DNA of 64,000 nucleotides from the NCBI RefSeq assembly GCF_028278985.1, contig NZ_JANQTA010000004.1, positions 32,334 to 96,333 of the forward strand, written 5' to 3'. Shown here one piece after another: positions 1-64,000 of the stretch (its first letter is position 1; every line of letters starts with the position of its first letter). The notes under the pieces were generated by a model. It searched no databases, was not told the origin of the DNA, and saw only the letters and a list, made by a program, of their open reading frames with translations. The translations under genes and the position numbers were made by a program. Source of the DNA: Candidatus Nitrosopumilus sp. Its GTDB lineage: Archaea > Thermoproteota > Nitrososphaeria > Nitrososphaerales > Nitrosopumilaceae.

Positions 1-1
1 A

Positions 2-310
2 AAATTTGATTTTAAACTTGGAGAAGAAATCAATATTAGAATTATAAATTCAGGAACTATCCCAATAAAATTTTCTGATATGTCATATGGTCTAAGAATT
101 ACTGGATTATCTGGAATTCTAATGTATTCTCCTGTTGCAGCTCAAGCAGAATCCACATTAGTTCCTGGTGATGAAGTTGAATTTTCATGGGATCAAATAA
201 AGAATGATGGTGATGTTGCACTAGAAGGCCTTTACAAAATCTCTGCAAAGGGTTTTGATGAACAGGGCAACACTATTGAAAAATCTACAACTATAACACT
301 TTGGAAATAA
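2..310 (+). CDS. C-terminal part of an unknown, probably extracytoplasmic protein
   Basis: The frame of the 80-310 ORF is open to the window edge (reading KFDFKLGEEINIRI before the internal Met), so this is the 3' end of a longer gene that starts outside the window. The visible part alternates beta-strand-like stretches and ends in a pattern (PGDEVEFSWDQ, then KISAKGFDEQGN) reminiscent of Ig-like or BsuPI-type beta-sandwich domains of secreted proteins. That is a fold guess only; no catalytic motif is visible. The internal ATG at 80 is not a credible start because coding sequence continues upstream. Confidence 0.7.
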   Translation, partial: KFDFKLGEEINIRIINSGTIPIKFSDMSYGLRITGLSGILMYSPVAAQAESTLVPGDEVEFSWDQIKNDGDVALEGLYKISAKGFDEQGNTIEKSTTITLWK

Positions 311-331
311 ATCCAATATTCCAAATAACAC

Positions 332-340
332 AATATATAT
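332..340 (+). promoter_or_regulatory. TATA-like box A upstream of tRNA-Ser
   Basis: An AT-only stretch (CAATATATATCG) lies about 40 nt before the mature 5' end of the tRNA, a normal distance for an archaeal box A with a short leader. The call rests on position and composition only. Confidence 0.4.
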
Positions 341-375
341 CGAAATCTTTCCGAATAATTTTGTCGTAAGACAGT

Positions 376-476
376 GCCGGGGTCGCCTAGCCTGGTAGGG
401 CGCGCGCCTGGAAATAATTTACCATAAAGCGCGTTCTCGCAAGGGAACGGGAGTTCAAATCTCCCTCCCGGCGCCA
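376..476 (+). tRNA. tRNA-Ser(GGA) with intron, CCA encoded
   Basis: The acceptor arms GCCGGGG (376-382) and TCCCGGC (466-472) pair over 7 bp with one G-U. Discriminator G473 is followed by CCA 474-476. The D stem is GCCT/GGGC. The anticodon stem is CGCGC/GCGCG with loop CT-GGA-AA, anticodon GGA at 410-412. A long variable arm (TTCTC-GCAA-GGGAA) marks a class II tRNA, as expected for serine. The T arm is GGGAG-TTCAAAT-CTCCC. About 14 nt of extra sequence (about 414-427, ATAATTTACCATAA) sit one base after the anticodon, the usual archaeal intron position 37/38. The splicing enzyme is probably the EndA-like gene at 31 kb. Confidence 0.93.
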
Positions 477-1787
477 TTATTCTTTTAATTTTTCAATAAT
501 CTCAGAAAATTTCCATGGACCACAATCTGCATTCAAATCTTCACTTTTGAATAATCCTGATTGATGTAGATTATCCACAACATGTGCAGAGAATGCCAGT
601 GCTCCTGTTGCTCCAGGAGAATTATAATTTAGAATGTGATACGACGATTCATTATTCAATAAAATTACATCAGGTTCAAACTTCCCATTTTCATTAATTA
701 CTGAAGATCTAATACCAGCTGTTCCTTTTTCTGTAAATTTTTCAGGTTCGATTTTTGGTAAGAATCTCCGTACTCTTTCTACCATTGATGATTTAGACAT
801 TGATGATTGTATCTCATTCATTGCAAGTTCTTGAAATTGTTTGTCAAAAATTGCCTTGCGTGCACCAGAGCCTAGCATTTCTAACATTTTAGGTAAAAAT
901 TCTTTGAAATTTTCTGTTTTATCGTATCCATATGGACTAAAAACAGGAACTGCATTAGGACCAATCTCGCAACTATCGTCAACTCTAATTATCCAGTGAG
1001 GATCTAAAAATGGATAATCTGGAAATTCTGGAACAGAATAGATACTTGTTTTGGTTAATGAATTGTATTCTGTTGGAGCTTTCCAATACTCTCCTCTAAA
1101 ATGGACATCCGTTAATTTTTCACCCAATCCTACATCGTGAGCAATATCCATAGCCTCTCCACCTGCTGCATTTATCAAAAATTTTGTAAACACTTCTTTT
1201 TCATAATTTAGAACAATTTTCCATCCTTGTTCTTCTTTTTTAATTTCTGTAACTTTGGAATTCAATAATACTTGAGTACCACTATTCTTACTATCATCCA
1301 TTAAAGATTCTGTAAATTTTGAGTAATCTGCAGAACCATCTCTATGTACATTCAAGGCAGACTCACATTGAATTTCTGGTTCAATCTTTTTAATTTCATT
1401 TTTATCCATTAGTTCTATATCTGAATCTTCAAGTCCATTTTGTTTTGCCCATTTTAGATATTTTTCAAGTACTTTGATTCCTTTCTGATCTAACGCAACT
1501 TCAATCACTCCATCTTTTTTAAACGGCAAATTTTTTAGCTTAGCATACTGTTCCCACATTTCATATCCATGAAATGCTGCCTTGGCAAACAATTTCTTCT
1601 TCTCAGGATTGTATAGATAGGGAGCATGAACTTTTCCCGTATTTCTCCCACTAGTGTGTACGGCTACATTTTCAGATTGTTCTATCACTCCAATTGATTT
1701 TGATTTGTTTAGTGAGGAAAGAAAATAAGAAATTGATGTTCCTAATATTCCGCCACCAATAATCAAAATATCAAAATTTTTTGTCAT
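477..1787 (-). CDS. FAD-dependent oxidoreductase, DAO / L-2-hydroxyglutarate oxidase-like family
   Basis: This 436-residue protein begins with the Rossmann dinucleotide signature (ILIIGGGILGTSISYFLS) followed by an acidic residue (VIEQ), typical of FAD-binding DAO-family enzymes. The substrate half contains HTSGRNTGKVHAPYLY, like the HNSGVIHAGIYY segment of L-2-hydroxyglutarate oxidase (LhgO). The likely role is FAD-dependent oxidation of a 2-hydroxy acid; the substrate is inferred from family only. The stop codon (TTA, 477-479) directly abuts the CCA end of the convergent tRNA-Ser, leaving no spacer. The Met at 1787 fits the family N-terminus. A glycerol-3-phosphate or sarcosine oxidase-like activity is an alternative. 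Confidence 0.8.
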   Translation of the reverse strand: MTKNFDILIIGGGILGTSISYFLSSLNKSKSIGVIEQSENVAVHTSGRNTGKVHAPYLYNPEKKKLFAKAAFHGYEMWEQYAKLKNLPFKKDGVIEVALDQKGIKVLEKYLKWAKQNGLEDSDIELMDKNEIKKIEPEIQCESALNVHRDGSADYSKFTESLMDDSKNSGTQVLLNSKVTEIKKEEQGWKIVLNYEKEVFTKFLINAAGGEAMDIAHDVGLGEKLTDVHFRGEYWKAPTEYNSLTKTSIYSVPEFPDYPFLDPHWIIRVDDSCEIGPNAVPVFSPYGYDKTENFKEFLPKMLEMLGSGARKAIFDKQFQELAMNEIQSSMSKSSMVERVRRFLPKIEPEKFTEKGTAGIRSSVINENGKFEPDVILLNNESSYHILNYNSPGATGALAFSAHVVDNLHQSGLFKSEDLNADCGPWKFSEIIEKLKE

Positions 1788-1873
1788 CTTGTTTGTATCT
1801 TGTACGTGTTAGTTGATATTAAATTGAATACGTGCCAATCAAGGTTAATATCGTGTAAATGTAAACCCAAATT

Positions 1874-2155
1874 ATGTTACCTGACAAATGTTCTGTTATG
1901 GAAGAAGGCAAACAATGCGTAAATCCTCCTGAATTCATTGTATCGATAATTGACAATAAGGATGAATACATGGTAGGAGTTACATGCACAAAACATAAAG
2001 AAATTGTTTCAGGCAAAATTGGAATTCTTCAAAATGAAGGTAAAATCCATGAAGGAAAAATCAGTTTTGCTCCTGTTAAAGCTGTAGGGACTGATTGTAT
2101 TCATGGTGATGAGGAAGATTTTGTTCAAATTGACATGAAAAATCCTAAAATTTAA
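1874..2155 (+). CDS. small Cys-containing hypothetical protein
   Basis: This 93-residue protein has an ATG start and is divergent from the FAD oxidoreductase. It has Cys at the N-terminus (DKCSVMEEGKQCVNPP), a TCTKH motif mid-protein, and an isolated Cys-His near the end (TDCIHGDEED). This pattern fits a small metal-binding domain. It is soluble, with no signal peptide or membrane segment. I do not recognise a named family. It runs ahead of the 2182 gene with a 26-nt gap and could be co-transcribed. Confidence 0.65.
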   Translation: MLPDKCSVMEEGKQCVNPPEFIVSIIDNKDEYMVGVTCTKHKEIVSGKIGILQNEGKIHEGKISFAPVKAVGTDCIHGDEEDFVQIDMKNPKI

Positions 2156-2181
2156 AATATTTTCAGAGATTACCATTTGTA

Positions 2182-2556
2182 TTGCTTTATGATTTATTGT
2201 CTGATATTGTAAAAGTTGATGATGTCTTACTAATTGTAAAAAGTTCAAGTGCAGTCAGTGAAGTAAGGAGTAATTCTATTAGCATTCATCAAAAGGAAAA
2301 ATGGATTACTATTGGTGAAAATGATGGTCCAGCCCATATGCATGTTAATTCAGAATTAATCAAATCCGCAAAATTTGTTGAAGAAGAAAAACCTGAAAAA
2401 ACAAGTTTTAGTGTACGTTTTTTTGATGAGCACAATGAACGTGTTTTAGCTGCATTCTTTACAAAAATGTATGATGAATCAAAATCTCTAAAATTAAATC
2501 GAAAAAAAATTTATGATACACTCAAAGAGAAATATACTTCAGAAATTAAATTTTAA
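2182..2556 (+). CDS. hypothetical protein, possibly ChuX/HutX-like heme-binding fold
   Basis: A 124-residue protein read from a TTG start; no in-frame ATG or GTG lies closer to the preceding stop. The middle (GPAHMHVN, then SVRFFDEHNERVLAAFF) recalls the heme-utilisation ChuX/HutX/HemS group, where an HxH-containing segment is followed by a RFFD/HG-type strand. This resemblance is weak and from memory; a generic alpha/beta protein is equally possible. A strong hairpin follows its stop at 2563-2583. Confidence 0.6.
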   Translation: MLYDLLSDIVKVDDVLLIVKSSSAVSEVRSNSISIHQKEKWITIGENDGPAHMHVNSELIKSAKFVEEEKPEKTSFSVRFFDEHNERVLAAFFTKMYDESKSLKLNRKKIYDTLKEKYTSEIKF

Positions 2557-2583
2557 AAAAAACCTTGTCTGAAAAAGACAAGG
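2555..2583 (-). terminator. hairpin with T-run, intrinsic-type terminator for minus-strand transcript
   Basis: CCTTGTCT (2563-2570) and AGACAAGG (2576-2583) form a perfect 8-bp stem around a 5-nt loop. Read on the minus strand, the stem is followed at once by TTTTTTT. It lies just downstream of the tiny minus-strand ORF at 2594 and also just beyond the plus-strand stop at 2556, so it may insulate both. Confidence 0.6.
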
Positions 2584-2593
2584 AGAAAAAATA

Positions 2594-2692
2594 TTATTGT
2601 TCAGATTCTTTCTTCTTCTTTTCTTTTTCAGATTGTAGTTTAGCTAATTCTAATTCTTCGTTAGTATGTTTGAATTTTTTCAATCTACCAAT
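2594..2692 (-). CDS. possible charged mini-protein (about 28-31 aa)
   Basis: The minus strand reads GRLKKFKHTNEELELAKLQ followed by a Lys/Glu-rich tail and TAA. An in-frame TGA lies only one codon upstream of an ATT codon, so the start must be either TTG at 2683 (28 codons) or a non-standard ATT at 2692 (MGRLKK by analogy). The regular i/i+4 charge pattern suggests one helix. Support comes from the minus-strand terminator right behind the stop. The plus-strand ORF at 2565-2789 is its shadow. It may be a decayed gene. Confidence 0.35.
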   Translation of the reverse strand: MGRLKKFKHTNEELELAKLQSEKEKKKKESEQ

Positions 2693-2751
2693 AGTTCACA
2701 ATTTAGATATAAAAACTGCACATTGTTCTTGTTGTAAACTTAGGCATAAAA

Positions 2752-3720
2752 TCAATAACCGACTGAAAAAAATGGTTTTTTACCATTAATCCCTAAATTG
2801 AGATTTTTGACAGTTATCTGAGCCATTTTCTCTCTGGTTTCCTTTGTAGAGCTGCCTATATGTGGTGCTAGAACGACATTTTCTAGTTTCGATAATATGT
2901 GCTTGCTGGAAATTGGTTCCATTTCAAATACATCTAATCCTGCTCCTGCAATTATTTTCTTTTTTAATGCTTTTGCAAGATCTTTTTCTTTTACAACTTT
3001 TCCTCTTGATGTATTAATCAAAAATGATGTTTTCTTCATTTTTTCAAAAATTTTCATGTCAAACAAATGATTTGTTTCAGTTGTGTGGGGCACATGGATA
3101 GAAATTATATCACTACTTTTGATTAATTCGCTAAATGAAACATATTTTATTCCTAATTTCTTTTCCAAACTCTTAGAAATTTTATTTCTATTATGATACA
3201 CCAATTTCATATCAAACGCTTTTGCTCTTTTTGCAAGAGTTTTTCCAATTCTTCCCAGACCCAAAATTCCAAGAGTTTTACCTTGCAAATCATATCCTAC
3301 ATAATCATGAGCACCGTAAATTATCTTCCATTCCCCTTTTCGTATAATTCGATCTCCTTCAGAAACTCTTCTCATAACATCTATCATTAAACTAAATGCC
3401 AAATCTGCAGTTGCATCTGTTAATACTTCTGGAGTATATCCTACTCTGATTTTTTTTGATTTTGCATACTCGATATCAATATGATCAAATCCAACACTAT
3501 ACGTACTAATCACTTTGAGATTTTTTGCAATGTCTATTGTTTCTTGATTGATTTTGTCATATGGAAAACATATCAATCCATCAATATCTTTAATTTTTGA
3601 TCGCAATGTCTTTTCTGGAATAGGAATTTTTCCCGAATGAACTTCTAAATTGTATTTTCGTTTCAATTCTTTTAATGCAAATTCATGTAATGTTCTTGTT
3701 AGGAAGATTTTCTTTTTCAT
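2752..3720 (-). CDS. D-isomer specific 2-hydroxyacid dehydrogenase (glyoxylate/hydroxypyruvate reductase-like)
   Basis: About 322 residues from the Met at 3720 (MKKKIFLTRTLHEFALKEL); the ORF-track Met five codons earlier is less likely because the family N-terminus begins at the beta strand KIFLTR. It has STYSVGFDHID, the NAD-binding loop LGILGLGRIGKTLAKR, catalytic Arg in NTSRGKVV, Glu in DVFEMEP, and His in LAPHIGSST. This is the complete SerA/GyaR family set. The likely reaction is NAD(P)H-dependent reduction of glyoxylate or hydroxypyruvate. It lacks the ACT domain of long SerA, so phosphoglycerate dehydrogenase is less likely. It is divergently placed from a zinc mini-protein. Confidence 0.85.
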   Translation of the reverse strand: MKKKIFLTRTLHEFALKELKRKYNLEVHSGKIPIPEKTLRSKIKDIDGLICFPYDKINQETIDIAKNLKVISTYSVGFDHIDIEYAKSKKIRVGYTPEVLTDATADLAFSLMIDVMRRVSEGDRIIRKGEWKIIYGAHDYVGYDLQGKTLGILGLGRIGKTLAKRAKAFDMKLVYHNRNKISKSLEKKLGIKYVSFSELIKSSDIISIHVPHTTETNHLFDMKIFEKMKKTSFLINTSRGKVVKEKDLAKALKKKIIAGAGLDVFEMEPISSKHILSKLENVVLAPHIGSSTKETREKMAQITVKNLNLGINGKKPFFSVGY

Positions 3721-3771
3721 AGTTATGAAATTCATCTCAAACCATTTATACGATTTCTTTGTAATTTCATT

Positions 3772-3915
3772 ATGTCTTCTGAAGTTGAAGAAGAGGAATT
3801 TGCTATTTGTGTAGAGTGTGGAAATTCAATTGAGAAATGCGTATGTGTTTGTCCTTATTGTGGTGAGCGTGATAAATGTGAATGTGCTTTATTTGACGCC
3901 GCTACAGGTGGATAG
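3772..3915 (+). CDS. 47-aa Cys-rich zinc-ribbon-like mini-protein
   Basis: This ORF is absent from the ORF track. ATG at 3772 runs to TAG at 3915 and encodes an acidic N-terminus followed by CVECGN, CVCVCPYCGE and CEC, a dense CxxC/CxC set able to bind zinc. It sits 24 nt before the KorA start in the same direction, so the two may share a transcript. No function is known; it could be a small regulator or metal-handling protein. Confidence 0.65.
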   Translation: MSSEVEEEEFAICVECGNSIEKCVCVCPYCGERDKCECALFDAATGG

Positions 3916-3939
3916 GAGCTACTCTTCTAGGTGATTTTA

Positions 3940-5850
3940 ATGGGATCAGTCGATTTTTCATGGTTAATTGGAGGTCCACAAGGAAGTGGGGTTGAATCTG
4001 GAGCAAATATCTTTTCAAAGGTATGTGCTGAAATGGGATATCAGATTTTTGGAAAACGAGAATTTTACTCCAACATTAAAGGAGAGCATAGTTATTTCAT
4101 AGTAAGAGTTTCTGATGAAAAAATTCATTCAAATGTTAATGATGTTTCATTAATGGTTTCATTTGATGCAGAAACAATCTTCAGACATTTTGATGAAGTT
4201 TCAAAAAATGGGGCAATCATTTATGATTCTGAACTTGAAGATGTAGATACTGACAAAGTTCGTACTCTTGATCCTCCATTTAAAGAAAGACTGCATAATT
4301 TTTTGGAATCAAAAAATAAACCCTTTACCATATCTGGAGTCTTAGAAATTGCAAAAGAAAAAGGCGTAAAACTATTTCCTGTTTCTTTCAAATCTCTTTT
4401 AGAGTCTCTTTCTGAAGAAGTTGATAACCCAAAACTTCGTGGTCTTGTTAGAATGTATAATGTGATTGGTGTTTCTTTGTCATTAGGATTAATCAAAATG
4501 CCCTCTGAATCACTTCTTCACTCAATTGATTCAATTTTTTCAAAAAAACCTCAAATTGCTGAAATCAATAAACAAGCTGCAACTTATTCATACAATTACG
4601 CAACAGCAAAATTCAATGGATTTGAACAAACACTTACTGGGACATCTAAAGAACCCAATACAATTATTGTTCAAGGACATTATGGCACGTCTATTGGGAA
4701 AATGGTTTCTGGTTGTAGATTCCAATCATACTATCCAATCACACCAGCCTCTGATGAAAGTGTCTATTTGGAATCAAATGAAATATTGAATGTTCAAAAC
4801 AGTAGACCTGGTTCTACTACAGTTATTCAATCTGAAGACGAGATTTCTGCAATGGGAATGATGATTGGTGCAGCATTGACTGGAACAAGATCTTCCACCT
4901 CAACATCTGGACCTGGATTTGCTTTGATGACAGAGGCTCTAGGTTGGGCTGGAATTAATGAGGTACCAGTAGTAATTACATTGTATCAAAGAAGTGGTCC
5001 TTCTACAGGACTCCCTACGCGACATGGACAAGATGATTTACTTTTTACAGTTTTTGCAGGTCATGGAGATTTTCCAAAATTAGTATATGCTTCTGGTGAT
5101 ATTGAAGAAAGCTTCTATGATACCGGAAGATGCTTTAACTATGCTGACATTTATCAACTTCCAGTAATTCACATGATGGACAAATTTTTATCAAGTTCAG
5201 TTGTAACTTGTAAAAAATTTGATCCTGCAAAAATCACTATAAACCGTGGAAAACTTTTAGAAAAAATTGATGGTGAATACAAAAGATTTGCATTTACTGA
5301 TGATGGGATTTCCCCTCGTTCAAGATTAGGATTGGATAATGGAATATTTTGGAATACAGGTGATGAATCTGATGAATATGGTCACATTACTGAAGATCCT
5401 CAAATTAGAATCAAAATGATGGATAAACGAATGTCAAGATTAGAGCTAGCTCTTGAAGAAATCCCTGATGATGAACAAGTAGTATCATTTGGTGTTCGTG
5501 AATTTACTATAGTTTCATGGGGTTCCACAAAGGGTCCAATCCTTGATGCGTTATCTATGCTAAAGAAAGATGGAATTGATATTGGATTTTTGCAAATCAA
5601 ATTACTGCATCCATTTCCAGGAGAATATGTTAAATCCCTTCTCTCCGAAGCTAAAATCCTAATTGATGTTGAAGCAAATCATTCTGGTCAACTAGGGAAA
5701 ATATTTCAGCAAAATATTTCAAGAGATATTGATTATTATATTTTGAAATATACTGGAAGAGGAATGACTAGCACTGAAATATATGATTCATTAAAGAAAA
5801 TTGTTGAAAACAAGGCTGAAAAAAGGGAGATTCTAAGCCATGGCGCTTAA
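3940..5850 (+). CDS. korA: 2-oxoacid:ferredoxin oxidoreductase, fused gamma-alpha subunit
   Basis: This subunit (636 aa) of an enzyme that oxidatively decarboxylates a 2-oxoacid with CoA and ferredoxin starts with the gamma domain ([20 protein letters not shown], residues about 5-200). The alpha domain follows, containing the PYR-type region with [15 protein letters not shown] and the conserved [20 protein letters not shown] prefer ATG 3940 over GTG 3931 because AGGTGA (3929-3934) gives a Shine-Dalgarno at proper spacing. Its last bases overlap korB by 11 nt, indicating coupled translation. The substrate (2-oxoglutarate versus pyruvate) cannot be read from sequence; the fused gamma-alpha form is usual for archaeal two-subunit enzymes. 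Confidence 0.95.
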
Positions 5851-6802
5851 ACTTGCAGACTATAAGACAACCGTCCATAATGATTGGTGTCCAGGGTGCG
5901 GTGATTTTGGAATTGTAAATGCATTACAAATGGCATTAGCTGAAATGGGAATTGAGCGTGATAAGGCCACAATTTTTTCAGGAATTGGTTGTTCTGGAAA
6001 AACATCTCATTATATCAACACTTATGGTGTTCACACACTTCATGGACGTGTTTTAACATTTGCACAAGGTGGCAAATTAGCTAACCCGGAGATGACAGTT
6101 GTAGCTGTTGGAGGAGATGGAGATGGTTTAGGAATCGGTGCAGGTCATTTTGTTGCAGCAGGACGACGAAATGTCGATATGACTTACATTATTTTTGATA
6201 ATGGAGTTTATGGTTTAACCAAAGGGCAAGCTTCTCCTACTTTGAAATTAGGTGAAAAAACAAAATCTCTACCATCACCAAATACAAATTATAATGTTAA
6301 TCCAATTGGATTGGCTGTAGCTAGTGGATTCACATTTGTGGCACGTGGTTATTCATATGATGTAAGGCACTTGAAAGATTTGATTGTAAAAGCAGTTAAT
6401 CATAAGGGACTTTCATTCTTAGATGTTTTACAACCATGTCCAACTTACAATGATATCAATACTAGAGATTGGTACGCTGGTGTTGATTTAGCAACTGATT
6501 CTATGGTACGACATTCAAGAATCTATAAACTTGAAGATACTCACTATGATCCTGTTGTCCATTATGCTCAAGAAGCAGAAGTAAATGAGAAACTTTCTCA
6601 AGCCCTGATAAAATCGCTAGAATGGGATACAAAAATTCCAACTGGTGTATTTTATCAAAATGAATTAGTTTCTCCATATACTGCCAGACTGACTGATAAA
6701 ATTCCTAATTATTTAGAGAATCCTCCAGCAAAACAAAAAATTTCTGAAAATGGTTCACCGACAACTGATGTTTCTGAAATCCTTGATTCTCTTGAGGTTT
6801 AG
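5840..6802 (+). CDS. korB: 2-oxoacid:ferredoxin oxidoreductase, beta subunit
   Basis: This 320-residue protein is the thiamine-diphosphate-binding partner of the upstream gene. The N-terminus [18 protein letters not shown] carries the Cys pair that helps hold the [4Fe-4S] cluster, GIGCSGK carries a further Cys, and [16 protein letters not shown] is the Mg-TPP motif, followed by [14 protein letters not shown]. It overlaps korA by 11 nt. In this lineage the complex is thought to link 2-oxoacids and acyl-CoAs to the ferredoxin pool, either in the incomplete TCA cycle or in carboxylation. The C-terminal 40 residues are lineage-specific and low in complexity. Confidence 0.95.
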
Positions 6803-6848
6803 AAAATTACCTAACAAGTTATAGACTAGTTTGTAGATTATTATCCTG

Positions 6849-7283
6849 TTGAATATCAACGAGGCTAATACAATTTTTCGAAAATCTATCATAAAGGGTT
6901 TTTTTGAGCCTAAGTTACTTAATTTGGATTTCAAAAAATCCAGTGTAAAGCACCCTGCTATCAATGATGATGGTTTGATGCAATCAGATCTTTTACATGT
7001 GTTTTTTGATGTTGACACTGGTTCTGATTATCCTGATGGTGATGAATGGTTTATTGTTGAAATGTTATTTCCACATGATGTAAAACTTCCTGATAATCTA
7101 AAAGGGACTGATTACTTTACAACATTGTCTGCTGGCGAGGATAAAACATTTTGGCATCATCGAGAATTAATTCGTTACAAATATGGTAAATCTAAAAAAT
7201 TAGATGATGCTTTAGAGTTTTTAGAATCAAAATACAAAGAATTACATGAATTACTTGAACCATTACAAAAAGATCTCAAGTAA
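6849..7283 (+). CDS. hypothetical protein (144 aa)
   Basis: Read from a TTG start (TTGAATATCAAC), 46 nt beyond korB. It is soluble and acidic, with predicted beta strands in the first two thirds (DLLHVFFDVDTG, WFIVEMLFPHD) and a C-terminal helical part (LDDALEFLESKYKELHELL). No catalytic motif is recognised. It overlaps the convergent gene at 7276 by 8 nt tail to tail. Codon use resembles the surrounding housekeeping genes, so I accept it as real, probably lineage-specific. Confidence 0.75.
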   Translation: MNINEANTIFRKSIIKGFFEPKLLNLDFKKSSVKHPAINDDGLMQSDLLHVFFDVDTGSDYPDGDEWFIVEMLFPHDVKLPDNLKGTDYFTTLSAGEDKTFWHHRELIRYKYGKSKKLDDALEFLESKYKELHELLEPLQKDLK

Positions 7284-7809
7284 CTTCTTTCCAGATATCT
7301 CCTCGGAAAATATACTTTTTACTTTCTGAATTTGCTGTATAAAGTCTCCAACGAATTGATTCTGAATCAAATTTGTATGCAATCTCTGAAACTTCGTTAG
7401 GAAGTTTTTGTGGATCTAAATGATATGGTAATAATTCTAACACAAAATCCATTTTCTCAATTGCATTGTCAAACCATTGTTTATCTTCTATATCTATAGA
7501 AAAAATGATTTTTGGTTTTCCTGAAAAATTAATCCTAACCTTTAATGCATTTCCACTCCCTCTTCTACGCTTCATTTCTTTAAAAACAGCTTTCACTTTT
7601 TCCCAACGTTTGAATTCAAACCATTGGAAAAATGCCTCATTAAATGTAAGTGGAATATTTACATCCAAAAAACTAACAAAATCTTCATCATTCTGCTCAA
7701 TTTCCTCTTGAACAATTTTGAAATGAGAATTCAAATATCCATACAATACTTCAATCTCCCATGGTGAAATTCCATAATACGTTAGCGTGGTTGTTAACTC
7801 CTGTGACAT
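7276..7809 (-). CDS. hypothetical protein (177 aa)
   Basis: A soluble mixed alpha/beta protein starting MSQELTTTLTYYGISPWEIE. It carries a basic patch (FKEMKRRRGSGNALKVRINF) and a Trp-rich C-terminus (SIRWRLYTAN, FRGDIWKEV). There is no signal peptide or TM segment, and I do not recognise the family. It converges on the 6849 gene with an 8-nt overlap and is divergent from the 7914 gene, so it is likely monocistronic. Confidence 0.75.
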   Translation of the reverse strand: MSQELTTTLTYYGISPWEIEVLYGYLNSHFKIVQEEIEQNDEDFVSFLDVNIPLTFNEAFFQWFEFKRWEKVKAVFKEMKRRRGSGNALKVRINFSGKPKIIFSIDIEDKQWFDNAIEKMDFVLELLPYHLDPQKLPNEVSEIAYKFDSESIRWRLYTANSESKKYIFRGDIWKEVT

Positions 7810-7913
7810 TACTTTGAATTCTCAAAATTTGTAATTAAAGCTTCAAAACTAGTGAATTTAGGTCAAATTATGCTTAAAATTAAAATTATATGGATATCTA
7901 ATCAACAATCACT

Positions 7914-8246
7914 ATGAAGAAAGAATTTGTTGTTAGAAGTATAGATGCTGCTCCTGATGGTGCACCATACGTAGTTGTATCTCTATCCTCAATTAAAGAT
8001 CTCAAAGAGGGTGGAACACAAAATCCACAATCTCCATTTGGCAGTCCTAAAGTAATGGGATTTACCAACATGAATGACATGATGAAAGATCTTAACAAAA
8101 TGCTCTCTGGAATGGGCGGAGGAATGGGAATGCAAGGAAATGTAACTCAATTAAAACTGGAGATGCATGAATACAAAGAAATGGGATTGTCAGTAGGTGA
8201 TAAAGTCTTTCTAGATATAACTAAGGCTGAATCTCTAGGTGTATAA
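7914..8246 (+). CDS. hypothetical protein with Met/Gly-rich linker (110 aa)
   Basis: Two short beta-rich parts (KKEFVVRSIDAAPDGAPYVVVSL and NVTQLKLEMHEYKEMGLSVGDKVFLDITK) are joined by a flexible Met/Gly-rich segment (MNDMMKDLNKMLSGMGGGMG). The C-terminal half looks like a small beta-barrel. The insert resembles the Met-rich loops of SRP54-type or metal- and hydrophobe-contacting proteins only in composition. Function is unknown. It is convergent with the TM protein at 8248, with one base between the stops. Confidence 0.75.
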   Translation: MKKEFVVRSIDAAPDGAPYVVVSLSSIKDLKEGGTQNPQSPFGSPKVMGFTNMNDMMKDLNKMLSGMGGGMGMQGNVTQLKLEMHEYKEMGLSVGDKVFLDITKAESLGV

Positions 8247-8247
8247 T

Positions 8248-8802
8248 TTACCAAATTGTGTTGAAATATTTCCAACCATAGAATGCACCAATTGTTCCAA
8301 TTACAAATAACATTGGCTTCCATGCAAATACCGGCAAACTTGGAGTTGCTAATTTCACTTTGTAATTATCAACAATAGCATTAACATTTTTCTTAATTTT
8401 ATCATGCCAAATACTATATTCCACTTGATATTTTTTGAGAATCTCTTCAACTTCGTATACTACAGGTGTTCTTTGAGAAAACAAATGTTGTAAATAATCA
8501 CGAGAAACTTCAACTTCTGCATGAATTCCAATGAGACCTTTTTTGAGGTCTACCATTCTTACATGCATTTCCCATGGTTTTTTTAATTTTAGATTTAATC
8601 CATTTCCGATTTGATCAGGTTGTTTGTGTTCAAATTTCACTTTGGTAAATCCTTCCTCTGTGAAAATTTTCATTAATTCCTCAAAACTCTTCTTTACTAC
8701 AATGTGAAGTTGCTCAACACCTTCTTTACTATCTACATCAATTTTGTGTTTAATTCCATCAAAAAATGAAACTGTCTTTGGATATGTTGTGAGGTACTCC
8801 AT
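8248..8802 (-). CDS. hypothetical protein with C-terminal membrane anchor (184 aa)
   Basis: About 155 soluble residues, beginning YLTTYPKTVSFFDGIKHKIDV, are followed by one C-terminal hydrophobic segment (KPMLFVIGTIGAFYGWKYF). This suggests a tail-anchored protein with its main domain in the cytoplasm. No catalytic motif is seen. The spacing of paired strands (LHIVVKKSFEELMKIFTEEGFTKVKFEH) suggests a ferredoxin-like alpha/beta fold. It lies downstream of cofE on the same strand with a 53-nt gap. Confidence 0.75.
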   Translation of the reverse strand: MEYLTTYPKTVSFFDGIKHKIDVDSKEGVEQLHIVVKKSFEELMKIFTEEGFTKVKFEHKQPDQIGNGLNLKLKKPWEMHVRMVDLKKGLIGIHAEVEVSRDYLQHLFSQRTPVVYEVEEILKKYQVEYSIWHDKIKKNVNAIVDNYKVKLATPSLPVFAWKPMLFVIGTIGAFYGWKYFNTIW

Positions 8803-8855
8803 ATTTTGCCACCAAAATACCTCTATTTAAAGCAGAACCACTTGTTATTCCTGTT

Positions 8856-9626
8856 TTATGGGGGATTTGACAAACCTCTTACATACACACATTGATCCGG
8901 TGAGATGGCCATTTCTGAAGGATTGATTTTTCTATCAGTTAGATTTGTCCCTGAATTTTTGATGATTGCAAAAGGTTTTGATTCAGCTCCTTCTCCCATT
9001 TTGTAATTTGCAATTGTTGCAAGGTTATCTGCAACAGCTTGAAATGTTACTTTTAATGGATTTCCATCCAAATCTTTTTGGGCTCTCATATCTAAAACTG
9101 GTTCTAATCCTGCACAAGAAATTGCAACACCTGTAGTTCCAATTCTAGCTGGCATTAACCTACTATCTACCAGAATAATTCCAACATGAATAGAGAACTT
9201 TAGAAAGATTTTTCTACGAATTTCTTCAGCAGTTTTGAATGGGTTTTTAGGGTATAGAATTATTTTTCCTTTTTTTGCATTTGATTTGTCAATTCCTGCA
9301 TTTGGTGCCATAATGTCATCTGATGATGTAATTACAAATCCTGAAATGCCCCCAAAAATTTTATCTGATTCTCTAATAACAACTTCTGCAATTTCAGGTT
9401 TTAATTGAAATTTTCTAGAAATTTGCTCTCCTTCATCTGATGTCTTAATTTTGTTTAATTCGATAATTCTGCCTTGAGCATTAGAAATGTATTTTGTAGA
9501 AATAACAACAATATCCCCTTCCTCTAGTTTTGCATTATTTTTTGTTAAGGCATCCATCAATGCTTCAAATACGTCAAACTTTTCCTCTTTCCTTTCTGTC
9601 AAAAGTGGTAAAACTGTCAGTTCCAC
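8856..9626 (-). CDS. cofE: coenzyme F420-0:L-glutamate ligase
   Basis: CofE adds gamma-linked glutamates to F420-0 using GTP. The 256-residue length fits the archaeal single-domain form. Diagnostic stretches are GDIVVISTKYISNAQGRI near residue 40, DDIMAPNAGIDKSNA, RIGTTGVAISCAGLEP and DLDGNPLKVTFQAVAD, which form the metal- and nucleotide-binding loops. No C-terminal nitroreductase-like FbiB extension is present. F420 use is expected in ammonia-oxidising archaea. It is divergent from the leuC gene at 9699; the intergenic T-rich stretch probably holds both promoters. Confidence 0.93.
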   Translation of the reverse strand: MELTVLPLLTERKEEKFDVFEALMDALTKNNAKLEEGDIVVISTKYISNAQGRIIELNKIKTSDEGEQISRKFQLKPEIAEVVIRESDKIFGGISGFVITSSDDIMAPNAGIDKSNAKKGKIILYPKNPFKTAEEIRRKIFLKFSIHVGIILVDSRLMPARIGTTGVAISCAGLEPVLDMRAQKDLDGNPLKVTFQAVADNLATIANYKMGEGAESKPFAIIKNSGTNLTDRKINPSEMAISPDQCVYVRGLSNPP

Positions 9627-9698
9627 GAATACTGATAATCTTTTTTCTTTTTTATTGTTCTGAAAAGCTTTTAATCTGTAGAATTAGCTTTTTTGATT

Positions 9699-10967
9699 AT
9701 GAATATTGTTGAGAAAATCCTTGCTAGAGCCTCAGGCAAGTCATCTTTAGCCCCTGATGATGTAGTTTTTGCAAATGTGGACAAGGTTATGGTACACGAT
9801 GTGTCTGGACCTGGAGTTCTCAAAGTGTTTGATAAATTGAAAAAACAAGGTATTTCTGTTGACAAATTATGGGATCCTACCAAAGTTTGGGTAGCAGAAG
9901 ATCATTTTGTTCCATCAGCAGAAAAAATGTCTGCTGAAAATATTGTAAAACTATCTAATTTCACTAAAAACTATGGAATTGAGAAACATTTCAAATATGG
10001 AATGGGTCAATATGGAATTTGTCATACATTATCTCATGAAGAAGCAATGGTAATGCCGGGTGATGTTTATGTTGGTGGTGATTCTCACACAAATACAACT
10101 GGTGCATTGGGCGCTTTTGCTTGTGGCTTAGGACATACTGACATTGCATATGTTTTACTTCATGGAAAAATTTGGTTTAAAGTTCCTGAAACTGATTTCT
10201 TCAAACTAAATGGAAAACTTCCAGATCATGTAATGGCAAAAGATTTGATTTTGAAAATTATTGGTGATATTGGAACTGATGGTGGAAATTATAGAACTAT
10301 GCAATTTGGCGGAACTGGAATTGAAGAAATGTCCGTTGAAAGTAGATTAACATTATGTAATATGACAACTGAAGCAGGTGCAAAAAATGGAATTGTTGAA
10401 GCTGATCAAAAAGTAGTTGATTATCTTACAAGTCGCGGAGCAACAAATGCTAGACTCTTCAAGGGAGATGATGATGCAGAATATGCAAACATGTATGAAT
10501 ATGAGGCATCTGAAATGGAACCAATTGTTGCAAAGCCATTTTCTCCTGAAAATGTAGCAGTTGTTAGAGAAGCTCCTTCTGTAGAATTAGACAAATCCTA
10601 CATTGGTTCTTGTACTGGTGCAAAATATGAAGATCTAGAAGCTGCAGCAAAAGTTCTCAAAGGTAGACAAGTAAAAATCAGAACAGAAATTTTACCTGCT
10701 TCAATCTCAATTTACAAACGTGCTATGGAGAATGGATTACTCTCAATTTTCCTTGATTCTGGTGTAACTGTTGGACCTCCAACATGTGGTGCCTGCTGTG
10801 GGGCACATATGGGAGTTTTAGCAAAAGATGAAATCTGTATCAGTACTACAAATAGAAACTTCCCTGGAAGAATGGGGCATGTGGAATCACAAACATATCT
10901 TTCATCTCCAATGGTAGCAGCTGCATCAGCTGTCACTGGAAAAATTACTGACCCGAGGGATTTGTAA
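9699..10967 (+). CDS. leuC: 3-isopropylmalate dehydratase large subunit, archaeal type (aconitase family)
   Basis: This 422-residue aconitase-family large subunit is of the short archaeal LeuC/HacA type. It has GDSHTNTTGALGAFACGLG, the first cluster Cys in YIGSCTGAKYEDL, and the Cys pair in PPTCGACCGAHMG that completes the [4Fe-4S] site. ATG 9699 fits MNIVEKILARASG, the family N-terminus; the ORF-track TTG two codons earlier is unnecessary. Its stop overlaps the next start (TAATG), so it pairs with the small subunit at 10967. The substrate may be isopropylmalate or another 2-alkylmalate such as homocitrate. A second, differently built pair follows directly. Confidence 0.88.
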   Translation: MNIVEKILARASGKSSLAPDDVVFANVDKVMVHDVSGPGVLKVFDKLKKQGISVDKLWDPTKVWVAEDHFVPSAEKMSAENIVKLSNFTKNYGIEKHFKYGMGQYGICHTLSHEEAMVMPGDVYVGGDSHTNTTGALGAFACGLGHTDIAYVLLHGKIWFKVPETDFFKLNGKLPDHVMAKDLILKIIGDIGTDGGNYRTMQFGGTGIEEMSVESRLTLCNMTTEAGAKNGIVEADQKVVDYLTSRGATNARLFKGDDDAEYANMYEYEASEMEPIVAKPFSPENVAVVREAPSVELDKSYIGSCTGAKYEDLEAAAKVLKGRQVKIRTEILPASISIYKRAMENGLLSIFLDSGVTVGPPTCGACCGAHMGVLAKDEICISTTNRNFPGRMGHVESQTYLSSPMVAAASAVTGKITDPRDL

Positions 10968-11458
10968 TGAAAGGCAATGTCATAAAATATGAAAGAGACA
11001 ATATTGACACCGACGTGATCATTCCAGGACAATATCTAAAAGTTCATGATTATGCTGAACTTGCAACACACGCAATGGAAGGATTAGATCCTGATTTTCA
11101 CTCAAAAGTAAATGAAGGTGACTTTATTCTTGCTGGAAAGAATTTTGGATGTGGCTCATCACGTGAACATGCTCCTATTGCATTGTCTCACTCTGGAGTA
11201 AAGGCTGTACTTGCATTGTCTTTTGCTAGAATCTTTTATCGTAATTCTGTAGATGGTGCATTCTTACTTCCAATTGAAATTGAAGAAGATGCTTACAAAT
11301 CAATCTCAGAAGGAGATGAACTTGATATTGATATTTCATCAAATGAAATAAAAAATAATACAAAAAATCAAACCTACAAAATGAAACCCTTTTCTGAAAT
11401 AATTGGAAAAATTATTGCAGCAGGTGGTCTCTTCAAGTATAAACCTGAACAGGATTAA
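10967..11458 (+). CDS. leuD: 3-isopropylmalate dehydratase small subunit, archaeal type
   Basis: This 163-residue swivel-domain subunit matches the short LeuD/HacB length. It has [13 protein letters not shown] at the N-terminus and the active-site signature [17 protein letters not shown], and an [13 protein letters not shown] loop involved in substrate selection in the family. It is translationally coupled to the large subunit by a one-base TAATG overlap and ends one base before the next start, so four aconitase-family subunits form a single operon. The gamma-chain specificity loop (the segment after DTD) differs from the LeuD at 12876. Confidence 0.88.
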
Positions 11459-11459
11459 A

Positions 11460-12875
11460 ATGGGAAAAACACTTTTTGAAAAAATTTGGGACTCACATAC
11501 CGTTGTTGAAAAATCAACTGGACCTTCATTAATCTACATTGATAGACATCTTGTTCATGAAGTAACTTCTCCTCAAGCTTTTGATGGATTGAGAATGAAT
11601 AACCGCAAAGTTAGACGTCCAGATCTCACAATTGCAACTATGGATCATAATGTTCCTACAAATGATAGATCTTTACCAATACTTGATCAAACTTCTGCTG
11701 TACAAATTCAAACCTTGGAAAAAAATTGTAATGATTTTGGAATAAAATTATTTGACATCAATAGCCCAAATCAAGGAATTGTTCATGTAATTGGACCCCA
11801 ATTAGGCATAACCTTACCTGGAACCACAATTGTTTGTGGTGATAGTCATACCTCTACCCATGGGGCTTTTGGGGCTTTGGCATTAGGAATTGGAACTAGT
11901 GAAGTTGAACATGTTTTAGCATCTCAAACTCTCTGGTTAGAAAAACCAAAACCTTTTGAAATAAGAATTGAGGGTAAACGAAAGAATCCTTATGCAGTTA
12001 CTGCCAAAGATATTGTTCTATCTATAATCAAGAATATTGGAACTGGAGGTGGAACTGGCACAGTTGTTGAATATCGTGGTCAAGGAATCACTGATCTTTC
12101 AATGGAGCAAAGAATGACAATTTGTAACATGTCCATTGAAGCAGGAGCTAGAGCCGGATTAATTGCACCTGATGAAAAAACCTTTGATTATCTTAGAGAT
12201 AGACAATACACTCCAAAAAATTTTGATTCTTTAGTAGAATACTGGAAAGAAAATCTAAAAACTGATAATGATGCAAAATTTGAAAAACAATTTACATTAC
12301 AAATTGATGACATTGCCCCTCAAGTAAGTTGGGGAACTAATCCTGGAATGACTTGTGATGTAACTGATTCGGTTCCATCCCCCGATGATTTTGCAAAAGG
12401 TGATGTAAATCAAAAGAAAGGAGCAGAAAAAGCTCTGGATTACATGGATTTAAAATCTGGAACTCCAATCACTGATATCAAAATTGATCGTGTGTTCATT
12501 GGTTCTTGTACTAATGCTAGATTAGAAGATCTTATTGAAGCATCTAAAGTAGTCAAAGACCAAAAAATTTCTCCAAATGTTCGTGCTATGGTTGTACCTG
12601 GTTCACAAATGGTAAAACAACAAGCTGAAGAAATGGGATTAGATAAAATTTTCACTGATGCCAATTTTGAATGGAGAGAAGCTGGATGCAGTATGTGCCT
12701 TGGAATGAATCCTGACATTCTAGCCCCAGGAGAAAGATGTGCTAGCACTTCAAATAGAAATTTCGAAGGGAGACAAGGTACTGGTGGCAGAACTCATCTT
12801 GTTAGTCCTGTAATGGCCGCTGCTGCTGCTATTGAAGGTCACTTTGTTGATGTAAGAGAGTTGGATTTGAGTTAG
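11460..12875 (+). CDS. leuC: 3-isopropylmalate dehydratase large subunit, bacterial type
   Basis: At 471 residues this is the long bacterial LeuC form: [60 protein letters not shown], and cluster Cys in [12 protein letters not shown] and [10 protein letters not shown]. The ORF-track start at 11403 lies inside the upstream leuD; ATG 11460, just after its stop, matches the family N-terminus. Sequence and length differ clearly from the neighbouring archaeal-type LeuC, so this is not a recent tandem duplication. It probably catalyses the leucine-pathway isomerisation. Confidence 0.92.
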
Positions 12876-13460
12876 ATGGAACCATTCAAGCCTGTTGAAA
12901 GTATTGTAACTCCATTAGATAAGGTCAATGTTGATACTGATCAAATTGTTCCTAAACAATTTTTAAAATTAGTTCAAAAGACTGGATTTGGAAAATTTTT
13001 GTTTTATAATTGGAGATATGATGAAAATGAAAACGAAAAAGATGATTTTGTTCTAAATGATTCAAAATTTGATGGTTCTCAAATTCTTGTTGCTGGTGAT
13101 AATTTTGGATGTGGCTCATCACGTGAACATGCAGTATGGGCCTTACAAGATTATGGTTTTGCAGTAATTATTGCACCCTCATTTGCAGATATCTTCTTTA
13201 GCAACTGTTTCAAAAATGGAATTTTACCAATTTCTCTTGAACAAAAAATTGTTGAAAAATTACAATTAGATGTCAATTCTATGAAGATAGATCTTGAAAA
13301 CCAAAATATCATTACCTCTTCAGAAACAATTCCTTTTGAAATTGATCCTCATAAAAAAAGAATTCTTTTAGAGGGATTAGATGATATTGCACAAACTTTA
13401 CAGTTTGAGAAAAAAATTTCTGAATTTGAAAAAAATTCTAAAGTCCCATCTGTTTTATGA
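12876..13460 (+). CDS. leuD: 3-isopropylmalate dehydratase small subunit, bacterial type
   Basis: This 194-residue LeuD starts MEPFKPVESIVTPLDKVNVDTDQIVPKQFL. It contains FLFYNWRYDENE, typical of bacterial LeuD, and the swivel signature [18 protein letters not shown]. The start codon directly follows the leuC stop (TAG-ATG). The 3' end overlaps the convergent nucleotidyltransferase by 23 nt. It partners the bacterial-type LeuC just upstream. Confidence 0.92.
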   Translation: MEPFKPVESIVTPLDKVNVDTDQIVPKQFLKLVQKTGFGKFLFYNWRYDENENEKDDFVLNDSKFDGSQILVAGDNFGCGSSREHAVWALQDYGFAVIIAPSFADIFFSNCFKNGILPISLEQKIVEKLQLDVNSMKIDLENQNIITSSETIPFEIDPHKKRILLEGLDDIAQTLQFEKKISEFEKNSKVPSVL

Positions 13461-14154
13461 TTTTATTTACTGTTTTTTGATTTCTTTCTAAAATTGTAGG
13501 GGATTCAGCATCTACCCATTCACTATTTCCAATATCAAATGCACTAATTTTATCTTCCTTGGATAATTGTTGTAAAATATCATATGAGAGATTGATTTCT
13601 TTTTGTTTTTTTGATTTGATTCGTTTTAGAACTTCTTTTCCTAACATGTAGATACCTAAACATTCTGATAACTGTAATTTCATTATTGGTTTTTCTTTGA
13701 ATTCCTTGATTATTCCATTCTCAACTACTGCAAAACCCGTTTCTTCTTTTCGTTTTGTTCTTGTGGCAATACATGCATCGCTTTTTTTAGATTTGAAATG
13801 TTTTTTCATATTCACAAGATCTACTGCACATAGATTGTCTACAAACCACAAAATGAACTCTGATTCATTTTTCAAGTGTTTTTCAATATGCAGTAAATCA
13901 CCTCCAGTCCCACTTTGAGAATCCTGAACAAAGACAATTTTTTTCTGATTTCCAAAATAATTTTTTATTTGACCGCCTAATCCTTCAAAATCTGAAATTA
14001 TGATTATTTCATTTACAAATTTGAATGATTTCAAATATTGTACGACATAATCTATCAATGGTTTTCCATTGATAGGTGTCATTGCTTTTGGAAAATAATC
14101 TGTATATGGCTTGCCTCGAGTTCCTTTGCCGCCTGCTAAGATTACAGCTTTCAC
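13438..14154 (-). CDS. nucleotidyltransferase of the sugar-1-phosphate NTP transferase family
   Basis: The N-terminus MKAVILAGGKGTRGKPYTDYFPKAM is the nucleotide-binding signature of glucose-1-phosphate and mannose-1-phosphate NTP transferases, and DSQSGTGGDLL and LWFVDNLC stand for the GTAG and D-metal regions. At 238 residues it is the short catalytic domain alone, without a left-handed beta-helix. The likely reaction is NTP + sugar-1-P giving NDP-sugar + PPi; the sugar is unknown. It starts 3 nt from the S9 stop, at the end of the ribosomal minus-strand block, and could be co-transcribed with it. Confidence 0.85.
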   Translation of the reverse strand: MKAVILAGGKGTRGKPYTDYFPKAMTPINGKPLIDYVVQYLKSFKFVNEIIIISDFEGLGGQIKNYFGNQKKIVFVQDSQSGTGGDLLHIEKHLKNESEFILWFVDNLCAVDLVNMKKHFKSKKSDACIATRTKRKEETGFAVVENGIIKEFKEKPIMKLQLSECLGIYMLGKEVLKRIKSKKQKEINLSYDILQQLSKEDKISAFDIGNSEWVDAESPTILERNQKTVNKIIKQMGL

Positions 14155-14157
14155 AGT

Positions 14158-14607
14158 CTAACGGTATGATTTTTGTTTTCTTCTTCTTGCACCAGGGCCG
14201 CCAAATTTCTTTGGTTCTTTTCTTCTGGCATCTCCGCTAATCAAATATTTGTCAAAATCTGTGATTCTTTTTCTAAGATCTTCTCTAGTAGATTTTGGGA
14301 ATGGATGATCTTTAGGATCTTTCTTTGATTTAGTCCAGCCTGTTAATGCTCTTGAAATTCCAGTTGCAACTGCACTAGCTTGACCCATAAATCCGCCACC
14401 TCTAACTCTTACAGAAATATTGATTTTCTCTCTCAAATCCCCTGTAATTTCTAATGGTGCTAAAATTACTTCACGAGCTGTCTCTTGTGGAATCATTTCT
14501 ACTGGAATATTGTTAATTCTAACTTTACCTTGTCCTTTTGTAATGTAAACATGTGCGCTAGCTGTTTTTCTTGTTGCAAAATAGATTTCAGTTTTTGGAG
14601 TTGTCAT
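14158..14607 (-). CDS. rps9: 30S ribosomal protein S9 (uS9)
   Basis: The C-terminus GPGARRRKQKSYR is the invariant S9 tail that reaches the P-site tRNA. VYITKGQGKVRINNIPVE and VRGGGFMGQASAVATGISRAL are the core motifs. At 149 residues it has an ordinary archaeal length with a short N-terminal extension. It overlaps the L13 gene by 4 nt (ATGA type) and is the fourth gene of the RpoD-L18e-L13-S9 order conserved across archaea. Confidence 0.96.
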   Translation of the reverse strand: MTTPKTEIYFATRKTASAHVYITKGQGKVRINNIPVEMIPQETAREVILAPLEITGDLREKINISVRVRGGGFMGQASAVATGISRALTGWTKSKKDPKDHPFPKSTREDLRKRITDFDKYLISGDARRKEPKKFGGPGARRRKQKSYR

Positions 14608-15101
14608 TCAGTCCACCCTATTACTCTGCCTAGTTCTCCCATTGTTGTATAGTTAGAAGCAGATTTTTTAATTTTTGCCTTTTCAAATTGAACTTTTTCT
14701 AATGATTTTAACTCTTTAGGAGAACCAATGTATGCTCTTAGTCTTTTGTGTGCTTCAATCCCTGATGGTTTCTTTCCATGTGGTAACATTCCTCTGATCA
14801 TTTTTGTAATGATTGTATCTGGTCTTCTTGGATGGAATGGTCCATGTTTAGGATTCAAAATACTGGAAATTTCTAAAAAGTCTCTGTATTCTTTAATGAT
14901 GTTTGAACGAGTTCCACTTAACATAATTTTTTCACAATTAACAATTGATACTCTGTTACCTTGAAGAAGTAATTTTGCTACGTTTGATGATAATCGTCCA
15001 GCAATATGATCAGTTGCATCCACAACAATTGGTCTGTCAGTTCTTACAACTGTTTCTTGTTTGGTTGCTCCTTTTGGCTTGTTTAATCTACCATTAGCCA
15101 A
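14604..15101 (-). CDS. rpl13: 50S ribosomal protein L13 (uL13)
   Basis: It contains IVVDATDHIAGRLSSNVAKLLLQGN, VNCEKIMLSGTRSN, HPRRPDTIITKMIRGMLPHGK and YIGSPKEL, the standard L13 sequence. At 165 residues it carries a short N-terminal extension relative to bacterial L13. The start overlaps the L18e stop by 8 nt, consistent with a coupled ribosomal operon. Confidence 0.96.
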   Translation of the reverse strand: MANGRLNKPKGATKQETVVRTDRPIVVDATDHIAGRLSSNVAKLLLQGNRVSIVNCEKIMLSGTRSNIIKEYRDFLEISSILNPKHGPFHPRRPDTIITKMIRGMLPHGKKPSGIEAHKRLRAYIGSPKELKSLEKVQFEKAKIKKSASNYTTMGELGRVIGWTE

Positions 15102-15441
15102 GTAGTACCACTCCTTTACCAGTTGGATTTTGTTCTATCAAATCAGAATAACTGATGATTTTTCCCCCGTTTTCAATGATTTTTGCAGCAGCAGAATTTG
15201 AAATTGAAAATGAACAAAGTGTAATTTTATGAGGTACGTTTCCAGTTCCTAGAACTTTACCTGGGAAAACAACAGTATCGTTTTCTTTAGTTAATTGACC
15301 GATTCTTTTCAAGTTGATATCTCTTCTTGCAATTGATGGCTTGAGTGCATATTCTGCTAATTTTCCCCAAATTGGAGCATCATTCTTTGTAGATGCCTTT
15401 TTGAGATCTCTTGCCATGCGTACAACAACTTGATTAGTCAT
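15094..15441 (-). CDS. rpl18e: 50S ribosomal protein L18e (eL18)
   Basis: This 115-residue protein has KDAPIWGKLAEY-like and KPSIARRDINLKRIGQLTKEND stretches, VVFPGKVLGTGNVPHKITL and the Gly-rich end GKGVVLLG, all diagnostic for archaeal L18e. It is the first ribosomal gene after RpoD, separated from it by 45 nt that may include its own promoter (a TTATATTT-like box on the minus strand). Confidence 0.95.
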   Translation of the reverse strand: MTNQVVVRMARDLKKASTKNDAPIWGKLAEYALKPSIARRDINLKRIGQLTKENDTVVFPGKVLGTGNVPHKITLCSFSISNSAAAKIIENGGKIISYSDLIEQNPTGKGVVLLG

Positions 15442-15486
15442 GTGAATAATGCGGTTTAAAACCCAAATATAATGTGTATGCTTACT

Positions 15487-16152
15487 TTATTCCTGAATTT
15501 GGCTTACCATTTCTTTGAATTCGCCAAGCTTGTTGCTGACTTCATCTACTCCGGCAAGGATTATTTGTTCAGGACTAAGTGCTCCTGTTGATTCGACTGT
15601 AAGAACTCTTTCATCATCTTTGTCAGTCTCAGTTAGTGTTGAAATAGTTGCAGAGTTCCATTTTGCATGCTCTGTTCCTCTTCCTAATCTTGCATAGCAT
15701 TCTACCTTGATTTTTTGTCCAGGTGCAAGTTGTACAATTGGAATCTTTTCAGAAATTGGCTTGATTGAATCATCTTCAGAAGACAATTCATTTGAAAGAA
15801 CAGTTCGAGTAACATCTGAATCTCCAGAATCAAGAACTAACATAACTTTACAATTTGAACATCCTGCTTCACTTTGACATTCACATTTAGAAGGTTCATT
15901 AAATCTGGATAAATCTGTCTTTAATGGAACTAGTCCTAATCTGTGTGCAAGTCCTTCGTCTGCCAATACTGATGTATTTTCAATAATGTCAACAGTATCA
16001 ACTGCAAATACTGGAACACCATTTAGACAAACTCGTCTAAGTGCATTTGCATATTGTAATGGTACGCCCTTTAGCTTTACAGCCATTTTTTGATTATCTT
16101 TGCTAATTACTTCTAAGGATGACAAATCTTGAACAAAATCTTCAAAGTCCAC
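15487..16152 (-). CDS. rpoD: DNA-directed RNA polymerase subunit D (Rpo3)
   Basis: This 221-residue alpha/Rpb3 homologue has VPLQYANALRRVCLNGVPVFAVD and EDEGLAHRLGLVPL-type dimerisation motifs. A Cys insertion (CECQSEAGCSNCKVML) with spacing C-x-C-x5-C-x2-C matches the Fe-S-binding domain of some archaeal RpoD proteins, so a cluster is plausible. It heads the minus-strand RpoD-L18e-L13-S9 block and is divergent from SBDS with a 60-nt spacer. Confidence 0.95.
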   Translation of the reverse strand: MDFEDFVQDLSSLEVISKDNQKMAVKLKGVPLQYANALRRVCLNGVPVFAVDTVDIIENTSVLADEGLAHRLGLVPLKTDLSRFNEPSKCECQSEAGCSNCKVMLVLDSGDSDVTRTVLSNELSSEDDSIKPISEKIPIVQLAPGQKIKVECYARLGRGTEHAKWNSATISTLTETDKDDERVLTVESTGALSPEQIILAGVDEVSNKLGEFKEMVSQIQE

Positions 16153-16212
16153 ATAAAAATCTAGCTAGTTTTACGTATAGATAAATACCAAATTATCATA
16201 GGTATCTCAGAA

Positions 16213-16899
16213 ATGGCCGATGTTACAGTGGTAAGATATTCCTATGAAGGCGAGAAATTTGAGATATTGGTGAAGCCTGATCCTGCTTTGGATTACAAAT
16301 TAGGAAAGAAAAAAGAAATTTCATCTATTTTGATTTCAGATGATATTTACACTGATTCTGGTAAAGGCACAAAGCCTTCGACTGAAAAATTGCTCAAGGC
16401 ATTCAAAACTGAAGACGAAACTGAAATTGCAACAATTATTCTTCAGAAAGGTGACCTAAATCTTACAACTGATCAAAGACGAAAAATGATTGAAGAAAAG
16501 AAAAAGCAGATTGTTGAATATATTGCAAAAACGTATGTGGATCCAAAAACACACCTGCCTCATCCTCCATTGAGAATTGAACAAGCAATGAAAGACGGTA
16601 GAGTTTCTGTGGATTCTCAAAAAAGTGTAGATGAACAAGTAAAGGATATTGTAGATAAACTACGTTCCATCATTGCTTTAAAATCAGAAAATTTGCAACT
16701 AGAAATAACAATCCCAGCACAATATGCTTCTCAATCATATGCTGTTCTAAAATCAGTTGGTTCACTGAAAAAAGAAGAATGGCAAAATAATGGTTCACTA
16801 AAAGCAATACTTGAAATACCCGCTGCAGCAAGGCCAAACGTGATAGATAGATTAGGTTCTATAACTAAAGGATCTGCTTCAGTTGAGGTAATGCAATAA
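16213..16899 (+). CDS. sdo1: ribosome maturation protein SBDS homologue
   Basis: This 228-residue protein has the three SBDS domains: the N-terminal FYSH region (VVRYSYEGEKFEILVKPDPALDYKLG), a helical middle with RRKMIEEKKKQIVEYIAKTYVDP and a C-terminal ferredoxin-like domain (LQLEITIPAQYASQSYAVLKS). In archaea and eukaryotes SBDS acts with EF-2 family GTPases in late 60S/50S maturation. Its stop overlaps the Rrp4 start by one base, the conserved archaeal SBDS-exosome superoperon. Confidence 0.95.
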   Translation: MADVTVVRYSYEGEKFEILVKPDPALDYKLGKKKEISSILISDDIYTDSGKGTKPSTEKLLKAFKTEDETEIATIILQKGDLNLTTDQRRKMIEEKKKQIVEYIAKTYVDPKTHLPHPPLRIEQAMKDGRVSVDSQKSVDEQVKDIVDKLRSIIALKSENLQLEITIPAQYASQSYAVLKSVGSLKKEEWQNNGSLKAILEIPAAARPNVIDRLGSITKGSASVEVMQ

Positions 16900-17579
16900 T
16901 GGAAAATAAGAGAAAATACGTTATTCCCGGTGATGTTGTAACTTCTGGTCCATTTAGACCTGAACAAAATGTTGTACTTGAAGGAAATAAGATTATTTCC
17001 ACTACAATTGGAATCTCAGAAATCTATGATGATTCTGTACGTGTTATTCCTTTAACAGGAAAATATATTCCAAAAATTAATGATTTAGTTATTGGCAAAG
17101 TAATTTCTCATACCTCACTTTCATGGGAATTAGATATCAATTCATGTTATGTGGGATTTTTGCCAGCTCAAGATGTATTTGGTCGTGATTTCTCTGCTCA
17201 TGCTGATGAACTTACATCAAAATTGGCTTCTGGAGATCTTGTTGCAGCAAGAATTGCAAATTTTGATAGAACTAGAGATCCTCTTGTAACAATTTCTGAT
17301 AGAGATCTGGGAAAAATTGATTCTGGTGACTTAGTAAAAATATCTCCTAGTAAAGTTCCACGCCTAATTGGAAAACGAGGAACCATGATACAGACAATTG
17401 AAATGGCTACCAATGCCGCAATTACCATTGGTCAAAATGGTTGGGTTGTAGTTTCTTGCGAGTCTCCCGAGGGATTATTAAAGGCCAAAAAGGCAATCCA
17501 AATGGTCGATGAGAAAGCACATGTTGCTAATTTGACTGATCAAGTGAAAGAAATGTTAGAATCAAAAGGTGAATCATAA
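16899..17579 (+). CDS. rrp4: exosome complex RNA-binding protein Rrp4
   Basis: An N-terminal strand region beginning KRKYVIPGDVVTSG is followed by an S1 domain (GKVISHTSLSWELDINSCYVGFLP) and a KH domain with the loop IGKRGTMIQTIEMATNAAITIGQNGWV. Rrp4 forms the RNA-entry cap of the archaeal exosome. It is 226 residues long with an ATG start overlapping the SBDS stop by one base, and its stop overlaps Rrp41 likewise. Confidence 0.96.
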   Translation: MENKRKYVIPGDVVTSGPFRPEQNVVLEGNKIISTTIGISEIYDDSVRVIPLTGKYIPKINDLVIGKVISHTSLSWELDINSCYVGFLPAQDVFGRDFSAHADELTSKLASGDLVAARIANFDRTRDPLVTISDRDLGKIDSGDLVKISPSKVPRLIGKRGTMIQTIEMATNAAITIGQNGWVVVSCESPEGLLKAKKAIQMVDEKAHVANLTDQVKEMLESKGES

Positions 17580-18313
17580 TGGGTGGAAGAGAAGCAACAA
17601 TGGTCCTATTGGACGAAAATGGAATTCGTTGCGATGGACGTAAAGTAGACGAACCACGACGAATCATGATTAGAGCTGGTGGATTAAAAAATGCAGATGG
17701 CTCAGCTTACATTGAATTTGGTGATAATAAAATTCTAGTTGGAGTATTTGGTCCACGTGATGTTCATCCAAAACATATGTCTGATACTGACACTGGTATA
17801 CTGAGAGTTAGATATCATATGGAACCATTTTCTGTTGGTGAAAGAAAAAATCCTGCACCTTCAAGAAGAGAAATTGAAATTTCTAAAGTTATCAAAGAGG
17901 CATTAGAGCCTGCAGTCATGTTAGAAAAATTTCCAAGAACTGCAGTTGATGTATTTATTGAAGTATTACAAGCAGATGGTGGAACTAGATGTGCTGCTTT
18001 AACAGCTGCTTCAGTTGCTTTAGCCGATGCAGGAATTCCAATGAGAGATATGGTGGCTGCAATTGCCGCAGGTAAAGTTGCTGACACTGTAATTCTTGAT
18101 GTTAATAATGAAGAAGACCAAGCAGGTCAAGCTGATATGCCAATAGGTTACATGCCAAGTCTAGAAAAAGTTACACTCATGCAACTGGACGGAGTTCTAA
18201 CTCCTGAAGAATACAAAAAATGTGTTGAAGTAGGAATCGAAGGTTGCAAATTAGTTTATGATTTACAAAAGAAGGCACTTAATGACAAATATTTTGGAAA
18301 TGGAGATAATTAG
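17579..18313 (+). CDS. rrp41: exosome complex exonuclease Rrp41 (catalytic RNase PH subunit)
   Basis: This 244-residue RNase PH-fold protein has IRCDGRKVDEPRRI, FGPRDVHPKHM, RRREIEISK-like SRREIEISKVIKEALEP, EVLQADGGTRCAALTAAS and DQAGQADMPIGYMP. The Asp residues of the last region are the phosphorolytic active-site residues in archaeal Rrp41. It degrades or tails RNA 3' to 5' in a hexameric ring with Rrp42. It sits between Rrp4 and Rrp42 with coupled starts. Confidence 0.96.
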   Translation: MGGREATMVLLDENGIRCDGRKVDEPRRIMIRAGGLKNADGSAYIEFGDNKILVGVFGPRDVHPKHMSDTDTGILRVRYHMEPFSVGERKNPAPSRREIEISKVIKEALEPAVMLEKFPRTAVDVFIEVLQADGGTRCAALTAASVALADAGIPMRDMVAAIAAGKVADTVILDVNNEEDQAGQADMPIGYMPSLEKVTLMQLDGVLTPEEYKKCVEVGIEGCKLVYDLQKKALNDKYFGNGDN

Positions 18314-18315
18314 AA

Positions 18316-19134
18316 ATGGGTTCTCATTCAGTTGTTGATCAGTTAAAGAAAAATCAAATTCTTGAATTGTTAGAACAAGGTAAACGTGTTGACGGAAGAG
18401 GACTTGATGAAGCACGTGATGTTTCAATTGAAATTAATGCAATTCCAAAAGCAAATGGCTCTGCTAGAGTAAGACTTGGTGATACTGAAGTTGTCTGTGG
18501 AGTAAAAATTCAACCCGATAGACCTTTCCCAGATATGGGAGACAAAGGAATTTTCATTTGTACTGCTGAATTATTACCACTATCTCACCCAACAGTTGAG
18601 ACTGGTCCTCCAGGTCCTGACGTAATTGAATTAGCTAGAGTTGTTGATAGAGGAATCAGAGAAAGTCACATGGTTGATTTATCTCAATTAGTTATTGAAC
18701 AAGACAAATCAGTTGTTGGTGTATTTGCTGATAATGTTGTTGTAGATTATGATGGTAATCTTTTTGATGCATGTTCCTATGCAGCAACAGGAGCATTACT
18801 TTCTTCTCAAACACCAAAATGGAATATGGTAGATGACGTTCCAACCTTAGTTGAAGGTGAAGAATCACCAATACCAATAACAACAATTCCTGTTTCAGTT
18901 ACTATGGGTAAAATTGGAAATCACATAATTGTTGATCCTAATGGTGATGAATGGGGTTGTATGGATGCTAGAATTACTATTACTACTGATTCTGATGGAA
19001 ATATCTGTGCCTTGCAAAAAGGTGGATATGATGGTTTTACCTTAGAAGAAATTGTCAAATGTGGTGAAACCTCAGTAAAAGTAGGCTCACAAATTAGAGA
19101 AAAATTAAAAGCAGTTCAATCTGGAGGTCAATAA
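18316..19134 (+). CDS. rrp42: exosome complex subunit Rrp42 (non-catalytic RNase PH subunit)
   Basis: It has GKRVDGRGLDEARDVSIEINAIPKANGSARVRLGDTEVVCGVK, followed by LPLSHPTVETGPPGPD and VNPDG-like VDYDGNLFDACS. At 272 residues it matches archaeal Rrp42, the inactive RNase PH partner that completes the hexamer and the RNA-binding channel. It starts 3 nt after the Rrp41 stop. Confidence 0.96.
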   Translation: MGSHSVVDQLKKNQILELLEQGKRVDGRGLDEARDVSIEINAIPKANGSARVRLGDTEVVCGVKIQPDRPFPDMGDKGIFICTAELLPLSHPTVETGPPGPDVIELARVVDRGIRESHMVDLSQLVIEQDKSVVGVFADNVVVDYDGNLFDACSYAATGALLSSQTPKWNMVDDVPTLVEGEESPIPITTIPVSVTMGKIGNHIIVDPNGDEWGCMDARITITTDSDGNICALQKGGYDGFTLEEIVKCGETSVKVGSQIREKLKAVQSGGQ

Positions 19135-19135
19135 A

Positions 19136-19348
19136 TTGGCAAAAGGTAAAAAATCCCTAAAAGGATTAGGTGCAAGATACGGAATTAAGATAAGAAAACA
19201 ATATACCAAAATTCATTTACAACTAAAAGAAAAACGAGCATGTCCTGAATGCGGCTCTAAAACACTTACCAGAGATGCAGTTGGAATTTGGTCTTGTAAG
19301 AAATGCAGCTATAAGGTAGCTGGTACTGCATATGACATTAAATTATAA
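19136..19348 (+). CDS. rpl37ae: 50S ribosomal protein L37Ae (eL43)
   Basis: This 70-residue zinc-ribbon ribosomal protein has KGLGARYGIKIRKQYTKI followed by the four-Cys ribbon ACPECGSKTL...IWSCKKCSYKVAGTAY. TTG 19136 is the start; it lies one base after the Rrp42 stop and no better start exists. It belongs to the conserved archaeal exosome-translation block. Confidence 0.95.
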   Translation: MAKGKKSLKGLGARYGIKIRKQYTKIHLQLKEKRACPECGSKTLTRDAVGIWSCKKCSYKVAGTAYDIKL

Positions 19349-19577
19349 AGCAAAAATTATTGTTGATGCAAAAGACAAAACACAAGCAATTTTTGATTCA
19401 GTAAATACTGATAATGAATTTTATCCAGAAAACCCAGTAAAAACAAAAATTGAGTTTGATAAGATGCTAACTATCTCAGTTGAATCGAATCATTTACCCC
19501 ATTTACGTGCAAATCTAAATTCAACTTTGAGACTGATTCAGGCAAGTCATGAAACAATTGAATCGGTAAAGATATAA
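19332..19577 (+). CDS. pcc1: KEOPS complex subunit Pcc1
   Basis: An 81-residue protein with the Pcc1 pattern: an N-terminal strand (NYKAKIIVDAKDKTQAIFDSVNTDNEF), ISVESNHLPHLRANLNSTLRLIQASHETIE at the C-terminus. Pcc1 is the dimerisation subunit of the KEOPS complex that makes t6A in ANN-decoding tRNAs. The start overlaps L37Ae by 17 nt; the position after L37Ae is conserved in archaea. Confidence 0.88.
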   Translation: MTLNYKAKIIVDAKDKTQAIFDSVNTDNEFYPENPVKTKIEFDKMLTISVESNHLPHLRANLNSTLRLIQASHETIESVKI

Positions 19578-19600
19578 TGAAACAAATTTTTTGATAAATT

Positions 19601-19993
19601 ATGTCATCTGGACAAATGCCACCTTGGCTTCAAGAGCAATTAATGAAGATGCAGCAAACACAACAGAATCTGCAATCAATTATGACTCAGAAACAACATC
19701 TGGAAATTGAAAAAGCTGAAACCGAAAAGGCGTTAGAGGAACTCAAAAAAGCAGGTGAAAATGATGCTGTGTTTAAGCATGCAGGAACTGTCTTGATTAA
19801 ATCAACTAAACAAGAAATGATTGACGAACTTGAAGAAAAACAAGAGATGGCAAAAACTAGAGCAACTGTGCTAGAAAAACAAGAAGATCGTGTTAAAGAA
19901 ACTCTAAAAGAGCAAGAAGCAAAAATTACTGAATTAATGAAAGGCGGAGCAGCAGGTGCACCTCCTCCAGCAGAAGAAAATCCTAGAAAATAA
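19601..19993 (+). CDS. pfdB: prefoldin subunit beta
   Basis: A 130-residue coiled-coil protein with the beta-prefoldin pattern: an N-terminal helix (PPWLQEQLMKMQQTQQNLQSIM), a hairpin around KHAGTVLIKSTKQEMIDELEEKQ, and a C-terminal helix (RVKETLKEQEAKITELM). With subunit alpha it forms the hexameric jellyfish chaperone. The Ala/Pro/Gly tail (GGAAGAPPPAEENPRK) is disordered. It is the last member of the L37Ae-Pcc1-prefoldin run. Confidence 0.92.
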   Translation: MSSGQMPPWLQEQLMKMQQTQQNLQSIMTQKQHLEIEKAETEKALEELKKAGENDAVFKHAGTVLIKSTKQEMIDELEEKQEMAKTRATVLEKQEDRVKETLKEQEAKITELMKGGAAGAPPPAEENPRK

Positions 19994-20035
19994 TTTTATT
20001 CAAAAAGATATTAACAAATCCTGTAGATGTAATTT

Positions 20036-20722
20036 GTGAAAATTGAAAATCTCCGAATCATAGTTGATGAAAGAGAACGTAAAAGTGGAATTCCTGAACT
20101 TCTAAAATCTGTTGGACTCAATCTAGAAATGAAAACTCTCCCAATAGGTGATTATATTGTTGCACCTGAAACAGTGGTAGAAAGAAAGAGTATTCGAGAT
20201 TTAATGTCCTCTGTTTTTGATGGGCGATTATTTGATCAATGTTCTAGATTGAAAGAACATTTTCAGCATCCAGTTGTACTAATGGAAGGAAATGTAGATG
20301 AAATTGAAGAGATTACTGAAAACCCTCTGATATTCTATGGTGCAATTTCAACTGTTGTTCTTGATTTTAAAATTCCTGTTATACCGACACCAAGTGCAAC
20401 TCATACTGCAAAATTACTTGTTTCAATGTGTTCTCAAAAAGATACTCCAAAAGGCCCTTACTTGAAAAAAATTAAAAAATCATCTGATTTGGAAAGACAG
20501 CAACTATCTGTCTTATGTAGTCTTCCTGGCATTGGAGAAAAATTTGCTGTTCGAATGTTGGAAAAATTTGGAACTCCTTTGAAAGTTTTCACAGCTACAA
20601 CTTCTGAATTGGCTAAAGTAGAAGGATTAGGAGATGCACGTGCTAAAAAAATTAAGAAAATGCTAGACTCTAAAAGTAAATTCCAAAAAGAAGTTAATCA
20701 AAAAACTCTTCATGATTCCTAG
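20036..20722 (+). CDS. ERCC4/XPF-type structure-specific nuclease with HhH domain
   Basis: This 228-residue GTG-start protein has an N-terminal ERCC4 nuclease domain (IIVDERERKSGIPELL, GDYIVAPETVVERKSIRDL; the ERK motif is intact). The C-terminal tandem helix-hairpin-helix domain reads LPGIGEKFAVRMLEKFG, VEGLGDARAKKIKKML. It is the short crenarchaeal-style XPF without helicase, which works as a dimer on flaps and branched DNA and is normally PCNA-stimulated. A canonical C-terminal PCNA box is not obvious. It converges with the nob1 gene, overlapping by 4 nt. Confidence 0.92.
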   Translation: MKIENLRIIVDERERKSGIPELLKSVGLNLEMKTLPIGDYIVAPETVVERKSIRDLMSSVFDGRLFDQCSRLKEHFQHPVVLMEGNVDEIEEITENPLIFYGAISTVVLDFKIPVIPTPSATHTAKLLVSMCSQKDTPKGPYLKKIKKSSDLERQQLSVLCSLPGIGEKFAVRMLEKFGTPLKVFTATTSELAKVEGLGDARAKKIKKMLDSKSKFQKEVNQKTLHDS

Positions 20723-21198
20723 TATTTGAGTAATTTTCTTTTTAATGGGGTACCACACATGGGACACTCTTTTCCTGAAGAATAATTTGTTCTACATCCT
20801 GGGCAATAATGGACCCATTTTCCAACATCTTTTATTCCTGTAGTCATTATTGGAGAAATTTTCAGACCTAGATTTTTTGCAACATTCGAGATAGCAAAAT
20901 CATCTGAAATAATTTCCCCATTCATTTCAATACACAATGCTATGATGGAGATATCTTGTTTTGATAATTGCTGAAAATCACCTGTATCTTTAGCTGCTTT
21001 AGTTGCAGTGGATGTAGACTGATTATCGGGTTCTCTAATTTTTAGTCTATTTGTCTCAAGTAATGTTCCTAATGCATCGTGATTTTTTTTGATATGTTTT
21101 ATCTCGTCATACACTAATGATGTTGTATAACAATCACTAGATGATCTAAATGGAACTCCTGCATAAAATGCACTAGCATCTAAAATTTTAGAATCCAA
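20719..21198 (-). CDS. nob1: rRNA maturation endonuclease Nob1
   Basis: A 159-residue PIN-domain protein: the acidic residue in KILDASAFYAG at the N-terminus, DISIIALCIEMNGEIISDDFAISNVA in the middle, and a C-terminal zinc ribbon (CPGCRTNY...CPMCGTPLKRK). PIN plus Zn ribbon is the Nob1 arrangement; it cleaves the 3' end of pre-16S rRNA. It overlaps the NAD kinase gene by 11 nt. Confidence 0.92.
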   Translation of the reverse strand: MDSKILDASAFYAGVPFRSSSDCYTTSLVYDEIKHIKKNHDALGTLLETNRLKIREPDNQSTSTATKAAKDTGDFQQLSKQDISIIALCIEMNGEIISDDFAISNVAKNLGLKISPIMTTGIKDVGKWVHYCPGCRTNYSSGKECPMCGTPLKRKLLKY

Positions 21199-22003
21199 GT
21201 TTACTCATTTGTCGCAATCCTCTTTTCTTTAATCGAATGAAGACTGCAGGTTTTTTGTATTTCTTAATAATAATTGGTTCTTCAAAATCTGCTGTTTTGA
21301 TTACTTGAGCATCCATTACAATGTTACAATCATGTGAACAAATCACTTCAATCTTTTCATCAGGAACAACAATTGATTCTAATCTGTATACTGGAGCTAC
21401 TGGTGTAATTATCAATACGTCTAAACTCTCATGCAATATTGGTCCTCCTAATGAAAATGAATGTCCTGTTGAACCACTAGGTGTTGCAATAATTACTCCA
21501 TCCATTTTTTGTTTCACTGTATCATTTTGAAATTTAATTTCAATTTCAGCAGTTTTTGTCAAGTTTGTTCTGCTAATGTAAATTTCATTTAAGGCTGGTG
21601 GGAATTCTTTTCCTCCACATGAAGCTACTACTCTTGTTCTCTTATCTAAGAAAAATTTGTCTTTTTGAATTTGATTAATGGCCTCATCAATTTCATCAAT
21701 TGTTATTTCAGCTAATATTCCTCTATTTCCTCCAACATTGATTGTTAAAATCGGTGTTTCATTTTCTAAATTTCTAAAAACTCGTAATGTTGTTCCATCT
21801 CCTCCCAATGTAACTACAAGATCCAATTTTACTTTCTTTAATTCTTCAAGAGTCTCCATCTTTTTTGCTCCTTGAACTTCAATTGGAGAAATGGTGTAGA
21901 CAGTTGATTTTTTTGAAAGGAATTTCTTAGCGACATCCTTGGCTGCTTGTTCAGAATCTTTAGAACCTACCTTACTTACAACTGCAACTTTTTGGAGTTT
22001 CAA
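21188..22003 (-). CDS. nadK: NAD kinase
   Basis: It has the GGDGT motif (VTLGGDGTTLRVFRN), NVGGNRGILAEI, the NEIYISR loop, and TPSGSTGHSFSLGGPI, a complete ATP-NAD kinase set. The track start at 22108 would add an unmatched 35-residue leader overlapping the divergent sulfurtransferase leader. I prefer TTG at 22003 (MKLQKVAVVSKVGSKD), giving 271 residues and the usual beta-strand N-terminus. It phosphorylates NAD to NADP and is upstream of nob1 in the same transcript. Confidence 0.92.
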   Translation of the reverse strand: MKLQKVAVVSKVGSKDSEQAAKDVAKKFLSKKSTVYTISPIEVQGAKKMETLEELKKVKLDLVVTLGGDGTTLRVFRNLENETPILTINVGGNRGILAEITIDEIDEAINQIQKDKFFLDKRTRVVASCGGKEFPPALNEIYISRTNLTKTAEIEIKFQNDTVKQKMDGVIIATPSGSTGHSFSLGGPILHESLDVLIITPVAPVYRLESIVVPDEKIEVICSHDCNIVMDAQVIKTADFEEPIIIKKYKKPAVFIRLKKRGLRQMSKLGF

Positions 22004-22093
22004 GCAGTTCTTCTGATTCTTATTTACATAAAAATGATATTTTTGAAAAATTTTGGAAAAACAATTAAGTATGCAAACGGATTCGTAAAAAAC

Positions 22094-22939
22094 ATGAGTT
22101 ACGCACATCCTGAAGTGTTAGTAGATACAGAGTGGGTTTCACAAAATCCTCCAAATGAAAATAGAAAATTAGTTGAAGTAGATTATGATCCTGTTAATGG
22201 ATATCAAAAAGGTCACATAAATGGTGCCAGTTTAATCTGGTGGAAACGTGACATCAATGATGCTGTTACAAGAGACATCATTAACAAAAAACAATTTGAA
22301 GAACTAATGTCAAAAAATGGAATTACTCCTGAAAGCGAAGTAATTCTTTATGGTGATTTTAACAATTGGTTTGCAGCATTTGTTTTTTGGGTTTTCAAAT
22401 ACTATGGACATGAGAATCTCAAAATTATGAATGGTGGCAGAAAGAAATGGGAATTAGAAAATAGAGATTATACAACAGATGAACCACAAATTGCATCAAC
22501 ATCTTACAAAGCACTACCTCCTGATGAAGGATTACGTGCATACTTGTTTGATGTAAGTAGAACTCTTGATAGAGAAGATACTGTTATGGTTGATGTTCGC
22601 TCACCTGCAGAATTTTCTGGACAAATAACAGCTCCTCCTGAATATCCAATGGAGCATGCACAAAGAGGTGGTCACATTCCTGGTGCAAACAATATTCCAT
22701 GGGCAACTGCAGTTAACGATGCTGATGGAACTTTCAAAGCTGTTGAGGAATTAAAACAAAATTATGAACCAAAAGGTGTTACTGCAGACAAAGATGTAAT
22801 TTGTTATTGTAGAATTGGAGAACGTTCTTCACACAGTTGGTTTGTTCTAAAATATCTACTTGGATATCCCAAAGTTCGAAACTATGATGGTTCTTGGACT
22901 GAATGGGGTAACATGATAGGAAACCCTGTGGAAAAATAA
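22094..22939 (+). CDS. sulfurtransferase with two rhodanese domains
   Basis: About 281 residues from ATG 22094 (MSYAHPEVLVDTEWV); the earlier in-frame start would run back into nadK. The N-terminal rhodanese domain contains EVDYDPVNGYQKGHINGASLIWW. The C-terminal domain has VDVRSPAEFSG, GHIPGANNIPW and the active-site loop CYCRIGERSSHSWFVLKYLLGY, with Cys in place and the Gly-Glu-Arg-Ser loop. The family moves sulfane sulfur from thiosulfate or 3-mercaptopyruvate to acceptors. The next small gene starts 1 nt after its stop and may be functionally linked. Confidence 0.92.
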   Translation: MSYAHPEVLVDTEWVSQNPPNENRKLVEVDYDPVNGYQKGHINGASLIWWKRDINDAVTRDIINKKQFEELMSKNGITPESEVILYGDFNNWFAAFVFWVFKYYGHENLKIMNGGRKKWELENRDYTTDEPQIASTSYKALPPDEGLRAYLFDVSRTLDREDTVMVDVRSPAEFSGQITAPPEYPMEHAQRGGHIPGANNIPWATAVNDADGTFKAVEELKQNYEPKGVTADKDVICYCRIGERSSHSWFVLKYLLGYPKVRNYDGSWTEWGNMIGNPVEK

Positions 22940-22940
22940 A

Positions 22941-23252
22941 TTGCTACTAGACCTTCCTGTCCTTGAGAAAGGTTCTTTCTATTTTATCAAAGATGGAGAT
23001 GCCGATCTGATTATGGAAGACAAGACCAAACGAGGTCTTACCGTAAAAGAGACTTCTATTGATGAGAAACTCAGAGTTAAGGCTGACAAAGGTATGATTC
23101 ATGATATGGATGGAATTGGTCATTGGGTTCCAATTAGGTGGTATTTTTCAAAGGATTCTTTTGATCTCAAACAAGTGTTGATTCATGCTGAAGCAATGGA
23201 AAAAAAATACACAGAGTTAAGAGAACTAACCTGTCCTGATGATGACGACTGA
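22941..23252 (+). CDS. hypothetical protein (103 aa)
   Basis: Read from TTG 22941 immediately after the sulfurtransferase stop. The sequence is soluble and acidic, with IGHWVPIRWYFSKDSFDLKQVLIHAEAMEKKYTELREL as the most ordered part and an acidic tail (CPDDDD) including one Cys. Family unknown. The tight spacing suggests co-translation with the sulfurtransferase. Confidence 0.75.
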   Translation: MLLDLPVLEKGSFYFIKDGDADLIMEDKTKRGLTVKETSIDEKLRVKADKGMIHDMDGIGHWVPIRWYFSKDSFDLKQVLIHAEAMEKKYTELRELTCPDDDD

Positions 23253-23259
23253 TAACCTT

Positions 23260-23267
23260 TTTAAATA
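23260..23267 (+). promoter_or_regulatory. TATA box of the ferredoxin-domain gene
   Basis: TTTAAATA lies about 25 nt before the ATG at 23289, the spacing expected for a leaderless archaeal transcript. Confidence 0.55.
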
Positions 23268-23288
23268 AAATAATTTTACCAGAATTAA

Positions 23289-24236
23289 ATGTCCTTACTT
23301 CTCAAAGATCGAGTTTGGTCTATGGAAGCACCAACTGCTAAACGTGGAGTTTATCCATTACATGGATTCAAGCTAGGACTTTACAGACTACCAATCAAAT
23401 TTGAAGATCCTAATGAAATCAAATCTGTTCATGATGGTTTGAAAAAAGCATTTGAGATGGACATGTATGCAGACAGAATTTTTGCAACATACAGATGGAC
23501 TGAACAAAATATGGATGATCCTGATGCAAAAGGATACCAAGAAGTTGAACTATCTGTAACAGTTGAAATTGTTACTGGTGAAGTTGTTGATATTATTTAT
23601 CAGATATTCCCAATTGAAAAATTTGGTGATCCAAACTGGGTCAAAGATTACAGAAAGAAAGCAGACCATTTTGCAAAAATGGTAATTGATACTATTTTAC
23701 GAAATACTATTTTGGCTGACAAAATGGTTTCGTATTTTGCAAAATCAGAAAAGATTTCTGAAATTGCAGCAATTCAAAAATTAGAAGAATTAACTCCTCT
23801 TGCAAAGATTGTTCTGGGTGCTAAAGTCAAACCAGTTGAAGCTACTGAAGATGATGCAGAAGAGGATGAAGGTGAAATTGAAGTTCCAGATGGTGCAAAA
23901 CCAGGTCCAATAGATGTTGAATTCAAATCAAAGATGAAATCTTCTGCAGCATATGATGCTCCTGAGCATACCATCAAAACTTGGGGTAGAAAAGGAACCA
24001 GTAATGGCATCATGGGTGTTTGGGGAGAATTTGTTTCAGTTGATTATGATATTTGTGTAGCTGATGGTGGTTGTATTGAAGCATGTCCAGTAGGTGTTTA
24101 CGAATGGTTTGATACTCCGGGAAATCCTGCATCAGAGAAAAAACCATTGATGTCAAAAGAACCTGATTGTATCTTTTGTCTTGCTTGTGAAGGTGTGTGT
24201 CCTCCTCAGGCAATTAAGATCTTTGAACAAAAGTAG
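23289..24236 (+). CDS. protein with lineage-specific N-terminal domain and C-terminal 2x[4Fe-4S]-type ferredoxin domain
   Basis: A 315-residue protein. Residues 1 to about 185 form a domain I do not recognise. Residues about 186-230 are an acidic, low-complexity linker (EDDAEEDEGEIEVPDGAKPG). The remainder is a ferredoxin domain with CVADGGCIEACPVGVYEW and CIFCLACEGVCPPQAI. The first motif has C-x5-C-x3-CP spacing, as in archaeal zinc/7Fe-type ferredoxins, where one cluster may be [3Fe-4S]. The same ferredoxin domain occurs at 62120, showing a paralogous pair in this window. A role as an electron carrier or an oxidoreductase subunit is inferred. Confidence 0.85.
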   Translation: MSLLLKDRVWSMEAPTAKRGVYPLHGFKLGLYRLPIKFEDPNEIKSVHDGLKKAFEMDMYADRIFATYRWTEQNMDDPDAKGYQEVELSVTVEIVTGEVVDIIYQIFPIEKFGDPNWVKDYRKKADHFAKMVIDTILRNTILADKMVSYFAKSEKISEIAAIQKLEELTPLAKIVLGAKVKPVEATEDDAEEDEGEIEVPDGAKPGPIDVEFKSKMKSSAAYDAPEHTIKTWGRKGTSNGIMGVWGEFVSVDYDICVADGGCIEACPVGVYEWFDTPGNPASEKKPLMSKEPDCIFCLACEGVCPPQAIKIFEQK

Positions 24237-24251
24237 TAATTTTCTCGCAAG

Positions 24252-24259
24252 TATAAATA
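24252..24259 (+). promoter_or_regulatory. TATA box of the glycosyltransferase gene
   Basis: TATAAATA lies 30 nt upstream of ATG 24289 within the short spacer after the ferredoxin gene; good archaeal spacing for a leaderless or short-leader mRNA. Confidence 0.6.
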
Positions 24260-24288
24260 GCGAATAGTAGTTCTCCAAAATTAGGGAT

Positions 24289-26352
24289 ATGGCAGTCAAC
24301 CCTTTCATGCAATTAGTATTTGATTTGTTTATCATATCTGCAATTGTAATTACAGCCTATACTTGCAATTTCTATTATCTTGCATATCTTTCAAGAAAAA
24401 GAAAAAATGTTCAATCTACTGCTGATTTGGGAACTCCATCAGTTACAATCCAATTACCAATTTACAATGAAAAATATGTAGCAAAACGATTGGTTGATGC
24501 TGTTTGTGAATTAGATTATCCAAAAGACAAAATGCGGATTATGGTATTGGATGATTCTGATGATGATACTGTAGAATTATTGGGAAACGCCGTTGATGAT
24601 TACAAGAAAAAAGGATTCCAAATTGAACATGTACGTAGAGGTACTAGGAAAGGATACAAAGCTGGTGCTCTGAAATATGCAATGAAAACAACTGATACTG
24701 AACTTGTAGCAATATTTGATGCTGATTTTATCCCTCCAAAATGGTTCCTAAAAAGAGCTATTCCAAATTTTTCAAAATCTAATATCGGCCTTGTTCAATG
24801 TAGGTGGGGGCATGTCAATGAAAATTATTCTGCAATCACTCAAGCTCAAGCTCTTAGTTTAGACTTTCATTTTTTAATTGAACAAAAAGCAAAAAGTAAT
24901 TCTCATTTGTTTATGAATTTTAATGGTACCGCTGGAATTTGGAAACGTGATTGTATTGAGGATGCTGGTGGATGGCATACTGCAACTTTAGTTGAAGATC
25001 TTGATCTTAGTTATCGTGCACAAATGAAAGGCTGGAAATGTGTTTTTCTTCCAGATATTGTTGTCGATGCAGAATTGCCTGTACAAATGAATGCAGCAAA
25101 AAGACAACAATTCCGTTGGGCAAAAGGCTCCATTCAATGCGCCTTAAAATTACTTTCAGATATTGTTGTAAAGCGTAAAGTTGCAATTGAAGCAAAGATT
25201 CAAGCCTTTATTCAATTAACTCGTCATATTGTTTACCCATTAATGCTAATACAATTTTTGGCATTACCAATATTGTTAGCAGGTCAAGTTAATCTATATG
25301 TCATAAGCTTTCTTCCTGCATTAACTATTGCAACATATCTTGCTATGGGTCCTGGTGCATACATTATGATCATACAAAGTATGTATCATAAATCGTGGAA
25401 ATCTAAAGCGAAAATTCTTCCAGCTTTACTTGTCTACAATGCTGGAATGTCTGTAAACAATACTGTTGCAGTATTTGATGCAGTACTAGGAAAGAAAAAC
25501 GAATTCTTACGAACTCCAAAATATGGTGTTTTAAAGAAAAAGGATGATTGGAAAGATAATGCATACAATTTACCATTTTCACAAGTAACTTTACTTGAAC
25601 TGTTCTTTGGTATTTACGGAATCTTAGGAATCTTTATTGCAATATTTTCTAACAATCCTGTATTTGTACCCATAATTGCCCTTCAAGCAATTGGATTCTT
25701 TTACATTGCTTACCTGAGTCTTTCTCATACAAGATTTAAAAGAAATAAATCAAGTACATCTCGTCAAGTTACCAAGAAAGAGAAGATGGCAAACACAGTT
25801 TACAAATTATCTATGTTAGGAATTTTTGCAATTATTGTATTTGGTGTAGGTATGGCTTTGTATGGGTATAATACCGATATTTACCCCCTAGATAGAATTC
25901 GAGGAAATCTTGATGGCATTATCGGCTCATCAGATCCTGTCATTATCTCAGCACATTTAGCAGCAATTCAAACTGATATGGATTACATTCTTGAAAAACT
26001 TCCAGAAACAACTAATGCTAGAGGGGAACCATCAAAAAACCCTGTTTGGATATTTCCAATTGAAACTACAAACTTTATTCGAATTCAACAAGATGTGAAT
26101 ACTTTGGCAGCAAGTGTTGAGAAGATTTCTACTGTTCCTAAAGATAGTTCTGCTTATCACACCGGAATGATGGATATCAGTGATAGATCACTTTTGATTA
26201 AAACTAACATCATGGATGCAACTCCTTACATGTATGTTAGTATTGGAAATATTTTATTTAGTGTAGTTTGGATTGCCGCAATCATTGGTATCTTTGCAGC
26301 TTTGAAGAAGAAGAGAGAACAATTCAAAGAAACAGATGAATCAGGTGTTTAA
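24289..26352 (+). CDS. membrane glycosyltransferase family 2 (cellulose-synthase/glucomannan-synthase-like)
   Basis: A 687-residue protein. An N-terminal TM segment (FDLFIISAIVITAYTC) is followed by a GT2 domain with VTIQLPIYNE, VLDDSDDDT, IFDADFIPP, VEDLDLSYRAQ and QQFRWAKGS, the D, DxD, ED and QxxRW motifs of processive GT2 enzymes. Several TM helices follow (about residues 305-375, 440-480). A C-terminal extracytoplasmic helical region between two TM helices ends at SIGNILFSVVWIAAIIGIF. It probably polymerises or transfers a sugar across the membrane for a surface glycan; the donor is unknown. Its stop overlaps the convergent coiled-coil gene by 4 nt. Confidence 0.9.
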   Translation: MAVNPFMQLVFDLFIISAIVITAYTCNFYYLAYLSRKRKNVQSTADLGTPSVTIQLPIYNEKYVAKRLVDAVCELDYPKDKMRIMVLDDSDDDTVELLGNAVDDYKKKGFQIEHVRRGTRKGYKAGALKYAMKTTDTELVAIFDADFIPPKWFLKRAIPNFSKSNIGLVQCRWGHVNENYSAITQAQALSLDFHFLIEQKAKSNSHLFMNFNGTAGIWKRDCIEDAGGWHTATLVEDLDLSYRAQMKGWKCVFLPDIVVDAELPVQMNAAKRQQFRWAKGSIQCALKLLSDIVVKRKVAIEAKIQAFIQLTRHIVYPLMLIQFLALPILLAGQVNLYVISFLPALTIATYLAMGPGAYIMIIQSMYHKSWKSKAKILPALLVYNAGMSVNNTVAVFDAVLGKKNEFLRTPKYGVLKKKDDWKDNAYNLPFSQVTLLELFFGIYGILGIFIAIFSNNPVFVPIIALQAIGFFYIAYLSLSHTRFKRNKSSTSRQVTKKEKMANTVYKLSMLGIFAIIVFGVGMALYGYNTDIYPLDRIRGNLDGIIGSSDPVIISAHLAAIQTDMDYILEKLPETTNARGEPSKNPVWIFPIETTNFIRIQQDVNTLAASVEKISTVPKDSSAYHTGMMDISDRSLLIKTNIMDATPYMYVSIGNILFSVVWIAAIIGIFAALKKKREQFKETDESGV

Positions 26353-27872
26353 GAAATATTCAAATCTTTTCTAATTTCATCTACAGCTCTAATTCCGTAA
26401 ATATCTCTAACTTGTTGAATTCTAACTGCTTCTTTAAGCATGTCTCTTCCAATTGCATTTGATAAAATTGAATAAACATCACTAAATCTAATTTCCCACT
26501 TGTCTGCACAATCAAAAATTTTACCCACTGCCCATTGTCTTACTTCATGAGGTAATGGTATCTTTTCACCGGCATCTTGTGAAACCTTGTCAAACAATTT
26601 TACAATCTCTGAAGTTTGTGTTGCCATTTTTTCTAAATCTTTAGCTTCTCCATATTTTGATTCAGCATTCATTCTGATATTTGACTGATATTCTGATAGT
26701 TTCAATAATGCCATCATTTCTTTTGAAGAATCACTTGAAGCTTTGTTGGCTGCATTTTTGACAGACTGGATTTCTTCAATTAATTTATCAGATTTTTTAC
26801 TTACTTCGGCAGTTGATTCGTCTTGTTTTTTGAGAGTTTCTGAAACTGTGGAAATTTTTTGCTCAATACTATTTGTTTTATCAAAAACATTCTTCTTGAA
26901 ATCGCTGAAATCTGCTTGAACTGATTTTAGGCCTTCTCCAACAAATGCTGTAGAATCTGCTCTATGAGACAGGGAACTAATCTCAGTCTCAATTTTGTCA
27001 ATTTTACCTGCTAATTCTTTCATTGATTCAAGGCTAGAACTGTCTACAGAACTAGCTTTTTCAGAAATTGTCTCAAATTGTTGCTTTAGTCCATCAATAA
27101 CTCCTCCAAGTGAATCTATCTTTGATGCTTTAGAAGAGATGGCATCAATGGTCACCTTAATTGCTTCTAATTCTGAACTCAAATTAGATGATGAAGATAC
27201 ACCTTCTGTAATCTTTCCAAATTCTTGTCTGAGACTTTCAACAATTTGAGTGCCTGATTCTAATTGAGATGTTTTTCCAGAAATTTCATCAATTGATTTT
27301 TTTAGATTTTCAATATCTGTTCCTACATCAACAAATGAATCTGTTTTTCCAGAAACTTTTCTAAGATCATCTCTAACTTCATCAATTCTTTGAGCAATTT
27401 TAATAATCATTTGAGAATTGTTTTTGATAGAATTCATACTATCTTCTACTTGCTGAGTTAATTCTTGAGATTTTGATGATTTTTGCAATTCAGAAATTCT
27501 ATTAATTTCATCTTGCAATTTGGCAGTTTGATCATTGATTTTAGTAACTAGATTTGATTGTGTTCTAACTTGATTAAGGCCTGAATACAATTTTTGAGTA
27601 TCTTCTTCAATTATGTTGATCTGCTTTGATTGTTTTTGGATATGCTCTAGGGTAGATGTTAAAGTGTCAATCATTCCTTTCATTGAAACTAGAACTTTTT
27701 GATTTTCACCAAAAATCTTTGACATGGCTTTAATTTCTTTTTGGAGTACTTTGTTTGAATCAGAAACTGCTGCAACTTTTTTTAACACTGCAGAGGGGGT
27801 TGGTTCTCTTTTTACAGTTTTTTTAGCTGTTGTTTTAGTTGTAGGTTTTACTGTTTTTTTCTTTGCAGCCAT
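26349..27872 (-). CDS. large coiled-coil protein with basic N-terminus
   Basis: 507 residues. The first 30 are basic and repetitive (MAAKKKTVKPTTKTTAKKTV), resembling DNA- or polyanion-binding tails. Residues about 35-420 form a long heptad-bearing coiled coil with recurrent SSxSxLESMKEL-type segments. A compact C-terminal domain of about 80 residues (EVRQWAVGKIFDCADKWEIRF...RIQQVRDIYGIRAVDEIRKDL) ends it. There are no SMC ATPase motifs. By shape it could organise chromosome or cytoskeleton; this is inference. Confidence 0.8.
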   Translation of the reverse strand: MAAKKKTVKPTTKTTAKKTVKREPTPSAVLKKVAAVSDSNKVLQKEIKAMSKIFGENQKVLVSMKGMIDTLTSTLEHIQKQSKQINIIEEDTQKLYSGLNQVRTQSNLVTKINDQTAKLQDEINRISELQKSSKSQELTQQVEDSMNSIKNNSQMIIKIAQRIDEVRDDLRKVSGKTDSFVDVGTDIENLKKSIDEISGKTSQLESGTQIVESLRQEFGKITEGVSSSSNLSSELEAIKVTIDAISSKASKIDSLGGVIDGLKQQFETISEKASSVDSSSLESMKELAGKIDKIETEISSLSHRADSTAFVGEGLKSVQADFSDFKKNVFDKTNSIEQKISTVSETLKKQDESTAEVSKKSDKLIEEIQSVKNAANKASSDSSKEMMALLKLSEYQSNIRMNAESKYGEAKDLEKMATQTSEIVKLFDKVSQDAGEKIPLPHEVRQWAVGKIFDCADKWEIRFSDVYSILSNAIGRDMLKEAVRIQQVRDIYGIRAVDEIRKDLNIS

Positions 27873-27931
27873 AAAATGAATTAAAAATTTGATGATAAAA
27901 AAGTTAGGTCTAAAATAAAAAATGTAAAGAG

Positions 27932-28039
27932 CTACTTGTTTACAACTTCTGGTTCGTGTAGCAATTCATGGAAGGTCTTTTCAGCCAATCCGTTTGGAGT
28001 TTCTAGGAAACCTCTTGTACAAAATTCACATTGTATCAT
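27932..28039 (-). CDS. 35-aa CxxC mini-protein
   Basis: Not in the ORF track. The minus strand reads MIQCEFCTRGFLETPNGLAE and 15 further residues to TAG at 27932. One CxxC near the N-terminus plus His residues in FHELLHEP could make a single metal site. It lies upstream of the coiled-coil gene on the same strand (60 nt away), and a repeated GTACGGTA element sits right at its 5' end. Confidence 0.5.
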   Translation of the reverse strand: MIQCEFCTRGFLETPNGLAEKTFHELLHEPEVVNK

Positions 28040-28042
28040 ATA

Positions 28043-28060
28043 GTACGGTATGGTACGGTA
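28043..28060. repeat. direct repeat GTACGGTA x2
   Basis: GTACGGTA occurs at 28043-28050 and again at 28053-28060, one helical turn apart start to start, within TAGTACGGTATGGTACGGTACTA. It begins 4 nt before the start codon of the minus-strand mini-protein at 28039, where an operator or leader element would sit. Confidence 0.5.
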
Positions 28061-28293
28061 CTATTAATAATCAGGTAATTCCAATGTAACCAATTTTGCA
28101 GTCAGATACCCCAGGTCATATCTCTACATAGAATTCAGTTGACCTAATCATCACTCTGCAACACCATTAAGATAATTGAGCATAAAGAGGTTAAACAGTA
28201 AGATGAGCCTGGATTCATTTTTTATTTTGAGGGAAAAAACTTTTCAAATTTTTGATTCGGAATCGTTTTTAAACAAATTTGTTAAATTATAAC

Positions 28294-29622
28294 ATGCAAA
28301 ATTATCTGCAGCAGATTGATTCAGGTGGAATTCAAAGTTCTCTAAATAATACTGTTAGTAGTTTAATTGAGCAAATCACTCCCGAATTACCTCACACTAG
28401 CTTTGTAACTGATTTAGCTTTTATCATGATTATTGGAGCTGTCGTTACCCTTGCATTTTTCAAAATTCGACAACCTCTGATCATAGGATATCTATTTGCA
28501 GGAATGTTGATTGGACCTTTATCTCCATTTTGGTCTTGGGTGTTACCTGAGGGCGGGCCTCCAGGTGATGTATTAGAAGGAGTTGGAATTTTATCTGATA
28601 TTACTGCATTGCATCTCTTTGCAGAAATTGGAGTAATTTTGTTATTGTTTGTTATCGGTATTGAATTTCCTTATGCCAAAATTAGAAGTATTGGAAAGGT
28701 TGCCGTAGGTGTAGGAACTATTGGATTATTTTCAACTTTAGGAGTTGTATTCTATACTGCTACTGCGCTTGGATTGCAATTTATGGATGCATTGTTTATT
28801 GCAGCTGCATTATCAATTTCAAGTACTGCAATTATTGTGAAAATTTTAGAAGAAATGGGTAGAATCAAAAAAGAATCATCCATTTTGGTTTTGGGTATTC
28901 TAATTGTGGAAGATGTTATTGCAGTAATCTTGATTTCATCTTTACAATCTGTTGCTTTAGTTGGAACAGTTTCAATCGAATCCATTGTAGTAGTTGTCCT
29001 TGTTGCAACTGCACTAATTGTTGGAACCTTTACTGTAGGAACTAGAGTAATTCCTCCACTAATTGATAAAGTGGCAGCTGCCGAACATCGTGAAATTCTT
29101 TTGTTAAGTGTTCTTGGTGTTTGCTTTGGTTATGCCCTGTTTGCAAACATTGTAGGATTATCTGTGGCAATTGGAGCCTTTTTGGCAGGTGTTTTGGTAG
29201 CAGAATCCAAATCTGCTGAAGTTGCAAAATTATTGTCTAGTCCAATTAAGGACATGTTTGTAGCAATTTTCTTTATTTCAGTAGGAGCACTCATGGATAT
29301 TTCGCAACTTGAAAATTACATCTTTGTAGCTATTGCTCTAATTGCAGTTGCAACAGGAATGAAGTTTGGTGGAAATATGATAGGTAATTTCATCTTTAGA
29401 CAAAGGCGTGGAAAGGCAATGCGTTCTGCATTTACTTTAGCTGCTCCAAGAGGTGAGTTCTCTATTGTTATTGTAAAAGCTGGTGTTGATATTGGTGCAG
29501 TAAGCGCTTTCTTGTTCCCATTAATTGGTATTATTTCGATTATCACAGCATTTTTGTCTCCATTTTTGGTAAAAGCTGGCGATAAAATAATTCCTAGATT
29601 GGAGGAAAAAGACGATGTCTGA
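28294..29622 (+). CDS. Kef/CPA2-type monovalent cation:proton antiporter
   Basis: About 442 residues with 11-13 hydrophobic segments: LAFIMIIGAVVTLAFF, QPLIIGYLFAGMLIGP, LHLFAEIGVILLLFVIGIEF, LSISSTAIIVKILEE, GILIVEDVIAVILISSL and LSVAIGAFLAGVLVAES. These are the CPA2 hallmarks (the paired Asp/Glu of VEDV and the GAFLAG loop). No C-terminal TrkA-N/RCK domain is fused; the small downstream gene may provide the soluble partner. ATG 28294 is chosen over TTG 28279. It probably maintains K+ or Na+ and pH homeostasis. Confidence 0.9.
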   Translation: MQNYLQQIDSGGIQSSLNNTVSSLIEQITPELPHTSFVTDLAFIMIIGAVVTLAFFKIRQPLIIGYLFAGMLIGPLSPFWSWVLPEGGPPGDVLEGVGILSDITALHLFAEIGVILLLFVIGIEFPYAKIRSIGKVAVGVGTIGLFSTLGVVFYTATALGLQFMDALFIAAALSISSTAIIVKILEEMGRIKKESSILVLGILIVEDVIAVILISSLQSVALVGTVSIESIVVVVLVATALIVGTFTVGTRVIPPLIDKVAAAEHREILLLSVLGVCFGYALFANIVGLSVAIGAFLAGVLVAESKSAEVAKLLSSPIKDMFVAIFFISVGALMDISQLENYIFVAIALIAVATGMKFGGNMIGNFIFRQRRGKAMRSAFTLAAPRGEFSIVIVKAGVDIGAVSAFLFPLIGIISIITAFLSPFLVKAGDKIIPRLEEKDDV

Positions 29623-30046
29623 TGAACTAAACAAGTTTCTTGAACAAGTTCATGATGGAATCACTACATTTGATTTTGATGGAAAAGAAACTCCGTGTAT
29701 TGTTATTGAGGACAAAAAATATGATGAAATGCTATCAAAAGTTGCTGGACAAACGTTCTCTGTAAATACTGATTTGAATATTCTTCAGGATGGTTTAGGC
29801 AATGTTTTTGTAGAAATTGTACTGACATTTTCTAAAGGAAATATTGTTGAAAAATTTCTTGTTAATGCAAAAACTGATTTGAAATTTTTTGAATGTTTAG
29901 CTCAAACAACAATGCTTGCCTTGACTTCTCCAAAATCAAATTATGGAAAAGATAATGTGTTTATGGTTCAGTTGCCCAGACCTGAAAAAGCCCAAGATGC
30001 TCTTGAGATAATTCGAACTGGATTAATTCCTAAAAATCAGAAATAA
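29615..30046 (+). CDS. hypothetical soluble protein coupled to the antiporter (143 aa)
   Basis: Its ATG overlaps the antiporter stop by 8 nt, so the two are translationally coupled. The sequence is mixed alpha/beta (DFDGKETPCIVIEDKKYDEML; GNVFVEIVLTFSKGNIVEKFLVNAK) with no known ligand motif. Because CPA2 antiporters usually carry a soluble regulatory domain and this one lacks it, a regulatory-subunit role is a reasonable inference. It ends directly at the tRNA-Gly gene. Confidence 0.75.
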   Translation: MSDELNKFLEQVHDGITTFDFDGKETPCIVIEDKKYDEMLSKVAGQTFSVNTDLNILQDGLGNVFVEIVLTFSKGNIVEKFLVNAKTDLKFFECLAQTTMLALTSPKSNYGKDNVFMVQLPRPEKAQDALEIIRTGLIPKNQK

Positions 30047-30123
30047 TGGTGCAGTTACCGGGATTTGAACCCGGGTCACGAACTTGGCAAGCTCGAATAT
30101 TAACCAAACTGTACTATAACTGC
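30047..30123 (-). tRNA. tRNA-Gly(GCC), CCA encoded
   Basis: On the minus strand the 7-bp acceptor is GCAGTTA/TAACTGC, the anticodon stem CGAGC/GTTCG with loop TT-GCC-AA, and the T arm CCGGG-TTCAAAT-CCCGG, followed by discriminator A and CCA. The D stem is weak (three pairs). There is no intron. The anticodon GCC reads glycine GGC/GGU codons. The gene lies 1 nt beyond the convergent 29615 gene stop. Confidence 0.93.
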
Positions 30124-30186
30124 AACAATCCTAGAGGCTGAATTTGGATATTAAACTGTTTTTAACTATTTGAGATTATACAAACT

Positions 30187-30450
30187 GTGGATGAAAAACT
30201 TCTCAAGAAAATAGAACAAAAAATTCAGGATATGGTCTCAGATAAAGAACATATGCAAAATCTTTCAAGTTTGATTTCATCTAGTAGTGATTCTCAATCT
30301 TTTGTATTTGGAATTGTTGTTGGTCGATTATACAATTCATTTTTTTATCAATCAAAGAGAATTCTCAATCGTGAACCTACTGAACAAGAAATTCAAGAAT
30401 TTTTAAAATTTGTAGAATCTAAAAAATCAGTTTTAGAGAGTTTAAGGTGA
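30187..30450 (+). CDS. small hypothetical helical protein (87 aa)
   Basis: GTG start. The sequence is mostly amphipathic helix (KLLKKIEQKIQDMVSDKEH; EPTEQEIQEFLKFVESKK) with a central hydrophobic stretch (FVFGIVVGRLYNSFFY). Unknown family. It overlaps the convergent L10e stop by 9 nt. Confidence 0.65.
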   Translation: MDEKLLKKIEQKIQDMVSDKEHMQNLSSLISSSSDSQSFVFGIVVGRLYNSFFYQSKRILNREPTEQEIQEFLKFVESKKSVLESLR

Positions 30451-30951
30451 TGGTTTGTTCCATTCAATAACTTTGATTTTTGGTGTTCCTGGCATTTTAA
30501 CACATGCTCCTTTGAGTGCTTTTTTAGCTGCTTCTAAATGAGCTTCACCATTTACGTATAATTCCATAATGCATTGTCCTTGAACAATTCTTGCCCCTAA
30601 ACTGACAGCTTTGCCCCATGATCTTCTCATTCCTTCAGAAATTCTATCTGCACCTGCAGTTGCAATCTGTTTATTTTCTCTAAGCAAATTATGTGGATAT
30701 ACTCTTAATCTAGAATAGTAACCTGATTCACCAGTAGTTTTCTCTAAAGTCTTATTTGCTGCTAATCTTGTTGATTCAATTGCCATGTGTCTAATCTGAA
30801 TTTTTTCATTAAGACATAATTGAACACAATATTCGTAAGTGCCTCTTTTGCCACCTTGAAATTTTGCAATCTTGATGTTTGGTTTGCCCTTGATGTACTC
30901 TTTTCTGGTAAACACTTGTCCGTTGCCTTCTCTGTAATTAGCGCCATGCAT
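30442..30951 (-). CDS. rpl10e: 50S ribosomal protein L10e (uL16)
   Basis: L10e sequence MHGANYREGNGQVFTRKEYI, then KFQGGKRGTYEYCVQL, RLRVYPHNLLRENK, GADRISEGMRRSWGKAV and ARIVQGQCIMELYV. The track start at 31014 adds 21 residues with no counterpart in the family, so the ATG at 30951 giving 169 residues is preferred. It is a core 50S protein near the A-site tRNA elbow. It is divergent from the EndA-like gene. Confidence 0.95.
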   Translation of the reverse strand: MHGANYREGNGQVFTRKEYIKGKPNIKIAKFQGGKRGTYEYCVQLCLNEKIQIRHMAIESTRLAANKTLEKTTGESGYYSRLRVYPHNLLRENKQIATAGADRISEGMRRSWGKAVSLGARIVQGQCIMELYVNGEAHLEAAKKALKGACVKMPGTPKIKVIEWNKPSP

Positions 30952-31049
30952 GATATCCTCAAACCAAAATGCCCATATTTTAACGGTTAGCCAGAGACCA
31001 CTCATATTTTCCAATGCTTATATGGAAAACCTTTGATTTTCACTTCAGA

Positions 31050-31598
31050 ATGGATGATATTCTCTCAGTAAAGGGGCAAATGATATCAGATCAAGTGTTC
31101 ATTTCTGATAAAAAAATGATTCATGACTTGGAACTCAAAGGTTTTGGTGAGACTGAAGACTCTAAATTAATTTTAAAATCCTTTGAAACTCTGTACTTGC
31201 TTTATACAAAAAAACTTGTTTTGAAAAAAGGCAAAAAGCAAATTGACTTTGACACTTACATGAGTATTTGCCAAAAAAATGATTCTGAAATTTTAACAAA
31301 ATTTCTGATTTATCGAGATTTGAGAAATCGGGGTTATGTAGTCAAAGATGGTTTTGGATTTGGTTCAGACTTTCGTGTTTATGAACGTGGTCACTTTGGT
31401 GAAAAAGGAGCAAAATTCCTGATTTTTGGTCTTAATGAAGGACAACAGGAGAAAATGGGGCAAATGCAAAAAAAGATTGAAGAAATTACTCAAATGGGTA
31501 AAGAACCAATTATTGCAGTTATTGAACGAAGAGGAGAGGTAATCTATTACAAAATTAATAGAATGAATTTTTATGAAAATAAAACTAAATTCGAGTAA
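31050..31598 (+). CDS. endA: tRNA-splicing endonuclease subunit (EndA-like)
   Basis: About 182 residues from ATG 31050 (MDDILSVKGQMISDQVFISD); the earlier ATG at 31014 is possible but adds a Trp/Phe-rich leader. The C-terminal catalytic-domain region has FLIYRDLRNRGYVVKDGFGFGSDFRVYERG, EPIIAVIERRGEVIYYKINR. The conserved Tyr (FRVYERG) and a Lys (GKEPIIAV) are in place. The catalytic His expected about ten residues after the Tyr is not visible there; the only nearby His is four residues after it (ERGHFG). It may be a variant or a structural subunit of a heterotetramer. It fits with the intron in tRNA-Ser here. Confidence 0.88.
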   Translation: MDDILSVKGQMISDQVFISDKKMIHDLELKGFGETEDSKLILKSFETLYLLYTKKLVLKKGKKQIDFDTYMSICQKNDSEILTKFLIYRDLRNRGYVVKDGFGFGSDFRVYERGHFGEKGAKFLIFGLNEGQQEKMGQMQKKIEEITQMGKEPIIAVIERRGEVIYYKINRMNFYENKTKFE

Positions 31599-32258
31599 CT
31601 ATTCCTGCAAAACCCACTCTGATGAATATTTTAGAAGATTGTTTTTTTCTGCATACATGAAATCATAAACTTCAAGATACTTTGTTTTGTTATCCCACAA
31701 ATCTTCAAAGTCTTTCATTTTTCTTTCTACCCTTGATTTGTCATTCCATGACGTGAAAACATCTACTGATTCAAAATCTCTTGTTTGAGTTGAAAATGAT
31801 TCTCTTGAAGTTCCTGTAAATGCAACAGCTTGATCCTGATCATCTCTGAAAATACCTATTCTTTCTGAAAAAGAATCTGCTACTTGTTCTGAATTGGGTA
31901 TTGCTATCTTCAATTCAATTTGACCGTTATCTACAATATTTTGCAATTTCTGAATCTTTGTATCTTTGATGAACTTACCATCAAATGATTTTGTGTATTT
32001 TTCTGAAAATAATTTTGTAAATAAATTGAGGTCTGTTGTTCGAAATCTGTGACCTGTAATCATTCTTAATTTTGCTTTTCCTTCAGCAAAATTCTCAAAT
32101 GCCATGGCAATCGTGGCTAGAGTTTGAATTGAGAGAAAATCCACACATCTGTCGTATTCAATACATTGACCTAAACATGGAAAGAAAAATTCTGCAACTA
32201 TGTCATTTCTATCTGAACGATATTCTTCTTTCAAATCAATTTCACGTAAGCCCAACAC
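31599..32258 (-). CDS. phospholipase D-like (PLDc-fold) domain protein, probably inactive
   Basis: The 219-residue sequence resembles the PLD-like domains fused to some helicases and restriction systems. The telling part is RIGIFRDDQDQAVAFTGTSRESFSTQTRDFESVDVFTSW, which matches the usual K-x-G-hhhD...G-S-x-N-x-T...N-x-E-hDVF-x-SW pattern. The HxK core is replaced (SERIGIF), so catalysis is doubtful. Here the domain stands alone with no helicase. Its stop abuts the endA stop directly. Function is unknown; nucleic-acid binding is a guess. Confidence 0.65.
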   Translation of the reverse strand: MLGLREIDLKEEYRSDRNDIVAEFFFPCLGQCIEYDRCVDFLSIQTLATIAMAFENFAEGKAKLRMITGHRFRTTDLNLFTKLFSEKYTKSFDGKFIKDTKIQKLQNIVDNGQIELKIAIPNSEQVADSFSERIGIFRDDQDQAVAFTGTSRESFSTQTRDFESVDVFTSWNDKSRVERKMKDFEDLWDNKTKYLEVYDFMYAEKNNLLKYSSEWVLQE

Positions 32259-32368
32259 TAGACAAAAACAAAATTGTTATTTAAAGAAACATTTTGAATG
32301 TCTCTTTTGAATTCTATAGAATTTTTCAAATTAAAGACTGAAATTATCTAATTTCTGATATTTCAATC

Positions 32369-33106
32369 ATGTTTGGAGAAGCATGGGATGACATGTCATC
32401 AGAATACGATGGGAGTGTTGAAAATAACCCTGATCATGTAATTTCAAATTTTATTGAACAAGAAATTCAAATCACCTCTGAAATATGTAAAAAAATTATT
32501 GGTCCTGAAAAAAAATTTACTATAATTGATCTTGGTTCTGGAACTGGTAGAGTTCTATTTGCCTTACAAAAGATTCTTGGTGACTCTGTATCTTATTGTG
32601 GTCTAGATGCTTCAAAACCTATGGTTGAGTTATCTAATATGAAAAAATCTCAATTAGATTTAGATTCAATCTCATTTTTCCATTATGATGTAACTAATCC
32701 TAAAATCGATGAATTGTTTGATGATTCTATTAAAATTGTAATGTGTATGTACAATACTATTGGTGTAATTCCAGCTGAAAAAAGAAAACAATTTTTTGAA
32801 AACATAATGAATCTTGCTGGCAAAGATGGACTTGGCTTAATCTCTGCCTTTAATGGAAATGATTTCTCATTTGTAGCACCAAAAATCTATCATCCTATGA
32901 AAAAAATGGTAAAAAGAATCGATGATGATTCTTTTGACGAAAAAAAAGTTGCATTTAGAAATAGTCTTGGATATTATAGTCAGTGGTTTACTAAAAGCCA
33001 AATCAATGAATTTCTTGGTTCAACTGTTGAGCCCATTCCAATAACTGTGGATGTTGACGGAAATTCAAAGACTATGGGCCATGTTTTTACAAATCGTCAG
33101 CCCTAA
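32369..33106 (+). CDS. class I SAM-dependent methyltransferase (245 aa)
   Basis: Motif I is IIDLGSGTGRVLFAL, followed by YCGLDASKPMVELS (acidic residue binding the SAM ribose) and KIVMCMYNTIGVIPAE in place of motif IV. The first 60 residues are a variable cap. The C-terminus (TITVDVDGNSKTMGHVF) forms the final strands. The substrate is not predictable; small-molecule or lipid methylation is common in this group. It begins the transition to the sparse 33-34 kb region. Confidence 0.85.
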   Translation: MFGEAWDDMSSEYDGSVENNPDHVISNFIEQEIQITSEICKKIIGPEKKFTIIDLGSGTGRVLFALQKILGDSVSYCGLDASKPMVELSNMKKSQLDLDSISFFHYDVTNPKIDELFDDSIKIVMCMYNTIGVIPAEKRKQFFENIMNLAGKDGLGLISAFNGNDFSFVAPKIYHPMKKMVKRIDDDSFDEKKVAFRNSLGYYSQWFTKSQINEFLGSTVEPIPITVDVDGNSKTMGHVFTNRQP

Positions 33107-33227
33107 TGAAAATAAATTATTACATGCTCCCATCGAGTTTTGTCTAATTGGTTAAACACTCCCTACTTTTCTTTATAAAGAAATTATTGATTTCTACTTT
33201 TTTAATTATTCTAAAGTTTGAACTCTG

Positions 33228-33340
33228 GACGTTATTTTCTAAAGTATTCTTGACCAATATACACAAAACAGAAGTTGGTCTGTGAATCAACAATTTTGTC
33301 CAAAACTGGTTCATGCCTTGCTAGATTTGATTCTACAAAT
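33228..33340. repeat. dispersed intergenic repeat, copy A
   Basis: 113 nt aligning without gaps to 43508-43620; by eye about 12 mismatches (near 90 % identity). It contains the shared core ACAAAACAGAAGTTGGTCTG followed by TGAATCAACAATTTTGTCCA. It is in no ORF I can support. More diverged copies are listed at 38656, 44469 and 59037. Confidence 0.8.
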
Positions 33341-33380
33341 TCTTGATATTGGTTTAATCCTTTAAGATTGAAATCCGATA

Positions 33381-33542
33381 TTAGCAAAAAATGATTTTCT
33401 TTTGGTGTGTCGAGCAGCAGTCGTGTTTTGAAAGTGTTTTTGTGTCACATTTAAGGCAAATTTTCTGAACATTAATTCTGCATTCAGGGCATTTGGCAAA
33501 ACTGCATAATTTATTTCCACAACATCTACAAGATTCATCCTT
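33381..33542 (-). pseudogene. Cys-rich ORF without a start codon
   Basis: The minus-strand frame ending TAA at 33381 reads ESCRCCGNKLCSFAKCPECR, INVQKICLKCDTK and SKHDCCSTHQ, a clear multi-Cys/His zinc-binding pattern. However, an in-frame TAA lies just upstream at 33543-33545, and there is no ATG, GTG or TTG between them. It is therefore either a decayed gene, a gene with an unusual start, or one needing a frameshift. It sits beside dispersed repeat copy A. Confidence 0.45.
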
Positions 33543-33601
33543 TTATCTAAAATATGACAATGGGTGAATTTTTTTATATCGTTTTATTATCTGATTAAAA
33601 T

Positions 33602-33754
33602 ATGATTTGCACAATTTGTAAAAATAAAATGAGCATATCTGATGGTATGTCTGAATTTGAAGGCAAAAGATGCCACAAGTCATGTAAAGAAAGTTTTGAA
33701 AAAGAGTGGAGAAAAACAAAAGGCTTGGACAGAAATAATCCTTCTAGTATGTAG
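33602..33754 (+). CDS. 50-aa Cys-containing mini-protein
   Basis: Not in the ORF track. ATG 33602 to TAG 33754 encodes MICTICKNKMSISDGMSEFE, then KRCHKSCKESFEKEWRKTKG and a short tail. The CTIC...CHKSC layout looks like a treble-clef or MYM-type zinc knuckle. An AT-rich segment with TATCGTTTTATTATC about 25-30 nt upstream could serve as promoter. Confidence 0.55.
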   Translation: MICTICKNKMSISDGMSEFEGKRCHKSCKESFEKEWRKTKGLDRNNPSSM

Positions 33755-33833
33755 ATAAAAAAATGTGAATGCTTTGGAAAAACCTGTGGATTGTAAAGAA
33801 CTTTTGGTCATTTTGAAGTAATTTTTAATCTGT

Positions 33834-33956
33834 CTGAAAACAATAGCTTACGAACAAAGATTCGGACTTCAAAGTCAAGATACAGACATTGGTGTCAGCG
33901 TGTTACTGGATGGCAGAACTGGACAATACCTTCTAAAGTGCTCTCAGAAAGAATAA
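33834..33956 (+). other. possible 40-aa ORF with CTG start, or relic
   Basis: In the frame ending TAA at 33956 the sequence KTIAYEQRFGLQSQDTDIGV then SVLLDGRTGQYLLKCSQKE looks protein-like, but the only start-like codon after the upstream stop is CTG at 33834. No other support. From 33957 to 34196 I see nothing. Confidence 0.25.
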
Positions 33957-34196
33957 TTCTGAATTATTTCCTGAAATCTAAAGTCTGAAGGATTTGCATG
34001 TCCTTTTGTTTAATGCAGGGTCATTTTGTCTACAAAACTAGTTAGAATCTATGACCTGTGACAGTTTTAGAATGTATGTAGTGTCGTTTTTTACGGTCAA
34101 GTCAAAGGTTCTCAAACAATTCAGAATTTATAAACACTGTACAACCCACATTGATGTAATAACAGAATAGGATTTCTAAAACGCAGTGATGATTTT

Positions 34197-34583
34197 TTAC
34201 ATTTCGTTCAACATTTTGTACAGCCGTTCGCTGAGTAACTTTGCATTGTTGTTTACATGTTCAATTTTTTTTAACTGCTCTGGTTCCAAATTTCCAAATT
34301 TTCCTGAAATCAACATATCGGTATATCCTATTATTGGAACTAGTGGGTTTCTGAGCTTATCATTCATATCTGAAATCTCATCTTTTGAAAAGGTTACTTT
34401 TGTCTCGAGTTTTTTTAAAAGCTCTTCTGATATTTCACCTGCAGACTCTAGTTCTTTTATCCTGCTTTCTATTGGATTTTGACTAGTTGAATTCAAATGT
34501 TTTTCCTTTTTCATCATATCTTTTAAAATCATATTGATCTGCTCTAATTCTCGAATCTTGTGGTTTGTATCCTCTGTAGTCAT
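34197..34583 (-). CDS. HisKA-like helical protein lacking the phospho-acceptor His
   Basis: 128 residues from ATG 34583 (MTTEDTNHKIRELEQINMIL); the longer track start lies inside the kinase gene. The first 70 residues are coiled coil. The end, MNDKLRNPLVPIIGYTDMLI followed by EPEQLKKIEHVNNNAKLLSERLYKML, aligns with a histidine-kinase dimerisation domain (SHELRTPLTPILGYxDLL). The His position is Asp here (N-D-K-L-R) and no ATPase domain follows. The start overlaps the kinase stop by 4 nt (ATGA), so both are made together. A decoy or dimerisation partner for the kinase is an inference. Confidence 0.7.
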   Translation of the reverse strand: MTTEDTNHKIRELEQINMILKDMMKKEKHLNSTSQNPIESRIKELESAGEISEELLKKLETKVTFSKDEISDMNDKLRNPLVPIIGYTDMLISGKFGNLEPEQLKKIEHVNNNAKLLSERLYKMLNEM

Positions 34584-36181
34584 CTTGCATCTTCTAGTTT
34601 TTGCGGAATCTGAACATAAAATGTTGCGCCGTGGCCTTTTTGGCTTTCTACCCAAATATTGCCTTTCAACCCGTCTGTGATTGCTTTGCAAATTGATAAT
34701 CCTAATCCGTTTCCGCCGTGTTTTCTTTTGTATGATGTGTCAATTTGATAAAATTTCCTAAACAGGTTTTTTTGGGCTTCTTCGGATATGCCTATCCCAT
34801 TGTCTCTGACTGAAAATATTATGTTTGAGCCTATTTTTTCTGAATCAAGAATAATTTTTCCCTTGTTTTTTTCTACAAAATCACATGCATTTCTTACAAG
34901 ATTTTCAAGTATCTGTTGAACTCGTTGTTTGTCTGACGCGATATCTATGGACTCTGATTTGATCTCAATTGTGATATTCTTATCTGTCATAACGTACTCA
35001 AAGTTTTCCCTTATTTTCTCAAGAATCTTTTTTGCATCAAACTGTGATGTTTTGAATTCTACTTTGTTCATAGAAAGCTTTTCAACATCCAAGAAATCTG
35101 AAATGAGTTTGTTTAGATGCACGGCATTATTTTTGATTGATAATATTGCATTTTTTTGCTCATCAGTGAGATTCTCTGATGCCTTTTTGTTTTGAAGATA
35201 ATCCACGTTTCCTAAGATTGGAGTAAGTGGAGTTCTTAATTCATGTGTAATCATCGCAGAAAATTCGTCTTTCATCTTTTCTACTTTTTTGAGATTCACC
35301 AATTCTTCTTCAGTCTTTATCTTGTCTTCCAATTTAGAATGTGCTGTAATGAGCTTCTCGTAGAGGATATGTCTCTTACTGTACTGTTCACTAATTGATG
35401 TGTATTGTGTGAGAATCAAAACCAAGTAGCCTGTATTTTTTAACATGTGTGCAACCGTGAATGCTGTGTCAAATACATGTGCTGAGTATGATATAGTCAG
35501 CGTTACAAACGTTTCAATCACCAGCAACAACAATATTCCGTTGTAAAATTTGTTGTCTAGCAAATTCAATTTTTTTCTATAAAATAATGCTATTGCGGCT
35601 AGGGATATTCCTGTGGCAATAATCTCATACGGTCTATGAATTGGCAAGTCAATTACAATAAACGGAAATGGCTTTGCAATGGAGATTAAAATTATCACTA
35701 CAGCCAGCAGTGAAACAATAGCTGAATACACTGTTGCCGATTTCTTCAATTCTTTGTCATTATCTGCCAAGTTTCTGGTAAATTTCATGATGCCTATGAA
35801 TAGTATGAGCGCCGTCAGAATTCTTCCTGCAACCCAGGTTTGAGGTATAAAGTATTCCATGACTGAATCCGTAATTGGTCCGTAAATTGTCAAAAAACCG
35901 TGCAGCAAATCAATTGATGCACTTGCCACAAATCCCAGTCCTACAAACATGCTGAATTTGTCTTTGAACGTAACTGCTCTTACAAGACAATAATATGCCA
36001 AGATTACAGCAAGAGTTACTGAAACCATCTCGAAGTAAAAATGATCTGTCTCTGAAACCACCCAAAGATCAGGAATCGATGCAATGTATGCAATTACCAA
36101 CAATACCACTGTGGGAAGTATGGTGTATCTAAAAAAATATGAAAAATTGAATTTCTGTTCAGCAGATTTTGCTTTAGTCAT
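34580..36181 (-). CDS. membrane sensor histidine kinase with MASE3-like sensor region
   Basis: 533 residues. The N-terminal third has about seven or eight TM helices, including FVGLGFVASASIDLLHGFLTIY, the kind of DLLHG segment found in MASE3 sensor domains. A coiled-coil linker leads to HisKA (MITHELRTPLTPILGNVDYL) and HATPase_c with NLVRNACDFVEKN (N box), VRDNGIGIS (G1) and HGGNGLGLSICK (G2). It should autophosphorylate at the His of HELRTP. The likely receiver is the REC protein at 37289, two genes upstream. Both ends overlap neighbours by 4 nt (ATGA), making one operon. Confidence 0.9.
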   Translation of the reverse strand: MTKAKSAEQKFNFSYFFRYTILPTVVLLVIAYIASIPDLWVVSETDHFYFEMVSVTLAVILAYYCLVRAVTFKDKFSMFVGLGFVASASIDLLHGFLTIYGPITDSVMEYFIPQTWVAGRILTALILFIGIMKFTRNLADNDKELKKSATVYSAIVSLLAVVIILISIAKPFPFIVIDLPIHRPYEIIATGISLAAIALFYRKKLNLLDNKFYNGILLLLVIETFVTLTISYSAHVFDTAFTVAHMLKNTGYLVLILTQYTSISEQYSKRHILYEKLITAHSKLEDKIKTEEELVNLKKVEKMKDEFSAMITHELRTPLTPILGNVDYLQNKKASENLTDEQKNAILSIKNNAVHLNKLISDFLDVEKLSMNKVEFKTSQFDAKKILEKIRENFEYVMTDKNITIEIKSESIDIASDKQRVQQILENLVRNACDFVEKNKGKIILDSEKIGSNIIFSVRDNGIGISEEAQKNLFRKFYQIDTSYKRKHGGNGLGLSICKAITDGLKGNIWVESQKGHGATFYVQIPQKLEDAR

Positions 36182-37269
36182 TTTTCACATATGACCTCGC
36201 TTTTCTTCCTGCCATCGTACAGGGAATGCACGGCATCAACCACACATGGCGAAATGTATGGATATGGGGTAATGATTTCTGGATGCATTAGGTCTTCTGG
36301 TGCAGATGAATGTGCCAATCCAAACACATGGCCTAATTCATGTCTTGAAATTACTTCAAGTTCCTTCAGGCTTATCCTGTCAACATCGTATATTGTAACT
36401 TCTGCTTTGAGAATCTGATTCTTGCTTGTATCTGCAATTACCTTTGTAAATCCTGAAATGCCGTCACCGTGAGCTAAGTTAGTTAGGCGTATGTTGATGT
36501 CACCTGCAATGTAGTTTTTCTCTGATATTATCTCCATGTTGGTGGGTATTGGAAATTTTGTAGGCTCCTTTGATGCCTCTTTTAGTGCCCCCATCCACCC
36601 AATATAGTATTTTGATACATTTCCTTTTGGACCCTTTCGTAATTCACTGTCATCTATCTCGTGAAATTCTTCTGAAAAGATTGTCTCACGAATCACCTCA
36701 AATCGTTCTGGGGTTAGGTGCTGATCATCAATGATGTTGACATAGAGAATTTTTTCATCTGGAATCTGCCATGATATTGCTGTTTCAACAGTGTCTCCTC
36801 TTAGGTTCTCAATCACAAAACTGGATTTTATCATACCTTCGTAGTTGGCAACTTGTTGATCATTTATTGCCAATGTTGTACTTGAAACGATGATTGCAAT
36901 AACAGCCATTGCCACAATTCCCACTGTCTTTTTATGTTGATGGCTTTTCTTGGTATCGATTTCTAAGAGAATTTCTTTTTGTTGTTCCAGTTCCCTTCTA
37001 CTGTGGTTTTTCGATGTTATCTGTTCAAACTTTGTTCTTGTACCGTTGATCTTTTTTATGTTGTATCTGATCTTTTCATTAATTTGCTTTAGAACTATGT
37101 TTTTTTGTTCAGATTCTGCAAGATCATGCACTACTTTGCTAACCTTGCCTCTTAGAATTTCATTTTCCTTTTCTAGTTTCTTTGTCTTTTTTACCAGAAC
37201 TCTCTCTATTTCCTGCAGTATCTCGTTTTTCTGGCAAGTATCACGTTCATTAGGTGTGCTTGTTATCAA
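36178..37269 (-). CDS. membrane-anchored metzincin (matrixin/archaemetzincin-like) protease with cytoplasmic coiled coil
   Basis: 363 residues. Residues 1-110 form a charged coiled coil (IERVLVKKTKKLEKENEILRG). One TM helix spans about 115-135 (VGIVAMAVIAIIVSSTTLAI), and the rest is extracytoplasmic. Residues 310-320 are HELGHVFGLAH, the HExxHxxGxxH zinc site of metzincins, and DLMHPE a few residues on fits the Met-turn. A Cys pair (SPCVVDA...VICEK) may form a disulfide. Its place between a receiver gene and a kinase gene, with overlapping start/stop, suggests a signalling-linked surface protease. A paralogue without the long coiled coil is at 59584. Confidence 0.88.
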   Translation of the reverse strand: MITSTPNERDTCQKNEILQEIERVLVKKTKKLEKENEILRGKVSKVVHDLAESEQKNIVLKQINEKIRYNIKKINGTRTKFEQITSKNHSRRELEQQKEILLEIDTKKSHQHKKTVGIVAMAVIAIIVSSTTLAINDQQVANYEGMIKSSFVIENLRGDTVETAISWQIPDEKILYVNIIDDQHLTPERFEVIRETIFSEEFHEIDDSELRKGPKGNVSKYYIGWMGALKEASKEPTKFPIPTNMEIISEKNYIAGDINIRLTNLAHGDGISGFTKVIADTSKNQILKAEVTIYDVDRISLKELEVISRHELGHVFGLAHSSAPEDLMHPEIITPYPYISPCVVDAVHSLYDGRKKSEVICEK

Positions 37270-37288
37270 AAAGTATCCCCCAGATCTA

Positions 37289-37639
37289 TTATCTTAAGAC
37301 CTGTAGCAATTCATTCATCTTGGCAGGTTTTTTTAAACATGCTTTTGTACCTAATGCAAGCATTCTGTCTGTTTCCTCTTGGGAAATTGATGATGCTGTA
37401 AACAAAATTATCTTGTTTGGTTCGACGATTCTTTCATTACATATTGTTTCTAATACTTCCATTCCGGAAAATTCTGGCATTGCCAAATCTAAAATTATTC
37501 TGTCAAAATTTGAATTCCGAACTAATACTAGACCATTTCTGCCATCATTTGAGACTGTAACTCCAATATTCTCCAGTTTAAGATACCTGGAAAGCATATC
37601 TGTTATCTCTGAATTATCATCTATTACTAACACTCTCAT
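37289..37639 (-). CDS. single-domain response regulator (REC)
   Basis: 116 residues from ATG 37639 (MRVLVIDDNSEITDML), chosen because AGGTGA precedes it at good spacing; GTG 37651 is the alternative. All receiver residues are present: DD pair in VIDDN, phospho-Asp in IILDLAMPEFSG, Ser/Thr in LFTASS, Lys in LKKPAK. It has no output domain, so signalling must go through protein contact. First gene of the REC-metzincin-kinase-HisKA-like operon, 19 nt before the protease. Confidence 0.9.
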   Translation of the reverse strand: MRVLVIDDNSEITDMLSRYLKLENIGVTVSNDGRNGLVLVRNSNFDRIILDLAMPEFSGMEVLETICNERIVEPNKIILFTASSISQEETDRMLALGTKACLKKPAKMNELLQVLR

Positions 37640-37806
37640 TCCCGCAGTCACCTATTATGAAGATCTTAGTATTTATGATTCTCATACTGCTTTTTCTGAC
37701 AATCTGTATAATAAGATGAACATGTAATAATACGTAATTACATTAATGCACATCCTATTACGGTCATGCTGCCAAGAATACTGCACATTTTGTGATACAT
37801 TTGGGT

Positions 37807-38307
37807 TCACGGATTTGTATCTGTTAGGTTCAAACCTAGCAGAATGTTTGTTCTAGCTTTTTTCAAGTGTTCGATTTGTTTTGGAGGCAATGCTGGAGTT
37901 TCTAAAAGAATTTCAACATGAGTGAGCAAATCTACTATTTGTGCAAATGTCTTTCTTTCCGTGATTTCTTCCTTAGTTGAAATTTTCCTCTCGATTTCAT
38001 TCAGAATTATCATTTTCTGAATTGCCTCTTTTTTCTTAAAGATCTCATCTTTCTTGATGTTCTTGAGATTGAAACTGATTTTTCTGTTAACTTCTTCAAC
38101 AATGTGGCTTATCTGAGATATCTCTTTTCTTTCAAATTTCTTTTTTTCATACATCATATTTTCAAACCTTTCTCTAGGTTTCTTACTCATGCTGGATTGA
38201 AATTGTTTTTTCCTAATTTGGTTCAAATTCATTTGTTTTATTGCCATGTATCTTTGAAAATCATTACTGATGTCTTCAATATCTTGGAAATCTTCCTCCA
38301 TCTTCAC
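37807..38307 (-). CDS. basic coiled-coil hypothetical protein (166 aa)
   Basis: Lys/Glu-rich, mostly helical (FENMMYEKKKFERKEISQIS; KKEAIQKMIILNEIERKIS). The C-terminal 50 residues (VDLLTHVEILLETPALPPKQ) look like a small helical hairpin. No membrane segment or motif is recognised. It lies 156 nt upstream of the receiver operon on the same strand, and its charged character resembles the cytoplasmic coiled coil of the metzincin, but no link can be shown. Confidence 0.65.
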   Translation of the reverse strand: MKMEEDFQDIEDISNDFQRYMAIKQMNLNQIRKKQFQSSMSKKPRERFENMMYEKKKFERKEISQISHIVEEVNRKISFNLKNIKKDEIFKKKEAIQKMIILNEIERKISTKEEITERKTFAQIVDLLTHVEILLETPALPPKQIEHLKKARTNILLGLNLTDTNP

Positions 38308-38871
38308 TATTAGTATATTACTAGAAATATTTATTCTTGAATTCCTAAACGAGATACGTCTATTAAAAAATATGTCATAGATGACATGCTGGATATGGAT
38401 ACATCAAAATTGAATATGCAAATGACTGCACAATTCTTCCTTGGATTGCTGAATATTCTTAAATGGAAAAAACTTTGTAACCAAATTTGGTTTGAACCAA
38501 GATTATTATGCATACTTGAGATCTACAGTAGGTGAATCATCTAAATTAGAAAAAATCTTGAATTTGCAGTTACATAAAATTTGTTTTGAGACATCAGAAT
38601 CCCTATGTGAAAACTAATTTTGCACAATTAAGTTAAAAATACTATTCATGATTTGGACAATATTTTCTGACTAATTCTAAATCCCTATTTGTTAAATCAT
38701 GATTGGTTCAAGTCTCTGAGGAATCATTCTGAAAAATTATTTGTATTTTCATTCCAAGTTTTTAGAATGTGATCGGATTTTTTACTTTTGACTAAATACA
38801 GTGTTCATAATCTTGTATGTGTCATATTGATCGCTAACATCTGATCATCTTTAATTATCATAATCAATGCG
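38308..38871. other. 564-nt intergenic region with diverged repeat
   Basis: No convincing gene. A frame near 38384-38526 (49 codons from ATG, MLDMDTSKLNMQMTAQ) is open but unsupported. Positions about 38656-38730 (GACAATATTTTCTGACTAATTC ... GATTGGTTCAAGTCT) resemble the ends of the dispersed repeat family. The last 60 nt must hold the promoter of the giant surface-protein gene. Confidence 0.4.
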
Positions 38872-41800
38872 ATGATCCTAGGTATGCATGGTCGTGGATT
38901 ATTGTTAGGGGTGTTGTTTAGTCTTTTGTTAACTGGATTTTCATTTTCACAACAGGCATTTGCTGTTGATAGCGATGCAGATGGACTAGATGATTCTGAT
39001 GAAACTTCAATTTATGCCACTGATCCTTTTGATGATGACACTGATGATGATGGAATACTTGATGGCACAGAAGTTAACATTCATGGCACTGATCCACTAA
39101 ATTCTGATTCAGATGGGGATGGGTTGACTGATGGTGTAGAAGTTGGTCTTGCATCTCCACAAGGTGCTGATTCTGACCCTGGCGTGTTTGTGCCAGATGC
39201 TGACGCTGGTGCAACAACAACTAATCCTCTTTCTACAGACACTGATGGTGGAGGATTGCCTGATGGCGATGAGGATCTAAATGCTAATGGTATTGTAGAT
39301 GCAGGAGAGACTGATCCAAATAACCCTGTAGATGATGTACCTTCAAACATTGCCCCTGTTGTTGATGCAGGTTCTGGAGATACAATTGACGAAGGCGATA
39401 CATTTTCTTACTCAGGTTCATTTGCAGATCCTGATGCAGATTCTTGGACTGCAACTGTAGATTATGGCGATGGTTCTGGAATACAACCGCTTGTCTTAAT
39501 TGGAAAAACATTTGAACTTGATCATGTCTATTCTCAAGACAACAATTCTCTTAATGCAGGGCTTCCATTCGAGGTAAAAGTTTCAGTTGATGATGGATCT
39601 GATATTGTTGTTGAAACAGCTCTTGTAACTGTAAACAATGTGCTTCCTGTAGTAGAACCGATTCCAAATCTTACTATAGATGAAGGCGATTCTATTTCAA
39701 TTCCTGATGTTTCTTTTATTGATCCTGGAAGCGATGTTTGGACTGCAAGTGTGATTTGGGGCGATTCTGATTTTGAAGACCTCGTAATTGATTCTGTTAA
39801 CAAGGAATTTGATCTTAATCATACATTTCTAAGTGATGGCCACTTTATCGTAACAATTACCATTACTGATGGTCCTGGAGTTGACACTGATGGGGATGGA
39901 ATTCCTGATAGCACTACAACCAGTGCAGAGTTTGTTGTTACTGTCAACAATGTCACGCCTACACTTACTCCTGGTACCGATGGCACCATCAATGAGGGAG
40001 ACTTGTTTTCAACTACTGGCTCATTTGTTGATCCTGGAGAAGATCCTTGGGTGGTTTCAGTAGATTTTGGTGACGGAACTGGAACATCAAACGTCGGGTT
40101 TGAATCTGACAAAACGTTCTTGCTTGAACATGTCTATGACAATGATGGGGTCTATGATGTTACTGTAACAGTTGATGATGGCGCCGATTCTGTTTTTGGC
40201 AAATTTAGTGTAACAGTAGACAATGTTGCACCAACAGTTGATGCAGGGAATGATGTGACAATTGACGAAGGTGACTTGTTTTCATCCTTGGGATCTTTTT
40301 CAGATCCTGGAAGTGAAATTCCAACAATAACTGTAGATTATGGAGATGGATCTGGACCACAAGTTGTAGTTCCAAATCCTGACGGCTCAATTGATCTTAG
40401 TCATGTCTATTCTAATGATGGAGTGTATACTGTAATGGTTTCTGCTAATGATGGTTTATCTTCAAGTTCTGATACTGGAACTGTAACTGTTGAAAATGTT
40501 CTTCCAATAGTTGGTGTTGATGACAAAACAGTAGGTGATAATAAGGACTTTACAGCAACCGGTTCCTTTTCAGATCCTGGTAATGACTCTTGGAGTGCAA
40601 CAGTTGATTACGGTGACGGAACAGGAGTGCAACCACTTGCATTAAATCCTGACATGACATTCTCTTTGGCAAATAATTATCTCTCAAATGGTGCATACTC
40701 TGTAACTGTTGCCGTTAGCGATGATGACGGCAGTGGCGTTTCATCATTTGATGTTGGCGTCTTTGTAAGTACATCTGGTCCGGGAAGTGGTCTGGTGTCT
40801 CCACCTGATGTCTTTGCCTCATTTAGTGGTGATGCCACATTTACTACAACTGATCAGGACATCTGGAGTCCTTCAAATGACGGTTCTGCAAGTTGGGACT
40901 TGTTTACTCCTCAGTCATGGGATGAAAGTGATGGTGCAAGTGACTATGTGACTCTGGCCAAAAAGAAATTGGGTGGAGGAATTAGTGCAGGAACAAGCGG
41001 ACACTTGAGCATGTCTGCAGGTACTGAAAACCTTGAGGGAACAGTAGATGTGTATTATCCAGGTGATGTTGAAATTGAACATCTAGATGCAAATACATTC
41101 TTGGCAGGTGAAAGTGTTCCAATTAGTTCTCAATGGACTTTAGATTCTGCAAATGCAAACATTGATTCTTCATCAAAAGGCGACCTTACAATGTTCTTTG
41201 ATATGGGATTGAAGGAATTCATTGATACCGATGTGTGTCTGTTGTTTGGATGTGCTGACTTGTTTGCAATTCCAGACATTGATTTTGACACAGGAAAGAC
41301 TACCATGTTTAGTTTTGATGCTGCTGGAACAACAAATGTTGTTCCAGACTTTGTATCAAACGCATTGATTGGGACTGCCGCAACTTTTGGTCCTGTGTCA
41401 GTAGAGGTTGAGGATGTATCAGTAAAACCTTCAGGAGAAGTTGTTGGGTTTGGTTCCAATACGTTCTCTTCAATGGTAATTGATATTGACAAAGTTTACA
41501 CAAATCTGAAATGTCTAGCAGCTGGAATTCCTCCACTTCCAATAGTCTGTCCATCATTTGGAGCATCTGTTCCAGTTCCAGGAGCAAAATTATCTTATGA
41601 CTTCTTTGATGCAAAGTCTGACATTGACTTTATTGCAAACCAAGAACTTAGATTCAACACTGGAATTCTAACAAAATTAGATTTCAGCAGTCCTGTTGAG
41701 GGAGTGACTGGTTCTGTAGTTGACGTTGACGTTGATGGTTCTGGCCAAGTAACTTCAGTGATTTTCAGCGAAAACAGTGAAATCAACGTTGTGTTTCCAC

Positions 41801-43368
41801 AAGGAAGAACAGAGCCAATTGTTGTTACTCCGACAATCTTGCTTGATTCAGACAAGACTACTCTTTCACAGTTTACTGAAGTCAGCACTGAAAGTGATGT
41901 CACTATGAAATCACTTGAGGCATTTTTGGAAGTTCCTGGATTTACTGTCGTGCCTCCAATTCCTGTCTACAATCCTGTTCCACATTATTCTGACTGTCAC
42001 TGTCATGGATTCCTCTGCTCAGGATTCCATTGCCATCACGGTCCACACTTCCACAAGATCAGCGAAACTCCTGCAGTGGTGTTTGATGGCAAATTCATTA
42101 CCCTCCCAGCAGTATGGAACAGCGGTCCACAGGGAGAGCAAGAAAGAAACGATGTAATCTCTGATGACACGTTTGCCCTTGGAGGATTCAATACAGTGCA
42201 ACTTGCAAGCTTTGAGTTAGACCCAGAAGTTCCACCAACTGCAGTATTTGGAGGCCCATATGTTGTCCATGAGGGCTCTACAATCATGCTTGATGGTTCT
42301 GCCTCATTTGATGTTGATCTTCCTGTTCAGCCACTGACCTATTCCTGGGATTTGGATGATGATGGTACTTTTGAGACTCCTGGTGAGACAGTTGAATTTA
42401 CAGATACAGCAGATGGACCTGCAACACCTACTGTTTCATTACAAGTATGTGACGAACATAATTGTACAGTTGATTCAGGAATAGTTCAAGTTCAAAACGT
42501 TGCTCCAACTGTTGAAGCTGGAAATGATCAAGAGGCTGTAATTCATGATTTGGTCAAGCTTGATCCTTCTACATTTACAGATCCTGGATTTGACTGTGCA
42601 GTGTGCTCTACATATGAAGACTTTGTTGGAACTGCCAATTGGGGCGAAGGAAGTGACACATCACTAATCATTGATGAAACCCCTGGAAGTCTTGGAGTGT
42701 TGACTGAAGGCGCTGCATCTGAAAGTCATATCTATCGTTTACCTGGCAAATATGCCGTAACTGTAACTATTGATGATGATGACGCAGGAACAAGCAGTGA
42801 CACATTTATCGCAACAGTCCTTGGCGCTCAAGACCTAAAGAACAGAGTTCTAACAACGCTTGAACCATTTGAATCAGAATCAAAAGACGTTAGAGATACA
42901 ATCAAAAAGATTGAGAAGAGTCTTGAGATAAAACTATGGGAGGATGAGGTGAATCTAAATGATAAGAAAGGAGATAAAGTCTTTGATGAGGAAAAGAGTG
43001 CTGTAAAGAAACTTCTCAAAATTATAAATCCTGACGAGGATGACGATGACGATGATGATGACAACAAGAAGACACCAAGTCCTGAACTAAAGACAGCAGC
43101 TCATTTTGGTATTGATACTCTGGTAAATGCTGACAGGGTATTGACCATTACTGCAATGTTGGAGGCTGAAAACACACCGGTAACAAATCCAAAAGACCAA
43201 AAGAAAGTAGACAAAGAAATTACAAAATCTGCTGAAGACTTTGCAAAGGGTGATTCATTTCGTGATACAGGAAAGCCTGACAAGGCAATAGATAGTTACA
43301 AGAAAGCATGGGAACATGCAATGAAAGCCATCAAACATGCACTAGACAAGCCTGATGATGACGACTAG
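38872..43368 (+). CDS. giant secreted protein with TSP3-like calcium repeats and PKD-like domains (1498 aa)
   Basis: A signal peptide (residues 1-31, ending SQQAFA) precedes Asp-rich thrombospondin-type-3-like repeats ([38 protein letters not shown]; about 32-160). Five PKD-like domains follow (about 158-640), each opening N-V/I-x-P-x-V and IDEGD with DYGDGSG. A unique region of about 480 residues comes next, with a Cys/His cluster ([20 protein letters not shown]) near 1045. Two further PKD-like units, one with GSASFD...YSWDLDDDG, precede an acidic helical C-terminus ([15 protein letters not shown]; ending KPDDDD). No C-terminal TM anchor is seen. Probably cell-surface or S-layer-associated, calcium-dependent adhesion or structure. 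Confidence 0.88.
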
Positions 43369-43507
43369 TCATCAAAACTAATTTTCAAGCCTTTTTTACC
43401 AATTTTTGTTCTCAAAACATAGCTGATCCCCCTGGAGTTGAATCCTTACAGACCCAAATCGAAATAGAAGCAAACTTAGATTAAATCTAAATCAAGTGGA
43501 AAACCAA

Positions 43508-43620
43508 GACATTATTTTCTAAAAAATTCTTAGCCAATATGCACAAAACAGAAGTTGGTCTGTGAATCAACAATTTTGTCCAAAACTGGTTCAAGCCTTG
43601 CTAGACTTGATTCCAAATTT
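43508..43620. repeat. dispersed intergenic repeat, copy B
   Basis: Ungapped partner of 33228-33340 (about 90 % identity by eye, core nearly identical). It lies 140 nt past the giant gene stop. The region 43369-43852 otherwise holds nothing I can name. Confidence 0.8.
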
Positions 43621-43835
43621 TCGGTTTGAGAAAAGAATTGGGTGAGAAACTAGATGAATAAGCAAATAATTTGGTTTCTCACCCATGGACGTTAGATGAT
43701 TTTGATACACACATAGAGATTAAAACAAAATTGGTACATTTGAAGATAGTACTAGTATAAATTAAAAACAAAAAATTATTTTTTAGAACTTTGAATTTGT
43801 GATATTCAAACCCAATCAATTGTTTGAAATTTCTA

Positions 43836-43861
43836 AAAAAACGGTCTAAAAATTATAGACC
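43836..43861 (-). terminator. intrinsic-type terminator behind the 38-aa zinc mini-gene
   Basis: On the minus strand GGTCTA-TAATTTT-TAGACC is followed by GTTTTTTT. The stem begins in the last codons of the mini-gene stopping at 43853, so the stop codon lies in the loop. Position and T-run support transcription of that mini-gene. Confidence 0.6.
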
Positions 43862-43969
43862 TGATTCGTAAATGCATAACCAGCGTTTATGCTCTCTGAA
43901 TTGAAAGTCTGTCTTAAACATACTTCCACAAACACATCTGTATTTTTTTTCTATTTGGAGGACTTCCAT
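43853..43969 (-). CDS. 38-aa single zinc-finger mini-protein
   Basis: Not in the ORF track. ATG at 43969 reads MEVLQIEKKYRCVCGSMFKT then DFQFREHKRWLCIYESGL and TAA. The CxC...H...C spacing with aromatic and Leu-like residues between is that of a lone C2H2/C2HC-type finger. A terminator follows directly. It may bind nucleic acid or protein. Confidence 0.6.
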   Translation of the reverse strand: MEVLQIEKKYRCVCGSMFKTDFQFREHKRWLCIYESGL

Positions 43970-44010
43970 GAATCTATTTTGTGAAAATAGTATTTCATAA
44001 TGGTGTATTC

Positions 44011-44043
44011 ATTGTGTTGCATTGTGTTGCTACCTGTATATCT
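44011..44043 (+). promoter_or_regulatory. tandem ATTGTGTTGC element with TATA-like box (site 1)
   Basis: ATTGTGTTGC-ATTGTGTTGC (44011-44030) is followed by TACCTGTATATCT. It is about 100 nt upstream of the zinc-ribbon gene at 44144. One of at least seven related sites in 44-57 kb. Confidence 0.7.
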
Positions 44044-44143
44044 ATCAGAAAGAGAAATTTTTATGATATTAGATGATGATCAAGAAAGTTCCAACTAGAA
44101 CTGGTTGAAAAAGCAACATCTAGTTCTAAGGAGCAAATAGAAA

Positions 44144-44338
44144 ATGGGATACATGTGTAAAGGTGTCTGTCACCTAAACAAAGCAAGACCTCTTCGCAAT
44201 TCTTTGCGATATCTCAACAATCATCGTTTTTGTTCATTCTGTTCTAATTATTTTGAATCCGAATACATCCGTTGTCCTTGTTGCCATACTCTTCTAAGAA
44301 CAACCCCTAAACGCAAAAAACCAAGACAGTTTTTTTAA
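44144..44338 (+). CDS. zinc-ribbon small protein, paralogue of 49236
   Basis: 64 residues: MGYMCKGVCHLNKARPLRNS, LRYLNNHRFCSFCSNYF, YIRCPCCHTLLRTTPKRKK. Cys pattern C-x3-C, C-x2-C, C-x2-C plus a basic C-terminus suggests a zinc ribbon contacting nucleic acid. AAGGAG upstream (about 44128) gives ribosome binding. The second copy at 49236 shares the same order MCKG-C...NSLRY...CxxC...CPCC...P-RKKK. Both genes have a tandem-repeat promoter element upstream, which suggests joint regulation. Confidence 0.75.
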   Translation: MGYMCKGVCHLNKARPLRNSLRYLNNHRFCSFCSNYFESEYIRCPCCHTLLRTTPKRKKPRQFF

Positions 44339-44468
44339 AACAACTTAGAATGAATATGTTTATGATCTAATGTGTGGAAGTGTGATAATTCCAAATTCAT
44401 CATGTTGAATCCGATATCTAAGCCAATACTTGCACAATAGTATTTGGCGTAAAGCAAATGAAAATTTA

Positions 44469-44570
44469 GACAATATTTTCTAAAAAATTCTTAATTGATA
44501 GATTTTGGTTCAATCTGATGAGATTCAAACCCAGAAATGGTCCAAGTCTTCTAGATTAGGCTCAAATTTT
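44469..44570. repeat. dispersed intergenic repeat, diverged copy C
   Basis: GACAATATTTTCTAAAAAATTCTTA at one end and GGTCCAAGTCTTCTAGATTAGGCTC at the other match the two ends of copies A/B with a diverged middle. Confidence 0.5.
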
Positions 44571-44591
44571 AAAAAATAAAGAGAGATTTTC

Positions 44592-45041
44592 TCATTTTAC
44601 AATCATTACAGAACAGTGTGATTTTTGACTGACCCCTTGCGAGATGCTTCCAAGTAATATTTTTTCCAAACCTGTTTTTCCATGTGCACCCATGACGACA
44701 AGATCCATTTTGTGTGATTTTGCAAAAGATGAGATTTCATTTGTTGCTGAAATTACTGGAATAATTTTATGCTTTATTGATAGATCTGTTTTCTTTTTTA
44801 CAGGTTCTATCATTTTGGAAATTTTTTCTTCAGCTGCTTTTTCTTCTTTTTTCATTTTTGGAGACGATGCACTTGCATCATGATACCATGTTCCGCGATA
44901 GGCTGGCTTTGTAATGCATGTCAATACAGTAATGTTTGAATTATATTTTTTTGCAATGTCCACTGCTACATCAAAAGCACGAAATGCATTTTTTGAACCG
45001 TCATAGGGAACTAAAATATCTTTAAAAATTGTAGATGCCAA
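44592..45041 (-). CDS. universal stress protein (UspA family)
   Basis: About 149 residues from TTG 45041 (MASTIFKDILVPYDGSKNAF), placed behind GGAG; the longer start at 45074 is possible. It has the UspA fold pattern: DILVPYDGSKNAFRAFDVAV at the N-terminus and LVVMGAHGKTGLEKILLGSISQGVSQKSHCSVMIVK at the C-terminus. The G-x2-G-x9-G(S) loop (GAHGKTGLEKILLGSIS) indicates an ATP-binding type. It is one of four UspA genes or relics between 44 and 51 kb. Confidence 0.9.
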   Translation of the reverse strand: MASTIFKDILVPYDGSKNAFRAFDVAVDIAKKYNSNITVLTCITKPAYRGTWYHDASASSPKMKKEEKAAEEKISKMIEPVKKKTDLSIKHKIIPVISATNEISSFAKSHKMDLVVMGAHGKTGLEKILLGSISQGVSQKSHCSVMIVK

Positions 45042-45309
45042 TCTATTTTTCACTCCTAAGATATTCGTACACATTTTTATTATAAATTATTTCTGAACAT
45101 TTTTCAATATTGTTCTGGTTTATTCTTTTCATAAAAGAAATATTGATTTTTTCATATTAAAAAAAAACATTATTGTAAACCTAGTGGTAATTTTTAAAAC
45201 ATTTACATTAATTTGGCATCATGTAACATAGTTATTCAGACTCTTCAGTTTATCAAAACTTCTGAAAATATTTTCTGTTTAAACAAAAAACAGGATATGT
45301 TACAAAAGA

Positions 45310-45852
45310 TCAAATCTTTCGTGACATTTCTGATGCTAGTTGGACCTCTTCAGTTACTTCAAATGCTGTTAGTAGTTCTAACTCCAAATCAGGATGAGAC
45401 ATGATGATCTTGTTTATGCCAATCTCAAATCCCCCTGCTGGAGGGTGTAGCAGCCATTTGAATTGTCCTTTTTCATCCAATTCAGTAGGTATGGCATAGA
45501 TGATCTCTCCTTGAGGTCCAATCAAAGACATGGTTGCAGGTTTGTGGTCTGCACGAACATCCATTGCACCACTGACAAACACTGTCTCGTATGATTTTAT
45601 GCTAGTATCATATGTATGGACATAGTCAGTTTGTGCGTATGCAGGACTAATCATTTGCAAAATACTGAGTTCTGAAGCGGATTCTTCAGAATTTACTCTA
45701 ATTTGCGGTCTGTCTACTGGTGATTTGCTATTTTCCTCAACCATTGCAATCAACATGCTTGCTATCATCAGAATTAACGATGCAATAAAGACTATTTTGA
45801 AATAATCTCCTACACTTGTTTGTTTGCTGAATCGTGTGTTTCTATGTTTCAT
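45310..45852 (-). CDS. membrane-anchored extracytoplasmic hypothetical protein (180 aa)
   Basis: A single TM near the N-terminus (YFKIVFIASLILMIASMLIAM) is followed by a Ser-rich linker and a beta-rich domain (SIKSYETVFVSGAMDV; PATMSLIGPQGEIIYAIPTE; FEIGINKIIMS). This resembles an Ig-like module. The domain would face outside. The gene is preceded on its strand by the variant repeat element at 45889-45915. Confidence 0.75.
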   Translation of the reverse strand: MKHRNTRFSKQTSVGDYFKIVFIASLILMIASMLIAMVEENSKSPVDRPQIRVNSEESASELSILQMISPAYAQTDYVHTYDTSIKSYETVFVSGAMDVRADHKPATMSLIGPQGEIIYAIPTELDEKGQFKWLLHPPAGGFEIGINKIIMSHPDLELELLTAFEVTEEVQLASEMSRKI

Positions 45853-45888
45853 GACAGTATTACGTCATAATTTTATTTTAATTCATGG

Positions 45889-45915
45889 AAAACAATGTCA
45901 CACAATGTGTTGCTG
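45889..45915. promoter_or_regulatory. variant repeat element, type B (site 9)
   Basis: GAAAACAATGTCACACAATGTGTTGCTG, sharing AAAACAATGTC-N-CACAATGT-N-TTGCT with 48040-48066. The right half resembles the TGTGTTGCT end of the tandem element. Confidence 0.5.
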
Positions 45916-45965
45916 TTGTATTCGAAGATGTCTCATCTAACAAAGGCCAAATTTGAGATTTGTTC

Positions 45966-46112
45966 CTAATTTATTGTCCTGTCTCTTGTAACTTCAGTAC
46001 ATTGCTTAGTAGGATCTAATGCACGTCTTGAACATTCTGTACTGCAATAATCACTTGCACGGTTATCAAATTTAGTCCCACAACATTTGCATTGAGAAAT
46101 TCTTTTTTCCAA
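45966..46112 (-). CDS. 48-aa zinc-finger mini-protein
   Basis: Not in the ORF track. TTG at 46112 follows GAGGT at good spacing on the minus strand and reads MEKRISQCKCCGTKFDNRAS then DYCSTECSRRALDPTKQCTE and a short basic tail. The CKCC...CSTEC layout is close to the small treble-clef zinc knuckles of MYM/FCS type, like the 33602 protein. The function could be protein or RNA contact. Confidence 0.6.
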   Translation of the reverse strand: MEKRISQCKCCGTKFDNRASDYCSTECSRRALDPTKQCTEVTRDRTIN

Positions 46113-46157
46113 ATTCTACCTCGCAGTTAGTTTTTCAATTTCACAGAATAAATTATG

Positions 46158-46310
46158 CTAATCTCCACCTGCATCGCATGCACACGACTGAAATTCATCA
46201 ATTCTGGAACCACAAAGTGGACATTTTTCATTGTATTCTATTTCCCAAGATTCTTTTCCATAAATTAACAAATGATCATTGATTTCGATTGGGATGTCTG
46301 GTCTTTTCAT
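46158..46310 (-). CDS. 50-aa CxxC/CxC mini-protein
   Basis: Not in the ORF track. ATG 46310 reads MKRPDIPIEINDHLLIYGKE, SWEIEYNEKCPLCGSRIDEF, QSCACDAGGD. It holds one CPLCG knuckle and one CAC, enough for one zinc. A tandem-repeat promoter element with TATA-like box in the minus orientation (46333-46360) lies 23 nt upstream, giving a leaderless or short-leader mRNA. Confidence 0.6.
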   Translation of the reverse strand: MKRPDIPIEINDHLLIYGKESWEIEYNEKCPLCGSRIDEFQSCACDAGGD

Positions 46311-46332
46311 GAGTATTTTTTTCAATAATTAC

Positions 46333-46360
46333 AGATATACTAGTAGCAACACAATGTAAT
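46333..46360 (-). promoter_or_regulatory. tandem element with TATA-like box (site 2)
   Basis: The minus strand reads GTATTACATTGTGTTGCTAC then TAGTATATCTG. The distal half-repeat is degenerate, the proximal ATTGTGTTGC perfect. It precedes the 46310 mini-gene. Confidence 0.6.
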
Positions 46361-46410
46361 ACTACTCATTTATGAGCGATCTTCCCTTTACTTTCCTTGA
46401 GGTGAAAAAA

Positions 46411-46560
46411 ATGAAATCTCTAATAATGTACAAACCAAAACACACAAGATACGTTAGTCTTAGAAACACAATAATTTTTGCTGCATATACTTCTGCATTG
46501 GGCATAATGGTAGGAATGGTATATGCAGGTCTCTACCTACATAAAATTTCATGTAGGTAA
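46411..46560 (+). CDS. 49-aa single-TM mini-protein
   Basis: ATG 46411 follows GAGGTGA at ideal spacing, so I shorten the ORF-track start. A basic N-terminus (MKSLIMYKPKHTRYVSLR) precedes one TM helix (IIFAAYTSALGIMVGMVYAGL) and ends HKISCR. Positive-inside rule predicts the N-terminus in the cytoplasm. Function unknown. Confidence 0.6.
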   Translation: MKSLIMYKPKHTRYVSLRNTIIFAAYTSALGIMVGMVYAGLYLHKISCR

Positions 46561-46728
46561 ACCCTTTTTCCCCTTTGCCCATTTTTCTAAATTCAAAATC
46601 ATTGAATAATTTGCTATTGCAATTAAAATAGAAACTAGCTTCTAAATCTGTCACAATTTATGCCTAAATCACTTACAAAACTATGGTTTGTTGGAATAAT
46701 GCATGTTAAATAAAAAACAAGAAAGATG

Positions 46729-46878
46729 CTAACTTATTGTTCCGCTAGCAACAAGAAAAGCACCTATTCCTATTCCCATCACAGCTCCAATTCCCATGCA
46801 TAATAGATCAAATTTCACTACTTTCTTGAATGGAGCGTGAACCATTTTGTCCCATGTTGAAATTTGTTGTGTTTTCAT
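46729..46878 (-). CDS. 49-aa Gly-rich single-TM mini-protein
   Basis: ATG at 46878 gives MKTQQISTWDKMVHAPFKKV followed by one TM helix with a repeated GxG pattern (MGIGAVMGIGIGAFLVASG). The 40-residue extension in the ORF track crosses the promoter element at 46921 and is rejected. GxxxG-type faces favour helix packing, so it may oligomerise. Confidence 0.6.
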   Translation of the reverse strand: MKTQQISTWDKMVHAPFKKVVKFDLLCMGIGAVMGIGIGAFLVASGTIS

Positions 46879-46920
46879 AATAGTAGATATTTCAAAATGA
46901 CATAAATTAACTGCGAATTC

Positions 46921-46952
46921 TTTGTGTTGCATTGTGTTGCTACTAGTATATC
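46921..46952 (+). promoter_or_regulatory. tandem element with TATA-like box (site 3), orphan
   Basis: TTTGTGTTGC-ATTGTGTTGC-TACTAGTATATCTG, pointing right. Downstream there is only a 10-codon ORF (46976-47008) containing GGAGGTGACC and an internal ATG-GAA-TAT-TAA, then the tail of a minus-strand pseudogene. A small RNA or a lost gene is possible. Confidence 0.6.
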
Positions 46953-47125
46953 TGTAATGATGACCATAATCAATTATGAAAAAATTGGAGGTGACCATGG
47001 AATATTAAATACTAAAGCCTAGTTTTTATTTTTTATATTAATAATACCACCATACACCATTTAATAATGGAACAATTTATTCTCAAAAACATTCCATTTT
47101 ATTTTATTCATAGATTTGAAAAATT

Positions 47126-47555
47126 TTATTTTACTAGTATGATGGGAAGTTTAGTGTTTTGAATAACTCCATACGCAACACTTCCTAGAACTAGTTTTTG
47201 AAGACCTGTTATTCCATAGGAACCAATTACAATAAGATCAATTTTGTTCGGATTAGCAATATCTCAATATTCCATTTGGAATTGAAGAATCAAATTCTAC
47301 ATCAAAATCCAATTGAACTTTTTTGTCTTGTGCAATTTGCATTAACCTGTTGATGGTTTTCGTTGAAAAATCATCCTCGTTTAGAATCTCTTGAATTATT
47401 TTTTTATCAAGAGAGAGATTTTTTGGTTTTTTATGTAATATCGTAAGAAGCATAATTTGAGAATTGAATTTTGGTGCCATCTCGATTGCCTTTTTGAATG
47501 CTTTTCCTGACTGCAGAGATCCGTCAAATGGAACAAGAATTTTCTTAAAAGTCAT
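47126..47555 (-). pseudogene. UspA family gene broken by a frameshift
   Basis: The first frame (MTFKKILVPFDGSLQSGKAF ...) stops at ILRYC near 47256, where GGAATATTGAGATATTGCTAA is off by one base. The next frame resumes DIANPNKIDLIVIGSYGITG, LQKLVLGSVAYGVIQNTKLP and IILVK to TAA at 47126, which is the expected UspA C-terminus with its ATP loop. A single-base insertion (or a two-base loss) restores the full 143-residue protein. A sequencing error is possible. It lies 26 nt after the 47581 UspA gene on the same strand. Confidence 0.8.
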
Positions 47556-47580
47556 TAAATTCTACCTTAACATACTCAAG

Positions 47581-48003
47581 TCATTTAACCAACAAAACAG
47601 GCATTTTTGCCTTGTTCAGTACATAGTCTGATGCACTTCCAACAAAAATTTTCTTTAGCTTACTGGTTCCACGAGCTCCTATTACTAACATGTAAAACGA
47701 ATAGGAATTGGCAAATTTCACAATATCATAACCTGGATCAGATCCATAGACTAGCTTATACTCAAGAGGAATGTCTTTTTTCTTACATTTTTCAACGGCC
47801 GGATCAATAATGTTCTTTTTAATACCTTTCATAATTTTTTCATTAACCACTTTTTTTGAGGCGCCAATAACGATTGAAGGAGAGGCAGTCACAACATGAA
47901 AAAGGAAAAGTGAAACATTTTCATGTTTTGCAATCTCAACTGCTTTGGAGAGCCCCCTAAAGGAATTTGGGGATCCATCTATTGGTACCCGAATTTTTTT
48001 CAT
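47581..48003 (-). CDS. universal stress protein (UspA family)
   Basis: 140 residues from ATG 48003 (MKKIRVPIDGSPNSFRGLSK). The track start 17 codons upstream runs into the variant repeat element and lacks family similarity. VIGARGTSKLKKIFVGSASDYVLNKAKMPVLLVK carries the G-x2-x-x9-G-S nucleotide loop. First gene of a two-UspA unit whose second member is broken. Confidence 0.88.
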   Translation of the reverse strand: MKKIRVPIDGSPNSFRGLSKAVEIAKHENVSLFLFHVVTASPSIVIGASKKVVNEKIMKGIKKNIIDPAVEKCKKKDIPLEYKLVYGSDPGYDIVKFANSYSFYMLVIGARGTSKLKKIFVGSASDYVLNKAKMPVLLVK

Positions 48004-48039
48004 ACTGTCTATTGGTTCTTTTGAAATATTAAACTGATG

Positions 48040-48066
48040 AAAACAATGTCCCACAATGTATTGCTA
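48040..48066. promoter_or_regulatory. variant repeat element, type B (site 10)
   Basis: GAAAACAATGTCCCACAATG then TATTGCTAG, matching 45889-45915. It is upstream of the minus-strand UspA; on the plus strand its right part is followed by TGTTTTATC, similar to the TATA-like part of the tandem element. Confidence 0.5.
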
Positions 48067-48110
48067 GTGTTTTATCAATCATGCATGCATACTAATTTTG
48101 AGGTGAAAAA

Positions 48111-48200
48111 TTGAAACTAAATGAACAACCAAGAGAAAGAAAAAAATCAGAGCAGTTTGATTTCAAATGTGTTCACTATGATTTGAACAGAACACGGTAG
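48111..48200 (+). CDS. possible 29-aa basic mini-protein
   Basis: TTG 48111 is preceded by GAGGTGA at perfect spacing and reads MKLNEQPRERKKSEQFDFKC then VHYDLNRTR to TAG. The short length keeps confidence low; the ribosome-binding site is the main support. From 48201 to 48531 I see no gene. Confidence 0.3.
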   Translation: MKLNEQPRERKKSEQFDFKCVHYDLNRTR

Positions 48201-48531
48201 TTAAAAATTTGTAGATATAATCATAGAAAGATATTCTTCTATGGTTAATTTCAACAAAAGGTATTTGAATTGGTTATGAAATCGTCCTGTACTCTTTATC
48301 TAGAATTCATGTAGGTTTGATGAATTTAATAAATCTCACTAGATGTATTCTTGATCATCAAATACTGGTTGTCAATAACCATGCGTAGGATTTTGAGAAC
48401 ACCAAAAAATAACAATTTGCAACTTATCTATTTTGCTGAAATTGTATGAATTTTGAATCTAAAATTTTTGCAACTGAATATATTCAAAAATTATCAAAAG
48501 GTTTAACATCTATTAAACTTGATATTTTTTT

Positions 48532-49059
48532 GTGAAAAAAAAGCAGAGTCAAACAATAACATTCCGATTAGATCCTGAGCTTATTGAAGAAATTAAAAAA
48601 GACGCAGAATTAGAAAAGATTAACGTAAATTCACTAGTCACAAAAATCCTTGCCAATCATATCTTGTGGGAAAGATACGAGCGTAAATTGGGATTACTGC
48701 CAATGACCAAGCCTTTTGTTCAATACTCTATTAACAAAATGAGTGATGAAGAAATTATCCAACTTGCAGAAGAAGTAGAAAAAGACACGTTTTCAGATAT
48801 ATTGAATTTTATGAAAGGTGAATACTCTATAGAGGAATTTATCGAAATTATAAGATCTTGGCTATATGTGGCATGGATGCAACACGATGTAAATTCTGAC
48901 AAATCATGGTACATTTTGAAGATCAACCATGATCTGGGAGAAAAATGGTCATTGTATGTCAAGACACTCATCACTGAGTTGTTTCATGACATTGTTCAAA
49001 AAAGCTTGGATGTACAATCTACAAAAAATAGAATCACATTCAAATTTCCAAAAGATTAG
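48532..49059 (+). CDS. ribbon-helix-helix DNA-binding protein with C-terminal domain (175 aa)
   Basis: GTG start. Residues 1-45 form an RHH (CopG/Arc) motif: SQTITFRLDPELIEEIKKDA then ELEKINVNSLVTKILANHIL, a strand followed by two helices. The following 130 residues are alpha/beta and probably sense a ligand or mediate oligomerisation; the family is not recognised. It sits in the middle of the tandem-repeat promoter cluster, and RHH proteins typically bind short tandem repeats, so it is a candidate regulator of those sites (inference). Confidence 0.8.
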   Translation: MKKKQSQTITFRLDPELIEEIKKDAELEKINVNSLVTKILANHILWERYERKLGLLPMTKPFVQYSINKMSDEEIIQLAEEVEKDTFSDILNFMKGEYSIEEFIEIIRSWLYVAWMQHDVNSDKSWYILKINHDLGEKWSLYVKTLITELFHDIVQKSLDVQSTKNRITFKFPKD

Positions 49060-49147
49060 TAATTAAGAATACTATACATTAAACAATCTTACAGATAATC
49101 AAAAATTTGCTGAAAATAACTAAAAGATAGATTTTATTCTTTTGTTT

Positions 49148-49172
49148 ACATTGTGTTGCTACCAGTATAATC
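49148..49172 (+). promoter_or_regulatory. half-degenerate tandem element with TATA-like box (site 4)
   Basis: TTTACATTGTGTTGCTACCAG then TATAATC. One perfect ATTGTGTTGC; the distal repeat is weak. About 64-90 nt upstream of the zinc-ribbon gene at 49236. Confidence 0.55.
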
Positions 49173-49235
49173 ATTATGTTGTGCAAGTAATGCCATGAGA
49201 AGAAAAAAAGAATTTGAAAAATGGAGGTGGGATTA

Positions 49236-49424
49236 ATGGCTCAGATGTGCAAAGGACTATGCCAAACTCTAAAATCCATTCCAATTCCAAATAGTCTTCG
49301 ATATAAAATCGGACAAAAATGGTGTTCATTATGTGCGGTATTTCTGTTTTCAGAGGAAGTAAAATGCCCTTGTTGCAAAACCCGGATGAGATCAAAACCG
49401 CGTAAAAAGAAAATCACTCTTTGA
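49236..49424 (+). CDS. zinc-ribbon small protein, paralogue of 44144
   Basis: ATG 49236 follows GGAGGTGGGATT; the track start five codons earlier lies in the ribosome-binding site. 62 residues: MAQMCKGLCQTLKSIPIPNS, LRYKIGQKWCSLCAVFLFSEE, VKCPCCKTRMRSKPRKKK. It has the same Cys layout and basic tail as the 44144 protein. A probable nucleic-acid-binding zinc ribbon of unknown role. Confidence 0.75.
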   Translation: MAQMCKGLCQTLKSIPIPNSLRYKIGQKWCSLCAVFLFSEEVKCPCCKTRMRSKPRKKKITL

Positions 49425-49468
49425 TTTTTTTAAAAATTTTTTAATAGAAAATGATACTAGATGGCAAC

Positions 49469-49663
49469 CTAGTATCGAGATTTGTTAATAGTGGCAATCT
49501 TTTTTTGTGATCTGGGTTCTTTGAATTTTGTAGCCTGTTTGGCTACCTTGCCTGCAATTTTGAGTATTTTGCCACTTTTCATTGCTACAGTGGAAAGTAC
49601 AGCCCGCATTTTCTGTTCTTTCCTTTGTGCCTCAATTTCTGTCTGGCTTAGCTTTCGTCTCAT
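49469..49663 (-). CDS. 64-aa basic hypothetical protein
   Basis: Strongly basic, helical (MRRKLSQTEIEAQRKEQKMR; KSGKILKIAGKVAKQATKFK), with a KSRY end. It could bind nucleic acid or be a short structural peptide. It is divergent from the UspA at 49855; the tandem element at 49706 lies between them, and the inverted repeat begins just outside its start codon. Confidence 0.5.
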   Translation of the reverse strand: MRRKLSQTEIEAQRKEQKMRAVLSTVAMKSGKILKIAGKVAKQATKFKEPRSQKKIATINKSRY

Positions 49664-49672
49664 GGGATAAAA

Positions 49673-49728
49673 TAGTCAAAAAAGCTATTTGATATTCGTG
49701 TATTCATTGTGTTGCATTGTGTTGCTAT
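49673..49728 (+). repeat. 56-bp inverted repeat, left copy
   Basis: Reverse complement of 52789-52844 with two mismatches in 56 nt. It contains the tandem element (49706-49725). Confidence 0.85.
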
Positions 49729-49737
49729 CTGTATATT
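49706..49737 (+). promoter_or_regulatory. tandem ATTGTGTTGC element with TATA-like box (site 5)
   Basis: ATTGTGTTGC-ATTGTGTTGC (49706-49725) followed by TATCTGTATATT. It is about 130 nt upstream of the UspA-permease operon and in the same orientation. Confidence 0.7.
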
Positions 49738-49854
49738 TGGAATAATTTTCTTTTTGAATCATGAAAGTAAGATTGTTTGATAGTACTAGATCTGGAATTC
49801 TTTTACGACATTTCACATACTATTTTAATTGCGAAATTAGAGGAGTCATTATCA

Positions 49855-50322
49855 ATGTATGAAAAAATCTTAGTACCACATGCAGGCTCTCCTGCAGGGG
49901 ACAAAGCCCTTGAGCATGCTGGTCAAATTGCAAGTACAAATAATTCGGCACTTACTATTTTACACGTAGTTGAACATATTCCAATCCCTCCATCATTATC
50001 TCTGAGTGGAGAAAAAAAACAATTTGCCCAAGATTTAAAGAAAGCACGAGGAGAGATGAAAACACAAATGCACATATTGTTAGAATCAAAAGCAGTAAAA
50101 CTTCGCAAAAAAGGAATTCCTACCAGCATCAAAGTTGTTCATGGTTATCCAGATGAGGAGATTATTCGTATTGCAAATGAAGGAAAATATGACATGGTAA
50201 TAATGGCAAAAAGAAAGAAACTATCTGGAGTAAAAGGCATCTTGAAACTTGGCAGTATTTCAAGAAAAGTACTTGAGAAAATCTTTTGTCCTGTATTGTT
50301 GATAGACGGAGAAAAAAAATAA
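49855..50322 (+). CDS. universal stress protein (UspA family)
   Basis: 155 residues from ATG 49855 (MYEKILVPHAGSPAGDKALEHAG); the 26 residues added in the track do not fit. The C-terminus YDMVIMAKRKKLSGVKGILKLGSISRKVLEKIFCPVLLID has the UspA loop with G-x2-G-x-L-x3-GS. The usual Asp of the N-terminal VPxDGS is His (VPHAGS), a small oddity. The next gene begins 2 nt after its stop. Probably part of a four- or five-gene operon with the permease. Confidence 0.9.
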   Translation: MYEKILVPHAGSPAGDKALEHAGQIASTNNSALTILHVVEHIPIPPSLSLSGEKKQFAQDLKKARGEMKTQMHILLESKAVKLRKKGIPTSIKVVHGYPDEEIIRIANEGKYDMVIMAKRKKLSGVKGILKLGSISRKVLEKIFCPVLLIDGEKK

Positions 50323-50324
50323 TC

Positions 50325-50525
50325 ATGTATCAAAGATTGATAGAAAGAGTTGGTTCTACTGGTAAGGTAATTGAGGATTATGGCGGATACGAGATAATTG
50401 TAACAGATAACAAAGAGTTTCCATGGTTTGATGTTTTTAATTTATTAGTTGAAAATGGATTCCAAATCTGGATAGTAAAAGAGAATGATCATTTACAGAT
50501 AATGTCAAAGCCTGAGGTTAATTGA
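50325..50525 (+). CDS. 66-aa hypothetical protein between UspA and permease
   Basis: ATG 50325 directly after the UspA stop. Short alpha/beta sequence (MYQRLIERVGSTGKVIEDYG; YEIIVTDNKEFPWFDVFNLL) of unknown family. Its TGA overlaps the permease ATG, so it is coupled to both neighbours and may be a soluble accessory of the transporter. Confidence 0.7.
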   Translation: MYQRLIERVGSTGKVIEDYGGYEIIVTDNKEFPWFDVFNLLVENGFQIWIVKENDHLQIMSKPEVN

Positions 50526-51940
50526 TGATAAAAAATCAGTACCTGTATCCAATCATCCTAGCTGCCATTGCAATTACTGTTAGTTTTGCTGGATTAAACA
50601 CTGCACAGATTGCTTCTGTAACTGTTTTTGCATCTTTAATTGTAGGAACTCTACTATTTTGGAGATTTAGGCTTGCATTTGCTCTAGTTGGAATAGCTGT
50701 CATGTTGGGATTAGGACTACTTGATACAGATACCATGATTGAGTTTGCAGGATTTGATATGATCTTATTTTTGGTAGGAATGATGATAGTTGTTGGTTTT
50801 CTAGAAGAGAAAAAATTCTTTGAGCATCTTCTAGGAAAAATCATGAAAGGGGTTGGAAAGAATCCAATCAAATTAGTTGTTGTTTTGATGTTAATGTCTG
50901 CACTATTTGCTGCACTTGTAGATGAAGTTACATCAATTTTGTTTATGACTGCTACTGTCTTGCATCTTACAGGAAAGCTCAGAATCAGTGCTATTCCATT
51001 AGTTATGATGACAGTATTTGCAACAAACATTGGAAGCAGTGCTACCGTAGTTGGTAATCCTGTTGGTGTCTTGATTGCAATGAGGGCAGATCTTACATTC
51101 ATGGAATTTCTTAGATGGGCCACTCCTGTCTCAATTGCCGGTCTGGCTGTGGCAGTACCACTAAGCTTGCTTTACTTTAGAAAATACATTCATCAGATGG
51201 GAGTTGCATTAAAAGGACAATCTGATGGAAAGGCTACTGACGAATCTGAATCTCTTCTCTTGGAGGAAACCTCAGATGACTCCAAAGAAAAACAGGACTT
51301 TAGAATTCCTTGGATAATATTCATAGGAACAATTGCAGCCCTTGTTGCACACAGTCCAATGGAGGAGGCACTTGGATTAGAGAAAAATGTGCTTCTTCCC
51401 GGAGTAGCTTTTGCAGCTGCAGGAATTGTACTATTCCTTAATCACAACAAGGCACGAGAGCTAGTAGAACGAAGAGTTGACTGGTGGACGCTGGCATTCT
51501 TCATCTTCTTGTTTGCATCAGTTGGAACAATGAAAATGTTGGGTGTCACAACAGTTCTGGCACAGGGAATGTATGACATTAGCGGAAATGATGAATCCGT
51601 ATTGTATTTCATTTTTGTTCCCATAACAAGCATCTTAAGTGCGTTAATGGATAACGTCTTGGCAGTGGCTACATTCATTCCGGTAGTTCATGAATTTGGA
51701 GAAATGGGTGTACACAACTACCCGTTCTGGTGGGGAATGCTGTTTAGTGGAACATTTTTTGGCAATCTCACTCTAATTGGCAGTACTGCAAATATTGTCG
51801 CAATAGGAATGCTTGAAAGACGCAAACGTGGTCACATTACACTCAAAGAATGGATTAAACCGGGTGCAGTAATCTCAGTACCAACCATGATTCTTGCAGG
51901 AATTCTGGTATATCTTCAAATTCCTCTGATGCCCGTATGA
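50525..51940 (+). CDS. ArsB/NhaD-type ion transporter permease
   Basis: 471 residues from ATG 50525 with 11-12 TM helices: YPIILAAIAITVSFAGLNTA, FDMILFLVGMMIVVGFLEE, LMSALFAALVDEVTSILFMTA, VFATNIGSSATVVGNPVGVL, FFIFLFASVGTMKMLGV, LSALMDNVLAVATFIPV and NLTLIGSTANIVAIGMLE. These are the ion-transporter (IT) superfamily motifs (GSSATVVGNP and STAN in the two halves). A charged cytoplasmic loop (ESESLLLEETSDDSKEKQD) splits the halves. Na+/H+ antiport is the leading guess; arsenite or another anion is possible. Co-transcribed with UspA. Confidence 0.85.
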   Translation: MIKNQYLYPIILAAIAITVSFAGLNTAQIASVTVFASLIVGTLLFWRFRLAFALVGIAVMLGLGLLDTDTMIEFAGFDMILFLVGMMIVVGFLEEKKFFEHLLGKIMKGVGKNPIKLVVVLMLMSALFAALVDEVTSILFMTATVLHLTGKLRISAIPLVMMTVFATNIGSSATVVGNPVGVLIAMRADLTFMEFLRWATPVSIAGLAVAVPLSLLYFRKYIHQMGVALKGQSDGKATDESESLLLEETSDDSKEKQDFRIPWIIFIGTIAALVAHSPMEEALGLEKNVLLPGVAFAAAGIVLFLNHNKARELVERRVDWWTLAFFIFLFASVGTMKMLGVTTVLAQGMYDISGNDESVLYFIFVPITSILSALMDNVLAVATFIPVVHEFGEMGVHNYPFWWGMLFSGTFFGNLTLIGSTANIVAIGMLERRKRGHITLKEWIKPGAVISVPTMILAGILVYLQIPLMPV

Positions 51941-52260
51941 AAATATTGGTTATCGTATTATTTGGAATTTTATTTTTAGCATTATCTAATACAAGTTTTG
52001 CTGAAATCTTTGAAGTAAAACATCTTAAGACAATCAAAATGGAATATTCTCCAAATTGGTACAGTTATAACTTTGCAATATGTGCAAACCAAACTAACAT
52101 TCCTCCATTTGAAATAAGAGTTGTATCTGATTTTGAACAAATAACAATTGTATATGATAAAACGATCTCTAACGGTAATTGTGTATCTTTTGGTGCTATG
52201 ATTCATTCAAACAATGCTGATTCAATTTATACAGAAATAGTGACCTCACCTACAAATTAA
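51937..52260 (+). CDS. small secreted protein (107 aa)
   Basis: Cleavable signal peptide (MKILVIVLFGILFLALSNTSFA) then about 85 residues, probably one beta-sandwich (NWYSYNFAICANQTNIPPFE; IRVVSDFEQITIVYDKTIS) with two Cys that may form a disulfide. The start overlaps the permease stop by 4 nt, so it is in the same operon. Function unknown; it could be an external partner of the transporter. Confidence 0.7.
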   Translation: MKILVIVLFGILFLALSNTSFAEIFEVKHLKTIKMEYSPNWYSYNFAICANQTNIPPFEIRVVSDFEQITIVYDKTISNGNCVSFGAMIHSNNADSIYTEIVTSPTN

Positions 52261-52309
52261 TTCCTAAATGTAACTCAAAGGTTTTTAGTCAAAACAAACC
52301 AATGTACGC

Positions 52310-52726
52310 ATGGCTGAATCAAAGACCAAACCTGATAAAATTTCTTTATGTGACATTATGAAAAATAACACCTCAGACATAATTCAAAGCATGGAGTGCC
52401 AAATGCCCGTAATTGTACAAAAATACTCTGATCTTTATACTCAATACCTGCACATGCTTGATGATGCTAGTAGTGCATGTTATGTTGCAGAAAAAGAATT
52501 TTTTGATAAGTTAAATATTGATCAAGGAGTTTTAAGACAGATCCAAGAATTTTCTGAAACCATGAAAAAAAACCATATACAGAACGTAGAAATGTCCACT
52601 AAAATGTTTGATGCGTATGTCAAAATGCGAATTTCTACGATAAAGTCTTTTGACACTTATTTGCATATTTTAGGCAATATTTACGCACAAAATTATGCAA
52701 CTTACAGAAAATTCCTTCAGAACTAA
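52310..52726 (+). CDS. helical hypothetical protein (138 aa)
   Basis: Soluble, all-helical, Met-rich (CDIMKNNTSDIIQSMECQMP; YLHMLDDASSACYVAEKEFF; FSETMKKNHIQNVEMSTKMF), reminiscent of phasin-like or helical bundle proteins. Separate promoter likely (49-nt gap). The inverted-repeat copy lies 63 nt past its stop. Confidence 0.7.
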   Translation: MAESKTKPDKISLCDIMKNNTSDIIQSMECQMPVIVQKYSDLYTQYLHMLDDASSACYVAEKEFFDKLNIDQGVLRQIQEFSETMKKNHIQNVEMSTKMFDAYVKMRISTIKSFDTYLHILGNIYAQNYATYRKFLQN

Positions 52727-52788
52727 CCTCTGCTTGCATTTTGATAAATCTAATGATTTGTTTGCTGAGACTTGTCGCTTAGGAACAA

Positions 52789-52844
52789 ATAGCAACACAA
52801 TGTAACACAATGAATACACGAATATCAAATAGTTTTTTTGACTA
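52789..52844 (-). repeat. 56-bp inverted repeat, right copy with tandem element (site 6)
   Basis: Inverted partner of 49673-49728. Contains GCAACACAATGTAACACAAT (52792-52811), the tandem element on the minus strand with one changed base. TATCTGTATATT is not preserved (TATTTGTTCC), so promoter activity is doubtful. No gene supported at 52845-53000; ORF 52810-53001 starts within the repeat and looks spurious. Confidence 0.8.
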
Positions 52845-53006
52845 CAGTACTGTATGCAAGTCGTTCAGAAACAAAGAATACACAAATGTGTATGCGGAAA
52901 CGCGTTTGATTCAGACGTGGAATTACGAGAACATAAAAGATGGTTGTGCATCTATGACAGCTCCATCTAATTTCTTTTTTTCTAACGTCTTATTTTTTTG
53001 AATTTT

Positions 53007-53026
53007 GCAACACATTGCAACACAAA
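53007..53026 (-). promoter_or_regulatory. tandem element variant (site 7)
   Basis: GCAACACATTGCAACACAAA, two GCAACACA units 10 nt apart, without a matching TATA-like box on the minus strand. It is 42 nt upstream of the plus-strand mini-gene at 53068. Confidence 0.5.
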
Positions 53027-53067
53027 TAATACATTCATTATTTATTTCACAAAATGTAATCTATTAT

Positions 53068-53178
53068 ATGAATAAAGAAGTACAAATAACAAAAAAAAAT
53101 CATGACATTAAATTTTTAGTTATTATTGGTGGTTTGATAGTTGTTAAAGGAATTGCATCTCTTATGTTGGTTGGATGA
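53068..53178 (+). CDS. 36-aa single-TM mini-protein
   Basis: Not in the ORF track. ATG 53068: MNKEVQITKKNHDIKFLVII then GGLIVVKGIASLMLVG and TGA. A charged start and one TM helix. No clear ribosome-binding site, so possibly leaderless. Comparable with the mini-proteins at 46411 and 46729. Confidence 0.5.
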   Translation: MNKEVQITKKNHDIKFLVIIGGLIVVKGIASLMLVG

Positions 53179-53206
53179 CAATTAGCTCACTCTAATTTCC
53201 ACGTTG

Positions 53207-53214
53207 TATAAATT
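53207..53214 (+). promoter_or_regulatory. TATA box of the TFB gene
   Basis: TATAAATT 24 nt before ATG 53238, expected for a leaderless archaeal transcript. Confidence 0.55.
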
Positions 53215-53237
53215 TACCAAGTGTATATGGATATCAA

Positions 53238-54125
53238 ATGTTAACACAAATACATCAAACTTGCAATCATAAAATTTTGATATCTGACGAAAATGCAGGT
53301 GAAAAAATTTGCAAAACCTGTGGACAAGTTGTGGTTCAAAATATGGTGGATTATTCCACTGATGGATTTACAGATAATTCACAAAATGTTAGAGTGGGGC
53401 CAAAATCAACTTTAACTATTCATGATGGTGGCCTATCTACTATTATCGCTAAATCTAATTTTGACTCTAGCGGGAAACCCATTTCGCACAAATTCAAAGG
53501 TCAGTTAAACAGAATGCGCATATGGGATTCTAGGAGCAGGACTGGGTCCACTTCCAACCGAAGTTTGATGGTTGCACTATCTGAGATTGGAAAACTAAAA
53601 GAAAAAATGTCCTTATCTGATGCCATAGTAGAGCGATCTGGGTATTTTTATCGAAAAGCAGTAGAGAAAAAATTGATTCGTGGCAGAACAGTAAAAGCAG
53701 TTGCAGGAGCATGTGTATATGCAGCCTGCAGAGATCTGGGGACTAGCAGAACCATCAAAGAAATTGCTAAGCAGATTCATGAACGACAAAATACCATAGC
53801 TAAGGCATATCGTCTTCTTTTTCAGAAACTATGCCTTGAAGTTCAAATATCTGATCCTACATCTAGCATTGTGCGTTATTGCAACAATCTAAAAACACCT
53901 GAAACTATCAAACGTGATGCATTATTAATTTTGGACAAATTAAAAGCAACGGGAGTTGTTGCAGGCAAGAAACCTAATTCTGTAGCCGCCACTGTAATTT
54001 ACATGGCATGCATCAAAAACAACAAAAACATATCTCAATCTAAAATCTCAAAGACGTCAGGAATTACAGAAATTACAATTAGAACTAGACTCAAAGAGTT
54101 TACCCAATACGTATCATTAAATTAG
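53238..54125 (+). CDS. tfb: transcription initiation factor TFB, paralogue 1
   Basis: 295 residues: N-terminal zinc ribbon (CNHKILISDENAGEKICKTCGQVV), the B-reader/linker (DGGLSTIIAKSNFDSSGKPI, RMRIWDSRSRTGSTSNRSLM), then two cyclin-like repeats (VKAVAGACVYAACRDLGTSR; NSVAATVIYMACIKNNKNIS) ending in a helix-turn-helix (ITEITIRTRLKEF) that reads the BRE. The first zinc half is C-x2-H rather than C-x2-C, a common variation. Thaumarchaea carry several TFBs, thought to direct different promoters; another is at 61112. Confidence 0.95.
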   Translation: MLTQIHQTCNHKILISDENAGEKICKTCGQVVVQNMVDYSTDGFTDNSQNVRVGPKSTLTIHDGGLSTIIAKSNFDSSGKPISHKFKGQLNRMRIWDSRSRTGSTSNRSLMVALSEIGKLKEKMSLSDAIVERSGYFYRKAVEKKLIRGRTVKAVAGACVYAACRDLGTSRTIKEIAKQIHERQNTIAKAYRLLFQKLCLEVQISDPTSSIVRYCNNLKTPETIKRDALLILDKLKATGVVAGKKPNSVAATVIYMACIKNNKNISQSKISKTSGITEITIRTRLKEFTQYVSLN

Positions 54126-54137
54126 TAATGCATACTT

Positions 54138-54248
54138 TTATCCCACAATTTTTCTTGCAATTTTATCGTGGCAAATACATTTACAAAAATTGTAAAAATG
54201 ACCATCATGCATTTCCGTACAATTTGCACAATCTAAGCCTTCAGCCAA
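54138..54248 (-). CDS. 36-aa Cys-rich mini-protein
   Basis: Not in the ORF track. TTG 54248 reads MAEGLDCANCTEMHDGHFYN then FCKCICHDKIARKIVG and TAA. CxxC plus CxCxxCH is enough for one or two metals. It converges on the TFB gene. Start-codon choice is uncertain. Confidence 0.45.
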   Translation of the reverse strand: MAEGLDCANCTEMHDGHFYNFCKCICHDKIARKIVG

Positions 54249-54329
54249 TACGAACAATAGCCTTTTTCAATATTCCTATTTTTACCCTGTAAATAAAATG
54301 GGCTTATTAAGATCATTATCTCTAGAGAT

Positions 54330-55304
54330 ATGGAAATGAAATCAATAATGGAAATAATTAAACAAAAATGGCTGTTAATAGTTGCAACAACAATAGTTTT
54401 CTATGTTGCATTAATCTTAATTTCTGACGTTAGTGAAATTTTTGAATCTTTTTCAAAAATCAGAGTTGAGTTGTTATTGGCAATCTTCTTTATAGGATTT
54501 GCATCTCATATAGTCAAAAGTTTACGCCAAAAGCAATTTTTGATTATGCTAGAGGAAAAAATCCCTTTTTACAAAAACTTGCTTGTCTATTTAGCCGGCC
54601 TATCTTTGGTGGCAACCCCTGGAGGCATAGGAGTTTTTCTTAAATCCGTATATCTCAAAAAAGGATTCCAAATTTCTGCAGAAAAATCGTTTTCTGTGAT
54701 TTTTTTAGAACGCTATCATGATTTGCTTGCTGGAACCTCAATAATTTTTGTTGGGATATTATTTTATTTTGAATGGATATCTGCACTTTTGGTATTTTTT
54801 TGTTCTCTGTTGCTTGCAGTACTTTATGTTGTACTGAAAAATAAGAGATTTTTTAGCTTCATAAATGCCCAAGTATCTAAAATTAAATTTCTATCTGAAG
54901 GCCTATCAAATATTGAGCCTGGTAGATCTTTTGCAATTCTAACAAAACCAAAAAACATGGCAACAGGTTGGATGCTAAGTGTAGCTGGTTGGAGTTTGGA
55001 TGCATTGGCAGTATACATCGTTTTTCTGTCCCTAAATGTAGATCTGGGATATTTGTTGACATCTCAAATTCATTTTACTGCTTTAGGATATGGTGTATTG
55101 TCAATGCTTCCTGCAGGAATAGGCGTTAATGAAGGAATGGCTGACTTTTTACTTGTTAGGCAAGGTCTTGAACTTGCAGTTGCTTCATCAGTTGTAATCA
55201 TGATGAGACTATCCACAGTTTGGTTTGCAACAATTATCGGACTGGTTTGTACGCGTATAGTCTTAAAACAAAATATTGGTACAAGCCACCCACAACCAAC
55301 ATGA
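54330..55304 (+). CDS. lysylphosphatidylglycerol synthase/UPF0104-type integral membrane protein
   Basis: 324 residues, about eight TM helices: WLLIVATTIVFYVALILISDV, LLLAIFFIGFASHIVKSLRQ, LVYLAGLSLVATPGGIGVFL, GYLLTSQIHFTALGYGVLS, and SMLPAGIGVNEGMADFLL. The PGG-x-GVFLK and P-x-G-x-GVNE motifs characterise the UPF0104/LPG_synthase_TM (AglD-like flippase) family. Probably involved in lipid-linked sugar or lipid handling for the surface. No soluble transferase domain is attached. Confidence 0.85.
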   Translation: MEMKSIMEIIKQKWLLIVATTIVFYVALILISDVSEIFESFSKIRVELLLAIFFIGFASHIVKSLRQKQFLIMLEEKIPFYKNLLVYLAGLSLVATPGGIGVFLKSVYLKKGFQISAEKSFSVIFLERYHDLLAGTSIIFVGILFYFEWISALLVFFCSLLLAVLYVVLKNKRFFSFINAQVSKIKFLSEGLSNIEPGRSFAILTKPKNMATGWMLSVAGWSLDALAVYIVFLSLNVDLGYLLTSQIHFTALGYGVLSMLPAGIGVNEGMADFLLVRQGLELAVASSVVIMMRLSTVWFATIIGLVCTRIVLKQNIGTSHPQPT

Positions 55305-55373
55305 GCAACTTATGCTGAGTCCAAAAAACAAACCACAGCAAATGTAATTAATCAAAAACATTCAATATCTTGC

Positions 55374-56030
55374 ATGTATGGTATTCTTTCATTTGTCTTC
55401 ATGCTGTTATCTGTTGGAATACTATTTGGTTTTTCTGTAAATGCTGAAGTAAATGAAATAACAAAAATTCAGTTTGGTGCTGAATCAAAAAATAATATTT
55501 CTCACATTCCTTACAATAACATATGTGCCCCAGGATTTGTTGCGCTTGAAAACATTTGTGTATTAAATGACCGCTGCGGTCCAGGAATTTATCCAGGAAA
55601 AATATGTGAGGTTAATGGAGTCCCGGAGCCATATTTGAGGCCACTGCAACAAAAGCATGCTGGAATCTCTGTAGATGGTATCATCTGTGCTGAGAATAGA
55701 GCTCTGCTGTTTAGAGAATATAGCACTGCCCCATATTGTGTTTTTCCAGAATCAGTTGGCAAATTAAGAGATAGGGGATGGCAAGAAGATATTCCGGTAA
55801 TTGCTTGCACTCTTGAATTTTCCCCTGTATGTGGACTAGATGGTTTAACATACAACAATCAATGCAAATTAAAAAATGCCCAAATGATTCAGGCATATTC
55901 TGGCCAATGTAGTAATTCAAAAATTACAAATTTTGAAGAATGCGTTTCTGCGGGAAATCTTGTCAAAAAAACATTTCCACGACAATGTGCGACCGATGAC
56001 GGCAAGAACTTTGTAGAGTCCATTAACTAA
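55374..56030 (+). CDS. secreted Cys-rich protein with Kazal-type domain
   Basis: 218 residues with a signal peptide (MYGILSFVFMLLSVGILFGF). Two Cys-rich segments follow (CAPGFVALENICVLNDRCGP; IYPGKICEVNG), then a Kazal/FS-I domain (CTLEFSPVCGLDGLTYNNQC...YSGQC) with the signature PVCGxDGxTYxNxC. Kazal domains inhibit serine proteases in eukaryotes and bacteria; a role against exogenous proteases is inferred. The C-terminal 30 residues add two Cys. Confidence 0.8.
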   Translation: MYGILSFVFMLLSVGILFGFSVNAEVNEITKIQFGAESKNNISHIPYNNICAPGFVALENICVLNDRCGPGIYPGKICEVNGVPEPYLRPLQQKHAGISVDGIICAENRALLFREYSTAPYCVFPESVGKLRDRGWQEDIPVIACTLEFSPVCGLDGLTYNNQCKLKNAQMIQAYSGQCSNSKITNFEECVSAGNLVKKTFPRQCATDDGKNFVESIN

Positions 56031-56075
56031 AACCATTCATTTCAAATGGATGCTAAAAAGTGAATTGTATTTATT

Positions 56076-56477
56076 TTGCAACGTTTAATGCTATTTGTGT
56101 CTTCTGAAATTGAAAACTTGGAAACTGCATGTCAAAAAGTTCTCTCTATGCCTCAGATTAGATTTGCTGGCGTATTAAATAAAATGGGAAGAAAGATTGC
56201 AGGCGGCTTTAGAGACGGCGTTGAATCTCTTTTGCCTGACAAGGAAAATCAGACAATGTATGTACAACTAATGCTGGACTATATGATGAGAAAAGACTTT
56301 GATGAAAAATTAGGCACTATTGACTATATTGTTTCTAGACGTACCAATCTTACAATGATAAGCATTCCTACAAAAGACTATCTTGTTCTAATCTCTGCTC
56401 ACAGAGATTCCAATGCTCAAGATATTGTCAGAGAAGTAAATTCTGCCTTCATCACATTACCTGATATCAAACCATGA
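56076..56477 (+). CDS. hypothetical protein of a lineage-expanded family (133 aa)
   Basis: TTG 56076 (MQRLMLFVSSEIENLETACQ) or ATG 56088. Pattern: an N-terminal helix, VLSMPQIRFAGVLNKMGRKIAGG, then LDYMMRKDFDEKLGTIDYIV and LTMISIPTKDYLVLISA. The profilin-like alternation resembles roadblock/longin or DUF6659-type proteins common in these archaea. It is followed immediately by a decayed paralogue, showing local duplication. Confidence 0.7.
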   Translation: MQRLMLFVSSEIENLETACQKVLSMPQIRFAGVLNKMGRKIAGGFRDGVESLLPDKENQTMYVQLMLDYMMRKDFDEKLGTIDYIVSRRTNLTMISIPTKDYLVLISAHRDSNAQDIVREVNSAFITLPDIKP

Positions 56478-56521
56478 GATTTTTAAAAATTTATTTTGGA
56501 AAATGAGTCTGAAATAAATAA

Positions 56522-56830
56522 AGAAGAATTAAAGGACTATGGAGAAAACGCTCAAAGATATTAGAAGATCCTGAAATTCTTTTTGCAGGTTTGTTTGATG
56601 GATTAGACTCTCTTTTGGCTGGAGGATACAAATCTGGTGCTTGTTCTAGACTAACTGATGAGCAGCATCAAAGTGTGTGCTCTGAGCTAGCATCTCGTGT
56701 TACCAAAAGAAAAAATTTAATTCTGAATTAGGATTGGCTAAATGTTCTGCATCAAGACCAGATCGTGTTGTAATTATGATACTTCTAACTCTTTTAAATC
56801 CTAATCCTGAAAAGAATTTTCATCTCTCAT
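56522..56830 (+). pseudogene. decayed paralogue of the 56076 gene
   Basis: Frame one reads KILEDPEILFAGLFDGLDSL, LAGGYKSGACSRLTDEQHQ, SELASRVTKRK, clearly parallel to the 56076 protein (PQIRFAGVLNKMGRKIAGG). It stops after LILN. The expected continuation (FNSELGLAKCSASRPDRVVI) is in the next frame, shifted at an A-run. The 5' end has an in-frame TAA and no start. So at least one frameshift and a lost start. Confidence 0.7.
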
Positions 56831-56854
56831 TCCATCAATTCCCATTTATCATGA

Positions 56855-56995
56855 CTAAAGTGACTTTCGCAAAAGATCATTTATCATCTTTGAGAAACTT
56901 ATGTTGTTTTTCGAATTCTTTATCATCTTTGCTTGAAGATCTCTAAGTTTCTTGTATGTGGAATAATCAATTACAAAAGTTACACGTCTTGCCAT
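56855..56995 (-). CDS. 46-aa ribbon-helix-helix mini-regulator
   Basis: Not in the ORF track. ATG 56995 reads MARRVTFVIDYSTYKKLRDL, QAKMIKNSKNNISFSKMIND, LLRKSL, a textbook RHH: basic strand (RRVTFVI), helix 1 (YKKLRDLQAKMIK), turn with N/S, helix 2 (SFSKMINDLLRK). It lies 7 nt after the stop of the frameshifted gene, which is itself right behind a tandem-element promoter (57284-57316), so it is in an operon under that element. Confidence 0.7.
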   Translation of the reverse strand: MARRVTFVIDYSTYKKLRDLQAKMIKNSKNNISFSKMINDLLRKSL

Positions 56996-57002
56996 GTTTC
57001 AA

Positions 57003-57261
57003 TCAAGTATTTTTGCTGATGGATAAAACCAAATTCCTGTGTAGTTGTCGAGAGTTTTTCTCAATCAGGACGTATTCTTGTTTTAATTTCTGCACATCTT
57101 TTTGAAGAAAATAAATTTCTTCACAGAATCTTTCAAAGATCTCTGCCTTGGACATTAATGCATAAGTAGATGGCTGGGTTGATGTAAAACCTCCTTTTTG
57201 AAATATTTCTAATTCAGTAGACGTGTAATGGCACCTCTCTGATGAATCTACCTGTTTTCAT
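57003..57261 (-). pseudogene. frameshifted small gene under the tandem element
   Basis: ATG 57261 (MKT...) is placed correctly behind the TATA-like box, but its frame stops after 15 codons (MKTGRFIREVPLHVY). One base further the frame VDSSERCHYTSTELEIFQKG, GFTSTQPSTYALMSKAEIFE, RFCEEIYFLQKDVQKLKQEY continues to TGA at 57003. One inserted or lost base near 57252 restores an 85-residue protein with a C-terminal coiled coil. Translation from the internal ATG 57155 (50 codons) is an alternative. Confidence 0.55.
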
Positions 57262-57283
57262 ACTTTACTATAGCAAAAGTAAC

Positions 57284-57316
57284 TGATATACTAGTAGCAA
57301 CACAATGCAACACAAA
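57284..57316 (-). promoter_or_regulatory. tandem element with TATA-like box (site 8)
   Basis: Minus strand: TTTGTGTTGC-ATTGTGTTGC-TACTAGTATATC. It is 23 nt upstream of ATG 57261 and heads the frameshifted gene and RHH operon. Confidence 0.7.
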
Positions 57317-58078
57317 TAATTCTCAACACACCCATGAATTTTTTAACCAATCAAGCTTGATAAATTAATTCAAATGAATGGCATGAGGAAATAAATTTGT
57401 TGAAAATCAATGCTAAGAACAAAACCACGTCGTAAAACAAAGAAGATATAATTTGACATGTGTTATTGAAGTATTATTCAAATGTGACAAATTATTCTGA
57501 TTAAAACAATCCGTTGAAATTCAAGTAATGCCCAGATAATTGGGCAAATATGATTGCAACATGCTCTAGATGTAAGAGTCATTTACGCTCTCTCATAGTG
57601 TATCATATCTACTTCAAATGGGACTTTTACCTTTTAAGGGGGAATTGCTATGTGTTAATTGCAGCAAATCTTCATGAGCTGTTCTTGGATTCATTATAGA
57701 CAAACATACCAAGCTCGTTTAGTTTGTCTACACTACTTGTTAGATATGTGATACCTCAATTTCTTGTATGCAAGTCAGCAAGAGTTAGGCCTATTTTTTA
57801 GATGTCTAATGCTGATTTGTATGATACTTTTTCTGATCTTGCCAAATTGATCTCACCAAATAGTGTTGCAAATTCAACGATCCATTTTAGAACTTTTTAC
57901 AACCATTAATGATCAAACCGTACAACTGCGTCGTGCTTTCCCCAGACTGTATGTGCTCTTGTTACGGTTTTTTCATCTCAATTTCTCTTAAGGGGGATTT
58001 TTTGATTGGCTGAACTCTCATTTTGGAATGAAAACCTAAGTTTTTCTCAAATTTTTTATTTCCAATAAAGGTTTAACA
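57317..58078. other. 762-nt gene-poor stretch with a possible decayed zinc ribbon
   Basis: ATG 57550 opens MIATCSRCKSHLRSLI and the next frame ends GLLPFKGELLCVNCSKSS before TGA at about 57679; CxxC in both halves suggests one frameshifted zinc ribbon. The unshifted ORF runs to TAG 57699 (49 aa). I see no other gene. Confidence 0.35.
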
Positions 58079-58648
58079 CTATACAGATTTGCTTAATACC
58101 ACATAGATGGAATCCTCTTTTTCCATCTCAGTGTATACTTTCATTTCCAAAATATCAAAACTATCTCCGATAATTTGCTTCAACTCATCAATCTGATATC
58201 TTGTAAATAACATCCCATCGAAGTTTTCATCTTCGTCTCCTTTCCAAAATGAATGAAAAATTATGCCATTTGGATTGAGAATTTTTGCTTGTCTCTGAAT
58301 AGACTTTTTCAACTCTTCTCTTGGCAAATGATGTAACACTTTGTTAGAATAAATACAATCAAAAGTCCTTTCAGTATCAAGAGTTGCTGCATCAAGTTTT
58401 AGGAGATCCGATTCAGGATTTTCCTTTTTGTATCTGTCTAAGAACACTTGAGAATAATCCGAACCTGTAACAGTGAAAGTTTTGCTTAGAATGTCTAAAT
58501 CCTTCCCAGGCCCCATCCCTAATTCCAAAACTGTGGATTTTTTAGGCAAATATTCTTGTAAAATCTTGATTAATTCTGTGCCGTCATAGCCTTCAGCGAT
58601 TTTGATGTATTCGTCTACGCCTTTTTCTGTATCAAAAAATCCCATCAA
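58079..58648 (-). CDS. class I SAM-dependent methyltransferase (189 aa)
   Basis: Motif I VLELGMGPGKDLDIL, then VTGSDYSQVFLDRYKKE with acidic residue, LLKLDAATLD and FDCIYSNKVLHHLPREEL, as in ubiE/COQ5-like and generic SAM methyltransferases. The length is that of a minimal Rossmann domain with no insertions. Start MM at 58648 or 58645. Substrate unknown. Confidence 0.85.
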   Translation of the reverse strand: MMGFFDTEKGVDEYIKIAEGYDGTELIKILQEYLPKKSTVLELGMGPGKDLDILSKTFTVTGSDYSQVFLDRYKKENPESDLLKLDAATLDTERTFDCIYSNKVLHHLPREELKKSIQRQAKILNPNGIIFHSFWKGDEDENFDGMLFTRYQIDELKQIIGDSFDILEMKVYTEMEKEDSIYVVLSKSV

Positions 58649-58722
58649 ATTGAATTTGTTGCTTATGCGTTTATCTTTATCTCCAGAAGTGGTTCGAGCC
58701 CTTAAAGATTAGAATCTAAAAT

Positions 58723-58830
58723 CTATTTTTTAGACCTTTTTTCTGGTTCTCCCCATTCGTATTGGGTATGTCCAGAATGCTTGTCGTCAACTCTTGACCA
58801 ATCAAATTTTGAAATTTTTGCAGTTTTCAT
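58723..58830 (-). CDS. 35-aa hydrophilic mini-protein
   Basis: Not in the ORF track. ATG 58830 reads MKTAKISKFDWSRVDDKHSG then HTQYEWGEPEKRSKK and TAG. Highly charged and Trp-containing. No ribosome-binding site is obvious. From 58831 to 59196 only repeat copy D is visible; ORF 58979-59200 is spurious. Confidence 0.4.
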   Translation of the reverse strand: MKTAKISKFDWSRVDDKHSGHTQYEWGEPEKRSKK

Positions 58831-59036
58831 GCAAACAAGAAGTCCTTATCGCATTTAATATGCTAGTAAGCATTGTCTTGCAATGCACCCACATTCTGTA
58901 TGATTGTGCCTAAATCCATCCGTTTTGAACTCCAAAGGAATATCTGAATCCCTGTGGAATTGAACCGTTAATGTTCTTATGGACATACTTCTTTTCAGTT
59001 CAAATCTCATTCATACTCTGTTATTGAGAAATAGTA

Positions 59037-59094
59037 TTGTTCTGCGAATCTACAATTTTTCCAAAACTGATCCAAGCCTATTTATTCTAAAATT
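59037..59094. repeat. dispersed intergenic repeat, partial copy D
   Basis: TGTTCTGCGAATCTACAATT then TTTCCAAAACTGATCCAAGCC matches the 3' half of copies A/B (GGTCTGTGAATCAACAATTTTGTCCAAAACTGGTTCAAGCC). Confidence 0.55.
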
Positions 59095-59196
59095 CCCGTA
59101 TTTGTTAATTTTCATGCATGGCTTTTGTGAGTGGTTTGTAATTATAATTTGTGACTTGGATCTCTTTAATAACAACTTTTCATATAATATGGGGGT

Positions 59197-59571
59197 ATGA
59201 ACATAGTTGTGTTTGACAGAGATGACACGCTGTCAAAGTCATTTGGGATCTTTCTTGAATCATACGGATATCATGTGATGGTATCTGACAAGTTCCAAAC
59301 AGCTATTTCGCTTGCATGCTCTTTTAAAACAGACATATTCATTTCAGAATACCTAGAAGATGATCCTGAGTTTCTTAACCATCTGAAAACAATAAAGCAA
59401 GACAAACCGGACCTTGATATAATAATCTTAACTTGTTCTAAAGTCAGTCCAAAACAGATACATGACCTAGGTATACCCATGATCTTTGAGAAACCCATAA
59501 CGCCAACATTGCTACTGGACATAATCAGTAAGAAAAAGCACAAGAATAGTGTGCAAGAAATTTTTCAATAG
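59197..59571 (+). CDS. atypical receiver (REC-like) protein with Glu at the phospho-acceptor position
   Basis: 124 residues, start ATG behind GGGGG. It has the receiver fold: NIVVFDRDDTLSKSFGIFLE (acidic pocket), FKTDIFISEYLEDDPEFLNH, DIIILTCSKVSPKQIHDLG and IFEKPITPTLLLDII (conserved Lys). Where a REC has hhhhD, here ISEY places Glu, which would mimic permanent phosphorylation or reflect loss of it. Thr is kept (LTC). It is 12 nt upstream of a membrane metzincin, the same pairing as the 37289 REC and 36178 protease. Confidence 0.75.
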   Translation: MNIVVFDRDDTLSKSFGIFLESYGYHVMVSDKFQTAISLACSFKTDIFISEYLEDDPEFLNHLKTIKQDKPDLDIIILTCSKVSPKQIHDLGIPMIFEKPITPTLLLDIISKKKHKNSVQEIFQ

Positions 59572-59583
59572 GGGACCATCTTT

Positions 59584-60444
59584 TTGAGTGATAACAAAGA
59601 CTCTAGGCAAAACGTAAATGAAAAACAAAAAGAACTATTGCAAAATGCAACATTAAGGCATTTAATAAAACATAATCTCAAAAAGGGTCAGAATACAAAG
59701 CTAATCATAGTTTGTCTAGCTATAGTGGGTTCGTTAGGAACTGTCGGATTCTTTACATTTTCAAACAATGATGTAGTCCAAAATGAGCCAGAGCATATGA
59801 AAACAATGTTACGAGTACAAAACCTTAGGGGTGACACAGTATCAACTTGGGCTGCATGGAAGATTCTTGAGGAAGATCTGTTCCATGTGCATGTTGTTGA
59901 TTCTGCTTATGCAACCAAAGAAAGACAGGATGCAATTCTTGATACGATCATGTCCTTAGAGAAAATTGAGATAGACGATTCCCTGTTGCACAAGGGTCCT
60001 AAAGGTACGACATCAACATATTACATGGGATGGTATGGCGCATTAAACAGCATCAACAATACAACATTACACCCTATCCCCAAGAATCTGCATTTTCATG
60101 TTACAGACAAAGGGGAAGGCGACATTCTGATAGAACTCAACAATATGCCGCATCCTGAGGGAATTTCAGGCTATACAACCACTGTAATTGATGAAAACTC
60201 ACATCAGATACTAAAGGCTCACATCACAATATACAACGTAGAGAAACTGAGCATGCCTCAGCTAAAAACTATAGTGCGGCACGAACTGGGCCACGGTTTT
60301 GGATTGGGGCATTCTACTGCACCTGAGGATTTGATGGCCCCGCAAATAACTACTGCATACCCATACATATCCGAATGTGCTCTGGATACGATAGAGGCAT
60401 TGTACAACGACCTTGGAACGGACGAGGTAATGTGCAAAAAATGA
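59584..60444 (+). CDS. membrane-anchored metzincin protease, paralogue 2
   Basis: 286 residues, TTG start. Short cytoplasmic N-terminus (about 38 residues), one TM (LIIVCLAIVGSLGTVGFFTF, 40-59), and an extracytoplasmic protease. RVQNLRGDTVSTWAAWKI parallels VIENLRGDTVETAISWQI of the 36178 protein. Zinc site HELGHGFGLGH at 233-243 and Met-turn region DLMAPQ match too. The C-terminal Cys pair (SECALDT...VMCKK) is conserved. It lacks the long N-terminal coiled coil of paralogue 1. The preceding gene is again a receiver. Confidence 0.88.
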   Translation: MSDNKDSRQNVNEKQKELLQNATLRHLIKHNLKKGQNTKLIIVCLAIVGSLGTVGFFTFSNNDVVQNEPEHMKTMLRVQNLRGDTVSTWAAWKILEEDLFHVHVVDSAYATKERQDAILDTIMSLEKIEIDDSLLHKGPKGTTSTYYMGWYGALNSINNTTLHPIPKNLHFHVTDKGEGDILIELNNMPHPEGISGYTTTVIDENSHQILKAHITIYNVEKLSMPQLKTIVRHELGHGFGLGHSTAPEDLMAPQITTAYPYISECALDTIEALYNDLGTDEVMCKK

Positions 60445-60574
60445 CATACGAATTTTCAGAACGTAGAAGAGAGAATAGGGCAACAAACTAGTTTACAAAT
60501 TTTACTCAAGGGACTATCTTGGTAGATGTATCTATTGCTGAATTAGTTTGGGATTTTTTTTAAAAAAAATAAAA

Positions 60575-60763
60575 TTAGTTGCGGCGTATTTGTGCTTCCA
60601 GAACCATGTTATTCATGTCTATTATCATGCATGCAGGATGCATAATTTTTTCAGCCATTATTCCGCACGTATGACAAAACAGTCTTGTTGGCTCGTTGCA
60701 AAACTTGCATCTGTGTTCAACTTCTAATTTTGAATCGCATACATTGCAATGTTTGTTGTTCAT
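60575..60763 (-). CDS. 62-aa zinc mini-protein (B-box-like Cys/His pattern)
   Basis: ATG 60763 (MNNKHCNVCDSKLEVEHRCK) then FCNEPTRLFCHTCGIMAEKI and MHPACMIIDMNNMV. Pattern CxxC...CxxC...CxxC...HxxxC could bind two zinc ions. The longer start in the track adds 11 hydrophobic residues. Convergent with the metzincin gene. A protein-protein or regulatory role is guessed. Confidence 0.6.
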   Translation of the reverse strand: MNNKHCNVCDSKLEVEHRCKFCNEPTRLFCHTCGIMAEKIMHPACMIIDMNNMVLEAQIRRN

Positions 60764-60879
60764 TACACAGTCAAAACAAATTATACTAAAAAACAATTCT
60801 AAAATTAGAAACAGCTAATTAGTCCAAACTATTTTTTCTGGATTCATGAAATAAAAACAGAAAACAGTTAGCTTCCTCT

Positions 60880-60897
60880 AATTAGACCAGTCTAATT
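60880..60897. promoter_or_regulatory. palindromic operator-like site AATTAGAC-CA-GTCTAATT
   Basis: Perfect 8-bp arms with a 2-nt spacer. A related half-site (CTAATTAGTCC) lies about 60 nt to the left, near 60815. Placed 3 nt before ATG 60901 and upstream of the TFB gene. Confidence 0.6.
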
Positions 60898-60900
60898 TTC

Positions 60901-61092
60901 ATGTTGCTTAAATCTTTGAACAACGATATAGATGCAATGATGGTTGATTCGTGCATAAAGTACGGAACAGGAATGGAAGTTGAAAAAAACTGTAGCGTCT
61001 GTCTAAATCATATTCCGTTTTTTTACACTAGCTATGGGCACATAAACATGAGCACACACATTGCCAATGCAGTATGTCTGTACTTTCAGTAG
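60901..61092 (+). CDS. uncertain 63-aa ORF upstream of TFB
   Basis: ATG 60901 reads MLLKSLNNDIDAMMVDSCIK and includes ...NCSVCLNH... No ribosome-binding site; the palindrome sits on its start, so it would have to be leaderless. It could be the leader of the TFB transcript instead. Confidence 0.3.
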   Translation: MLLKSLNNDIDAMMVDSCIKYGTGMEVEKNCSVCLNHIPFFYTSYGHINMSTHIANAVCLYFQ

Positions 61093-61111
61093 ATACTCAC
61101 GGAGATGCAAA

Positions 61112-62008
61112 ATGACCTCTTCCTGTTCCCAAAAACCGTTTGGCTGCATGCACGTTTCGTCAGTATTTGATGATGTTAAAGGGGAGATGGTTTGCAAAAA
61201 TTGCGGGCAAGTACTCGAACAAAATACAATTGATCTATCACATGATGGATTTTCTGAGAACGTACCAAATTCCAGAACAGGGCCTAGAATAACCAATAGA
61301 ATCCATGATGGTGGACTATCTACGGTCATGGGAAGTTCAAATTATGATGCCAGTGGCAATCCAGTTCCCTTGAAACTCAGAAAATCATACAGTCGAATGA
61401 GAACATGGGACTCAAGAAGCAAGACAGGCTCATCTGGCAACAAGAATCTGATTGTTGCATTAAATGAGATGGAAAAACTGAGAAATAAGATGGCTTTGTC
61501 GGATGCCATCGTTGAGCGAGCCTCATACTTGTACAGGAAGGCTCTTGAGCACAACCTTGTACAGGGCAGATCAGTTAGGAGTATGACTGGGGCGTGTATT
61601 TATGCATCATGCAGAGAACTTGAAACGGTTAGGACTCTAACAGATATTTCAAAGCATCTCCAGGAAAAAAAGAGTTCTGTTTCAAGAAGTTACAGGATTC
61701 TGTCCAGAAGCATGGACCTTGATATGCCCGTTGCCGATCCTGTCAACAGCATTATAAAATTCTCAAACAATTTGGAACTCCCTGAAAAAATAAAGAGAGA
61801 TGCAATAGAAATATTCAATTCTTTGAAGAAGAAGAAGATCATAGCAGGAAAAAAGCCTGATTCAGTTGCAGCTGTAACCATATACATGGCATGTCTTCTT
61901 AACAACAAAGAGATCTCTCAATTAAGAATATCCAGAATCTCTGGAATCAGTAATGTAACCATTCGAAATAGATTAAAGGAATTCAAAAAGCATGTTCCTT
62001 TGATTTAG
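61112..62008 (+). CDS. tfb: transcription initiation factor TFB, paralogue 2
   Basis: 298 residues from ATG 61112, preceded by GGAG; the track start 17 codons earlier is unsupported. Zinc ribbon (CMHVSSVFDDVKGEMVCKNCGQVL), B-linker (RMRTWDSRSKTGSSGNKNLI), two cyclin folds (VRSMTGACIYASCRELETVR; DSVAAVTIYMACLLNNKEIS) and HTH (ISNVTIRNRLKEF). By eye it is closely similar to the 53238 paralogue along its whole length. Its 5' region has the palindrome at 60880, so it may be separately regulated. Confidence 0.95.
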   Translation: MTSSCSQKPFGCMHVSSVFDDVKGEMVCKNCGQVLEQNTIDLSHDGFSENVPNSRTGPRITNRIHDGGLSTVMGSSNYDASGNPVPLKLRKSYSRMRTWDSRSKTGSSGNKNLIVALNEMEKLRNKMALSDAIVERASYLYRKALEHNLVQGRSVRSMTGACIYASCRELETVRTLTDISKHLQEKKSSVSRSYRILSRSMDLDMPVADPVNSIIKFSNNLELPEKIKRDAIEIFNSLKKKKIIAGKKPDSVAAVTIYMACLLNNKEISQLRISRISGISNVTIRNRLKEFKKHVPLI

Positions 62009-62119
62009 ATTAGATAGCCTGGATTTTGTTCTTGGGATGTTGATGTAAACAAGTCGGCTTGCACAAATAATTTCTTGTTTGCAGCTATGGGACGTTGGAT
62101 TCAAATAAAAAAATAATGA

Positions 62120-62671
<552 letters not shown>

Positions 62672-62759
62672 TTATTATTTAAAATGCTGTGAAATTAGTT
62701 TCAACTAACAAAAACAATCTGTTCAAATCAAGTCAACTGTTCTTCTGTTGGAAAATATC

Positions 62760-62978
62760 TTATTCTGTAAATCTGAATGTGTTGTCTTTTTCTTTTTTGT
62801 ATTTGAGGTTTTTTGTTTCAAGAAAACTTTCAATTGTACCGTTCCATTTCCTTATGCTTTGGTACTTTGGTCTTTTTTCACTTTTGATTACTTCGCAATC
62901 AATATAGTCTACATACCAATACTCAAAATCAGATTCCGTTTTTGTTTGTATCCAAAGACTAGTCATTATGTTTGTCAT
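62760..62978 (-). CDS. 72-aa hypothetical protein
   Basis: Starts MTNIMTSLWIQTKTESDFEY, with beta-strand-like segments (YWYVDYIDCEVIKS; WNGTIESFLETK) and no motif. Its ATG overlaps the stop of the 62975 gene by 4 nt, so it is translationally coupled and in the downstream part of a sufB-containing transcript. Confidence 0.6.
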   Translation of the reverse strand: MTNIMTSLWIQTKTESDFEYWYVDYIDCEVIKSEKRPKYQSIRKWNGTIESFLETKNLKYKKEKDNTFRFTE

Positions 62979-63289
62979 CTGGAATTTTCTTTTGTCAGCA
63001 AGACAGTGTCACCAACAATTTTTACATCTGTGATCTTCTGATTGCATTCCACTACCTGTTGGATAAAGTCTGCAAACTTTTCTGTCTGAGTTACGTCTCT
63101 TAGCATTATGCAGTGTGCAGATCTGTCAAGTAAAGATACTACTACTTCGTTTTCATAAACGCTTAGTATGTCTTTGATGAACACCTGCCTGTCTTTGTTT
63201 TGAAAAATCATGCTAGACATCTTTTGTGCTTCGTATTTGTCAAGACAACATACTTGTATGTTTGTCAGAGTCTTTTGACCGTCCGTCAT
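62975..63289 (-). CDS. 104-aa hypothetical protein downstream of sufB
   Basis: Alpha/beta sequence (NIQVCCLDKYEAQKMSSMIF; VFIKDILSVYENEVVVSLLD; ITDVKIVGDTVLLTKENSR) that looks like a small roadblock/profilin-like or PAS-sized domain. One CC pair and two more Cys are present. It follows sufB by 17 nt, so a role in Fe-S assembly is possible but unproven. Confidence 0.65.
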   Translation of the reverse strand: MTDGQKTLTNIQVCCLDKYEAQKMSSMIFQNKDRQVFIKDILSVYENEVVVSLLDRSAHCIMLRDVTQTEKFADFIQQVVECNQKITDVKIVGDTVLLTKENSR

Positions 63290-63306
63290 TTCAACTCAAA
63301 GGAAAA

Positions 63307-63999
63307 CTAACCTACAGAGTCATCCATCTCTAGTTTGATGAGTCTGTTTAGTTCGACTGCATATTCCATTGGTAATTCTTTTGTGAATGGCTCCATGAAA
63401 CCATTGACAATTAAGGACAAGGCTTCTTCTTCAGAAAATCCCCTGCTCATAAGATAGAATATTTGCTCATCTCCAATTTTACCAACTGTTGCTTCGTGAG
63501 TAATTGTTGCATCTTCCTGGTTGATTTCCATGTATGGATAGGTATCAGTTTTTGATGTATCATCCAATAGCAGAGCGTCACACCGTACTGTTGCTTTGAC
63601 ATTTGTTGCACCTTTGCCCACCTTTAAGAGTCCGCGATATGTAGAACGTCCATCTAATCTGCTAACAGATTTTGATGTAATTTTGGATGTAGTATTTGGT
63701 GCCAAGTGAACCATTTTAGCGCCAGTGTCTTGATGTTGTCCTTTTCCTGCAAATGCAATAGAAAGAGTTTCACCATATGCACGTTCGCCCATTAGGTAAA
63801 TACCTGGGTACTTCATTGTTAGTTTACTTCCAATGTTTCCATCAATCCATTCAACAGTTGCACCTTCGTATGCGTAGGCGCGTTTGGTAACTAAGTTATA
63901 GACATCATTACTCCAATTTTGAATTGTAGTGTATCTTAGATGTGCATCTTTGTGTGCAACAAGTTCTACAACTGCAGAGTGAAGAGATTCAGATGAATA
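63307..63999 (-). CDS. sufB: Fe-S cluster assembly scaffold SufB, C-terminal part (runs off window)
   Basis: The frame is open to the window edge; residues before the track Met read [39 protein letters not shown], then [20 protein letters not shown], the SufB core. The later parts ([78 protein letters not shown] and [20 protein letters not shown]) form its beta-helix and C-terminus. SufB with SufC (and often SufD) builds [4Fe-4S] clusters. The 5' part is outside the window. Confidence 0.95.
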
Positions 64000-64000
64000 A

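What the first reader, a model, noticed from the sequence alone, without database searches (positions are those of the whole stretch)
49673..52844. 56-bp near-perfect inverted repeats flank the UspA-permease operon
49673-49728 and 52789-52844 are reverse complements with two mismatches. Each contains the tandem promoter element. They enclose UspA, a 66-aa protein, the ArsB/NhaD permease, a secreted protein and a helical protein. Possible meanings: an invertible segment, the scar of a mobile or duplicated module, or promoter duplication by inverted transposition. The right copy has lost its TATA-like box, suggesting the left is the ancestral promoter.
Basis: partly seen in the sequence, partly recalled or inferred. 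Interest (0 to 1): 0.65.

Follow-up and report, generated by a model that had tools for sequence, protein, structure and literature searches.

The report
Duplicated two-way promoter in ammonia-oxidizer gene cluster
The two mirror-image 60-base sequences around this archaeal stress-protein and transporter operon are two copies of one two-way gene switch, each controlling different neighbours, so they look like an ordinary (though apparently undescribed) shared promoter element and not a DNA segment that flips.

Summary
The inverted repeat is real: 60 nt, 3 mismatches (49673-49732 / 52785-52844); surrogate sequences reach 21-29 nt. The interpretation changes.

The arms belong to a family of tandem 10-bp elements (ATTGTGTTGC repeated) clustered at 44.0-57.3 kb of this Nitrosopumilaceae genome, with three more copies elsewhere. 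Each element looks like a two-way promoter. Inward, a TATA box precedes an ATG 45-47 nt from the core (17 of 23 sites, p about 5e-16). Outward, a TATA-like stretch precedes a divergent start codon at exactly 42-43 nt (5 of 8 window elements, p about 2e-8). Both arms obey the outward rule: left to a small basic protein (49663-), right to an overlooked 38-aa mini zinc-finger gene (52854+).

In the genome's second copy of the locus (contig C23) and two relatives, one element sits between this zinc-finger gene and the UspA-permease operon. Here the element exists twice: the left copy serves the operon, while the right kept only its zinc-finger side.

UspA-permease orientation relative to the neighbouring ribbon-helix-helix (RHH) gene is identical in the four other loci where both genes are present. 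No recombinase, transposase or target-site duplication was found. Best reading: inverted duplication of a regulatory module, probably bound by the RHH protein; a standing invertible switch is unlikely.

The parts
49673..49732 (+). Left arm: 60-bp two-way promoter/operator module
   Evidence: Inverted repeat with 52785-52844, 57/60 identical
49707..49725 (+). Tandem 10-bp element TTGTGTTGCATTGTGTTGC in the left arm
49731..49738 (+). Inward TATA box (GTATATTT) of the left arm, in front of the UspA-permease operon
   Evidence: sequence; the TATA position is conserved at other elements
49761..49862 (+). Leader ORF (33 codons), ATG 45 nt from the element core, stop overlapping the UspA start; the usual start point of these elements
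   Evidence: sequence; ATG at +45..47 in 17 of 23 sites
49469..49663 (-). Divergent gene of the left arm, 64-aa basic protein; start 43 nt from the tandem element
   Evidence: conserved in 74 of 95 genomes of the genus, second copy at C8:86914 of this genome
49855..50322 (+). UspA, first main gene of the operon
   Evidence: Pfam Usp 7e-30
50325..50525 (+). 66-aa protein p66, conserved between UspA and permease in relatives
50522..51940 (+). CitMHS-type ion transporter (permease)
   Evidence: Pfam CitMHS 1e-48; 84-88% identical orthologs in the same order
51937..52260 (+). Small secreted-type protein (hydrophobic N-terminus)
   Evidence: no Pfam family
52310..52726 (+). Helical protein, 138 aa
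   Evidence: ortholog next to the LPG_synthase_TM-family gene and RHH gene in L130
52785..52844 (-). Right arm: second copy of the module, inward TATA lost, outward (zinc-finger) side kept
52792..52810 (-). Tandem 10-bp element of the right arm (TTGTGTTACATTGTGTTGC)
52821..52830 (+). Outward TATA-like stretch AATATCAAAT in front of the zinc-finger gene (mirrored on the minus strand at 49687-49696)
   Evidence: sequence; TATA-like stretches at the same place at other outward starts
52854..52970 (+). Mini zinc-finger gene (38 aa, CxC...H-type), divergent partner of the right arm, start 43 nt from the tandem element
   Evidence: homologs paired with an element at 44.0 kb, C23, G085 and L020
53007..53025 (-). 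Further element without inward TATA; outward start codon at 42 nt (53068, 36-aa membrane protein)
43981..44037 (+). Third long copy of the module (88%), divergent mini zinc-finger gene on the minus strand at 42 nt
46922..46940 (+). Tandem element; outward minus gene at 43 nt, inward ATG at +45
46345..46364 (-). Element with degenerate upstream repeat and TATA, in front of the 46158-46310 minus gene
49150..49159 (+). Single core with TATA, in front of the zinc-ribbon gene at about 49236
57297..57315 (-). Tandem element with TATA; inward ATG at +45
48532..49059 (+). RHH (ribbon-helix-helix-type) protein, candidate regulator of the elements
   Evidence: Pfam CopG_antitoxin 3e-4 and HicB 5e-4, both below cut-off; clear orthologs lie beside elements in relatives
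53238..54125 (+). TFB (transcription factor B) paralog in the cluster, rival candidate for reading the element
   Evidence: Pfam TFIIB 1.5e-36

Best explanation
The two arms are two copies, in opposite orientation, of one about 60-bp two-way promoter/operator module that recurs through a local regulon of a Nitrosopumilaceae archaeon. The module is a tandem pair of 10-bp sites flanked on each side by a TATA-like box, each feeding a transcript that starts at or very near its start codon. The left copy drives the UspA-p66-permease operon inward and a small basic protein outward. The right copy has lost its inward promoter and drives only the mini zinc-finger gene outward. The ancestral locus had one module between the zinc-finger gene and the UspA operon; here the module was duplicated in inverse orientation together with, or captured by, the relocated zinc-finger gene, and the halves were divided between the copies. 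The likely regulator is the adjacent RHH protein, two dimers on the 10-bp repeats (one helical turn apart), possibly recruiting or excluding TBP/TFB. Shown: repeat family, fixed spacings on both sides, TATA loss, conserved adjacency and gene order in relatives. Inferred: transcription start sites, the duplication mechanism, RHH binding.
For: Family of elements in one 13-kb cluster plus C23 and C8. Outward ATG at 42-43 nt in 5 of 8 window elements including both arms (p about 2e-8) and at 42 nt on C23, in L131 and in L020. Inward ATG at +45..47 in 17 of 23 sites, absent in the right arm. Mini zinc-finger gene paired with an element at 44.0 kb, right arm, C23, G085 and L020. The spacer beyond the tandem site is conserved in three other species at about 78% over 50 bp. 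Unchanged RHH > UspA > permease order in the four other loci holding all of them. RHH ortholog (at least 60% identity) and exact element coincide in 10 genomes, each present in 11 of 95 (p about 1e-11), lying side by side; the eleventh RHH genome, G052, has variant elements.
Against: No transcript or binding data. The RHH assignment rests on sub-threshold Pfam hits; the fold prediction is of low confidence (pLDDT 64) and gave no significant PDB match. Spacing and co-occurrence p-values treat related loci as independent, the spacing classes were chosen after seeing the data, and co-occurrence partly reflects simple linkage. The left arm's outward gene (64-aa protein) is a different family from the zinc-finger gene, so the simple 'one module split in two' story needs a gene replacement or conversion at the left.
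Confidence: 0.72

Rival explanations
1. Invertible (phase-variable) segment: the operon flips between the arms, switching promoters between neighbours.
For: Near-perfect inverted arms 3 kb apart. Flipping the segment would restore the zinc-finger/element/UspA adjacency seen on C23, in G085 and in L020.
Against: The orientation of UspA-permease relative to RHH is the same in the window and the four other loci holding both. No serine recombinase found in the genome; tyrosine recombinases only on contigs C3, C4 and C31. The arms carry a conserved promoter, which explains them without recombination. The longest exact identity is 29 nt, short for homologous recombination (own knowledge).
Confidence: 0.07
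2. A past, one-off inversion between two already existing element copies produced the present order; no flipping today.
For: Neighbouring genes (zinc finger, TFB, LPG_synthase_TM family, DUF6659) have changed side or orientation relative to RHH-UspA compared with L020 and L130, so the cluster has been rearranged; elements in both orientations are natural crossover points.
Against: RHH, element, UspA, permease keep the relatives' order and orientation, so this particular segment need not have been inverted; inverting the neighbour is equally possible.
Confidence: 0.15
3. Terminal inverted repeats of a mobile element carrying the operon.
For: Inverted repeats bounding a gene block; a second locus with the same operon exists on C23 (permease 87%).
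Against: No transposase or integrase inside, no target-site duplication. The C23 operon has only two elements, both in the same orientation and both upstream of UspA, and no bounding inverted pair. The arms extend into conserved promoter spacer.
Confidence: 0.05

Closest known systems
Archaeal divergent promoters with a shared operator (e.g. TrmB/Lrp-type bidirectional control; own knowledge)
   Same: One intergenic operator with a TATA box on each side serving two divergent genes
   Different: Here the operator is a 10-bp direct tandem repeat, reused about eight times within 13 kb and duplicated with its spacer
RHH repressors on tandem repeats (MetJ met-boxes, omega heptads, Arc, CopG; own knowledge)
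   Same: Short direct repeats next to the promoter, RHH-like gene adjacent to its sites
   Different: Repeat unit of 10 bp, protein has about 130 extra C-terminal residues, binding untested
TFB-RF1 / alternative TFB control at weak BREs (PMC5937170, PMC2121645, abstracts only)
   Same: Sequence just upstream of TATA decides promoter class; TFB paralogs at 53238 and 61061 in the window
   Different: No evidence here that a TFB paralog reads the element
Invertible promoter segments (fim, hin; own knowledge)
   Same: Inverted repeats around a block
   Different: No recombinase nearby, one orientation in relatives, promoters lie in the repeats themselves

Membership tests
Invertible (phase-variable) segment | Inverted repeats flank the segment | tested here: met
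   60 nt, 3 mismatches
Invertible (phase-variable) segment | Cognate recombinase nearby | tested here: not met
   No resolvase-family match in the genome; integrase family only on C3, C4, C31
Invertible (phase-variable) segment | Both orientations exist | tested here: inconclusive
   Across loci of several species only one orientation relative to RHH is seen (four other loci); reads of this population not available
IS / MITE-type mobile element | Target-site duplication at the ends | tested here: not met
   Flanks gggataaaa / cagtactg differ
IS / MITE-type mobile element | Transposase or dispersed copies | tested here: not met
   No transposase in the block; long copies only in this cluster
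Divergent promoter/operator module | TATA and start codon at fixed distance on both sides of the site | tested here: met
   Outward ATG 42-43 nt, inward ATG +45..47 from the core
Divergent promoter/operator module | Transcription actually starts on both sides | not testable with these tools
   needs transcription start mapping
RHH-controlled regulon | Adjacent gene encodes an RHH-fold DNA-binding protein | tested here: inconclusive
   Sub-threshold CopG/HicB matches; low-confidence model, no PDB match
RHH-controlled regulon | Regulator and sites co-occur across genomes | tested here: met
   10 genomes shared, each feature in 11 of 95, physically adjacent, so partly simple linkage
RHH-controlled regulon | Protein binds the repeats | not testable with these tools
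   needs gel-shift or ChIP

The most novel reading that the evidence does not exclude
An undescribed Nitrosopumilaceae regulon built on a reusable two-way promoter: a 10-bp tandem operator read by a lineage-specific RHH protein with a sensor-like C-terminal domain, firing leaderless mini-ORF leaders (internal GGAGGTG, then a hairpin) in front of stress and transport genes, and spreading by local duplication of the whole module.
Probability: 0.3. Interest if true: 0.6.

Novelty: new member of a known kind. Interest (0 to 1): 0.38.

Why it matters
It turns a possible DNA switch into a concrete regulatory prediction for ammonia-oxidizing archaea, where few operators have been assigned to regulators: which genes share control, where transcription should start on both strands, and which neighbour protein should bind. 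It also shows how a divergent promoter can be copied and its two halves divided between genes.

Tried and rejected
Chance repeat: rejected by surrogates. Mobile-element ends and target-site duplication: none. Recombinase-driven inversion: no candidate enzyme near. Known RNA family in the cluster: Rfam none. RHH fold by AlphaFold and Foldseek: inconclusive; no solved relative by sequence. Paper searches for Nitrosopumilus promoters, RHH regulators or leaderless transcripts found nothing on this element by title and abstract; no paper was read in full. Assembly artefact through the repeat: unlikely, because the longest exact identity (29 nt) is shorter than usual assembly k-mers (inference).

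Full report
OBSERVATION. Thirty Markov surrogates of the window reach only 21-29 nt at the same tolerance. The repeat is real.

THE ARMS BELONG TO A FAMILY. The tandem TTGTGTTGC-A-TTGTGTTGC in each arm recurs at 44012+, 46922+, 49707+, 52792-, 53007- and 57297-, with partial copies at 46346- and 49151+. In the whole genome there are only three more near-copies, two on C23 and one on C8. A third long copy of the full arm lies at 43981-44037 (88%). In other species of the genus the core is followed by a TATA box, TTGTGTTGCTAC(Y)(A)NTATATC. The spacer beyond the tandem site is also conserved, about 78% over 50 bp, in G002, G012 and G084. The 60 bp are therefore best read as a conserved promoter module, not the end of an element.

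TWO-WAY ANATOMY. On the inward side a TATA box starts a few nt after the core and an ATG follows 45-47 nt from the core start in 17 of 23 sites (p about 5e-16), the spacing expected if transcription starts at the ATG (inference). On the outward side an ATG opening a reading frame of at least 28 codons lies exactly 42-43 nt from the tandem site in 5 of 8 window elements (p about 2e-8), and at 42 nt on C23, in L131 (G085) and in L020, each with a TATA-like stretch 20-30 nt before it. The p-values are approximate: the distance classes were read off the data and related loci are not independent. Both arms obey the outward rule. The left arm points at the 64-aa basic protein (49663-), a gene conserved in 74 of 95 genomes of the genus and present again on C8. 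The right arm points at an overlooked 38-aa mini zinc-finger gene at 52854+. The right arm has neither inward TATA nor inward ATG: it lost one half.

COMPARISON WITH RELATIVES. The zinc-finger gene has relatives at 44.0 kb and on C23 of the same genome and in G085 and G084; an L020 relative was seen by its position. Where checked (44.0 kb, C23, G085, L020) it stands divergent from an element. On C23, in G085 and in L020 the order is RHH > < zinc finger | element > small membrane protein > (DUF6659 >) UspA > p66 > permease >; L020 lacks DUF6659 at that place. G098 (L130) has RHH > zinc ribbon > DUF6659 > UspA > p66 > permease >. In all four the orientation of UspA-permease relative to RHH is that of the window. 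L023 and L047 also keep UspA-p66-permease in order, but no RHH gene was found on those stretches. In the window the zinc-finger, membrane-protein and DUF6659 genes lie downstream of the operon. The simplest account is that one ancestral element between zinc finger and operon became two inverted copies when the zinc-finger gene was relocated or duplicated; each copy kept the half that its remaining neighbour needs. How the left copy came to face the 64-aa gene at the same 43-nt spacing is not explained; the spacing itself is a property of the whole family.

REGULATOR. The gene at 48532-49059 has weak RHH similarity (CopG_antitoxin 3e-4, HicB 5e-4, both below cut-off). Clear orthologs (at least 60% identity; next best 35%) occur in 11 of 95 genomes of the genus; the exact element occurs in 11, and 10 have both (p about 1e-11), with the element directly downstream of the gene or close by. 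G052, the RHH genome without an exact element, has variant elements there. This is linkage as well as co-occurrence. Direct 10-bp repeats suit a pair of RHH dimers on one face of the helix (inference). The fold prediction did not settle the domain. The TFB paralog at 53238 is the rival reader.

AGAINST SWITCHING OR MOBILITY. No resolvase match in the genome, integrases only on other contigs, no transposase in the block, no target-site duplication, one orientation across loci. Reads could not be examined, so rare inversion is not excluded; a past inversion in this rearranged cluster is possible.

VERDICT. Observation confirmed; explained as a duplicated two-way promoter of a local regulon. The regulon itself appears undescribed in the papers searched (titles and abstracts), which gives it moderate interest; the inverted repeat as such is ordinary.

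Noticed in passing
L131, L132, L133, L134, L136, L139, L020, L129, L130 downstream of the element; window 46976-47060 (+): Leaders begin with a mini-ORF of about 10 codons containing GGAGGTG (an SD match) or a close variant, followed in most by a hairpin whose stem sequence differs between loci; 5 of 10 fold at z of -3 or lower. Looks like an attenuator or small RNA. In the window copy at 46.97 kb no hairpin stands out and no gene follows on that strand.
   Followed up: partly
window 49761-49862 (+): Leader ORF between the left arm and UspA overlaps the UspA start codon, suggesting translational coupling.
   Followed up: no
window 45880-45915 and 48040-48070 (-): Variant tandem sites ACATTGTGKGACATTGTTTTC upstream of the minus-strand genes starting at 45852 and 48003 (the latter a UspA).
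   Followed up: no
window 44592-45026, 47253-48003, 49855-50322: Four Usp genes or fragments within 6 kb; 47253-47555 matches only the first 50 residues of the Usp profile and looks truncated.
   Followed up: partly
G000:C23:1-4200 (L129): A second, more canonical copy of the whole RHH/zinc-finger/UspA/permease locus in the same genome (permease 87%, RHH 78%).
   Followed up: partly
G018:C1:164489-165262: Permease ortholog with three in-frame stops: a decaying copy of the operon in another species.
   Followed up: no
window 53238-54125 and 61061-62008: Two TFB-like genes in the window; the first, inside the cluster, is confirmed by Pfam TFIIB, the second was recognised by eye from its similarity to the first.
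   Followed up: no
window 55374-56030: Secreted-type protein with a Kazal protease-inhibitor domain (Pfam 1.5e-7), unusual in archaea (own knowledge).
   Followed up: no
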